Made by a program: the position numbers and the translations under genes. From a virus: a DNA stretch of 36,825 nt. Positions 1 to 36,825 of this stretch are shown piece by piece. The DNA is taken from IMG/VR virus record IMGVR_UViG_3300046557_000559, positions 1-36,825 of that record. One strand, 5' to 3'. Numbering within the stretch: position 1 is the stretch's first letter; every line of letters starts with the position of its first letter. The notes beneath the pieces were generated by a model. It was not told the DNA's origin. It did no database searches and worked only from the letters and a program-made list of their open reading frames with translations.

Positions 1-419
1 GCAGCACCACCACCACCGACTGGCGACACTCTGCGGCCTGTCGCGGCATGGACGGCGAACTCTGGTTCCCCATCGGTGAAAACCCCGACGCCGTCACCGC
101 CGCCAAGAAGGCCAAGGCCATCTGCGTCACCTGCCCCGTCGTCATGGATTGCGGCACCTGGGCCATCCAGACCCGGCAGCCCGCCGGGATCTGGGGCGGC
201 ATCGACGAGAACGAACGCGCCGCGCACCTGCGCCGCAAGACCCGCCAGCGGGGCGCAGGCGCGAAGCCGCAGGACTTCGACGGCCGCCGTGAGGAGATCG
301 GCCGCGCCCTGCACGAGCGGCACCGGGCCGGCGAGACCATCAACGCGATCGCCGCGGCTGAGGGCCTGACCTGGTGGACCGTCCACGCTCTCGTCGGTGA
401 AGGGCGGGCCGTCTCATGA
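1..419 (+). CDS. WhiB-family iron-sulfur regulator, 5' truncated by window edge
   Basis: WhiB-like proteins bind a [4Fe-4S] cluster through four cysteines and regulate transcription with the main sigma factor. The frame is open from base 3 and the family signature starts upstream of the first ATG at 48: DWRHSAACRG, then DGELWFP, CVTCPVVMDC (Cys-x2-Cys-x5-Cys) and the turn GIWGG, followed by basic AHLRRKTRQR. The ATG at 48 would delete the first cluster cysteine, so the true start lies left of the window. After about residue 85 there is a C-terminal extension, REEIGRALHERHRAG...INAIAAAEGLTWWTVHAL, that looks like a second helix-turn-helix. It overlaps the next gene by ATGA. Family call is firm; target genes are unknown. 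Confidence 0.9.
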   Translation, partial: STTTTDWRHSAACRGMDGELWFPIGENPDAVTAAKKAKAICVTCPVVMDCGTWAIQTRQPAGIWGGIDENERAAHLRRKTRQRGAGAKPQDFDGRREEIGRALHERHRAGETINAIAAAEGLTWWTVHALVGEGRAVS

Positions 420-769
420 TCCGCCTGCCCGCGTGCCAGTCCGGGACCCGGCACCCCGACACGTGGCACAGCCGTGACCCGGAGGAGCAGGCCGAGGCCC
501 GCGCGGTGTGCCTCGCCTGCCCGACACGTCTCGCCTGCCAGGCCGCCGTGCTGGGCGTGGAGCGGGGTTGGCCGGCCATCGACCGGCACGGCGTCTGGGC
601 CGCCATGGACGGCGAGCAGCGGGCCGCGCTCGACCCGACCGCCGGAACCATCCCGGCCCCGGCGCCGTGCGGCACCACCACCGCGCACAGGCAGCACCGC
701 ACCCGCAAGGAGCGGATCTGCCCGTCCTGCCGGGCCGCGCAGCACGACGCCGACCTGGCCGCCGCATGA
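416..769 (+). CDS. Second WhiB-like protein with zinc-ribbon-like tail
   Basis: 117 residues, coupled to the preceding WhiB gene by an ATGA overlap. It has the same cysteine layout: a single Cys near residue 7, then CLACPTRLAC around 32-41, and GVWAAMDGEQRAAL in place of the usual G[VI]WGG turn, so the turn is divergent. A second pair of cysteines (residues about 84 and 102, the latter in CPSC) may form an extra metal site. This supports a degenerate WhiB paralogue that either binds a cluster or acts as a decoy. Known phage WhiB proteins such as WhiBTM4 interfere with host WhiB function; a similar job here is inference. Confidence 0.75.
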   Translation: MIRLPACQSGTRHPDTWHSRDPEEQAEARAVCLACPTRLACQAAVLGVERGWPAIDRHGVWAAMDGEQRAALDPTAGTIPAPAPCGTTTAHRQHRTRKERICPSCRAAQHDADLAAA

Positions 770-1071
770 CCGCCCGCACCCCGGCCCCCTGCGAGCACTG
801 GGACGGCCCCGCCGGCCGCCACTGCCGGAGTGCGGCCGGGGTGCGGTTCTTCCTCACCGGCTGGTGCTGCCCGGCCCACACCCCGTCGGCGCTCGCCGGG
901 CGCCCCGAACCCCCGCCCGGCCCCGGACGCCTCCCCGGGGCGTGGACGACGCCCACACCTGATGCGGTCGCCCACGTGATCGACGAGCGGGCTATCGCCT
1001 CCGGGAAACGCCGGGCCAACCCGCAGGACTACCGCGCGGCCGTCGCCGCCACCCGAAAGGAACGACCGTGA
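766..1071 (+). CDS. Small Cys/His-rich hypothetical protein
   Basis: 101 residues, starting at an ATGA overlap with the WhiB-like gene. The N-terminal half holds CEHWDGPAGRHC and WCCPAHTP, a Cys/His pattern that could bind zinc; the C-terminal half is charged and ends in RKERP. I do not recognise a family with known function. The tight coupling puts it in the same operon as the two WhiB-like genes. Confidence 0.65.
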   Translation: MTARTPAPCEHWDGPAGRHCRSAAGVRFFLTGWCCPAHTPSALAGRPEPPPGPGRLPGAWTTPTPDAVAHVIDERAIASGKRRANPQDYRAAVAATRKERP

Positions 1072-1469
1072 CCCGAGGAGCAGGCCGCACCCGCGGCTAC
1101 CGAGGCCAGGACTCCGAGCTCCGCCCCGGCAAGCTCGTCGCCTTCCCCGGCGCGACCACCATCTGCCTGGCCTGCCAGCGGCACAAACACCACGCCTGCT
1201 GGGCCCACATGGCCGCGCTCGGTATCGGCGGAGAACCCGGCTGCCCGTGTGGCTGCCATGTCCCGCTCGATGAGCCGCTGATGACCCCCGAGGCGATCGA
1301 CGACATGGCCGCGCACGGCACCCTCGCCGCCCACGTCAAGGTCCAGCGCGCGGTGGCTCTCGGGTCGCTCTCCATCCACTACCCGGAGGTCTGCCGCCGC
1401 TGCATGGCCATCGAGAGCGCCCGCGCTGGGCAGCAGGACGAACTTCCCCTCGGCGACCGCCCCGTCTGA
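1068..1469 (+). CDS. Hypothetical protein with CxxC/His cluster
   Basis: 133 residues, GTG start overlapping the previous stop (GTGA), with AAAGGA just upstream. A metal-binding-like core CLACQRHKHHACWAH is followed by CPCGCH and later CRRC, so eight cysteines in all. Function unknown. It ends the first operon, since a strong hairpin follows immediately. Confidence 0.65.
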   Translation: MTRGAGRTRGYRGQDSELRPGKLVAFPGATTICLACQRHKHHACWAHMAALGIGGEPGCPCGCHVPLDEPLMTPEAIDDMAAHGTLAAHVKVQRAVALGSLSIHYPEVCRRCMAIESARAGQQDELPLGDRPV

Positions 1470-1476
1470 CGCGAGC

Positions 1477-1503
1477 GCCGCGCCGGGCGGAATCCGGCGC
1501 GGC
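1477..1503 (+). terminator. Terminator-like hairpin
   Basis: GCCGCGCCGG, a 7-base loop, then CCGGCGCGGC: a perfect 10-bp stem directly after the stop codon at 1469. There is no T tract, which is common for actinobacterial terminators, so the role is inferred from position. Confidence 0.5.
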
Positions 1504-1524
1504 ACCCACCCCAAGGAGAACACC

Positions 1525-1974
1525 GTGACTGACCTCCCGTACACCGACGCAGACCTCCGCCACGAAGCCGCACGCCAGCACCACGGCTACACCCGCGACC
1601 GCGCCTTCGACAACGTCGGCGAACACATGACCGGCGCCGTCATCCACAGCCGCCAGGGCGAGCCCCGCGCCTGCTGGCACGACCTCGACGACATCGCCAC
1701 CGACGGCAACCCGGACCCGTTCGACACCGCGCAGGCCGCCATCTACGCCCTCATCCGTGGTGCGGCCGACACCTCCGCGTGGGCCGTGAACCTCGGCGCG
1801 GACGGCCTCCAGCCCACCGGCCACCTCATCGAAATCGACGGCCCCGACGGCCAGATCGCCGTGCGCATGCACTTCGCGTTCGACCCGACCATGCCCGGCG
1901 GCCTCCGTGACGAGGTCATCGACGACATCACCCGCGTGCTCGCGCCCGTCATCCCGCTGCGTCCGCAGCGCTAA
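1525..1974 (+). CDS. Hypothetical acidic protein
   Basis: 149 residues with a GTG start preceded by AAGGAGAACACC, a clear ribosome binding site. The protein is acidic with many His and Asp residues; no catalytic motif or membrane segment is seen. It lies alone between a hairpin and the antirepressor-like gene. No function can be assigned. Confidence 0.65.
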   Translation: MTDLPYTDADLRHEAARQHHGYTRDRAFDNVGEHMTGAVIHSRQGEPRACWHDLDDIATDGNPDPFDTAQAAIYALIRGAADTSAWAVNLGADGLQPTGHLIEIDGPDGQIAVRMHFAFDPTMPGGLRDEVIDDITRVLAPVIPLRPQR

Positions 1975-2040
1975 CCCGTGCCGGTTCGGGGTGCGACGGC
2001 TCCCGCACCCCGGACCACCCACCCGACAGAGAGAAGACGC

Positions 2041-2727
2041 ATGAACATCGAACGCTTCACCAACGCCGAGTTCGACATCGAGGTGCTCCCGCGCGGCGGC
2101 TCGTTCATCGTGCTCGCCGCCGGCCTCGCCCGCGGGCTGGGCCACCGCGACGCCGCCAACATGCTGCGGTCCGTCCCGGACGACGAGAAGGGGTACTCAC
2201 TGACGAGTACCCCCGGAGACCAGCAGATTTGGCATGTCACCGAGCCCGGCTTCTACCGGGTCATCGGCCAGCGGCAGACGTCCCGCATCAAGGACGGGTA
2301 CGTCCGCGACCAGGTCGACCGCTTCCAGCGCTGGGTCTTCCACGACGTCCTCCCGTCGCTGCGCGCCCACGGGACCTACACCCCGCCCGTACCCGGGAAC
2401 TTCGCCGAGCCCGTCGTCCTCACCTGGGACACCGCCGCCGCCCACCTCCGCCAGCGGTACGGACTCCCCATCGAGGACGCGATGGAACTCGGCGACCGCC
2501 TCAAGGACGCCGGGGTGCTGAAGCTGACGGGCACGCCGTGCAAGGAGTACCGCGACCTGTTCTGGCCGGTCGGCCGCCGCTTCGACATCCACGCCCACGC
2601 CCTGCCGATCCTCGCCGGCCGGGTGACGCGGGAGCTGTACAAGCTGGCGCAGGCGCAGGCCGGGGTGCAGACGGCGCTGGAACTGGACGCGATCGGCCGG
2701 TCTGCGTTGGAAGGCGGTGCCCGATGA
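2041..2727 (+). CDS. BRO-N-domain phage antirepressor-like protein
   Basis: 228 residues. The ATG at 2041 has AGAGAGAAGA upstream and removes a low-complexity N-terminus of the longer frame. Residues about 20-115 match the BRO/Ant N-terminal fold: RDAANMLRSVPDDEKG, WHVTEPGFYRVI, and RWVFHDVLPSLRAHGTY. The remainder (about 125-228) resembles a helical C-terminal domain of phage antirepressors. Such proteins bind DNA or repressors and promote early gene expression or induction. It is coupled by ATGA to a small HTH protein, which fits a regulatory pair. Confidence 0.85.
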   Translation: MNIERFTNAEFDIEVLPRGGSFIVLAAGLARGLGHRDAANMLRSVPDDEKGYSLTSTPGDQQIWHVTEPGFYRVIGQRQTSRIKDGYVRDQVDRFQRWVFHDVLPSLRAHGTYTPPVPGNFAEPVVLTWDTAAAHLRQRYGLPIEDAMELGDRLKDAGVLKLTGTPCKEYRDLFWPVGRRFDIHAHALPILAGRVTRELYKLAQAQAGVQTALELDAIGRSALEGGAR

Positions 2728-2924
2728 CGGCCCGCACCCCGAGCCCCGAGCGCATCGCCCTCCGCGACCAGGCCGCCGCCGAATACCGCGCCGGCGACTC
2801 CATCCGTGGCCTCATGGCCCGGCATCACATGTCGTACGGGGCGATGCGGTCACTGCTGATCCAGGCCCGCGTCCAGCTGCGGCCCCGCGGCGGCGCACGC
2901 GTCAGTCCCCGGGCTGGCCGTTGA
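2724..2924 (+). CDS. Small helix-turn-helix protein of actinobacterial mobile elements
   Basis: 66 residues, ATGA overlap with the antirepressor-like gene. YRAGDSIRGLMARHHMSYGAMRSLL reads as a helix-turn-helix and is followed by a basic tail RVQLRPRGG. From memory, near-identical small proteins occur widely in Streptomyces plasmids and integrative elements. It is probably a DNA-binding regulator; its target is unknown. Confidence 0.7.
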   Translation: MTARTPSPERIALRDQAAAEYRAGDSIRGLMARHHMSYGAMRSLLIQARVQLRPRGGARVSPRAGR

Positions 2925-3238
2925 GCAGGCCCGTCAAGTCCGTTCCGGGCGCGGTCGTTACGACCTGCGCCCGGTGCGGGCTGCCCTGCTACCGGCAGAC
3001 GGTGGGCCACCGTGCGGCGCTCACGGTCATGGCGGAGGTGACGCCGTACGTCGCGGGGGATGTACGGCAGCCCGGCCCGTGGCGGTTGCTGTGGTGCGTG
3101 GCCCGGCTGCACGGCGGGGTGGTCGACCTGCGGTGGCGGTGCCCGGCGGACGCGGTGTGCGGCAGGGAGCACGTCATCTGCCACGCATGCCCGGCGGGGA
3201 CACCGGTGGGACGCCGGCCGGAAGGGGCGCTGCGGTGA
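2921..3238 (+). CDS. Zinc-ribbon-like hypothetical protein
   Basis: 105 residues. It begins at TTG, which overlaps the previous stop as TTGA, the only start giving tight coupling. CARCGLPC at residues about 16-23 and later CPADAVCGREHVICHAC suggest one or two metal sites. Function unknown. It ends five bases short of the stop of the convergent minus-strand gene. Confidence 0.55.
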   Translation: MSRPVKSVPGAVVTTCARCGLPCYRQTVGHRAALTVMAEVTPYVAGDVRQPGPWRLLWCVARLHGGVVDLRWRCPADAVCGREHVICHACPAGTPVGRRPEGALR

Positions 3239-3243
3239 ACCGG

Positions 3244-3456
3244 TCAGGAAGGCTTCGGACCTGGGGCGATCCTCGCGACCCACTCCCGCGTGAAGCCCGT
3301 CAGCTTGGCCATGTGCGAGGGGCCCTTGCCGGCGGCCCGGCCCTCGACCAGCAGCGCGCGCAGCTCCGCGTCAGCGCGGTTGAAGGCGTCTTCTGCCCGT
3401 GCGCGCTTCCGGGCAGCGGTCTGGATCTTGGTGTCGAGGGCGTCCATACCGCTCAT
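3244..3456 (-). CDS. Small HTH-like regulator divergent from the replication gene
   Basis: 70 residues on the minus strand. The first half is a charged helix (DTKIQTAARKRARAEDAFNRADAELRALL); the second half, KGPSHMAKLTGFTREWVARIAPG, reads as a helix-turn-helix. It is transcribed away from the replication initiator, and the gap between the two start codons holds repeated CCATGCGCGAACG elements. This fits a small repressor of replication or of itself. No obvious ribosome binding site precedes the ATG. Confidence 0.65.
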   Translation of the reverse strand: MSGMDALDTKIQTAARKRARAEDAFNRADAELRALLVEGRAAGKGPSHMAKLTGFTREWVARIAPGPKPS

Positions 3457-3460
3457 GGTG

Positions 3461-3531
3461 CCATGCGCGAACGCGATGCCGCTACGCGACCGCGAGTATC
3501 AGTCGCGAACACCATGCGCGAACGGTATTCT
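3461..3531. promoter_or_regulatory. Operator-like repeats and -10 element before the replication gene
   Basis: A 13-bp direct repeat CCATGCGCGAACG occurs at 3461-3473 and 3512-3524. Related TCGCGAAC lies between them, as does the imperfect dyad CGCGAGTATCAGTCGCG. TATTCT at 3526-3531 is a candidate -10 for the rightward replication transcript; no good -35 is seen. The arrangement suggests operators shared by divergent promoters. Confidence 0.45.
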
Positions 3532-3631
3532 CATCTTGGGGTTAGCGACACCGCAGAGAACAAGCCCCCCTGAGGGTCTGGTTCCGCGCGCCCAAAACCC
3601 CTGATCGAGCACGACCGAGAGAAGACGCCCT

Positions 3632-4492
3632 GTGGGAATCCGCCTGATCGTCGAGGTGCTCAACAGCGCGCCCGAAGCCTTGACGCACCGGGAGAAGCTC
3701 CTCCTCGTAGTCCTGGCCGAGGACGCCAACGACGACACCCGCATCACGTGGAACAGCGTGGAGCGTCCCGAGGTGCTGCGCGGCGCGAAGCTCAGCCGCG
3801 CCCAGCTCTACGCCGTGCTCAAAGCGCTCGCCACGAAGGGCGTCCTGGAGCGGCTGTCGTCCGGCCAGAAGAACGGCACCGCCAAGTACAAGATCCATAC
3901 CTTCGAGACACCTCAGTGTCAGGAATTCCCTGACACTGACGAACCGTCTCAGTGTCCCAATTCTCCTGACACTGACACCTCTCAGTGTCCCGAATTCCCT
4001 GACACTGACGCGAACGGTCAGTGTCAGGAAAACGCGGACACTGAACCGTCTCAGTGTCAGGGATTCCCTGACGTCAGTGTCAGGGAATCCCTGACCCCTA
4101 CCCCTCTTAACCCCTCCTCTACTACCCCCTCAGCTAGCAAGCAGGAGAGCCCGGCCTCCGATCCCGGCTACGGCATCCCCGACGATGCCCGCCCGCTCGT
4201 CGATGGCATCACCGCAGCCGGCGTCATCGTCCGCTGGCCCTTCAAGGGCAACGCCTGGTTCCCGGTTCTCGCCCTCATCGCCAAGAGCGGCATCCCCGCC
4301 ATGGTCGACCACGCGATCAAGGCCGCCTCCCGGACCCGCGTCGAGTCCGCCAACTACTTCCTCAAGGGCTGGGGCGAACTCCCCCCGCTCCCTCTCCCGG
4401 GCACCGAGCGGCCCCAGCTGCGCGCCGTCTCCGGCGGCTACCAGCCCTGGACAAACCCCGAAGACCAGAACGCCTACTACGACTCCCTGTAG
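3632..4492 (+). CDS. Winged-helix replication initiator with internal iterons
   Basis: 286 residues, GTG start preceded by AGAGAAG. Residues about 15-85 form a winged-helix domain (LTHREKLLLVVLAEDAN, then LSRAQLYAVLKALATKGVLERL). Residues about 90-150 are a low-complexity linker with repeated units like SQCPEFPDTD, dictated by the DNA repeats. Residues about 185-260 are a helical C-terminal domain with FPVLALIAKSG and SANYFLKGWGELPP, resembling DnaD-like or lambda-O-like helicase-loading regions. A DnaC-type ATPase follows 8 bases later, as in lambda O-P. Initiator function is inferred from architecture and context. Confidence 0.75.
   Translation: MGIRLIVEVLNSAPEALTHREKLLLVVLAEDANDDTRITWNSVERPEVLRGAKLSRAQLYAVLKALATKGVLERLSSGQKNGTAKYKIHTFETPQCQEFPDTDEPSQCPNSPDTDTSQCPEFPDTDANGQCQENADTEPSQCQGFPDVSVRESLTPTPLNPSSTTPSASKQESPASDPGYGIPDDARPLVDGITAAGVIVRWPFKGNAWFPVLALIAKSGIPAMVDHAIKAASRTRVESANYFLKGWGELPPLPLPGTERPQLRAVSGGYQPWTNPEDQNAYYDSL
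3913..4096. repeat. 27-bp dyad/iteron array, probable replication origin
   Basis: TCAGTGTC occurs at 3913, 3949, 3982, 4018, 4051 and 4074. The inverted GACACTGA ends at 3939, 3975, 4008 and 4044, making four 27-bp dyads. The first has perfect 11-bp arms, TCAGTGTCAGG and CCTGACACTGA, around AATTC. Starts are 36, 33, 36, 33 and 23 bp apart. A pyrimidine-rich stretch follows (about 4092-4133). The array sits inside the initiator gene, the layout of the lambda origin in gene O. Confidence 0.75.
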
Positions 4493-4500
4493 GAGCACCC

Positions 4501-5199
4501 ATGGACCACCTCACCCCCGTCGACCTCACCAACTGGCAGGCCATCCTCACCGCCCACCAGCTCACCCCCGACGCGATCAACGACATCACCGGCGACCCCT
4601 ACGACCGCCCCGCCACCGCCCGCCGCGAAATCGACCACGCCAACCACGACATCCCGTTCATCTACCAGCGAGCCAACGCCGACCACCCCGACGTCCAGCA
4701 CTGGGCCGACAACCTCATCGCCACCACCCGCGCCCACTCTGGCCGCCGCATCGTCCCCGCCATCACCACCGGCCGCTCCCTCCTCCTCCTCGGGCCGACC
4801 GGCGTCGGGAAGACCTACCAGGCGTACGGCGCGCTGCGGCACCTCGCCCCCACCGGCATCAGCCTCCGCTGGACCGCCACCTCCAGCGCCGACATGTACG
4901 CCGCCCTCCGCCCCCGCGCCGGCATCGACTCCGAGACCGAGTTCCGCAAGTACGCCCACGCCCCGCTGCTCCTCGTCGACGACCTCGGCGCCGCCAAGAC
5001 CAGCGAGTGGACCGAAGAGATCAACTTCCGCTTGGTGAACCACCGCTACGAGAACCAGCTGCCGACGCTGATGACCTCCAACGTGCTGCCCAAGCAGCTC
5101 GCCGACCGCGTCGGAGACCGCGTCGCATCCCGGTTGATCGAGATGTGCGACCGGGTCGTCATCACCGGCGACGACCGCCGCCGCCAGGCCGCCGCATGA
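4501..5199 (+). CDS. DnaC-like replicative helicase loader ATPase
   Basis: 232 residues, AAA+ family. Walker A is GPTGVGKT near residue 98, Walker B is LLLVDDLG near 156-163, a sensor-1-like LMTSN lies near 190 and an arginine-finger-like VASRLIEM near 210. This is the DnaC/IstB arrangement, and the N-terminal 90 residues would contact the helicase or initiator. It follows the initiator gene by 8 bases (GGAGCACCC before ATG) and overlaps the next gene by ATGA. The likely job is to load the host DnaB helicase at the origin inside the upstream gene. Confidence 0.88.
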   Translation: MDHLTPVDLTNWQAILTAHQLTPDAINDITGDPYDRPATARREIDHANHDIPFIYQRANADHPDVQHWADNLIATTRAHSGRRIVPAITTGRSLLLLGPTGVGKTYQAYGALRHLAPTGISLRWTATSSADMYAALRPRAGIDSETEFRKYAHAPLLLVDDLGAAKTSEWTEEINFRLVNHRYENQLPTLMTSNVLPKQLADRVGDRVASRLIEMCDRVVITGDDRRRQAAA

Positions 5200-5513
5200 C
5201 CGACATCAGCGAAGACGACATCCGTGCCCTCCGCCAGCAGAACGACCTCACCGCCTTCATCAAGGACCAGACCCGCGCCGCCGCCACCCGCAACACCCGC
5301 CGCCGCGCCACCGTCCTCGCCCACCCCGACATCGCCGCCAAGCTCACCGAACCGCCCATGAAGTTCGCCACCCCCGAGAACTGGACCGGCTTCGTACCCC
5401 CGGCGACCCTCGCCTCCGGCGCCATCAACACCAGCCCCGTACGACCCGCACTCCTCGACCTCCTTCACCAGGCCGAGACCAGGGACAGCCAGCCGAGGGG
5501 AGCCGTGGCCTGA
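5196..5513 (+). CDS. Hypothetical protein of the replication operon
   Basis: 105 residues, starting in an ATGA overlap with the ATPase gene and ending in a TGATG overlap with the HNH gene. It is basic in the middle (TRAAATRNTRRRATVLAHPDIAAKL) and proline-rich further on. No motif recognised. Its place between loader and nuclease suggests an accessory replication role, unproven. Confidence 0.65.
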   Translation: MTDISEDDIRALRQQNDLTAFIKDQTRAAATRNTRRRATVLAHPDIAAKLTEPPMKFATPENWTGFVPPATLASGAINTSPVRPALLDLLHQAETRDSQPRGAVA

Positions 5514-5869
5514 TGCCCGTACGTCCCGAGAACCGCGCCCGCTACCCGCGCAACTGGAAAACCATCAGCCAGCGGATCCGCTTCGCCCGCGCCGCCGGCC
5601 GCTGCGAGTGCGCCGGGCAGTGCGGCATCGACCACGACGGCCGATGCACCGCCGAGCACGGCCAGGCCCACCCGGACACCGGCTCGAAGGTCGTCCTCAC
5701 CACGGCCCACCGGGACCACGTGCCGGAGAACGCCGACGACGGCAACCTCTTCGCCGCCTGCCAGAAGTGCCACCTCAGGTACGACGCCGCGCACCACCGC
5801 GAGACCGCCGCCGCTACCCGCCTCGCCGCGATCGAGGCCGCCGGACAGACCTCGCTGGACGTCTCGTGA
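5513..5869 (+). CDS. HNH endonuclease-like protein
   Basis: 118 residues. CECAGQCG and the later CQKCHLRYD supply zinc ligands, and AHRDHVPENADDGNLFAAC is the H-x-H...N segment of the HNH beta-beta-alpha-metal fold. It is compact, the usual size for phage HNH proteins, and embedded in the replication operon by TGATG coupling. It may nick or cut DNA during replication or recombination; substrate unknown. Confidence 0.8.
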   Translation: MPVRPENRARYPRNWKTISQRIRFARAAGRCECAGQCGIDHDGRCTAEHGQAHPDTGSKVVLTTAHRDHVPENADDGNLFAACQKCHLRYDAAHHRETAAATRLAAIEAAGQTSLDVS

Positions 5870-5952
5870 GCAGCCGGCCACTCGCCATCCCCAGCCACGA
5901 CACCCGCATCACCACCTGGACCACCACCCACCCCGAGAGGACCGAGCCGTGA
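5866..5952 (+). CDS. 28-residue coupled micro-ORF
   Basis: Starts with GTG overlapping the HNH stop and ends overlapping the GTG of the next gene, so it bridges two genes by GTGA on both sides. The peptide is rich in Thr and Pro with no motif. It may be a translation-coupling leader rather than a functional peptide. Confidence 0.4.
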   Translation: MSSRPLAIPSHDTRITTWTTTHPERTEP

Positions 5953-6257
5953 AAATCCGCGCCGACATCGTCGAACTCCTCCGCCAGGGCTTCAACAACA
6001 CCGCCATCGCCGCCCAAACCGGCGTCCACCGCACCACCGTCGCCAGGGCCCGCCACGCCCTCAACCTCCCCGACGGACCGCTCCGCCCGATCCAGACCCC
6101 CAGTGAGCGCCTGTACGCCGAAGCCCTCCCCACCGGCCTCGTACGCGACTACGGACCCACCCCGCGCGCCGAACGCCCGCCCATCAGCCCCGAGCGGGCC
6201 GCCGCGAACCGGGCCGCACTCGCCGAAGCCATCCGCCGACCGCGCCGCGCCGCCTGA
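5949..6257 (+). CDS. Helix-turn-helix protein
   Basis: 102 residues. The N-terminal segment IVELLRQGFNNTAIAAQTGVHRTTVARARHAL is a clear homeodomain-like helix-turn-helix, as in transposase or resolvase DNA-binding modules. The rest is Pro/Arg-rich and ends in RRPRRAA. It has GAGAGGACCGAGCC before the GTG and is the last gene of the replication operon. It is probably a DNA-binding regulator; no catalytic domain is present. Confidence 0.7.
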   Translation: MKIRADIVELLRQGFNNTAIAAQTGVHRTTVARARHALNLPDGPLRPIQTPSERLYAEALPTGLVRDYGPTPRAERPPISPERAAANRAALAEAIRRPRRAA

Positions 6258-6339
6258 CTTCCGCCCATCCAGACGATCAAACCCGCCAACCCGACCGCCA
6301 CGCCAACCCGGCGATACCGGGACAGACCGGAGTGACCTG

Positions 6340-7050
6340 ATGTCAGGAACCAACAAAACCACCCACGATGCAACACCGGGCGCTGTGCCGTCCGCACCCG
6401 CCGACCGCATCGCAGTCATCGCCGCAGCCATCGGCCCGACCATGCTTCTCGGACTCCAGGACGCCGAACTCTTCGGCGCCCCGGGTGCGGAGCGGATCCG
6501 GGACTGGGTGAAGTGGATCTCGGAGACGGTGGCCGCGCTGCCTGCCGCCGTGCCCGTGGACCGGGCCTCGGTGCTCCGCTGGGCCGCCGACGAGGTCCAG
6601 CAGATGCTGGCCGCTGAGCCGGACGACACCCGGGCACTCGCCCTGCACGACGTACTCACGCAGGTGCGGGCCAAGTTCCCGTGCACCTGCGCCCGTTCGC
6701 AGGGGCTGCATGAGCGCGCCTGCCAGCGGTACGTGCCGGGCCATGAACTGCTGAGCCCCGCCAGGCGTCTGGCCGCCGCCCGTGCCGAGCTGCGCCGCCT
6801 GGCCGACGAGGCACCCCAGCCCGAGGCCGTGGCCCACCCGCCGCGCACCGAGTGGCAGATCGAGTTCCACTGGCGAGGCGAGTGGCGACCCGACGGCCCC
6901 GCCTGGGAGCAGCGCGAGGACGCCGCCAGCCGCTACGAGTCGGCGATCACCCGGCCCGGAGCGCGGGCGCAGCGCCTGGTCCGGCAGACGGCGACCTACG
7001 CGATCGAGGCCGAACAGCAGCCTGAGGCCGCTGAGGGGGTGCAGCGATGA
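6340..7050 (+). CDS. Hypothetical protein, 236 residues
   Basis: The ATG at 6340 has CCGGAG eight bases upstream, and the longer frame to its left is non-conserved shadow sequence. The N-terminal half is helical (RIRDWVKWISETVAAL, VLRWAADEVQQML). A CTCARSQGLHERACQRY segment at about 110-126 could bind metal, and a C-terminal part starts with WQIEFHWRGEWRPDG. No family recognised. It heads a run of eight coupled small genes. Confidence 0.6.
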   Translation: MSGTNKTTHDATPGAVPSAPADRIAVIAAAIGPTMLLGLQDAELFGAPGAERIRDWVKWISETVAALPAAVPVDRASVLRWAADEVQQMLAAEPDDTRALALHDVLTQVRAKFPCTCARSQGLHERACQRYVPGHELLSPARRLAAARAELRRLADEAPQPEAVAHPPRTEWQIEFHWRGEWRPDGPAWEQREDAASRYESAITRPGARAQRLVRQTATYAIEAEQQPEAAEGVQR

Positions 7051-7304
7051 GCACCGAGACGCCGGCCGAGGAGCCGTGGGCCGCCGGCCGTGACGCGTCC
7101 TGGTACTCCCGGCCCGACGTCCATTCCCACAAGGCCGTCCACATGGCTGGCCGCAAGATCCGCGAGGGCACGGTGTCGCGCTGCGGGCGCAGCGTCCTGG
7201 ACGACGGACTGACGTGGATCCCGGAGGACGTGCCCGAGCACATTCGCTGCCGCAGCAACGGCTGCCGCCAGGCGTGGCCCGTCGTCGAGGGGGCGCGGCG
7301 ATGA
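7047..7304 (+). CDS. Hypothetical zinc-binding-like protein
   Basis: 85 residues, ATGA overlap on both sides. HSHKAVHMAGRKIREGTVSRCG and the terminal CRSNGC suggest a small metal-binding fold. Function unknown. Confidence 0.6.
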   Translation: MSTETPAEEPWAAGRDASWYSRPDVHSHKAVHMAGRKIREGTVSRCGRSVLDDGLTWIPEDVPEHIRCRSNGCRQAWPVVEGARR

Positions 7305-7531
7305 GCGTCCGCCGCCACGACTGCGTCACGGTCGCCTGCGACGTCTGCCGCTACCCGTTCAGGGACCAGTACGGCGGGGGCGACGTGCACTTCGCCAACC
7401 TGGGGCAGGCCCGTGCGGAGCTGCTCCGCGATGGCTGGCTGATGACGGCGGACGACCGCGTCGTGTGCCCGGTCGACAGCGCCAAGCACCAGGCCGAGCG
7501 GGCCGCGCTGGGCAGCGGGGCGCAGCGGTGA
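7301..7531 (+). CDS. Hypothetical zinc-ribbon-like protein
   Basis: 76 residues. CVTVACDVCRYPF near the start and CPVDSAKHQAER near the end are consistent with a single zinc site holding a beta sheet. It starts in an ATGA overlap and ends in a GTGA overlap. Function unknown. Confidence 0.6.
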   Translation: MSVRRHDCVTVACDVCRYPFRDQYGGGDVHFANLGQARAELLRDGWLMTADDRVVCPVDSAKHQAERAALGSGAQR

Positions 7532-7833
7532 CCGCGATCGTGGTCGCACTCGGCGGCATCCTCGCTGGATACCTCATCGGCCGCTGGCGTCCCGCTCACC
7601 GCGCCTCGGACTGGGCCCACCGGCTCATGTACCGGACACCGCGCGTCACCCGCCGCGACTGGCGCTGGTGGCTCGCGCAGCCCGTGTACGCGGCGGAGAT
7701 CGCCCGCATGCTGCTGCTCCGCCCCCGGGCCACGGTCCGCGCCTGGCGGCACCGCAACGACCCGCCGCCACCCCGTGGTCCCGCGCCCGCGTTCGATCCC
7801 GACTGGGCGCAGCGACGAGGTGAGCAGCGGTGA
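7528..7833 (+). CDS. Small membrane protein
   Basis: 101 residues. The N-terminus IVVALGGILAGYLIGRW is one membrane helix; a long basic, Trp/Arg-rich cytoplasmic part follows, with WLAQPVYAAEIARMLLLRP possibly associating with the membrane. GTG start coupled to the previous gene. Function unknown. Confidence 0.6.
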   Translation: MTAIVVALGGILAGYLIGRWRPAHRASDWAHRLMYRTPRVTRRDWRWWLAQPVYAAEIARMLLLRPRATVRAWRHRNDPPPPRGPAPAFDPDWAQRRGEQR

Positions 7834-8150
7834 GTGCCTTCCCCGACCTCACGCCGACCCCACGGCGCGGCGACCCCCGATGCGGGTCCCGGCCCACCCA
7901 CGACGCCGCACCCTGCGGGAGGGCCGCCACCTGGCACGTCGCTTGGTGGCTGACGCCCAAAGCCGACTTCTCCCTGCTCTGCGACGAGCACATGGCCACC
8001 GTGCGGCGCGGCCTGGTGTACGTCGACCGGCATCCGGCGGCCGTCGCCTGCGACATGCCGGGGACGGGCTGGCTGGTCGCCGTGCCGTCGCGGTGTGTGC
8101 TCGCGACGACCGACGACGTGGCGGCCCGGACGCGGGAGGCGCAGCGGTGA
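7830..8150 (+). CDS. Hypothetical protein with scattered Cys/His
   Basis: 106 residues, GTG start, coupled on both sides. Single CG motifs near residues 18 and 29 and LLCDEHMATVRRGL around 50-63 may form a metal site. No known family recognised. Confidence 0.6.
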   Translation: MSAFPDLTPTPRRGDPRCGSRPTHDAAPCGRAATWHVAWWLTPKADFSLLCDEHMATVRRGLVYVDRHPAAVACDMPGTGWLVAVPSRCVLATTDDVAARTREAQR

Positions 8151-8884
8151 GCGGTCAGGCGCTGCTGACGCCTCGGCAGCTGGAGATCTTGCGCCTTGTG
8201 GCCAACGGCAACACCGCCGCCCAGATCGCAGCCCGGTTGCGGATCGCGCCGGACACGGTGAACAGCTCTCTGCGACTCGTCTACCGGGCGCTGGGTGTCG
8301 GCGATAGGGCGCATGCGGTGGCGGTGGCTCTGCGGGTGGGTTTGCTGCGGCCGGGTGAGATCCACGTGCCGGAGCGGCTGAGCGCCCGTCTACGCCCCGC
8401 GCAGACCCACGAAGCTCAAGGGTCCACCGAAGCCCGTAGAGGCCGCCGGGGAGCCGCTGCTGACCCCGGACGGGGCCAGCGAGGCCCACGCGACCCGAAC
8501 CAGGTGCACCAACTACTGCCCGAACCCACCCAGAACGGACACGACATGTACCCCACCCTCTTCACCACCCCCGGCCTCGCCGCCTTCGCCGAGGACATCG
8601 ACGACGAACGCCAGGCCCAACTCGCCAAATGGGGCGACCAGCACCACCCCAACGGCACCGGCCAGTACCCCGAGACCATCGACGCCGACGTGGCACGCAT
8701 GGCCTGCCAGTCGGCGGCCGAAGGCGGGTACCTCGACTGGCTGCACATCCTGCGCGAGGAAGTCGCCGAAGCCTTCGCCGAGTCCGACCCGGCCAAGCTC
8801 CGCGCCGAGCTGATCCAGGCCGCCGCCGTGATCGCGGCTTGGGTCTACGACCTCGACCGGCGCGTCGGAGGCGAGCAGCAGTGA
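8147..8884 (+). CDS. LuxR-type HTH fused in frame to MazG-like domain
   Basis: 245 residues in one open frame. Residues 1-75 are a GerE/LuxR helix-turn-helix: LTPRQLEILRLVANGNTAAQ and APDTVNSSLRLVYRALGV. Residues about 80-132 are a low-complexity Arg/Gly/Pro linker. From about residue 134 a second module starts with its own Met (8546): AFAEDIDDERQAQLAKWGDQ, then LREEVAEAF and ELIQAAAVIAAWVYDL, like all-alpha MazG-type NTP pyrophosphohydrolases with the EExxE metal-binding signature. Either it is a genuine fusion or the two genes lost the stop between them. Domain calls are good; fusion status is open. Confidence 0.7.
   Translation: MSGQALLTPRQLEILRLVANGNTAAQIAARLRIAPDTVNSSLRLVYRALGVGDRAHAVAVALRVGLLRPGEIHVPERLSARLRPAQTHEAQGSTEARRGRRGAAADPGRGQRGPRDPNQVHQLLPEPTQNGHDMYPTLFTTPGLAAFAEDIDDERQAQLAKWGDQHHPNGTGQYPETIDADVARMACQSAAEGGYLDWLHILREEVAEAFAESDPAKLRAELIQAAAVIAAWVYDLDRRVGGEQQ
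8546..8884 (+). CDS. Possible independent start of the MazG-like module
   Basis: The ATG at 8546 would give a 112-residue stand-alone MazG-like protein inside the longer LuxR fusion frame. The upstream sequence AACGGACACGAC gives only a weak ribosome binding site. Family proteins usually start near this point. Listed as an alternative product, not an extra gene. Confidence 0.4.
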   Translation: MYPTLFTTPGLAAFAEDIDDERQAQLAKWGDQHHPNGTGQYPETIDADVARMACQSAAEGGYLDWLHILREEVAEAFAESDPAKLRAELIQAAAVIAAWVYDLDRRVGGEQQ

Positions 8885-9045
8885 CCGCCCCCACCGCGCC
8901 CGTGATCCCGCCCCGCCCGTGGCCCGACAACCCGATGTGGCACCACAGCGCCGCCGCCGGCCACTGGACCCCGCCCGCGCTGTGCGCCCACCGGGACGAC
9001 CCCGTGTTCGGACCCGGTACCTGCACCTGCCGCGACCAGACCTGA
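8881..9045 (+). CDS. 54-residue hypothetical protein
   Basis: GTG start overlapping the previous stop. Pro/His-rich, with CAHRDD and CTCRD near the end; perhaps a metal-binding peptide. No function assigned. Confidence 0.5.
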   Translation: MTAPTAPVIPPRPWPDNPMWHHSAAAGHWTPPALCAHRDDPVFGPGTCTCRDQT

Positions 9046-9082
9046 CCACCACCCACCACCCACCACCCGAAAGGACCCCGCC

Positions 9083-9484
9083 ATGGGCTGGAGCAGCGCC
9101 AACAGCATCTTCGACCCCGTAGCCCGCGCCCTCATCGACGCCGGAGCCGACAACGAGACCAAAACCCGCGTCCTCGGCGACCTCATCAACGGCCTTCAGG
9201 ACGGCGACTGGGACACCGAAGACGAATCCCTGGAGCGGTTCGTCAACGACCCGGCCATCGTCCAGGCGTTCGCCAACAACGGCGTGCACCTCACCGAGGA
9301 GCAGCAGGCCGACGCCGACAGTGCGGTGTTCGAGCTGATCGGCGAGATCGCCAGCCGTCTCACGGACGCCACCGACGAGGGCGAGTACCAGGCGGCCGTG
9401 CTGATCGGCGACCTCGCGAACGGCCGCACGTCGATCGCTGAGGCCCGCGCCGAGCTGGCTGAGATCACGTTCCGCCACGTCTGA
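9083..9484 (+). CDS. Hypothetical acidic helical protein
   Basis: 133 residues; GAAAGGACCCCGCC precedes the ATG, a strong ribosome binding site. Acidic and mostly helical (NETKTRVLGDLINGL, TEEQQADADSAVFELIGEIA); no cysteine or membrane helix. It starts MGWSSANSIF, and the small gene at 14006 also starts MGW. Unrecognised. Confidence 0.65.
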   Translation: MGWSSANSIFDPVARALIDAGADNETKTRVLGDLINGLQDGDWDTEDESLERFVNDPAIVQAFANNGVHLTEEQQADADSAVFELIGEIASRLTDATDEGEYQAAVLIGDLANGRTSIAEARAELAEITFRHV

Positions 9485-9497
9485 CCGTCTGCCCGTT

Positions 9498-9522
9498 GCC
9501 CGGCCGGTCGCCCCGGCCGGGC
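9498..9522 (+). terminator. Terminator-like hairpin
   Basis: GCCCGGCCGG, loop TCGCC, CCGGCCGGGC: a perfect 10-bp stem just after the stop at 9484. No T tract. Confidence 0.5.
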
Positions 9523-9543
9523 CCAACCGAAAGGACGCACGAC

Positions 9544-10569
9544 ATGCCAACCCGCATCTACACGAACCGCATCGACGGCGAGCAGCGCATCCACGTCGAG
9601 ATCAACGCCGCCGAGATCTGCGACATCCTCGACGACTTCACCCCGGCCCCCGACGCATTCGCTTCCACCAAGCAGCTGCACCGGCTTCTGCTGGAGTCCC
9701 TGGCCGTCTTCAGCCCCACCCTGGCCGAGTCACACAAGGCCACCGCCGACCCCGCCCCGGCCTGCGGTGAGGAGTGCGTATGTGGCCACGGGCAGCAGTA
9801 CCACACCGCCGACGGCAACTGCCTCGGTTGCGGGATGCCCTGCGGAGTCAACGACCACCATCACACCGCCGGCTGCCAGCCGACCCGGACGGCCCCGGAC
9901 AACCCGGCGGCCAGCGACGACGGGCTGCGCACCCAGTACGCGGCGGCCATCGCCGCTGACGACGGCCACCCCTGGGACACCCTCTGCCCGGAGACCCAGG
10001 GCTCCTACCTCGACAACGCCGACGCGGTGCTCGCCGTCCGCGACCGCCGCATGCAGCAGCTCACCGCCGGACGCGCCACCTGGAAGGCCAAGGCCGCCGA
10101 GATCGAGGCCGACCGCGACCGTCTGCTCACCGAGTTCCCGTGGCTCCGTGCCAGCGACGAAGACCGGCAGGCCTCCGAGACCGCGCTCGCCATGCAGAAG
10201 GGCATCAGCGCCGACCCCCGGGTCGAAAGCCGGGCACGTGGCGAGAAGCTGGTTGTCGCCGAGGCCCGGCTCGCCGCCATCCAACGCCTCGCCGACCGTT
10301 ACCCCGTCGGCATCGACACCGCCCACCTGCACGCCGCCCTCGACGGCCAGGACATCGACGACTGGTGCGACCAGCCCCCGACCTCGGCGCCGGCCAGCTG
10401 CTCGGCGACGCTCCGCATGTTCGAGACCGTCATCCACTGCACCGACCACCGCCCCGGCGTCCACCGCGGCCCGCTCCCCAACTCCGCGTCCACCCACGCC
10501 TGGGGCGACTACGCACCCGGCGCCACACCCCACACCCCGACCACCCCCGAGGAGCGGCCCGGTGCCTGA
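9544..10569 (+). CDS. Hypothetical protein, 341 residues, zinc cluster and coiled region
   Basis: The ATG at 9544 has AAAGGACGCACGAC upstream. The N-terminal 60 residues look like a folded domain (RIYTNRIDGEQRIHVEINAAE). Residues about 74-115 are Cys/His-dense: CGEECVCGHGQQYH, CLGCGMPC, HHHTAGC. Residues about 160-260 are helical and charged (RRMQQLTAGRATWKAKAAEI, EKLVVAEARLAAIQRL). The C-terminus again has single Cys and His. The zinc-like cluster suggests nucleic-acid or protein binding. Not recognised. Confidence 0.65.
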   Translation: MPTRIYTNRIDGEQRIHVEINAAEICDILDDFTPAPDAFASTKQLHRLLLESLAVFSPTLAESHKATADPAPACGEECVCGHGQQYHTADGNCLGCGMPCGVNDHHHTAGCQPTRTAPDNPAASDDGLRTQYAAAIAADDGHPWDTLCPETQGSYLDNADAVLAVRDRRMQQLTAGRATWKAKAAEIEADRDRLLTEFPWLRASDEDRQASETALAMQKGISADPRVESRARGEKLVVAEARLAAIQRLADRYPVGIDTAHLHAALDGQDIDDWCDQPPTSAPASCSATLRMFETVIHCTDHRPGVHRGPLPNSASTHAWGDYAPGATPHTPTTPEERPGA

Positions 10570-10714
10570 CCTGCACAGCTGGCCTCCGCTCCCGCTCCAC
10601 ACGCGCATCCGGCTCCGCGCCGAACACCGCATCGACCGCATCGGCGCATGGCTCGCAGGGCGCGGCCACTGCCGGGCCGCAGAGTGGATGTGGCGGGCGT
10701 GCGACATGTGGTGA
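10562..10714 (+). CDS. 50-residue basic hypothetical protein
   Basis: GTG start overlapping the end of the previous gene by 8 bases. Arg-rich amphipathic helix (IRLRAEHRIDRIGAWL) and a Trp-rich end. No function assigned. A strong hairpin follows. Confidence 0.5.
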   Translation: MPDLHSWPPLPLHTRIRLRAEHRIDRIGAWLAGRGHCRAAEWMWRACDMW

Positions 10715-10763
10715 GAAACTCCCAGCCCGACTTGACGGCCAAGCCCTTACAGGGGTCCGCACA

Positions 10764-10800
10764 GGAACCGCCCCGCCCGTGACGACCGGCGGGGCGTTCC
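10764..10800 (+). terminator. Terminator hairpin
   Basis: GGAAC then GCCCCGCC pairs with GGCGGGGC then GTTCC, with one unpaired C and a 10-base loop. It separates the accessory gene chain from the lipoprotein gene. Confidence 0.6.
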
Positions 10801-10860
10801 GCTGCGCCCACCCCACCCGGCCCGGCATGATCTCCCCCACAACCGTCCACAGGGGGACAC

Positions 10861-11160
10861 ATGACCCGCACCGCACCCGCGCTGCTCCTCGCCGCCATGC
10901 TCGGACTCACCGCATGCAGCAGCAACACCCCGGTGCCCGCGCCCACCGTCACAGTCACCGCAGCCAGCAAGGCCGCCAAGCTCAACCACACCCAACGCAT
11001 CCTGCGATGCGCCGAAGCCATCGAATCCGGGAAGCCCAACGGCGACACTGCGCCCGACTGCGTATCGCTGCCGACGGATGACCTATTCGAGGCGGGGCAG
11101 GTGGCGGACAAGGCGGCGCAGTTGGATTTCGGGCGGGGGCTTGAGCCGCCGGCCCGGTGA
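10861..11160 (+). CDS. Small secreted lipoprotein
   Basis: 99 residues. The signal peptide MTRTAPALLLAAMLGLTAC ends in lipobox LTAC, giving a lipid-anchored mature protein that starts CSSNTPVP. The mature part has two more Cys (CAEAIESGKPNGDTAPDC) that could form a disulfide outside the cell. GGGGGACAC precedes the ATG. It sits between two terminator hairpins, so it is a single-gene unit as expected for a moron. Phage lipoproteins often block superinfection; that role is inference. Confidence 0.8.
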   Translation: MTRTAPALLLAAMLGLTACSSNTPVPAPTVTVTAASKAAKLNHTQRILRCAEAIESGKPNGDTAPDCVSLPTDDLFEAGQVADKAAQLDFGRGLEPPAR

Positions 11161-11191
11161 CTGGGCCCCGTACGTAGTGCACGACAGCAAG

Positions 11192-11218
11192 AAGGCCCCG
11201 CTCGTCCGGCGGGGCCTT
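11192..11218 (+). terminator. Rho-independent-type terminator
   Basis: AAGGCCCCGC, loop TCGTCCG, GCGGGGCCTT: a perfect 10-bp stem with the AA/TT edges typical of Streptomyces terminators, after the lipoprotein gene. Confidence 0.75.
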
Positions 11219-11309
11219 CGTCGTACTCCCACGCGCCCCCTTCGCGCCGTCCCGCGCCCCGCCCACCCTGGCTACGCTGAGACCCCCGTCGCCAACCCGG
11301 GAGGTTCCG

Positions 11310-11390
11310 ATGCTCGCCACCTGTGATCACGAGTGGACCCAGTGGAGCGGCAAACCGCGCTGCCGCAAATGCGGGGCGACGCAGGGCTGA
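11310..11390 (+). CDS. 26-residue zinc-knuckle peptide
   Basis: The ATG at 11310 is preceded by GGGAGG at a good distance. The peptide reads MLATCDHEW...PRCRKCGATQG, a Cys-x2-His plus Cys-x2-Cys arrangement able to bind one zinc. Its stop overlaps the ATG of the phosphotransferase-like gene as TGATG, so the two are translated together. Peptides of this type are common and usually missed in Streptomyces phages and plasmids. Function unknown. Confidence 0.65.
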   Translation: MLATCDHEWTQWSGKPRCRKCGATQG

Positions 11391-12175
11391 TGCGCACACT
11401 CTGGGCCGGCCTGCCCGCACCGGTCCGCGCCGCCGTCACCGCCCACACCGGACCCGTCACAGCGGCGGCCGACGTTCCGTACGGCTACAACTGCCAGTTC
11501 GCCGCCACCCTCGACACGCCCGGCGGCGGGGTGTTCGTCAAGGGCGTGGCTGGGTACTCCTCCGGCCACGACCAGGAGGAAGCGACCGCACCCCACACCG
11601 CCGGCGCCGGGCCCGCGCTCCGCTGGCGCACCGAGGCCGACGACTGGGACCTGATCGCCTTCGACGCGGTCCCCGGCCGGCACGCCGACCTCGGCCCCGG
11701 CTCACCCGACCTGCCAGCCGCCGCCGAACTCCTCACCACCGCCAGCCTCCTGGACGCCCCGGGCCTGACACTCCCCGCGTGGGCAGACCAGTGGGCCGCC
11801 GTCGCCACGCCCGACGAGCGCGCCCTGCTCACTGGCGCCCAGCTGGTGCACGGCGACATCAACCCCCACAACCTGCTCGTCAACGGCGACCGGGCGTGGC
11901 TGGTGGACTGGGCGATGCCGTCCCGGGGCCCCGGCTGGGCGGACACGGCGGAGGCGGCGGTCCGGCTGATGGAGGACGGGCACACCGCCGCCGATGCCTG
12001 CCGCTGGGCGGACACGGTCCCGGCCTGGCGCGCGGCAGACCCTGACGCCATGGCCATGTGGGCTGAGGTGCGCTGCCGGGCGCTTGCTGCTGCTGTGGGC
12101 GAGCACGGGGCGCGGCACAGCAACGGGCGACACCGGGCGCTGGCGGCAGAGGTTCGGGCGGCAGTGCGTCGGTAG
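11390..12175 (+). CDS. Aminoglycoside-phosphotransferase-like (APH fold) kinase
   Basis: 261 residues from the ATG at 11390, preferred over GTG 11333 because it overlaps the stop of the coupled zinc peptide. The catalytic loop LVHGDINPHNLLV near residues 150-162 and the metal-binding LVDWA near 169-173 match the APH/choline-kinase family (HGDxxxxN and the IDW-type Asp). The N-terminal lobe is short, with FVKGV as the candidate ATP lysine. It is shorter than many APH enzymes (about 260-300). Whether it modifies an antibiotic, a nucleotide or a host molecule cannot be told from sequence. Confidence 0.82.
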   Translation: MRTLWAGLPAPVRAAVTAHTGPVTAAADVPYGYNCQFAATLDTPGGGVFVKGVAGYSSGHDQEEATAPHTAGAGPALRWRTEADDWDLIAFDAVPGRHADLGPGSPDLPAAAELLTTASLLDAPGLTLPAWADQWAAVATPDERALLTGAQLVHGDINPHNLLVNGDRAWLVDWAMPSRGPGWADTAEAAVRLMEDGHTAADACRWADTVPAWRAADPDAMAMWAEVRCRALAAAVGEHGARHSNGRHRALAAEVRAAVRR

Positions 12176-12194
12176 GTTCGCGCTGGACAGCAAG

Positions 12195-12224
12195 CGGCCC
12201 CCGCCGGGATCATGGCGGGGGCCG
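12195..12224. terminator. Bidirectional terminator between convergent genes
   Basis: CGGCCCCCGCC, 8-base loop, GGCGGGGGCCG: a perfect 11-bp stem between the kinase-like gene and the convergent minus-strand pair. Confidence 0.7.
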
Positions 12225-12243
12225 TCGTCGTTGCGCATCGCGG

Positions 12244-12456
12244 TCAGGCGTCGGGGGTCAAGGCGCGTTCGTTCCGCTCCGCCTCATCCGCTGCGGCCAG
12301 CAACTCGGCGGCCAGAGCCCGCGCCTTGGCGGGCAATACGTCCCGCACGAACGCGCCGTGCCGGATCTCCTCCGGGGCCAGCGGCTCGGCCGACAAGCGG
12401 ACTGCGCCCACGGCCAGTGGCCTGACCCTCAGGAACGCCGCCAGGTCCCCGCTCAC
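12244..12456 (-). CDS. Small helical protein coupled to regulator
   Basis: 70 residues, GTG start overlapping the stop of the regulator gene (GTGA), with GGAAGAGAG upstream. Contains a helical run LPAKARALAAELLAAADEAER. The pairing resembles a two-gene regulator/partner or antitoxin-type unit, but no toxin motif is seen. Function unknown. Confidence 0.6.
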   Translation of the reverse strand: MSGDLAAFLRVRPLAVGAVRLSAEPLAPEEIRHGAFVRDVLPAKARALAAELLAAADEAERNERALTPDA

Positions 12457-12767
12457 GGACCACTCTCTTCCGTCGTCGGCTCCTCGAACGGAACGCCTCG
12501 CGTCTCCCTGCCCCGCTCGCCTGCCTCGATCTGTTGCACACGAGCCAGAGAGATGCCCAAGTCCTTGGCAATCTTTCGATAACTGACCTTCTGCGCGCGC
12601 AGCGTGAGGACGGCATCGCGTCTGATCTTCCGGAGCCTGGCCTGCTCCCCAGGTAGCTCCTTGAGGAGCCTGCCTGCGCGCTGCGCCTGTGCGACCGGAT
12701 CTTGCATCGTCGCCAGCGAGTCCACGGTCGCCTTCACCGTATCCACCACGCGCTCCACCTCCTCCAT
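12453..12767 (-). CDS. Helix-turn-helix regulator
   Basis: 104 residues from the ATG at 12767 (AGGA seven bases upstream); a TTG at 12788 with AAGGGAG upstream would add 7 residues. Residues 1-45 form a helical, likely oligomerising region; 48-82 is a sigma-like or Xre-like HTH, IRRDAVLTLRAQKVSYRKIA then KDLGISLARVQQIEAGERG. Known sigma-70 region-4-like repressors have this shape. It lies divergent from the gene at 12963 with a symmetric operator between them, so self-repression is likely. Confidence 0.75.
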   Translation of the reverse strand: MEEVERVVDTVKATVDSLATMQDPVAQAQRAGRLLKELPGEQARLRKIRRDAVLTLRAQKVSYRKIAKDLGISLARVQQIEAGERGRETRGVPFEEPTTEESGP

Positions 12768-12812
12768 GCCGTCGTCCTGGTCAGGCAAAGCCGCTCCCTT
12801 CCGGGTAGGAGC

Positions 12813-12866
12813 GCCTACCTGCTGGACGAGCGTACAGGGTCCCTGTACAGTCGTCCACGAGTAGGC
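12813..12866. promoter_or_regulatory. Nested symmetric operator with divergent promoter elements
   Basis: The core GTACAGGGTCCCTGTAC (12832-12848) is a 17-bp palindrome centred on 12840. TGGACGA (12823-12829) and TCGTCCA (12851-12857) are exactly symmetric about the same centre, and GCCTAC/GTAGGC form an outer pair. Candidate rightward promoter: CTGGAC then TACAGT; leftward: GTGGAC then TACGCT. Confidence 0.65.
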
Positions 12867-12887
12867 ACCCCGCCTCTCAACAAGAAC

Positions 12888-12926
12888 GGCCCTCACTCCG
12901 CGCCTGGCAGCTCCGGAGTGAGGGCC
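12888..12926 (+). promoter_or_regulatory. Leader hairpin, possible attenuator
   Basis: GGCCCTCACTCCG and CGGAGTGAGGGCC form a perfect 13-bp stem around a 13-base loop, between the operator and the ribosome binding site of the 12963 gene. It may terminate or stabilise the leader transcript. Confidence 0.5.
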
Positions 12927-12962
12927 GGACCACCCGTCACCGCTAAGCCACGGGAGATCCAC

Positions 12963-13397
12963 GTGAAGGTTACCGACCAGCCCGCCCGCCAGCACAGCCC
13001 CGTGCCGACGCACACCGCCGCCACCTGGCGGTGCTCCGGCTGCGACACCTGGAACACCGACCCCGTCTGCATTGGCTGCGACACCGCCAAGCCCACCAGC
13101 CACCAGCCGTACGTCCACGCCGACACCACCGGCATGCACTACACCTGCACCGCCTGCACCTACACCACCCCCCGCGTCACCCACACCGACCCGGCCGCCG
13201 CCGAGGCGATCCTCCACCACTGCGGCCACCCCACCAGCCGCCCGGCCGCCAACGCCATCCACGCCGCGAAGGCCACCCTCTGCACCGCCGAGCAGCTCCT
13301 CCACCGCCGCCGCCCCCTCGGCTACACCCGCGCCTGGCGCCTCCGCCTCCGCGCCGCCTCCGCCCACGCCACCCTCCGCGCCGGCGGCGCACTGTGA
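12963..13397 (+). CDS. Zinc-finger-rich hypothetical protein
   Basis: 144 residues, GTG start with CGGGAGATCCAC upstream. Three Cys pairs appear near the start: CSGC, CIGC and CTAC. The first two form a RanBP2/zinc-ribbon-like unit (WRCSGCDTWNTDPVCIGCDT); the third belongs to a second site with a later Cys/His. The C-terminal half is Ala/Arg-rich and helical. It is the first gene right of the operator, so probably repressed by the divergent HTH protein. Confidence 0.65.
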   Translation: MKVTDQPARQHSPVPTHTAATWRCSGCDTWNTDPVCIGCDTAKPTSHQPYVHADTTGMHYTCTACTYTTPRVTHTDPAAAEAILHHCGHPTSRPAANAIHAAKATLCTAEQLLHRRRPLGYTRAWRLRLRAASAHATLRAGGAL

Positions 13398-13567
13398 GCC
13401 GCCGTACCGACCCGCCCGCCGACATCCGCCCCGAGGACATCCCCTGGGACCAGCCCATCACCCTCCAGGACTGCGCCCGGGACTACAACTCCCCGGACGC
13501 CGTCAGGAGCCGCGCGGAACTCGACAAGTCCTCGAACCACGCCATGCCCAGCCCGGACGGCCCCTGA
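13394..13567 (+). CDS. 57-residue hypothetical protein
   Basis: GTG start in a GTGA overlap; ends in a TGATG overlap. Contains IRPEDIPWDQPITLQDCARDY; acidic N-terminus. No function recognised. Confidence 0.55.
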   Translation: MSRRTDPPADIRPEDIPWDQPITLQDCARDYNSPDAVRSRAELDKSSNHAMPSPDGP

Positions 13568-13809
13568 TGAGCGACCCCCGCCCCACCCCCGCCGAAATGC
13601 AGGCCATGGCCGACGACGCCGACCGTTGGGCACACCGCTCCGACGAAGCCGCAGCCGATGGCGACCGCGCCGCCAGCGACCCCGCCAACAGCGAGCTCGT
13701 CCGGAAGCAGGCCGCAACGGCCGCGAAGTTCGCCCGGCAGCACGCCCAGGAGTACCGCGAGGACGCCGCCGCCCTCCGTGACGGCCGACTCCCCGGGGAG
13801 GACTGGTGA
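13567..13809 (+). CDS. Charged helical hypothetical protein
   Basis: 80 residues, Ala/Asp/Arg-rich and predicted as one long helix (AEMQAMADDADRWAHRSDEA...AATAAKFARQHAQEYREDAA). It resembles an antiparallel coiled coil. Coupled to both neighbours. Function unknown. Confidence 0.6.
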   Translation: MSDPRPTPAEMQAMADDADRWAHRSDEAAADGDRAASDPANSELVRKQAATAAKFARQHAQEYREDAAALRDGRLPGEDW

Positions 13810-13931
13810 CCGAGCCCGCCGACGACACGACCCTCACCCCCACCGAGGAACGCCAGCACGCGGCCGACGTCTACGCCCGGCAGCAGACCGGCACCCAGCT
13901 CGAACCCCCGTACACCGCACCCACCGACTAA
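13806..13931 (+). CDS. 41-residue hypothetical peptide
   Basis: GTG start overlapping the previous stop; acidic Thr/Pro-rich peptide ending in PPYTAPTD. Supported by coupling only. Confidence 0.45.
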   Translation: MTEPADDTTLTPTEERQHAADVYARQQTGTQLEPPYTAPTD

Positions 13932-14005
13932 CCCCCCAGACAGGCCGGGCCCGGCAGTCCCCCTCACCGCCGCCGGGTCCGGCCGCCAACCCCGAAAGGA
14001 CCGCC

Positions 14006-14140
14006 ATGGGCTGGACCGAGGACGCCGAACGCTGGCGCCAGGACGCCGCGCGCCACCGGGCAGCAGGCAATGAGGCCAAGGCCGACAGCTGCGAGGAGAA
14101 AGCGCAGCGCTGCGAAGCCAAGGCCAACCGCCAGACCTGA
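14006..14140 (+). CDS. 44-residue helical peptide
   Basis: The ATG is preceded by GAAAGGACCGCC, a strong ribosome binding site. Composition and spacing (MGWTEDAERWRQDAARHRAA, then two Cys) resemble the helical gene at 13567, suggesting a paralogue or shortened copy. Function unknown. Confidence 0.55.
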   Translation: MGWTEDAERWRQDAARHRAAGNEAKADSCEEKAQRCEAKANRQT

Positions 14141-14159
14141 GCGCTGACCGGTAGCCCAC

Positions 14160-14185
14160 GCCGCAGGACCTCACCCGCCTGCGGC
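14160..14185 (+). terminator. Terminator-like hairpin before the Spd-like operon
   Basis: GCCGCAGG, 10-base loop, CCTGCGGC, between the 14140 stop and the membrane operon. No T tract. Confidence 0.45.
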
Positions 14186-14227
14186 CTGGAAATCCACCAG
14201 CCACCGCCACGGAAGGAGCACCCCGCC

Positions 14228-15136
14228 GTGAAGACGATCAAGGGCGTCCTCATCACGCCCATGACGCCCATCGCCGCGTTCTTCACCCTCGTATCACTCG
14301 CCTGGACCGGCTACAGCGTCACCGACCTCATGGCAGCCGGCCGATGGGGACTCCTCGCAGCCATCAGCGTCGACGGCCTGTGGGGCGTCGTCCAGTTCCT
14401 CGACTACAAGGGCATCGGCGGCAAAACCGTCCGTGTACTCGGCTGGATCGCCCTCGGCTGCGCTTCCGGACTGCTCGCCTACCACGGATCGACGATCAAC
14501 CCCGCCGCCGCCATCGCAGGCGCCCTCCCGCCCATCGTGGCCAAGACCGCATGGCTCGGCGACATCCGCCTGCGCCGTGACCCGACCGCGCTCACATCCG
14601 GTCAGGAGTCGGAGATCAACGACGTGATCCGCGACTCCGAATACATCGCCCGCATGAAGGCAGCCCAGATCCGCCGTGATGCCGCCGAGGAGATCGCTCT
14701 CATCCAGGCGCAGGCGGATGTGACGCTGGCCCGCGACGAAGCCGACTTCATGGTGGGTCTGGAGCGGCTACGGAAGCGGGCCGAGTTGGAGCGCCGCCGC
14801 CCTCTGGCGCTGGATGCCGGGCCCGAAGCTCAGGCCCCCGAGCCGGAAGCTCACGCGTCTGAGCCCGACCGTCCGCACCACCCCATCGTGGTGGCATCGA
14901 CGCAGCTCACACCGCCTGAGCCCGAGGCCCGGCCCGCTGAACCGGCAGTCCAGCCCTTCGGGTTCTCCGCCCACATCAACGTCCAGTCGGCTCAGCGCGC
15001 TGAGGCCGTCTCCAGGGTCGCTGAGCTCCTGGCTCAGGACTCCGGGCTCACCTCCGGTCAGGTCGCCGAGGAGCTCGGTGTCAGCCCGGCAACGGCGAAG
15101 CGGTACCTGCGCGAGGCGAAGCAGGTGCGCCCGTGA
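14228..15136 (+). CDS. Membrane protein with C-terminal HTH, Spd/Tra-type plasmid transfer family
   Basis: 302 residues, GTG with GGAAGGAG upstream. Three to four membrane helices lie in residues 1-100 (PIAAFFTLVSLAWTGYSVTD, GLLAAISVDGLWGVVQFL, LGWIALGCASGLLAYHG). A charged coiled coil follows at about 130-195, a Pro/Glu linker at 195-245, and an HTH at about 255-302 (RVAELLAQDSGLTSGQVAEE, then LGVSPATAKRYLREA). This is like the membrane plus DNA-binding proteins next to tra/spd genes of Streptomyces plasmids. It would sit in the inner membrane and hold DNA. Coupled to the next gene by GTGA. No TraB translocase in the window. Confidence 0.7.
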   Translation: MKTIKGVLITPMTPIAAFFTLVSLAWTGYSVTDLMAAGRWGLLAAISVDGLWGVVQFLDYKGIGGKTVRVLGWIALGCASGLLAYHGSTINPAAAIAGALPPIVAKTAWLGDIRLRRDPTALTSGQESEINDVIRDSEYIARMKAAQIRRDAAEEIALIQAQADVTLARDEADFMVGLERLRKRAELERRRPLALDAGPEAQAPEPEAHASEPDRPHHPIVVASTQLTPPEPEARPAEPAVQPFGFSAHINVQSAQRAEAVSRVAELLAQDSGLTSGQVAEELGVSPATAKRYLREAKQVRP

Positions 15137-15750
15137 CCACCATCCCCGGCGCGGACGAGATCCGCATCCGCCACATCCTCCGCACCCGAGGCGTAGGCCC
15201 CGACGCCAAGCCCCCGCCACCGATCCCACCGAAGCCCACCCGGCCGCCCCGCGACTGGCTCGACGACATCCTCGACAGCAACACCACGCCGGCCCCGGAA
15301 GAACCCGCCGCCGAGGCCGCCCCGCCCCCGGCCAGCCCCGCGCCGAAGGCAACGGCCGCCAAGCCCAAGAAGCGGAAAAAGCGCCAGCCCCACAACCCGG
15401 CCGCACCGCGTACCGCCTTCGACACCCGGCCGCCCGCACCCCGCCAGTCCCTCCTCGACGCCTGGGACCGCATCCCGCCCCGGCTGAAATGGCTCGCCTA
15501 CCACGCCGCAGCAGCCGGAGCGGGCTGGCGGCTCGGCTGGGTCCACTGGGCCACCAACACCGCAGCCTGGGTCCCCGCCGGGCACTGGGCCGCCCGGTCG
15601 TCATGGGTGCTGTACGGGCTCGGGATCTGCGCCGTTGTCCTCTACCAGCGCACGCGGTCCCGGGCGTGGCCCGTCGCATGGGCCGCCGCCGTCCCCGTCT
15701 CATCCACCGTCGTCGGCGTCCTGCTGTACGGCACCGGCTACCACCACTAG
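15133..15750 (+). CDS. Spd-like membrane protein with basic Pro-rich domain
   Basis: 205 residues. Residues 1-100 are Pro/Ala-rich and basic (KPKKRKKRQ), likely cytoplasmic and possibly DNA-binding; residues about 115-200 contain two to three membrane helices (WLAYHAAAAGAGWRLGWVHW, WVLYGLGICAVVLYQ, AWAAAVPVSSTVVGVLLYG). GTG start overlaps the previous stop. The order and size resemble plasmid spread operons. Function inferred from context. Confidence 0.6.
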   Translation: MTTIPGADEIRIRHILRTRGVGPDAKPPPPIPPKPTRPPRDWLDDILDSNTTPAPEEPAAEAAPPPASPAPKATAAKPKKRKKRQPHNPAAPRTAFDTRPPAPRQSLLDAWDRIPPRLKWLAYHAAAAGAGWRLGWVHWATNTAAWVPAGHWAARSSWVLYGLGICAVVLYQRTRSRAWPVAWAAAVPVSSTVVGVLLYGTGYHH

Positions 15751-15758
15751 GAACCCTC

Positions 15759-16163
15759 GTGAACAGCGTCTTCGGCAACCTCGGCCCGGTCGGTCTCGCC
15801 CTGGTGCTCACCGTGCTGCTGATCGTCGGCATCCCCGGCGGCGGCAAACTCAAGCCGCTCGGCTGGTGGCCCACCCTCATCCTCAGCATGCTCGCGGGAT
15901 CCGCGTACAAGGCCGCAGGCGGGCTGTTCAAGGTCGTCCCGGACTTCCTGAACAGCATCGTCGGCACCGTCACCGGCATGGTCCCCGGCGTGACCATGCC
16001 CGCCCTCGCCCTTGCCCTGGCGATCTTCGTCCTGTTCAAGAAGCTCACCACCAAGCAGATCGGCTTCCTCGGCATCGCGTTCTGGTACGTCGCCGCCGGC
16101 GCCGGGGGCACCTGGTCGTACATCTCCGACTCCATCGCCCACCTCGGGGCCGGCCTGTCGTGA
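15759..16163 (+). CDS. Small polytopic membrane protein (Spd-like)
   Basis: 134 residues, almost wholly hydrophobic. Three to four membrane helices: VGLALVLTVLLIVGIPGG, WWPTLILSMLAGSAYKAAGG, PALALALAIFVLFKKL, IGFLGIAFWYVAAGAGGTW. Starts at GTG 8 bases after the previous stop and ends in a GTGA overlap. It fits the small hydrophobic Spd proteins that form septal channels with TraB in Streptomyces plasmids. Confidence 0.65.
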   Translation: MNSVFGNLGPVGLALVLTVLLIVGIPGGGKLKPLGWWPTLILSMLAGSAYKAAGGLFKVVPDFLNSIVGTVTGMVPGVTMPALALALAIFVLFKKLTTKQIGFLGIAFWYVAAGAGGTWSYISDSIAHLGAGLS

Positions 16164-16930
16164 CCTTCATCAGCCTGCGCAAACACGAGCCGGAGCCTGT
16201 CGACGAGGACCTCGACGAGGCCGAGGAAGAGCAGGGCGAGCCAGCGGTAGAGGAGCAGCCGGGCACCTGGACGGGCGCACTCCTCGTTGGCATCCGAGGC
16301 CCTGGAGTCTGGCTCACGGCCCGCTTTGGCATCACCACCGCGTGGACCGTGCACGCCATCGCCCTGTGGGCCGTCGGCTTCTACCGCGGCTGGGTGGCCG
16401 CAAGCATCGTGCCGGCCTGGCTGCTGGCCGTCCTTCTGTTCATCCCGCGTGAGCACCTCGACCGGCTCTCCGCCGCCGTCGAACGCCGCCACACACGCAG
16501 CCCCGAGGCCGCACCCGAAGACGCCTCCGAAGCGGACGAAGAACCGGTCCTCAACCCGATCGTCACGGTCCTGTGGAGGCTCATCGGTGACGCCCCCGGC
16601 GTGCACCTCAAGGCCCTCACCGAGCACCTCCAGGCCGCCGCCCCCGAACACCCCATCGACCGGGCCGAAGTGCGGGCCAAAATCACCGCCCTCCAGATCC
16701 CCGTCCGAGGGTCCGTCCGGGATGCCGCTGGCCGGGTGAATGAGGGGGTCCACCGGGACGACCTCACAGCCTGGCACGAGGCCCTCCCCCAGACCGGGCC
16801 CGGTGCCCCTTCCGAGAGCCGTAGCGGCCCCGTAGCTACGGCCCTGACCTGCGATGTAGGAGACGCCGCTACAGACGTAGCTACGCCCCTCTCGGCGTTC
16901 CGCAGCCTCTTGCGGAGAGGGGGTGCGTGA
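16160..16930 (+). CDS. Membrane protein with C-terminal winged helix
   Basis: 256 residues. An acidic N-terminus (EPEPVDEDLDEAEEEQGE), two membrane helices at about 60-100 (TAWTVHAIALWAVGFYRGWV, ASIVPAWLLAVLLFI), then a wHTH-like domain at about 130-190 (IVTVLWRLIGDAPGVHLKAL, DRAEVRAKITALQI). This pairs membrane anchoring with DNA binding, as the first gene of the operon does. It ends in a TGATG overlap with the next gene. The spread/tether role is inference. Confidence 0.65.
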   Translation: MTFISLRKHEPEPVDEDLDEAEEEQGEPAVEEQPGTWTGALLVGIRGPGVWLTARFGITTAWTVHAIALWAVGFYRGWVAASIVPAWLLAVLLFIPREHLDRLSAAVERRHTRSPEAAPEDASEADEEPVLNPIVTVLWRLIGDAPGVHLKALTEHLQAAAPEHPIDRAEVRAKITALQIPVRGSVRDAAGRVNEGVHRDDLTAWHEALPQTGPGAPSESRSGPVATALTCDVGDAATDVATPLSAFRSLLRRGGA

Positions 16931-17184
16931 TGCCCTGGCAGTACGAATGCCGGGCCTGCGACGCCGTCTCCCCGGCCAGACACGACCAGCGCGAAGACGC
17001 CGAGGACGACCTCGCCGAGCACCGCCAGGCCGCGCACGGAGGGCTGGCGCCGGCCGCCGGGGACAGTGTGCGGCGCGTGCATGCGGAGGCCCGGGGCGAC
17101 GGACTGCTGCCGTCGGGCTGGCCGTGGGCGCTGCTGTTCCTGCTCGCCCTGGTCCTGGCGAACTGCTGGGGCCCGCACCGATAG
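16930..17184 (+). CDS. Zinc-finger protein with C-terminal membrane anchor
   Basis: 84 residues; MPWQYECRACDAVSPARHDQ starts a CxxC...H motif continued by HRQAAHGGL, and WALLFLLALVLANCW at the end is a membrane helix. Small proteins with this CxxC plus membrane tail follow spd genes in Streptomyces plasmids and integrative elements, from memory. Likely part of the same membrane complex. Confidence 0.65.
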   Translation: MPWQYECRACDAVSPARHDQREDAEDDLAEHRQAAHGGLAPAAGDSVRRVHAEARGDGLLPSGWPWALLFLLALVLANCWGPHR

Positions 17185-17187
17185 ACC

Positions 17188-17227
17188 CCGGGACGGCCAC
17201 TCGCCTGGCAGCTGCTGGCCGTCCCGG
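17188..17227 (+). terminator. Strong terminator-like hairpin after the Spd-like operon
   Basis: CCGGGACGGCCA and TGGCCGTCCCGG form a perfect 12-bp stem, 16-base loop, four bases after the stop at 17184. Confidence 0.6.
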
Positions 17228-17262
17228 TTCCCATCCCAACCGATCGAGACGGAGACATCATC

Positions 17263-17397
17263 ATGCCCCTGCCCACCGGCATGCCGACGCGTGACCCCAA
17301 CCGACAGACCGACCGGTCCGACACGTACGACAGCAAGCGCGCCGGGTACTACCCGCCGCCGAAGACCCCGGCCCCGTCGAAGCCGCCCGCGAAGTAG
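17263..17397 (+). CDS. 44-residue Pro/Lys-rich peptide
   Basis: The ATG is preceded by GACGGAGACATCATC. A polar basic peptide ending in PPPKTPAPSKPPAK, with no motif. It is followed by a terminator and thus a separate unit. Too short for confident assignment, but the ribosome binding site supports it. Confidence 0.5.
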   Translation: MPLPTGMPTRDPNRQTDRSDTYDSKRAGYYPPPKTPAPSKPPAK

Positions 17398-17425
17398 CCG
17401 GCCGCCTGCGACACTGGATACGACG

Positions 17426-17458
17426 AAGGCCCGCCGCGTTCCCCGTGCGGCGGGCCTT
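17426..17458. terminator. Bidirectional terminator
   Basis: AAGGCCCGCCGC, 9-base loop, GCGGCGGGCCTT: a perfect 12-bp stem ending in TTT. Serves the plus-strand peptide gene and the convergent minus-strand gene. Confidence 0.75.
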
Positions 17459-17479
17459 TGCTGTGGGCGGGCGCGGAGA

Positions 17480-17698
17480 TCACATCCGGAACACGTGGTC
17501 CGAATGCAGGGCGTCCTCTTCCGTCATCTCGTCCTCACCCATGAGTTCCGAGGTTGCGTCCGCCTCGTCCTCCAGACAGGTCTTGTGCCACACCTCGCGC
17601 GGTCGGGGCGTGCCAGTGCCGTCGACCTCAGCGGGACGGATGGTGCGGTCCTGCGGGGTGGTGCGCTTGCCGCAGTCTTCACATTTAGGGGCGGGCAT
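17480..17698 (-). CDS. Small zinc-finger protein on the minus strand
   Basis: 72 residues. The ATG at 17698 has GAGGAGAG on the minus strand nine bases away, better than the longer frame. CEDCGKRT at residues 6-13 and WHKTCLEDE near 37-45 form a Cys/His site; the C-terminus is acidic. Divergent from the 17886 gene across a region with an inverted repeat and hairpin. Possibly a regulator. Confidence 0.65.
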   Translation of the reverse strand: MPAPKCEDCGKRTTPQDRTIRPAEVDGTGTPRPREVWHKTCLEDEADATSELMGEDEMTEEDALHSDHVFRM

Positions 17699-17760
17699 CG
17701 TCAGCTCTCCTCGGTGGTGTTGGGGTCTCCCATCAGATAACGACGCTCCGACACAGAAGT

Positions 17761-17855
17761 GGGCCCGTCTGCCGCCGCAGACGAGCCCGCCACCCCACGC
17801 CTCACCACCACCCACACTACAACGCCGTTACCATCACACCACGAGTACCGGTAAC
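17761..17855. promoter_or_regulatory. Divergent intergenic region with hairpin and inverted repeat
   Basis: CGTCTGC, loop CGCC, GCAGACG (17766-17783), extended by GGGC/GCCC. Further right GTTACC (17827-17832) and GGTAAC (17850-17855) form an inverted repeat 27 bases before the ATG at 17886's ribosome binding region. On the minus strand TTATCT (17734-17739) could be a -10 for the 17698 gene. Confidence 0.4.
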
Positions 17856-17885
17856 CAGCCCGCCACCCGCACCCCGGAGCAACCC

Positions 17886-18458
17886 ATGGCGACGCTTGAC
17901 GACCTCATCCGCGACCTTCTCGACACCTACCGAGGCGACGCCGACCGCCCCGGCGACGGCGGCCCCGGCCTCATCACCCGCCTTGACAACCTCATCCAAC
18001 GCACCACCCAACCCCGGCAAACCGGCGGACACTCGACACCCGGCAGCCGGCCACCCGCCAGCCTCGACGCCGTCCACTGGGCGACCCGCATCAAATCCGA
18101 GGCCGTCGTCCTCGACATGGAGCTACGCGCCTCCAGCCACCCGCAGCGCTGGGACCGGGCCATGCGCGCCATCCCGCCCACAGCGGAGCAGACCGACGGC
18201 GTCACCGAGGCCATGCGCACCGTCGGGCAGTGGCACGGCACCTGCCTCACGGTCCTCGGGTTGCGGCAGCCGTCCACGCACTTCCGGCACGCCCTGTGCC
18301 TCGTCTGCGGCGCCCGCACCATATACGGACGGGCGGACGACGACCGGCCCCGCGCATGGTGCACGAACCCCGAGTGCGCGGACGAGGACGGGCGTCCGGC
18401 ACGGTACGACGGGACGCGCATGTACCTGCTGACGACCAACCTGGCAGCCGCGTCATGA
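17886..18458 (+). CDS. Hypothetical protein with C-terminal zinc ribbon
   Basis: 190 residues from the ATG at 17886 (CCCCGGAGCAACCC upstream). The N-terminal half is helical (TLDDLIRDLLDTYRG, DAVHWATRIKSEAVVLDMEL). The C-terminal part has CLVCGARTIYG and CTNPECADEDG, a four-Cys ribbon. Similar proteins precede terminase clusters in actinophages, to my memory. Coupled by ATGA to an HTH protein. Function unknown. Confidence 0.65.
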   Translation: MATLDDLIRDLLDTYRGDADRPGDGGPGLITRLDNLIQRTTQPRQTGGHSTPGSRPPASLDAVHWATRIKSEAVVLDMELRASSHPQRWDRAMRAIPPTAEQTDGVTEAMRTVGQWHGTCLTVLGLRQPSTHFRHALCLVCGARTIYGRADDDRPRAWCTNPECADEDGRPARYDGTRMYLLTTNLAAAS

Positions 18459-18676
18459 CCACCAGGCAGGCAGGCCGGGATGGCCGCTCTCTCGTGGACA
18501 CCACAGCCGCCGCGTATTCCCTCGGCATGAAGCCCGGCAGCTTCCGAGGCTGGGCCGTACGCCACCACATCAAGCACACCAGCTCCCGACCCAACCCCAA
18601 CGGCGGCCAAGCAACCGCCCTATGGGATCTCGCCGATATCGCCCAAGCCCTTGACAAGCACAGCGCTGCCGCTTGA
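18455..18676 (+). CDS. Small MerR/excisionase-like HTH protein
   Basis: 73 residues, ATGA overlap with the preceding gene. DTTAAAYSLGMKPGSFRGWA is the first half of a winged HTH seen in MerR and excisionase-like proteins; the rest, ending LWDLADIAQALDKH, completes the wing. Likely a DNA-binding factor near the packaging start. Whether it is an excisionase cannot be settled, as no integrase is in the window. Confidence 0.7.
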   Translation: MTTRQAGRDGRSLVDTTAAAYSLGMKPGSFRGWAVRHHIKHTSSRPNPNGGQATALWDLADIAQALDKHSAAA

Positions 18677-18702
18677 CGCAGGCCCAGCACGCAGCGCATG
18701 AT
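18673..18702 (+). promoter_or_regulatory. Candidate sigma-70-type promoter before the late region
   Basis: TTGACG (18673-18678), 18-base spacer, CATGAT (18697-18702). It overlaps the end of the small HTH gene and lies upstream of a hairpin and the first genes of the late region. Confidence 0.4.
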
Positions 18703-18729
18703 CTGTCATGTTGGACGTATTGCCTCATG

Positions 18730-18749
18730 AGGCCCGGGAGACCGGGCCT
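18730..18749 (+). terminator. Short hairpin in the leader of the 18771 gene
   Basis: AGGCCCGG, loop GAGA, CCGGGCCT: a compact 8-bp stem followed by T and CGG. May end the upstream transcript or attenuate the candidate promoter just before it. Confidence 0.5.
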
Positions 18750-18770
18750 TCGGCATGTCCGGAGGCAACC

Positions 18771-19028
18771 ATGACCGAGCCGCGACTCATCGCCCTCGCC
18801 GTCACCGCCGAACTCACCGACGCATTCGAGCAACACGCACACCTACTCGCACCAGCACGCATCCACCACCGCGAACAAGACGGACCACGCCAGTACCTGT
18901 ACTGGATGGACGCCCCCAACGCTCCCGCCGACGCCCACGCCATGACCCCCACGTTCACCCGAGGCGACACCGGGGACATCAGCCTCCACTCGATCGACTG
19001 GTACGACGCTGACGACGACCTGCTGTAG
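18771..19028 (+). CDS. Hypothetical acidic protein
   Basis: 85 residues; the ATG is preceded by GGAGGCAACC, the best ribosome binding site in this stretch, so the longer frame start is rejected. LIALAVTAELTDAFEQHAHL and an acidic end (WYDADDDLL). No motif recognised. First gene after the hairpin, upstream of the HNH gene. Confidence 0.65.
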   Translation: MTEPRLIALAVTAELTDAFEQHAHLLAPARIHHREQDGPRQYLYWMDAPNAPADAHAMTPTFTRGDTGDISLHSIDWYDADDDLL

Positions 19029-19039
19029 CGGGGGTGGCC

Positions 19040-19333
19040 ATGGCCTACAACCCCGGACGCTCCGGCACCCCATGGCTCAAGGTCCAGGCACAGGTCTACG
19101 CAGAAGAAACCCACTGCTGGTTGTGCCGCAAGCACGTCGACCAGTCCCTGCCGCGCACGCACCCGATGAGCCGCACCGTCGACCACGTCCACGAGATGTG
19201 GCAAGGCGGCGACCCCCTCGACCGGCAGAACTGCAGGCTCGCGCACCGGCGCTGCAACACCGCCAAGTCCAACCGGCTTCGGGGCAGGTCACGGCCGCCG
19301 ACGGGGTTCACGATCAACGCGGCAGCGCTCTGA
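19040..19333 (+). CDS. HNH endonuclease next to terminase
   Basis: 97 residues. CWLCRK, then VDHVHEMWQGGDP, NCRLAHRRCNTAKSNR: the HNH core with zinc ligands, His-Asp-His equivalents and the CNTAKS signature. ATG 19040 is chosen because GGGGGTG sits five bases before it. HNH proteins beside terminase (for example HK97 gp74) act with terminase in cos cleavage and packaging; the same role fits here. Confidence 0.88.
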   Translation: MAYNPGRSGTPWLKVQAQVYAEETHCWLCRKHVDQSLPRTHPMSRTVDHVHEMWQGGDPLDRQNCRLAHRRCNTAKSNRLRGRSRPPTGFTINAAAL

Positions 19334-19413
19334 CCTGCGGAAACGCGGGCGAGATCGGCGATCACGCCTCTGACCTGCACGTATGCCCCTGACCTGCGGA
19401 AATGCGTTTTTTT
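19328..19413. repeat. Three TGACCTGC repeats and T7 tract before terminase
   Basis: CTCTGACCTGCGGAAACGCG at 19328, CTCTGACCTGCAC at 19368 and CCCTGACCTGCGGAAATGCG at 19387, followed by seven T's (19407-19413). Lies in the gap between the HNH and small terminase genes, where cos or terminase-binding sites are often found. Confidence 0.5.
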
Positions 19414-19507
19414 GTGATCATGGTCTTTGACCCCGCCCTCACCTGAAAGTCCTCTCCCCCCGAGACGTTTTTTCGAGGACGCGCAGATGATCATGAAGGG
19501 GTTCGGG

Positions 19508-19867
19508 ATGGCGCAGAACGGTCCAGACGCCCCCGGCGGACTCGATGCGCGCGGCCGGAAGCTGTGGTCCGAGATGATCGCGGAGCGGGAGTTGGGCCCT
19601 GCGGATCTGGTGCTTCTGGAGGAGGCCTGTCGCATTGCCGATCGACTCCAGGTGCTCGATGAGCTTATCGCGGAAAACCAGGCGCACTACAGCGACATGC
19701 TGAAGTTTCTCGCTGAATCCCGGCAGCAATCAGGGGCTCTTCGGGCGCTCTTGGGCGATGTCCGGCGGGATGCGGCTTCCTCGGATGACACGAGCAGGCC
19801 GGAGGTCACGGGTGTCTCGGACCTCACTGCGCGGATCGCTGAGCGGCGCCAGCAGGCCGAGGGTTGA
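19508..19867 (+). CDS. terS: Phage terminase small subunit (P27-like)
   Basis: 119 residues. ATG 19508 has AAGGGG seven bases before it and yields the typical short start MAQNGPDAPGGLDARGRKLW; earlier in-frame ATGs at 19487 and 19493 are possible. WSEMIAERELGPADLVLLEE and EACRIADRLQVLDELIAE are the helical core of P27-type small terminases, which recognise the packaging site. It overlaps the large subunit by 56 bases. Confidence 0.85.
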   Translation: MAQNGPDAPGGLDARGRKLWSEMIAERELGPADLVLLEEACRIADRLQVLDELIAENQAHYSDMLKFLAESRQQSGALRALLGDVRRDAASSDDTSRPEVTGVSDLTARIAERRQQAEG

Positions 19868-21329
19868 CCTTGCTCCGCCGTACGCGTACACGCTGGGGCC
19901 GGAGGCGAGGGAACTGGCCGGCCGGGGCGGGCTGACGCTGGATCCGTGGCAGGCCGATGCGCTCGATCTGCTGCTGGCCTGCCGTGCCGATGGCAAGTGG
20001 GCGTGCTTCGAGTACTGCGAGTTCGTGGCCCGGCAGAACGGCAAGGGCTCTCTGCTTGAGGCCCGCGTCCTCGCCGGGTTCTTGCTCCTGGACGAGCAGC
20101 TGATCATGTGGTCGGCGCACGAGTACAAGACGTCGATGGAAGCGTTCCGCCGCTTCAAGACCTTGCTCAAGCGGCTTGGCACGCCAGTGTCCGAGAACCT
20201 GATCACCGTGGGTGGCGTACTCGTCAAGGTCGTCAACACCAACGGTGAAGAGGGCTTCGAGCGACTCGACACCGGTGCTCGGGTGAAGTTCATCGCCCGG
20301 TCGAAGGGCTCGGGCCGCGGCTTCTCCGGCGACCTGAACGTCATCGATGAGGCGTTCGCGTACACGCTGCTCCAGCAGGACGCGCTGATGCCGACGATGT
20401 CGGCCCGGCCCAACCCGCAGATCATCTACACCTCGTCGCCGCCGCTGGACGGCGGGAGCGGTGAGGTGATGTTCGCCCTTCGGGAGCGGGCGGAGGCCGG
20501 CGGGGATGACTCGCTCGGCTACCGGGACTGGGGTGTCGAGGGCGACCTCGACCATCTCGACAAACTCGACCTGGACGACCGGGCGCTGTGGGCGGCTTCC
20601 AATCCGGCGCTGGGGATTCGGCTGACGGTCGAGACGATCCTGCGCGAGCGGCGGTCGATGGGTGATGCCGGGTTTGCGCGTGAGCGGCTGTGTGTCTGGC
20701 CTCGTAAGTCGCAGGGCAACGTCGTCATCGACGCCGGGGTGTGGGCGCGGCTTGCCGATGGCGAGTCGCGGCGTACGGGTGGTGTGGCGATCGGCGTGGA
20801 CTTGTCGCCGCTGCGGGACTATGCCGCGATCTGTGTGTACGGGGTCCGTGAGGACGGCCTCGGGCATGTGCAGCTGGCCGACTACCGTCCCGGCTCGAAG
20901 TGGCTGATCCCGCGCCTTGCTGAGCTGCGGGACGCGCTGGGTCCGGTGGCGGTGGCGATGGGCCGGGGGACGTTCGCGTTCCTGGAGACCGAACTGTCCA
21001 AAGCTGACTTCGCCAAGCCGGAGGATCCGGAGCAGCCGGAGTCCGGTGACCTGGCGGTGACGGGAGCCGTGGACATGGCCGCCGCCGCCGGCCAGTTGCT
21101 GGAAGCGATCCGTGAGGAGAGTTTCCGGTACGTGCCGAGCCGGCAGCTGGATGTCGCCGTGGCTGGCGCGAAGACGAGGCAGACCTCGGACACGATTGCG
21201 TGGACTGCGAAGGGTGCCGAGACCGACATCAGTCCTCTGGTAGCCATGACGCTCGCCCGCTGGTCCTATGTGACCCGTTCTCATCTGCTCGCCGGCTCCG
21301 CTTACAACGTCCTCGACTCGGTCTTCTAG
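19812..21329 (+). CDS. terL: Phage terminase large subunit (HK97-type)
   Basis: 505 residues from GTG 19812 with GGAGG six bases before; an earlier ATG at 19785 lacks such a site. LTLDPWQADALDLLLA opens the ATPase domain. Walker A is ARQNGKGS, Walker B is LNVIDEAFA, followed by motif III-like IIYTSSPP. The C-terminal nuclease domain starts around IGVDLSPLRDYAAI, with the catalytic Asp. It drives DNA into the prohead and cuts it. Overlaps the small subunit gene; followed by the portal gene. Confidence 0.95.
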   Translation: MSRTSLRGSLSGASRPRVDLAPPYAYTLGPEARELAGRGGLTLDPWQADALDLLLACRADGKWACFEYCEFVARQNGKGSLLEARVLAGFLLLDEQLIMWSAHEYKTSMEAFRRFKTLLKRLGTPVSENLITVGGVLVKVVNTNGEEGFERLDTGARVKFIARSKGSGRGFSGDLNVIDEAFAYTLLQQDALMPTMSARPNPQIIYTSSPPLDGGSGEVMFALRERAEAGGDDSLGYRDWGVEGDLDHLDKLDLDDRALWAASNPALGIRLTVETILRERRSMGDAGFARERLCVWPRKSQGNVVIDAGVWARLADGESRRTGGVAIGVDLSPLRDYAAICVYGVREDGLGHVQLADYRPGSKWLIPRLAELRDALGPVAVAMGRGTFAFLETELSKADFAKPEDPEQPESGDLAVTGAVDMAAAAGQLLEAIREESFRYVPSRQLDVAVAGAKTRQTSDTIAWTAKGAETDISPLVAMTLARWSYVTRSHLLAGSAYNVLDSVF

Positions 21330-21341
21330 GGAGCGGTGCGC

Positions 21342-22769
21342 GTGAATCTCTGGCAGCGGTGGAGGCGCACGCGGCTCGGGCCGGTCCGGGACACGGGCGA
21401 TGGCGGTCCGGTGCTGGTCGGCGATGTCTGGATGGACGCCCGCGGCCGAGCTCCGCAGCGAAGCTGGGCGCGGTCTGCTGCGGCTACGTGGGGGCGCAGG
21501 CTCGGGCTGGTCGTCGGAGGAGTGGCTCGGGCTGGCGGCTGGGTTCTCGGCGTCGAGAGCCGTAGCGGCACTGAGAAGCGCTCCATCACCAGCCTGCCGT
21601 GGATCGAGGGCGGCCCGGGGACGTCGCAGGACGTGAGCGTTGACCGGGCGCTGCGCTTGGCGCCGGTGTATGCGGCGGGGCGTGTGCTGGCGAGCAATCT
21701 GGCGGCGGCTGAGCTGCGGCAGTACCGGCAGGTTGGCGAGGCTACGCAGCGGCTCCCGCTGTCGAGCCTGTTTGCGTCGCCGTCGACGCAGGGCATCCTC
21801 CACGACTGGATCTGGCGCTGCGTGACGTCGATGGTCTACCGGGGCAACGCCGTCGGGCTGATCACGGGCCGGGACTACTTGGAGTACCCGACGCAGGTCG
21901 AGTGGCTGCCGATCGACTGGGTGCAGTGTGTCGACACCATGCCGTACGGTCCGGGCAGCTTCGTCGACCCGATCTGGTACGTCCTCGGGCACCGCGTCGA
22001 CGCTTCCGAGCTGGTCCACATCCCGTGGTTCACGCTCCCGGGCCGCGTCTGGGGTCTCTCGCCCATCGGCGCGTTTGCGTCGACCGTGGCGACGGGCCTG
22101 GCCGCGCAGGAGTACACGCAGAGCTGGTTCGAGAGTGGCGGCGTCCCGCCGGGGACGTTCAAGAACACCCAGCAGACCGTCGACCAGGCCGACGCCGCAA
22201 TCATCAAGGGCCGCCTGGTCGACGCGATCCGGACCCGGCAGCCGATCGTTTACGGCAAGGACTGGGACTACAACTCGATCACCATCCCCGCGTACGAGGC
22301 GAAGTTCGTCGAGACGCTGAAGCTCACCGCGACGCAGTTGGCGGCGATCTACGGGCTGCCGCCAGAGATGATCGGCGGCGAGACCGGCGGCTCAATGTCC
22401 TACAGCTCCCCGGAGCAGCGGCAGATCGAGCTCGTACAGTTCGCGCTGCTGCCGTGGATGACGAAGATCGAGTCGCACTTCTCGATGCAGACGCCCCGGG
22501 GCCAGTTCATCAAGTTCGACGCCGACTGCCTGATCCGGACCGACGCCGCAACACGGTGGGCGATCTGGGAGAAGGCCCGGCTCATCGGCGGCATGAACAT
22601 CGACGAGATCCGCAACCGCGAGGACATGCCGCCGCTGCCGAACGGTCTGGGCCAGGACTACACGCCGCTGCCGATCCTGGCCGGCGAGAAGATCTCAACC
22701 CCGGCGATCCGCAGCGACGGCGACCCTCCGCTGCGCGTGGTCGGCGGACGAGGCCAGCGCAGTGGCTGA
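21342..22769 (+). CDS. HK97-family portal protein
   Basis: 475 residues. GTG 21342 has GGGAGCGG at a better distance than GTG 21336. The conserved portal begins near SVDRALRLAPVYAAGRVLAS; TPEMIG-like PPEMIGGETGGSMSYSSPEQ and LLPWMTKIESHF are typical HK97 motifs. The first 95 residues are longer and less portal-like than usual; the +1 frame there (about 21470-21600) is also open, so an early frameshift in sequence or evolution is possible. Forms the dodecameric DNA gate. Overlaps the protease gene by 8 bases. Confidence 0.93.
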   Translation: MNLWQRWRRTRLGPVRDTGDGGPVLVGDVWMDARGRAPQRSWARSAAATWGRRLGLVVGGVARAGGWVLGVESRSGTEKRSITSLPWIEGGPGTSQDVSVDRALRLAPVYAAGRVLASNLAAAELRQYRQVGEATQRLPLSSLFASPSTQGILHDWIWRCVTSMVYRGNAVGLITGRDYLEYPTQVEWLPIDWVQCVDTMPYGPGSFVDPIWYVLGHRVDASELVHIPWFTLPGRVWGLSPIGAFASTVATGLAAQEYTQSWFESGGVPPGTFKNTQQTVDQADAAIIKGRLVDAIRTRQPIVYGKDWDYNSITIPAYEAKFVETLKLTATQLAAIYGLPPEMIGGETGGSMSYSSPEQRQIELVQFALLPWMTKIESHFSMQTPRGQFIKFDADCLIRTDAATRWAIWEKARLIGGMNIDEIRNREDMPPLPNGLGQDYTPLPILAGEKISTPAIRSDGDPPLRVVGGRGQRSG

Positions 22770-23520
22770 CCGGGACAGCACCCGCACGACCCACGAGCCG
22801 ACGGACGATCCGGCGGCCAGGAACGCCCTTGGAGGCAGCACCGTGGTGGACATCGAGCGCCGGTTCACCTCCGGCGACACAGGTAAGGCCGAACTGCGCG
22901 CCGACGGCAGCCAGAAGAGGATCGGCGGCTACGCGGCCACCTTCAACCGTCAGTCGAAGAACCTGGGAGGGTTCATCGAGGTCGTCGACCCGGTGGCCTT
23001 CAACCAGGCGCGCGGCGACGGCTGGCCGGACGTCATCGCCCGGTACAACCACGACGACAACCAGCTGCTCGGCACGACGGCGGCCGGCACGCTGCGGATG
23101 GGCCTCGACAGCTATGGCCTGTCGTACGACGTGCTGCCGCCGGCGTCGATGTCGCACGTCACCGAGCTGGTAGAGCGCGGCGACGTCCGCAAGTCGTCGT
23201 TCGCCTTCCGGACAGTCTCAGACGACTGGACGGTCACCGACCAGGGCTACCCGCTGCGCCGCCTCACCGCTGTGCAGCTGGTCGACGTCGCCCCGGTGAA
23301 CACCCCCGCCTACGCCGACACCTCGGCGGGCCTGCGCTCGCTGGCCACGAAGTTCGAGGCCGACCTCGAAGAGGTCCGGTCGATGGCGCAGGCGGACGAA
23401 CTCCGGAAGTTCTTCGTCAAGACCGGCGGTGCCGCTCCGGCCCGGCCGGTGAAGAAGGGCATGTTCGGGCCGGCCGCAGCCGCGGCACTGCTCGCCCGCA
23501 GGGAGGACCCGTACGTCTGA
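22762..23520 (+). CDS. HK97-family prohead protease
   Basis: 252 residues, GTG start inside the portal stop. The peptidase U35 core runs from about residue 48 to 195: IGGYAATFNR, then ARYNHDDNQLLG with the catalytic His, and VRKSSFAFRT with the catalytic Ser. The C-terminal extension is Ala/Arg-rich. It would cleave the capsid delta domain during maturation. Followed by a 281-base gap before the capsid gene. Confidence 0.93.
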   Translation: MADRDSTRTTHEPTDDPAARNALGGSTVVDIERRFTSGDTGKAELRADGSQKRIGGYAATFNRQSKNLGGFIEVVDPVAFNQARGDGWPDVIARYNHDDNQLLGTTAAGTLRMGLDSYGLSYDVLPPASMSHVTELVERGDVRKSSFAFRTVSDDWTVTDQGYPLRRLTAVQLVDVAPVNTPAYADTSAGLRSLATKFEADLEEVRSMAQADELRKFFVKTGGAAPARPVKKGMFGPAAAAALLARREDPYV

Positions 23521-23801
23521 GGCTTTGGCCTCCTGTACGGCAGCACGAGAAAGACCCCCGTTCGCGGGGGCGGCGCGAAGGTCTTGGACCGCGTAGCCAC
23601 ACCGCCACGGCACCGACTTGGGCTCTCCCGGTCGATGTCCGCTCTGGGTGCGGCGAAGCCCACAACGGATCAGCGTGCGACACGAGGCAGTGATCAGCGG
23701 ACCGCCGGTTGCGCAAAGGCGCCGGCCCCCGGCACCCCAAGGGGTGTGGGACCGCGAGGGCTCCCGTTCGAGATCGATTTCGAGCGGACGGGAGTCCACC
23801 C
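23521..23801 (+). promoter_or_regulatory. Protease-capsid intergenic leader with hairpins
   Basis: 281 bases with no convincing gene. CCCCCG, loop TTCG, CGGGGG (23555-23570) is a tetraloop hairpin. CTCCCGT (23761-23767) and ACGGGAG (23788-23794) enclose a near-palindrome around ATCGAT, placing the capsid ribosome binding site GGGAG within the right arm. It could raise capsid expression through a separate transcript or a stable leader. Confidence 0.45.
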
Positions 23802-25082
23802 ATGTCAGAGATGGTCACCAGGCTGCGCGAGCGTCGCGCCAACGTCTGGGAGCAGATGAAGGCGCTCGCCGACAAGGCGGCCGACGAGAACCGCGCCTTC
23901 GAGGCAGCCGAGCAGGGCACCTGGGACGCGATGAACGACGAGCTGGACAAGCTCGACGAGCGCATCAAGTCCGCGCTGGACACGCAGCAGCGCGCCAAGG
24001 ACGCCGACGACGCCTTCAACCGGCTGCACGGCGGTGGGCAGCGCGGCAGCAACCAGGGCGGTGGCGCCGGCGGCGGTCAGGCCGGCGGGCAGCGCGGTGC
24101 GGGCGGCCAGGGCGGCGATGGTGACCGCAGCGAGGAACTGCGCTCGTTCCTGCGTGGCGAGCGCGGCCGGTTCTACGACGTCGCGCCGAGCGGCCCGGTC
24201 GACTACCGCTCGCTGGTCAAGGGCACCACCACGGCGGGCGGCTACACCGTGCCCACCAGCTTCTACGACCGGCTGATCGCGCACCTGATCGAGGTCAGCG
24301 CCATCATGCAGGCCGGGGCGACGATCCTCAACACCAACTCGGGCGAGGTCATCCAGGTCCCGAAGACCACCGCGCACAGCACGGCGGCGATCGTCACCGA
24401 AGGCAACGCCATCAGCGCTTCCGACCCGACGTTCGGTCAGGTCTCGCTCGGCGCCTACAAGTACGGCACGATGATCCAGGTCTCCCGTGAGCTCCTGGAC
24501 GACACGGGCGTCGACCTGGAGGGCTACCTCGCCATGCAGGCCGGCCGGGCGCTGGGCAACGCCTTCGGCGCGCACGCGATCACCGGCACCGGCACGAGCC
24601 AGCCGCGCGGCGTCGTCACGGACGCCACCCTGGGCGTCACCGGCGGCGCGGGCGTCACCGGCGCCTTCTCCGGCGACAACCTGATCGACCTGTTCTTCAG
24701 CGTGATCGCCCCCTACCGGGCGTCGGCGTCCTGCCGCTGGATCATGAAGGACGCGACCGTCGCCAACGCGCGGAAGCTGAAGGACACCACGGGCCAGTAC
24801 CTGTGGCAGCCGGGTCTCCAGGCGGGCTCCCCGGACATGATCCTGGGCAAGCCGGTGCTCACCGACCCGAACGTGGCGTCGACCGCCTTGGCGGCGAAGA
24901 GCCTCCTGTTCGGCGACTTCAGCCAGTTCTTCGTCCGCTTCGCCGGCGGCGTCCGCTTCGAGCGCTCCGACGACTACGCGTTCAACACCGACCTGGTCAC
25001 CTTCCGGGCCCTGCTGCGCGCGGACTGCTCGCTGGTCGACCTCACCGGCGCGGTCAAATATTTCGCTGGGAACGCGGCTTAG
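23802..25082 (+). CDS. Major capsid protein (HK97 fold) with delta domain
   Basis: 426 residues. ATG 23802 is preceded by CGGGAGTCCACCC. Residues 1-76 form a charged helical delta (scaffold-like) domain; 77-108 are a Gly/Gln-rich linker (GGGQRGSNQGGG...); from about 120 the HK97 core: GTTTAGGYTVPTSFYDRLIA, TEGNAISASDPTFGQVSLGA, GTGTSQPRGV. The delta domain would be removed by the upstream protease, with cleavage probably in or after the linker. Main shell protein, the most abundant late product. Confidence 0.95.
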   Translation: MSEMVTRLRERRANVWEQMKALADKAADENRAFEAAEQGTWDAMNDELDKLDERIKSALDTQQRAKDADDAFNRLHGGGQRGSNQGGGAGGGQAGGQRGAGGQGGDGDRSEELRSFLRGERGRFYDVAPSGPVDYRSLVKGTTTAGGYTVPTSFYDRLIAHLIEVSAIMQAGATILNTNSGEVIQVPKTTAHSTAAIVTEGNAISASDPTFGQVSLGAYKYGTMIQVSRELLDDTGVDLEGYLAMQAGRALGNAFGAHAITGTGTSQPRGVVTDATLGVTGGAGVTGAFSGDNLIDLFFSVIAPYRASASCRWIMKDATVANARKLKDTTGQYLWQPGLQAGSPDMILGKPVLTDPNVASTALAAKSLLFGDFSQFFVRFAGGVRFERSDDYAFNTDLVTFRALLRADCSLVDLTGAVKYFAGNAA

Positions 25083-25096
25083 GTCTCGCGTGCAAT

Positions 25097-25153
25097 GGTG
25101 CCGTACTTGGCCATACCGCGTGATAAAAACACGCTATGCCCAAGTACGGCGCC
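25097..25153 (+). promoter_or_regulatory. Hairpin occluding the start codon of the inserted HNH gene
   Basis: GGTGCCGTACTTGG (25097-25110) pairs with CCAAGTACGGCGCC (25140-25153) with one mismatch; inside it GCGTG/CACGC form a second stem. The ATG at 25136 lies within the folded element and no ribosome binding site precedes it. Confidence 0.6.
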
Positions 25154-25645
25154 AACCCTGACAAGAGCCTCAGTCCTCGTGCTTGCGAGGTCTGCGGCGA
25201 GACATTCCAGCCGTATCGCGATGCGCAGAGGACATGCCGAAGGCAGTGCTACGACCGCCTTCCTGACCGCAAGGCGGCAACTGCAGCCGTCGGGCGTCGC
25301 GTTGATGTCCGTGAGCGCAAGAACCAAGCACGGCGGGTCGCGACTAATCCAGACCGACGGCTCATCAACCTGCGTCAGGCGATCCGTCGCTATGGCATCA
25401 CGCTGGAGCAATACCAAGAGATGCTCGCCCGGCAGGCCGGGCTCTGCACCCTCTGTGGCGAGCCGCCGGATCCGGACGGCATCAAGGCGTCGTCACGGCT
25501 GCACGTCGATCACGATCACGTGACCGGTGCGGTCCGCGAACTGCTCTGCAACCGCTGCAACATGGGCGTCGGCTACTTCCGCGATGATCCTGATCTGCTG
25601 CACGCCGCTGCCGAGTACATCGAACGGCACAGAGGGATCGTCTGA
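25136..25645 (+). CDS. Endonuclease VII-type HNH homing nuclease in the capsid operon
   Basis: 169 residues. The N-terminus has a zinc finger, CEVCGETFQPYRDAQRTCRR; the C-terminal domain has CTLCGEPPDPDG, LHVDHDHVTGAVRELLCNRC, the recombination endonuclease VII signature with catalytic DHDH. It breaks the usual capsid-to-fibre order and has a hairpin at each end, so it looks like an inserted mobile nuclease. Base composition is somewhat less GC-rich than its neighbours. Cutting target unknown. Confidence 0.9.
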   Translation: MPKYGANPDKSLSPRACEVCGETFQPYRDAQRTCRRQCYDRLPDRKAATAAVGRRVDVRERKNQARRVATNPDRRLINLRQAIRRYGITLEQYQEMLARQAGLCTLCGEPPDPDGIKASSRLHVDHDHVTGAVRELLCNRCNMGVGYFRDDPDLLHAAAEYIERHRGIV

Positions 25646-25654
25646 TCCACCTCC

Positions 25655-25701
25655 CCGGGTGTCGCAGGGGCGGTCCCCACGCCCGCCCCTGCGGCACCCG
25701 G
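25655..25701 (+). terminator. Very stable long hairpin after the HNH gene
   Basis: CCGGGTG then CGCAGGGGCGG pairs with CCGCCCCTGCG then CACCCGG around a 9-base loop, with one T/G mismatch: 18 paired bases, the strongest hairpin seen in the late region. It may end or process the capsid-HNH transcript. Confidence 0.65.
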
Positions 25702-25731
25702 TTCTACCCATCCCAGAGCAGGGAGATCGCC

Positions 25732-25953
25732 ATGGCCAAGGGCCAGCACGTCCTCGACAAGAACTCGCTCAGCCTGGCGGTCTCGGCCGCTCAGGCGGAC
25801 CTCACGATCGCCGTCGGCACCCCGGCCGCCGGCACGGTCGACGTCACCGGCACACCGACACAGGCGACGATCAACAACAACTTCGCCACGGTGGCGACCG
25901 CCATCAACCAGCTGCGGGCGGCCCTGCGCGACGCCGGGATCCTGGCCACCTGA
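25732..25953 (+). CDS. Head fibre-like protein
   Basis: 73 residues, CAGGGAGATCGCC before the ATG. AGTVDVTGTPTQATINNNFA and AINQLRAALRDAGILAT are typical of short phage head-fibre or decoration proteins that sit next to capsid genes. Ends in a TGATG overlap with the next gene. Confidence 0.65.
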   Translation: MAKGQHVLDKNSLSLAVSAAQADLTIAVGTPAAGTVDVTGTPTQATINNNFATVATAINQLRAALRDAGILAT

Positions 25954-26228
25954 TGTCCCGCGCGTTCCCGATCGCTTCCGCCGCCACAGACGTCCAGGGC
26001 GTCACCGGCGCCTGCACCCTCGTGGGCTTCATCGCCGCCGCCGGAGCCGCCGCGACGACCGTACGGCTGCGCGACGGCACCACGGCCAGCGACCCGGTCA
26101 AGGCCGTCATCGGTCTCGCCGCCAACGGCACCGCGTCCGGGCAGCTGCCCGCCGTCGAGTTCACGACCGGGGTTTTCGTCGACCGCGACGGCACGAACTC
26201 TGCGGAACTCGTCCTCTACACCCTGTGA
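25953..26228 (+). CDS. Small structural protein, decoration-like
   Basis: 91 residues. Ala/Gly/Thr-rich beta-strand pattern (VQGVTGACTLVGFIAAAGAA, VRLRDGTTASD, ELVLYTL), the composition of short virion decoration or fibre proteins. Translationally coupled to the fibre-like gene. Confidence 0.6.
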   Translation: MSRAFPIASAATDVQGVTGACTLVGFIAAAGAAATTVRLRDGTTASDPVKAVIGLAANGTASGQLPAVEFTTGVFVDRDGTNSAELVLYTL

Positions 26229-26239
26229 GGTAACACCCC

Positions 26240-26569
26240 ATGCGCGTACGGATGAAGGTCGACGTCTCCGGCGCCCGGAACGGCGTGCCGTGGCCGGGCC
26301 GAGGCGAGACCGTGGACCTGCCCGGCGGAGAAGCAGCGGACCTCTGCACGTCCGGGCTGGCCGAGCCAGCGGAGGACGTCGAGGAAGAGCAGGCCGTCGT
26401 CGAAGACGACCCCGAGACGGCGGTCGTCCCCGGCGGAACGGAGACAGCCGTCCCGGACGAGACTTCTGAGCAGCGTGGCGGCCTGACGACCGAGACCGGC
26501 CCCGTTCGGCGGGCGCCCGCGAAGAAGGCCGCGGCGAAGAAGGCGGTCAACTCCGGGTCGTCGGAGTAG
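26240..26569 (+). CDS. Hypothetical virion-associated protein with acidic and Lys/Ala tail
   Basis: 109 residues. The start RVRMKVDVSGARNGVPWPGR reads as a small beta domain common in the head-completion region; the middle is acidic and the end is RRAPAKKAAAKKAVNSG, a histone-like basic tail. The gene at 30044 has a similar plan, so the two may be related. Confidence 0.6.
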   Translation: MRVRMKVDVSGARNGVPWPGRGETVDLPGGEAADLCTSGLAEPAEDVEEEQAVVEDDPETAVVPGGTETAVPDETSEQRGGLTTETGPVRRAPAKKAAAKKAVNSGSSE

Positions 26570-26572
26570 CCG

Positions 26573-28267
26573 GTGACCCTCCAGACCGTTACCGTCTCGT
26601 CCGGTGGCCAGCCGATGACGCTGCCTGACGGCGTGACGCCAATTGAGGGAAAGCTCGTTTTCGCGGCGCCTGATCTGGTGACAGTCCCTGGGCAGAACGC
26701 CGTGTTGGGCGGCAGTGTGGTGGCCGAGTTGGATGGCGGGGTATTCACGGCCACGCTTGTCGCGAACGATGTGGCGACCATGTCGCCGTCCGGCTGGACC
26801 TGCCGGGTCACAGGGATTTTCTCGAACGCGCCGGGATGGGTGCGGTACATCGCGCTGCCGCAGGCCACTGCGTCGGTGGCTCTGGCTGACGTCCTCATTG
26901 CCGACCCAGTGACGGGGGTCGTCGCGGCCCTGCTCGACCAGACAACTGCCGACACCCGGTACGTAAAGACGACGGTCGCGGATGCCGCGTATGTGTCCAC
27001 GAAGGCGGGAGTCTGGCGGCGCCGGGACATGCCGCCGCTGGCGCTTCAGAAGATGCTGTACTCGCAGCTCGGCGGCACCTGCACGCTCACGATCGCCCAG
27101 ACGACCACCCCGACCAGCGGCTATGTGAAGTACGCGCCGAGTCCGGTCGCTCTGTCCGGGTCTGGCAACACCGCCGACCAGTACGGTCCGTTCACCTACG
27201 CGGCCGATGAGATCGCCCTATCGGTCCAGAGTGTCAACTATGTGGTGAGCGCGAGCATTGACCCGCACACGACGGCCAACCCGCAGGGCTGCCTGAGTGT
27301 GGCCTTCGGCACCGACGCAGACATTTTCCAGGTCCGGCTTCTTCCACAGGCCGCAACGGACACCGTCCGGATCTTCGTTGACGGCACGCCCGTCCAGGAC
27401 CTCCCCGTTCTGCTGACGAGCATCGCGACCTACGGTGCGGCTGGCAACGGCCACATGCTGACCGTGAACCTGGGCTCCAGCGCGCCCCGGCGCATCCGGA
27501 TCGAGATCGGCACCGCCCGGTTCGGCGGCATCTACCAGCACCCGAACTACGACATGTGGATGATCGGTCTGCACGGCCCGAAAGTGGCCGTCCTCGGCGA
27601 CAGCACCAGCGGCGGATCATCGGTCAACACCGGCGCGGGCGGCGGCACGTGGTTCCCCTACTTCTGTGACCTGCTCGGGTGGGAAAACAGGTGGAATCAG
27701 GCGAGAGGCGGCACCGGCTACACCACCACGAACTCGCCGTACACGACCCTCCCCAACAGGGTCGCCCTCGACGTCGTCGGGAAGGCCTTCGACCTGGTCA
27801 TCGTGGACGCGGGCTACAACGACGCCATCAACGACCAGACCGCGTTCCAGACGGCGGTCAGCTCAACGATCTCCGCCATCAAGGCCGGGCTGCCGAACGC
27901 CATGGTGATCGGTGTCGGTTGCTACTCGACCTCGGGTACCTGGCCGCCGTACGCCACCACTGCGGTAGCCACCCCGCTTGCCTCCAGCGTCACCAAGGAT
28001 GCCTGGCAGCAGGCGGTCTTCCAGCAGCTGGGGATCCCGTACATCTCGCAGATCACCGGGGCCATCCGCGACAAGAACTGGACCTTGGTCGACACCATCG
28101 GCCCCTGGGTCACCGGCTCCGGCCGGGTCGGCGCTCTTTCCGGCTACGGCAGCGCGGACCGCTTCATCGGCGACACCGTCTCCGACACCGTCCACCCGAC
28201 GAACGTGGCACACAAGGCCAAGGCCCTGTGGATGACGAACGCGGTCCGGAAGCTGCTCGCCATATGA
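26573..28267 (+). CDS. SGNH-hydrolase-domain structural protein
   Basis: 564 residues. Residues 1-125 are a beta-rich N-terminal domain, as in phage tail or fibre proteins. From residue about 340 an SGNH/GDSL hydrolase: GDSTSGGSS carries the Ser (block I), GYND near 412 the block III Asn, and DTVHPTN near 537 the Asp/His pair. Such domains remove acyl groups from cell-surface polysaccharides. In a virion this would help reach the cell wall. Start GTG 26573 is 3 bases after the previous stop. Enzyme call is good, substrate unknown. Confidence 0.82.
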   Translation: MTLQTVTVSSGGQPMTLPDGVTPIEGKLVFAAPDLVTVPGQNAVLGGSVVAELDGGVFTATLVANDVATMSPSGWTCRVTGIFSNAPGWVRYIALPQATASVALADVLIADPVTGVVAALLDQTTADTRYVKTTVADAAYVSTKAGVWRRRDMPPLALQKMLYSQLGGTCTLTIAQTTTPTSGYVKYAPSPVALSGSGNTADQYGPFTYAADEIALSVQSVNYVVSASIDPHTTANPQGCLSVAFGTDADIFQVRLLPQAATDTVRIFVDGTPVQDLPVLLTSIATYGAAGNGHMLTVNLGSSAPRRIRIEIGTARFGGIYQHPNYDMWMIGLHGPKVAVLGDSTSGGSSVNTGAGGGTWFPYFCDLLGWENRWNQARGGTGYTTTNSPYTTLPNRVALDVVGKAFDLVIVDAGYNDAINDQTAFQTAVSSTISAIKAGLPNAMVIGVGCYSTSGTWPPYATTAVATPLASSVTKDAWQQAVFQQLGIPYISQITGAIRDKNWTLVDTIGPWVTGSGRVGALSGYGSADRFIGDTVSDTVHPTNVAHKAKALWMTNAVRKLLAI

Positions 28268-28291
28268 CCGCGCGGAAGGGCAGGTAGACCG

Positions 28292-28834
28292 GTGGGGATC
28301 ATCACGCTCGCTGCGGCCAAGGGGCAGCTCAACATCGACGCCGACGACACCAGCCAGGACATCGAACTCAGCCTCTTCGTGGACGGCGTGACGTCAGCAG
28401 TGGAGAAGGCGCGCGGTGAGGTCATCGACCAGCGGTCGATCACCGACGAGGTGCAGTTCGGGTGCGCGACCACATCGTTCCTGCTCCAGTCGGCGCCGGT
28501 CATCTCCCTGACCACAGTGGCTGCGGTCGACGGGTCGCAGACCTGGAGCACGTCGGCCATGCATGTCCACGGCCGGTCCGGGCGGGTCACGGTGCTGTCC
28601 GGATCCCCGCTGAACGGCCTGGTCGCGTGGACCTACACGGCCGGCTACACAGTGGTGCCGGCGAACTTTCAGCTGGCGGCGCTGATCATCCTTCAGCATC
28701 TGTGGGAGACCAAGCGCGGCACCATGGGCGTGCAGCTCGGCGGAGACCATGAGGCATACGTTCCGGGCCGCGGCTTCGCTATCCCCCGCAGGGCGCTGGA
28801 GTTGCTCGGCGTGGCCCTTCCCGGGGTCGCCTGA
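28292..28834 (+). CDS. Head-tail connector protein (gp6-like)
   Basis: 180 residues, GTG start. LAAAKGQLNIDADDTSQDIELS at the start and LQHLWETKRG later are typical of HK97 gp6-type adaptor proteins that bind the portal. It lies after the SGNH gene and overlaps the next gene by TGATG. Confidence 0.75.
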   Translation: MGIITLAAAKGQLNIDADDTSQDIELSLFVDGVTSAVEKARGEVIDQRSITDEVQFGCATTSFLLQSAPVISLTTVAAVDGSQTWSTSAMHVHGRSGRVTVLSGSPLNGLVAWTYTAGYTVVPANFQLAALIILQHLWETKRGTMGVQLGGDHEAYVPGRGFAIPRRALELLGVALPGVA

Positions 28835-29298
28835 TGACCGGGTGGATGTCGACGGTTCCCGGGATCATCGACGCACTCGTGCGGATCCTCGCCGCAGCCC
28901 CGGAACTGGAGGGTGTCATCGTCCGGGACGGGCCGGCCATCGAGTCGACGGCCGCCCTGGAGGTGCTGTCCGTCGGCTGGACCGGCGTCGAGGGCGAGAC
29001 GGACATTGAGGCTCAGCTCGTCGGCGAGGGCATGGGCGGCAACCCGGACCGCGAGGTGTCGTCGATCCGTTGCGTGGCCGCCGTCCTCGCGGGCAACACC
29101 GATGTCGCGGCGACCCGGGCTCGCGCCTACGAACTGATGACCGGCGCCGCCGTGGCGATTGCCCGGGACCGCACCCTTCAGCGGACCGTCATGCGCGCCA
29201 TGATCGGGTCGCACTCCCTGTCGCAGGACCAGACGGACCGTGGCCTTCAGGCCGTCGTTATCTTCTCCGTCGACTGTGACGCCTACACCCTGCGCTAG
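28834..29298 (+). CDS. Neck/tail completion protein
   Basis: 154 residues, coupled to the connector gene. IIDALVRILAAAPELEGVIV, RAYELMTGAAVAIARD and a beta end AVVIFSVDCDAYTLR fit the head-closure or tail-terminator class. Ordering in the head-tail cluster supports this; exact role is inference. Its end overlaps the stop of the minus-strand membrane gene. Confidence 0.6.
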   Translation: MTGWMSTVPGIIDALVRILAAAPELEGVIVRDGPAIESTAALEVLSVGWTGVEGETDIEAQLVGEGMGGNPDREVSSIRCVAAVLAGNTDVAATRARAYELMTGAAVAIARDRTLQRTVMRAMIGSHSLSQDQTDRGLQAVVIFSVDCDAYTLR

Positions 29299-29645
29299 CT
29301 CGGGCCCTTCGGCCGCCAGGCCGGCGCGCCCTCGGGCCTCCAGCCCGGGACATCCTCCTTCGCCGGAGGACCCCACGGCGCCGGCAGCGGCGGGGGCGCT
29401 GATGCCGGCCTGGGACGGCCGTGTGTCACCAGGCCCCCGATGAACACCGGGAACGCGGCGATGAGGCCGAGGAATCCCAGCACCGACAGCCACGGCGCCT
29501 TCGCTGCCATCCCGGCGACCAGAGCGAGGAACGCCACTGCCGCGATGCACAGCGCGACGGCGAGCATGCGCATCCGCGCTGCCCGGATCATCACGGTGAG
29601 TGCGGTCGCGAGGACCGCCAGAGAAATCAGCATCGCTGCCTGCAT
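29295..29645 (-). CDS. Minus-strand membrane protein in the late operon
   Basis: 116 residues from the ATG at 29645 (a TTG at 29681 would add 12). Three to four membrane helices: MLISLAVLATALTVMI, MLAVALCIAAVAFLALVAGM, WLSVLGFLGLIAAFPVFIGG. The tail is Pro/Arg-rich. The plus strand is otherwise empty from 29299 to 29708, which supports the gene. It is the only minus-strand gene in the structural cluster, as expected for a moron. Membrane location suggests superinfection exclusion, unproven. Confidence 0.55.
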   Translation of the reverse strand: MQAAMLISLAVLATALTVMIRAARMRMLAVALCIAAVAFLALVAGMAAKAPWLSVLGFLGLIAAFPVFIGGLVTHGRPRPASAPPPLPAPWGPPAKEDVPGWRPEGAPAWRPKGPS

Positions 29646-29708
29646 GTCCGCATCGTCCAGTCCGAGCCGAGTGGCCGTCAACCAGAAGAACAGAGAGAGG
29701 TACCGCGC

Positions 29709-30047
29709 ATGACCGCGCTCGTTACCAACGTCGTCCCGAACGTCGGGGTGGACATCTCCACGCTGCTCGTGGCTCCCACGAACGGCGATACCGCCGCCAC
29801 GGGTCCCGGGATGTTCCTCTTCGTCAAGAACACCAACGCCGCCGCGTGCGTGGTCACGCTCGCCTGCCCGGCCCTCGTCGACGGGCGCCTGACAACGTCG
29901 AGCAGCACCTTCAGCGTGCCCCTGACCAGCGGCCTGGGGATGATCCCGCTGCTGCCGATCTACGCGAGTTCGTCGACCGGTCTGGCGACCATCACCAGTT
30001 ACTCGGTCACCTCCGGCGTCACCGTCGCGGTTGTGAGGGTCCCGTGA
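29709..30047 (+). CDS. Small virion protein
   Basis: 112 residues, ATG with AGAGAGG upstream. Val/Thr/Ser-rich beta pattern (FLFVKNTNAAACVVTLACPA, SSTFSVPLTSGLGMIPLLPI), like head or tail decoration proteins. Coupled to the next gene by GTGA. Confidence 0.6.
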   Translation: MTALVTNVVPNVGVDISTLLVAPTNGDTAATGPGMFLFVKNTNAAACVVTLACPALVDGRLTTSSSTFSVPLTSGLGMIPLLPIYASSSTGLATITSYSVTSGVTVAVVRVP

Positions 30048-30310
30048 CCGTGATCATGCGGCACCCCACGCTGCCGGAAGAGCAGGAGATCGAGGTCGAC
30101 GAGGGAGCCGTTCCGCACCACGCGGGCGCCGGCTGGTTCGCCGTGCCTGACGCCGAGCTCCAGGCCCGGACTGAGGCCACCGCGAAGGCTGCCGCCGAGG
30201 CAGCCACCAGTCAGGAAGAAGCCGCGCCGGTTGCTGCGGACCGGCCTGAGGACAAGCCCGCACCCGCGCGGTCCCGTATGAAGCCCGCTGAGAAGAAGGA
30301 CGAGGAATAG
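30044..30310 (+). CDS. Hypothetical virion-associated protein with acidic/basic tail
   Basis: 88 residues; GTG start overlapping the previous stop. A short beta start, VTVIMRHPTLPEEQEIEVDE, and then an Ala/Glu/Lys-rich tail. Similar in plan to the 26240 gene. Function not known. Confidence 0.55.
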   Translation: MTVIMRHPTLPEEQEIEVDEGAVPHHAGAGWFAVPDAELQARTEATAKAAAEAATSQEEAAPVAADRPEDKPAPARSRMKPAEKKDEE

Positions 30311-30313
30311 GAC

Positions 30314-30793
30314 ATGGTCGCCACCCCGATCACCCCGACAAGCCGGTACATCCCGCCCGGCACGACGAGGTACTACTTCGTCTCCACCATCGCGAACAAG
30401 AACAGCCCGACCCGCTCCGAGCTCAACGCCGGCTCGGACCTGACGGCGGAAATCGCGGCCGTGTCCGGCTTCGCGACGACCTCGGACCAGGCCGACACTC
30501 CGGACCTCGGGTCCCGGTTCACCGGCAAGATCCCGGGCCGGATCACCGCCGACGACTCCAGCATCACGCTGTACCTGTCGTCGACGTCCAACGACGTCCG
30601 CACGCTGCTGCCGCGCGACACGACCGGTTTCGTCTGCATCTTCCCCGAGGGTGACACCGCGGCCCTGAAGTACGACGTCTTCCCGGTCCGGGTCGCCGGT
30701 CAGCCGAAGCAGCGCGACGTGGAGAACCCGTCGCAGATCATGATCCAGTTCACGATCACGTCCATCCCGGTCGAGAACCTGACGGTGCCGTAA
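30314..30793 (+). CDS. Major tail tube protein
   Basis: 159 residues. SRYIPPGTTRYYFVSTIANK, LTAEIAAVSGFATTSDQADT, LPRDTTGFVCIFPEGDTAAL fit small siphovirus tail tube proteins; position before tail completion and chaperone genes agrees. It forms the hollow tube around the tape measure. Ends in a TAATG overlap. Confidence 0.75.
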   Translation: MVATPITPTSRYIPPGTTRYYFVSTIANKNSPTRSELNAGSDLTAEIAAVSGFATTSDQADTPDLGSRFTGKIPGRITADDSSITLYLSSTSNDVRTLLPRDTTGFVCIFPEGDTAALKYDVFPVRVAGQPKQRDVENPSQIMIQFTITSIPVENLTVP

Positions 30794-31284
30794 TGCCCAC
30801 ACCGGACTGGGAGCTGCGCCGCAGCCGTGACCTGTCCCGGCTGTCGCGTGAGCTGCGGCGGATGGACAACAAAGAGGTCACCAAGCGGATGCGCAAGGAG
30901 CTGCGGAAGGCCGCGAAGCCCCTGGTGCCGATCGTGCGGGCGTCGATCCGCAACATCCCCTCCGGGCGCGCGTACGGCGTCGGGGGCCTGCGCAGCAACC
31001 TGTCCAAGGCCACGCGGCTGGAGGTCAAGACGACCGGCCGCAAGGCCCGTGTGTCCATCCGTGTGGACGGCCGCAAGATGCCGTCGCACTTCAAGGCGCT
31101 GCCGCAGTACGTCGAGGGCGCCAAACCGCGCTGGCGGCACCCCATCTTCGGCAACCGCCAGGTGTGGGCTCAGCAGCCCGCGCAGCCGTACTTCTACAAA
31201 GTCGTGGCCCCGGCGGCCGGTCCACGGTCCCGTGTGGCCGTGAACTACGTGCTGGACGGCATCATCCGAGACATCACCCGATGA
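30793..31284 (+). CDS. Tail completion protein (HK97 gp10-like)
   Basis: 163 residues, basic. RRMDNKEVTKRMRKELRKAA then KPLVPIVRASIRNIPSGRAYG and PSHFKALPQYVEGAKPRWRH, the pattern of gp10-type tail terminator proteins. Coupled to the tail tube gene and followed by the tail chaperone genes. Confidence 0.7.
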   Translation: MPTPDWELRRSRDLSRLSRELRRMDNKEVTKRMRKELRKAAKPLVPIVRASIRNIPSGRAYGVGGLRSNLSKATRLEVKTTGRKARVSIRVDGRKMPSHFKALPQYVEGAKPRWRHPIFGNRQVWAQQPAQPYFYKVVAPAAGPRSRVAVNYVLDGIIRDITR

Positions 31285-31296
31285 GGAGCCTCACCC

Positions 31297-31734
31297 ATGT
31301 CCCTGTCCCGTGACGCCATTCTGACCGTCGTCGACGTGCAGATCGAGAAGGTCGTCGTGCCCGAGTGGGGCGGTGACGTCATCCTGCGCGGCCTGACCGG
31401 CGAGGAACGCGACGCCTGGGAGGCGTCCCGCCGTCAGATCCGCGGTGCCGGAACCAAGCACATGGAGATCGTGCCGATCTCCGACAACGCGCGGGCGTCG
31501 CTGCTGGTGAAGTGCATCATCGACGAGGCCGGTGAGCGCCTCTTCGCCGACCGGGATGCGCCCGCGCTCGGCACGAAGAACGGCAAGATCATCGACCGGC
31601 TGTACGACGTCGCCGCGTCCCTGTCGGGGATCACCGGCGACGACGAGGAGGAGATGGCGGGAAACTCCGAAGCGCCGACAGTCACCGGCGCTTCTACTTC
31701 ATCCTCGCCCGAGACATCTTCCACTGCTCCGTAG
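31297..31734 (+). CDS. Tail assembly chaperone, short form (gpG-like)
   Basis: 145 residues, GAGGAGCCTCACCC before the ATG. VVVPEWGGDVILRGLTGEER, DAWEASRRQIRGAG and LLVKCIIDEAGERLFADRDA are the typical actinophage tail chaperone pattern. The 0 frame ends in a Ser/Thr-rich stretch shortly after a slippery site at 31659. It assists tape measure folding and tail assembly. Confidence 0.88.
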   Translation: MSLSRDAILTVVDVQIEKVVVPEWGGDVILRGLTGEERDAWEASRRQIRGAGTKHMEIVPISDNARASLLVKCIIDEAGERLFADRDAPALGTKNGKIIDRLYDVAASLSGITGDDEEEMAGNSEAPTVTGASTSSSPETSSTAP

Positions 31735-31844
31735 CGGAGATGCTCCGCCGGATCAGCTCGCGCGAGCTGACCGAGTGGATGGCGTTCTACCGCGTCGAAG
31801 CCGAAGAACGAGAAGCCGCAGAAGCAAACCAGGAGGACCGCTGA
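31297..31844 (+). CDS. Tail assembly chaperone, -1 frameshift form (gpGT-like)
   Basis: Product of the join 31297-31665 and 31665-31844 (182 residues). After the GGGAAAC slip the frame reads LRSADSHRRFYFILARDIFH then RISSRELTEWMAFYRVEAEE and ends at TGA 31842-31844. The sequence FYFILARDIF...ELTEWMAFYRVE is typical of the T half of G-T proteins, so the shift is well supported. Confidence 0.88.
31659..31665 (+). other. -1 ribosomal frameshift site GGGAAAC
   Basis: Heptamer G GGA AAC lies in the correct register of the 0 frame (codons GCG GGA AAC), equivalent to the lambda G-T slippery site. The -1 frame stays open beyond the 0-frame stop and codes a recognisable T domain. Confidence 0.88.
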
Positions 31845-31865
31845 CCAGCGGTCCTCTTTCGTTTT
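31833..31865 (+). terminator. Intrinsic terminator between tail chaperone and tape measure
   Basis: GAGGACCGCT, loop GACC, AGCGGTCCTC, then TTTCGTTTT: a perfect 10-bp stem with a T tract. The TGA that ends the frameshifted chaperone (31842-31844) is at the top of this stem and loop. Confidence 0.8.
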
Positions 31866-31919
31866 CCAGCCCGTGCACCCGCCGTGCTGTGACCGGCACG
31901 CCACCGAGAGGAGGCCACG

Positions 31920-34900
31920 GTGGGGAAGGCTGTTGTCTACGACCTCATCGCCCGGGACCGCGCGTCTCGGACGATGGATCATGTCGGCCGTCGTGCCGGG
32001 GTGCTTGACCGCGGGCTGCACAAGCTGGGCAAGGCCGCGATGTACGCCGGTGCGGCGGTCGGCGGCGCTCTGGTGGTCGGCATGGCCGAAGGGGTCAAGC
32101 AGGCCAGCGAGTTCCAGGCGTCGATGACGAAGATCTCGACGCAGGCCGGCGGCACCGCCAAGGACGTCAAGGTGCTGTCCAAGGCTGTGCTCGACATGGG
32201 CAAGACGGCGCAGCAGGGCCCGAAAGAGCTTGCTGACAGCCTTTACCACCTCAAGAGCGTCGGCATGGACAACACCAAGGCGATGAAGGCGCTCCGGCAG
32301 GCGAGCGACCTGGCCGCTGTCGGCGGCGCCAACATGGAGGAGACCACCAACGCGTTGGCGGGCGCGTGGCGCACGGGTATCAAGGGTGCCGGTTCGTTCC
32401 ACGAGGCTGTCTCGACGGTCAACGCGATCATCGGCGCGGGCAACATGCGTATGGAGGACTTCAACGCCGCCATCGGCACCGGCATCCTCGCGTCGGCCAA
32501 GACCTTCAACCTGTCGCTGAAGTCCGTTGGTTCCGCTCTCGCGCTGATGACGGATGAGGGCATCCCGGCTGATGCTGCCGCGACCCGGCTGCGCATGAGC
32601 TTCTCGCTGCTGGCCGCCCCGTCGGCGGCGGCGGAGAAGCAGCTCAAGAAGATCGGCCTCTCAGGGCGCGCCCTCGGCGTCGCCATGGATTCGCCGAACG
32701 GTCTGATCATGGCCATCCAGCTGCTGAGCGACCACCTGAAGTCCTCCGGTCTGGATGCGGTGGAGACCTCGCAGTTGCTGTCCCGGGCATTCGGCGGCGG
32801 CCGGTCCAGTTCGGGCATCATGACGCTGCTCAACAACCTCGACGTGCTGAAGCTGAAGCAGAAGCAGGTCAACGACTCCGTCGGCAGGTTCGACGATGCG
32901 GTGAAGGCGCAGCGGAAAACGGCGCAGGCGCAGTGGAAGCTGCTGGTCTCCAACCTCGAAGTGCTCAGCGTCAAGGTCGGCACGACCATCCTGCCGCCGG
33001 TGACCCGCTTCGTGTCCTACCTCAGCAAGACGGCCCTGCCGGCCGTCATCCACTTCGGCGAGGGCCTGGTCGACAAGCTGCTGCCGAAGGGTGCTTTCGA
33101 CTCGGCGGGCAAGACGTTCGAGGACTTCTTCGCCGGGCTGTCGGGGAAGGGGCCGGCCACCATTCCGGCGCCGAAGCTGGGTGTGTCGCAGGGCCAGTCG
33201 CTGGTTCAGCCGGTGTCGCAGGCGCAGAAGTTCGGGAAGACGCTGCACGACGTGGTGGTCAGTCTGGCGAAAGAGTGGGCGCCCCTGGCGAAGACAGCCG
33301 GGGGTATCGCCCTGTCCTTCGCCAGCATCGTCACGCATACGCCGGCCCCGGTCTTCAAGGCGATCGTTGACGTCCTGGTCGGCTACAAGCTGACGAAAAT
33401 GGTGCTGGAGCTCGCGGCGGCATTCCGGACGCTGCGAACTGCCATGGCCACATCGTGGGTTGCGGCGCTGGGCCCGATCGGTCTGACGGTCCTTGCTGTG
33501 ACCGGTCTGACGTACGGGCTCGGCCTGCTGACGGGTGCGTGGTCCGACCTCGGTGGCGCGCTCGACTTCGCGGGGAGGGGTCTGGCCACAATCGGCCAGG
33601 GGCTGGCGTCAGCTGCCGTCGCCGTCTTCGACTTCTGGGTTTCCGTCGGCGACGGCTTGGATCACTTCTTCGACCGGAAGAACGGCACCTTGGCCAACGC
33701 GATCTCAGGCGCGAACTCGTGGCTGTACGGCGTCGGCCAGGACATCGTCCGAGGCCTGTGGTCCGGCGTGACGTCCATGTGGGACGGGCTGGGCCGTCAG
33801 TTCTCCGGGATCAAGGACGCCGTGGTGGGCTGGCTGGAGCACTCCTTCGGCATTGCCTCTCCGGCCAGGGTGATGATGCCGATCGGCGCGAACATCATCC
33901 GTGGGCTGCTGTCGGGTGCGCTGGGTGTCGCCGTGGGCATCGGCGGCTGGCTCCTGGCGCACGTGAAGAACCCCTTCACCGGGGCGTTCCGCCGCGCCGG
34001 GGGCTGGCTTCCTGGTGCTGGCGGGCGCATCGTCTCCGGTCTGCTGTCTGGTGCGGGGTCCGCTGCCAGTGGCATCGCTGGATGGCTGTCCAGCCACGTG
34101 AAGACTCCGGTGACCGGGTTCTTCAGCCGGTCGGGCGGCTGGCTCTCCAGCAAGGGCGCGGCCGTGATCAATGGCCTGTTCTCGGGCATGAAGGGCCCGT
34201 ACGAGGACCTCAAGAAGTGGGTGTCGGGGATCGCGGGCTGGATCAAGGCACACAAGGGCCCCATCTCCCTGGACCGGCGCCTGCTGCACCCCGCAGGCGT
34301 GGCCCTGATGTCCGGCCTGCTCCAGGGTCTGAAGTTCGGGTTCGGGCCGGTCGGGGACTTCGTGTACAAGGCCGGCGGCAGTGTCGCGGACACCGTCAAG
34401 GGCGTTTTCGGCAAGCTGTCTGGTGGCACGTCGGGCGCGAACGAGCGCCTGGGCAAGCTGATGATGCAGGCGAAGGGCTGGTCTGCGGACCAGTGGCCGG
34501 CGCTGCGGGCACTGTGGATGGGCGAGTCCGGCTGGCGTGCTGACGCCCTCAACAAGTCCTCCGGGGCGTACGGCATTCCGCAGGCGCTGCCCGCGAGCAA
34601 GATGGCGTCCGCCGGTAAGGACTGGAAGAGCAGCGCGGCTACGCAGATCAAGTGGGGTCTGGGCTACATCCAGGGCCGGTACGGGTCTCCGGGTGCGGCG
34701 TACAACGCGTGGCTGGGCCGCTCCCCGCACTGGTACGCCAAGGGCACGGGCGGCGCGGCGCCGGGTCTGGCCTGGGTCGGCGAGAAGGGGCCCGAGCTGG
34801 TCAACTTCCGTGGCGGCGAGACGGTGTGGAGCAACACCGACTCCCGGGCCCTGGCGAAGGCCAACGGCATCAAGCTGCCTGGCTACGCCTCCGGGACCAT

Positions 34901-36074
34901 CCTCAACGCCGCCGACCGGGTGCGGCGTGACCGTCAGCGCGTCGAGGACGCCAAGGACAATGTGGCGCGCGCCAAGCGCCGGCACAAGGGCGTTGCGGCG
35001 GCGGAGAAGCAGCTCAAGGCGGCGGAGAAGGCACTCCAGACAGCTGAGATCTCGCTGAAGAACGCGAAGCGCTCTGCCAAGACCTCGATCGCCAACACGA
35101 TCGCCACCGGGCTCCTGAAGACCTTGGAGAAGGGCACGGCATCCGCGATCGCGTCGGCGGTCAAGAGCCTCACCACGAAGCTGCTGAACGCGGGCTACGA
35201 CAAGCTGGCCAAGTCCATTTTGAAGACCGGCGACAAGCTGGAGAAGCTCGCCAACAAGCGCGACAAGATTCAGCAGCAGATCGCCGCAGCGAACCAGTAC
35301 GCGGCCGACCAGACGTCGAACATCAACAGTTTCCTCAGCGTCTCCGGCACGTCGGCGACATCGGTCTCCGGCCTGATCTCGCAGATGAAGGGCCAGCAGA
35401 AGACCGCAGGCGATTTCGACAAGCTGGTGACCTCGCTACGCAACCGTGGCGCGTCCAAGGGGCTCCTGGCGCAGCTCGCTGAGGCCGGGCCGGGCAGCCA
35501 GCTCGCGACGATCCTCGGCAATCGCAACGTCACCACGGCGGACATCTCGCATCTGAACTCCCTGGTGAAGTCCGGCAGCCAGCTCGCGACGTCCTTCGGT
35601 AAATCCATGGCCGACCTCATGTACGACTCGGGCAAGCATGCCGGAGAGGGCTTCCTGGCTGGGTTGAAGGCGCAGGAGAAGGATCTCCAGTCGGAGATGG
35701 ACAAGCTCGCCAAGGGCCTGGTCAAGGCGATTAAGAAGGCGCTGAAGATCAAATCGCCGTCGGCGGTCATGCGCGACGAGGTCGGCTGGCAGGTCGGCGC
35801 CGGGATGGTGGCCGGCATGGATGCCCACCGCCCGCATATCGCCGCCGCGGCCCGCCGCATGGCCGATACCGCCCGCACGGCAAAGATCCAGGCCGCCACT
35901 GCTGTCGGCTCGGTCTCTGGCTCGGGTACGGCATCGGCGCAGATGCCCAAGGTTGAGGTCCACGTCCATGTCGACGACCCGACGCTGCGGGACCTGATCC
36001 GCGTCGAGGTCAAGCCGCTGATCCGCGCCTCGGAACAGAAGCAGGCGCACGAGGCGAAGGTAGGCCGCCGGTGA
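31920..36074 (+). CDS. Tape measure protein with transglycosylase-like domain
   Basis: 1384 residues, the longest gene, with GAGAGGAGGCCACG before GTG 31920. Residues 1-350 are the TP901-type N-terminal domain (SEFQASMTKISTQAGGTAKD, LADSLYHLKSVGMDNTKAMK). Hydrophobic segments lie near 495-545. About 650-830 hold four Gly/Trp-rich repeats (SGLLSGA...GWL). Residues about 840-935 are an SLT/lysozyme-like domain with WMGESGWRADALNKSSGAYG and its catalytic-type Glu. Coiled coil near 997-1055 (VEDAKDNVARAKRRHKGVAA). Sets tail length and could open the cell wall on injection. Confidence 0.93.
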   Translation: MGKAVVYDLIARDRASRTMDHVGRRAGVLDRGLHKLGKAAMYAGAAVGGALVVGMAEGVKQASEFQASMTKISTQAGGTAKDVKVLSKAVLDMGKTAQQGPKELADSLYHLKSVGMDNTKAMKALRQASDLAAVGGANMEETTNALAGAWRTGIKGAGSFHEAVSTVNAIIGAGNMRMEDFNAAIGTGILASAKTFNLSLKSVGSALALMTDEGIPADAAATRLRMSFSLLAAPSAAAEKQLKKIGLSGRALGVAMDSPNGLIMAIQLLSDHLKSSGLDAVETSQLLSRAFGGGRSSSGIMTLLNNLDVLKLKQKQVNDSVGRFDDAVKAQRKTAQAQWKLLVSNLEVLSVKVGTTILPPVTRFVSYLSKTALPAVIHFGEGLVDKLLPKGAFDSAGKTFEDFFAGLSGKGPATIPAPKLGVSQGQSLVQPVSQAQKFGKTLHDVVVSLAKEWAPLAKTAGGIALSFASIVTHTPAPVFKAIVDVLVGYKLTKMVLELAAAFRTLRTAMATSWVAALGPIGLTVLAVTGLTYGLGLLTGAWSDLGGALDFAGRGLATIGQGLASAAVAVFDFWVSVGDGLDHFFDRKNGTLANAISGANSWLYGVGQDIVRGLWSGVTSMWDGLGRQFSGIKDAVVGWLEHSFGIASPARVMMPIGANIIRGLLSGALGVAVGIGGWLLAHVKNPFTGAFRRAGGWLPGAGGRIVSGLLSGAGSAASGIAGWLSSHVKTPVTGFFSRSGGWLSSKGAAVINGLFSGMKGPYEDLKKWVSGIAGWIKAHKGPISLDRRLLHPAGVALMSGLLQGLKFGFGPVGDFVYKAGGSVADTVKGVFGKLSGGTSGANERLGKLMMQAKGWSADQWPALRALWMGESGWRADALNKSSGAYGIPQALPASKMASAGKDWKSSAATQIKWGLGYIQGRYGSPGAAYNAWLGRSPHWYAKGTGGAAPGLAWVGEKGPELVNFRGGETVWSNTDSRALAKANGIKLPGYASGTILNAADRVRRDRQRVEDAKDNVARAKRRHKGVAAAEKQLKAAEKALQTAEISLKNAKRSAKTSIANTIATGLLKTLEKGTASAIASAVKSLTTKLLNAGYDKLAKSILKTGDKLEKLANKRDKIQQQIAAANQYAADQTSNINSFLSVSGTSATSVSGLISQMKGQQKTAGDFDKLVTSLRNRGASKGLLAQLAEAGPGSQLATILGNRNVTTADISHLNSLVKSGSQLATSFGKSMADLMYDSGKHAGEGFLAGLKAQEKDLQSEMDKLAKGLVKAIKKALKIKSPSAVMRDEVGWQVGAGMVAGMDAHRPHIAAAARRMADTARTAKIQAATAVGSVSGSGTASAQMPKVEVHVHVDDPTLRDLIRVEVKPLIRASEQKQAHEAKVGRR

Positions 36075-36825
36075 CGATCACTTACGGTACGGCCGGGGCG
36101 CAGTCGACGCACACGGACACCATCACGCTCGCCGCGCCCGGCGGTACGGCCGGGCAGCTTGCCGTGCTCCAGGTCGTCTCCGGCCACACCAACGACTCGA
36201 TCCCGGCAACACCGTCAGGCTGGACACTGGCCAGCTCCGTCTCGGGCGGCGGCGGCACCTTCGGCGCGTCGGCCGGCCCGCGCCGACTGACCTTTTTCGT
36301 ACGCGTACTCCTCGGCTCCGACGCCGCGCCGACCACCAACATCCCCAGCGGCACCAGCGGATCGGCCATCACCGGCCGGATCTTCCTGCTCTCGCGGTCC
36401 GCCGGCACCGGCTGGCGGTGGGGATCCGCGTTCGGCGACGACCAGGTGTCCGGCACCTCCTTCTCGGCCGCGGCGACGTCCAGCCTGACGTTCGCCGCCG
36501 GGGACTTCCTGATGCTCGGGTACGGCGTGGCGAGCAGCACCGACAGCTACTCCGCTGAGGCCGTCACGGCGACCGGCATCACGTTCGGCACGGTCACCGA
36601 GCGGGCCGACAACGCGGTCGCCACCGGCAACGGCCTGACCGTGGCGACGGCCACCTGCACCGTGTCGTCCGGATCGGGCACACAGGCCCCGACGGTCACG
36701 GCGACCCTGGGCAGCGCTTCAACCGGCGTCGCCGGCGTGCTCCGGGTCCGTGAGGCATCAGCAGCGATCACCGCGACCGCCCAGACCGTGTCACCGCCCC
36801 GGGTCCTGGCCAGCGTCACCGGGAT
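36071..36825 (+). CDS. Tail protein, 3' truncated by window edge
   Basis: At least 251 residues, GTG start overlapping the tape measure stop (GTGA), open to the end of the window. Ser/Thr/Gly/Ala-rich with beta-strand pattern (GQLAVLQVVSGHTNDSIPAT, GDFLMLGYGVASSTDSYSAE). Position right after the tape measure suggests a distal tail or tip protein, but sequence alone does not show the family. Confidence 0.7.
   Translation, partial: MTITYGTAGAQSTHTDTITLAAPGGTAGQLAVLQVVSGHTNDSIPATPSGWTLASSVSGGGGTFGASAGPRRLTFFVRVLLGSDAAPTTNIPSGTSGSAITGRIFLLSRSAGTGWRWGSAFGDDQVSGTSFSAAATSSLTFAAGDFLMLGYGVASSTDSYSAEAVTATGITFGTVTERADNAVATGNGLTVATATCTVSSGSGTQAPTVTATLGSASTGVAGVLRVREASAAITATAQTVSPPRVLASVTG

Follow-up and report, generated by a model that had tools for sequence, protein, structure and literature searches.

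Palindromic repeats that cluster inside the gene of a putative replication initiator may serve the encoded protein, the transcript or the DNA itself, and the question at this locus is which of these they serve. The window analyzed, a stretch of 36,825 nucleotides, is a virus record from a 70%-GC phage, with relatives among viral contigs as well as named Streptomyces genomes. We consider it very probable that the replication origin of the phage lies inside its initiator gene, as the initial annotation had proposed. The array and the tract that follows it are conserved as DNA, the geometry of the last dyad pair is nearly constant, and these elements occur in one initiator family beside loader or helicase genes. 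A predicted winged helix, a DnaC-like neighbor and dyads that are kept while the peptide changes all support this reading.

Layout of the dyad array

Six dyads are found at 3913-4100 within the initiator open reading frame (3632-4492, plus strand), in the part that encodes a linker. All units share a 17-bp core, GTC-N11-GAC, which in the first four is extended to 27 bp as TCAGTGTC...GACACTGA (dyad 1, 3913-3939, core 3918-3934; dyad 2, 3949-3975, core 3954-3970; dyad 3, 3982-4008, core 3987-4003; dyad 4, 4018-4044, core 4023-4039). Dyad 5 (4051-4072, core 4056-4072, GTCAGGGATTCCCTGAC) and dyad 6 (4074-4095, core 4079-4095, GTCAGGGAATCCCTGAC) lack the outer right arm, have 17-bp cores that are perfect over 8 pairs, and form a pair with 23 bp from start to start. 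A search of the 36.8-kb window confirmed the six copies of TCAGTGTC (3913, 3949, 3982, 4018, 4051 and 4074) and four inverted copies of GACACTGA (3932, 3968, 4001 and 4037) reported initially, and neither sequence occurs elsewhere in it. The start-to-start steps, initially given as 33-36 bp with a last one of 23, are 36, 33, 36, 33 and 23. The description of the units as 27-bp palindromes applies to units 1-4 and not to units 5 and 6, and the statement that all are in phase with the codons holds for five of the six, since unit 6 lies in another frame. The array is the GC minimum of the window at the 100-, 200- and 250-bp scale, and GC3 falls there from ~0.95 to ~0.5. Upstream of the initiator gene, at 3465-3523, we also noted three operator-like GCGCGAAC/TCGCGAAC repeats that are not conserved in the relatives.

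The array is conserved as DNA

Chance and peptide sequence both fall short of accounting for the array. GTC-N11-GAC is expected 0.25 times per shuffled gene and is seen six times, and 20,000 synonymous recodings, which kept the initiator peptide and drew on the phage's own codon usage, reached at most five dyads and four 8-bp arms, versus six and ten observed. In comparisons among 13 members of the family whose units are laid out alike, codon identity at identical residues was 94.5% in the array versus 73.5% in the winged helix, with residue identity in the opposite order (65% versus 87%). The codon ACT, which makes up 3% of Thr codons, is fixed or nearly so at residues 102, 114, 125 and 137. 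The last unit is out of frame with the others in all tabulated relatives of the window type, one further unit is out of frame in the relative L016, and the Eklok dyad is translated in two frames, as RSGIPDTT and GRESRTQ.

A dyad that persists under a changing peptide, the pattern foreseen in the initial annotation, is what the relatives L016, Eklok and L033 display, and the stretches with lower protein identity have the higher codon identity. The suggestion that protein and DNA are under joint selection is upheld for the DNA, where the codon tests demonstrate it, and not for the peptide: the linker looks unconstrained and disordered, so the demand on the protein side may be no more than an uninterrupted reading frame.

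An asymmetric tract behind the terminal dyad pair

The last dyad is followed at once by a 39-nt tract without G (4094-4132, plus strand), a candidate opening element in a conserved place. The next-longest run in the window that lacks G or lacks C measures 24 nt, and a G-free run of 39 nt was attained in one of the 20,000 recodings. For 32 of 38 distinct arrays of the window type, no G- or C-free run in the entire locus is longer than one that starts no more than 70 nt from the last dyad, a count of related loci and not a tally of independent events. The corresponding place in SV1, Picard, Eklok and the majority of their relatives is occupied by ~15-21 nt that lack G, followed by 26-32 nt that lack C. 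The strand asymmetry of a lambda-type origin is present in the 39 nt without G of the window; an AT-rich element beside the array is not, positions 4100-4149 being 58% GC. AT-richness and strand asymmetry, which are joined in lambda, come apart here, and this suggests that asymmetry is the property kept in a GC-rich genome. GC skew, used as an origin marker, shows no turn at the array (~4 kb).

Almost every relative read has a final step of 23 bp, though the other steps vary between lineages; L046 departs from this, and the units of L028 are changed. The initial annotation had overlooked this conservation as well as the tract behind the array. Common descent explains part of the agreement in the terminal pair among Streptomyces phages, and the agreement of the 23-bp step with lambda may be coincidence. 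A G-quadruplex on the other strand is not claimed, because the peptide alone gives at least four C runs, the number conserved in most relatives, in 757 of 20,000 recodings, and because two C runs at most are left in L015, L029 and L030.

The initiator and its neighboring gene

The initiator gene encodes 286 aa from a GTG start and was recognized by replication-initiation and O-like PHROG matches and by its relatives. A structure model built from 33 sequences, which took the place of a first model with a pLDDT of 43, predicts a winged-helix DNA-binding domain at aa 1-90 (3632-3901, plus strand; block pLDDT 75-90), a disordered linker over the array-encoded stretch at aa 95-179 (pLDDT below 50) and, again with confidence, a helical C-terminal domain at aa 181-250 (4172-4381, plus strand; block pLDDT 85-92 over most of it). 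The C-terminal domain, a candidate contact for the loader, is common to SV1-type initiators. In profile searches the initiator was matched by O-like PHROG profiles at 4e-5, and matches in a viral library included a putative replication protein O (1.3e-4). A fold search of the PDB returned winged helices, one of them in a Rep-DNA complex, as weak matches (E 0.02 or worse), and a PDB sequence search with the initiator gave nothing useful. Prediction and profile matches together suggest an O-like architecture of N-terminal winged helix, linker and C-terminal domain; the original description of a winged-helix initiator thus appears sound, in keeping with both the predicted fold and the phage replication-initiation and O-like family matches. 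The DnaC-like helicase-loader gene said to follow it was also borne out (4501-5199, plus strand; 232 aa), with matches to phrog_50 at 1e-33 and to Pfam IstB_IS21 at 1.8e-11.

Other genes seen in the window include an adjacent WhiB-like pair (48-419 and 416-769; Pfam 2.6e-16 and 2.2e-7), an anti-repressor-like gene with a Bro-N domain (1978-2727) and a phosphotransferase-family-like gene with an APH match of 2.5e-5 (11333-12175).

Comparison with known origins

The locus resembles lambda O/ori-lambda/P in having iterons within the initiator gene, in the similar length of its dyad-like sites, in a last step of 23 bp (the annotated lambda iterons start at 39034, 39054, 39078 and 39101) and in the helicase-loader gene that comes next, which is P in lambda and DnaC-like in this phage. 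The AT-rich tract after the last lambda site is highly strand-asymmetric (PMC5043065), the two iterons adjoining it suffice for unwinding (reviewed in PMC7466680), and certain lambdoid phages have six sites (PMC7466680). The two systems differ in site sequence, in the number of sites (four in lambda, six here) and in the tract, which is AT-rich in lambda and not in this phage; homology of the initiator to lambda O was not detected by hhalign (probability 0.2%). Of the lambda layout with a different repeat, as initially proposed, the site array inside the initiator gene, the strand asymmetry and the adjacent loader gene were recovered, and AT-richness and homology to lambda O were not. Since neither of these two was found, we class the locus among in-gene origins, as a variant, and do not call it a lambda origin. 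Most likely, the in-gene plan known from lambda is here adapted to a GC-rich genome.

The Streptomyces phages SV1, Picard, ToastyFinz and Eklok have six dyads in the same place, a last step of 23 bp and an asymmetric tract after the last dyad, and their initiators are related to that of the window mostly via the C-terminal domain (hhalign 98.9%, 1.4e-17). They differ in dyad flanks (GGGCCGGAATCCGGCCC or GGTCGGGAATCCCGGAC), in a tract that is partly C-free and in the next gene, which is not DnaC-like. The stretches of these four genomes that were read carry no origin annotation, and the literature matches listed, drawn mostly from outside subscription journals, included none on an origin in these phages. 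The array thus offers a testable candidate origin for a sizeable group of Streptomyces phages, the isolated SV1 and Picard included.

The oriL of Bacillus phage SPP1 also has its origin repeats inside an initiator gene, gene 38, and this gene set includes a loader and a helicase as well (PMC6316719). The likeness is one of layout, with repeats within the initiator gene and a loader gene close by, and the AT-rich unwinding element and the second origin, oriR, are SPP1's own. In pSLA2, the iterons are located within rep1. The central replicon rep1/rep2 of Streptomyces linear plasmids of this type has iterons and a helicase gene next (PMC13152386); host group and iterons are shared with the phage, whereas the partner is a helicase gene in the plasmids and a loader gene here and in most relatives. 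A plasmid search with the initiator found no pSLA2-type plasmid, its one weak plasmid match being of another type.

Proposed mechanism and alternative explanations

By analogy with lambda O-ori-P, the phage origin would work as follows. Winged-helix dimers would bind the six 17-bp dyads, each half serving as one recognition site. Dyads 5 and 6, 23 bp apart, together with the 39-nt G-free tract would make up the core for opening the duplex and holding one strand, a role suggested by the sufficiency of the two tract-adjoining iterons for unwinding in lambda. The C-terminal domain, tethered by the array-encoded disordered linker, would recruit the DnaC-like loader, which in turn would place the host DnaB helicase.

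Among 86 distinct units, the left and right arms are without covariation (5.64 of 8 pairs within their own units versus 5.67 when re-dealt), a result compatible with a dimer bound to duplex DNA but not with a stem; a hairpin or cruciform reading is rejected on the same ground. The halves all resemble a single half-site with the approximate sequence TCAGnGTC(AG or CC)GRA. The window, SV1 and Eklok types are all 17-bp dyads with a similar center (near GGAATCC) and different flanks, and the dyads of L016 keep GTCCCG and not the common center. Eklok and L033, which have the same array plan and different dyad flanks, provide natural material on the co-change of initiator and site.

The dyads could instead be operators, bound by the initiator only for control of its own operon, of copy number or of partition, with replication starting elsewhere, and a DNA-binding protein whose binding sites lie in its own gene would present an identical picture. 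We regard this as improbable, given that the array is far from the gene start (281 nt into the coding region), that a conserved strand-asymmetric tract follows it, that the next gene is a loader or a helicase, and that the in-gene arrays of lambda and SPP1 are origins (PMC7466680, PMC6316719). Less probable still is an action in the mRNA, where hairpins and a C-rich, G-poor Rho-loading site would control transcription or translation of the replication operon. The inverted arms are able to pair in RNA and the 4094-4132 tract is C-rich, but the arms of the 86 units do not covary, and the tract of the SV1 and Eklok lineage is mostly C-free, a misfit to Rho loading. That the array is a mere tandemly duplicated coding repeat making a flexible linker, as the repeated peptide and the differing unit number among relatives might indicate, is effectively refuted by the tests on codons and frames, with the rare codon ACT held at four array positions, dyads that stay while peptides change, a last unit out of frame and a linker predicted to be disordered.

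Exchange and spread among relatives

Around the putative in-gene origin, the winged helix, array and tract stay together, whereas the C-terminal domain and the next gene vary. At least five kinds of C-terminal region were distinguished by eye behind these three elements (the window type, L016, L029/L030, L051 and L077), that of L016 with a match to a DnaD-like loader family. The next gene is DnaC-like in the window, L015 and L029, DnaB-like in L016, and of the phrog_8924 or phrog_22143 type in L030 and L051, with a weak helicase-loader match in L030; L057 combines a window-type C-terminal domain with a helicase that was read by eye as DnaB-like. A broader and tentative proposal, to which we give slightly less than an even chance, is that in 70%-GC Streptomyces phages an asymmetric tract, G-free or in the other lineage partly C-free, replaces the AT-rich unwinding element, and that winged helix, dyad array and tract form one origin cassette, in which the 23-bp terminal pair is retained and behind which C-terminal domains and loader genes are swapped.

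When viral contigs were scanned blindly for the DNA pattern of the last dyad pair alone, 34 were returned, and 14 of these were already known from the protein search; all 20 others have the pair in the same kind of initiator gene. The scan revealed no satellite or decoy copies of the origin, the initiator gene being present in each of the 20 new contigs, and a scan with a strict SV1-type pattern returned no matches.

Several more distant loci were also observed. Phages Raleigh (L020, 2428-3378) and Darolandstone (L022, 2398-3348) have the C-terminal domain in common and another N-terminal domain, with no dyad array inside the gene, whose product is annotated as 'mucin-2'. A related winged-helix frame, 36% identical over 93 aa, is present in the Pseudonocardia alni plasmid pPaSha2 (L023, 3001-3530) where the record lists no gene, and GGGGCCC repeats at 22-bp steps lie behind it. 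In Frankia canadensis (L032, 5001-5948), a remote initiator-like gene (28% in its N-terminal part) is followed by an apparent DnaB-like gene, and the GGGTCAT...ATGACCC repeats visible there may represent the same plan with another dyad.
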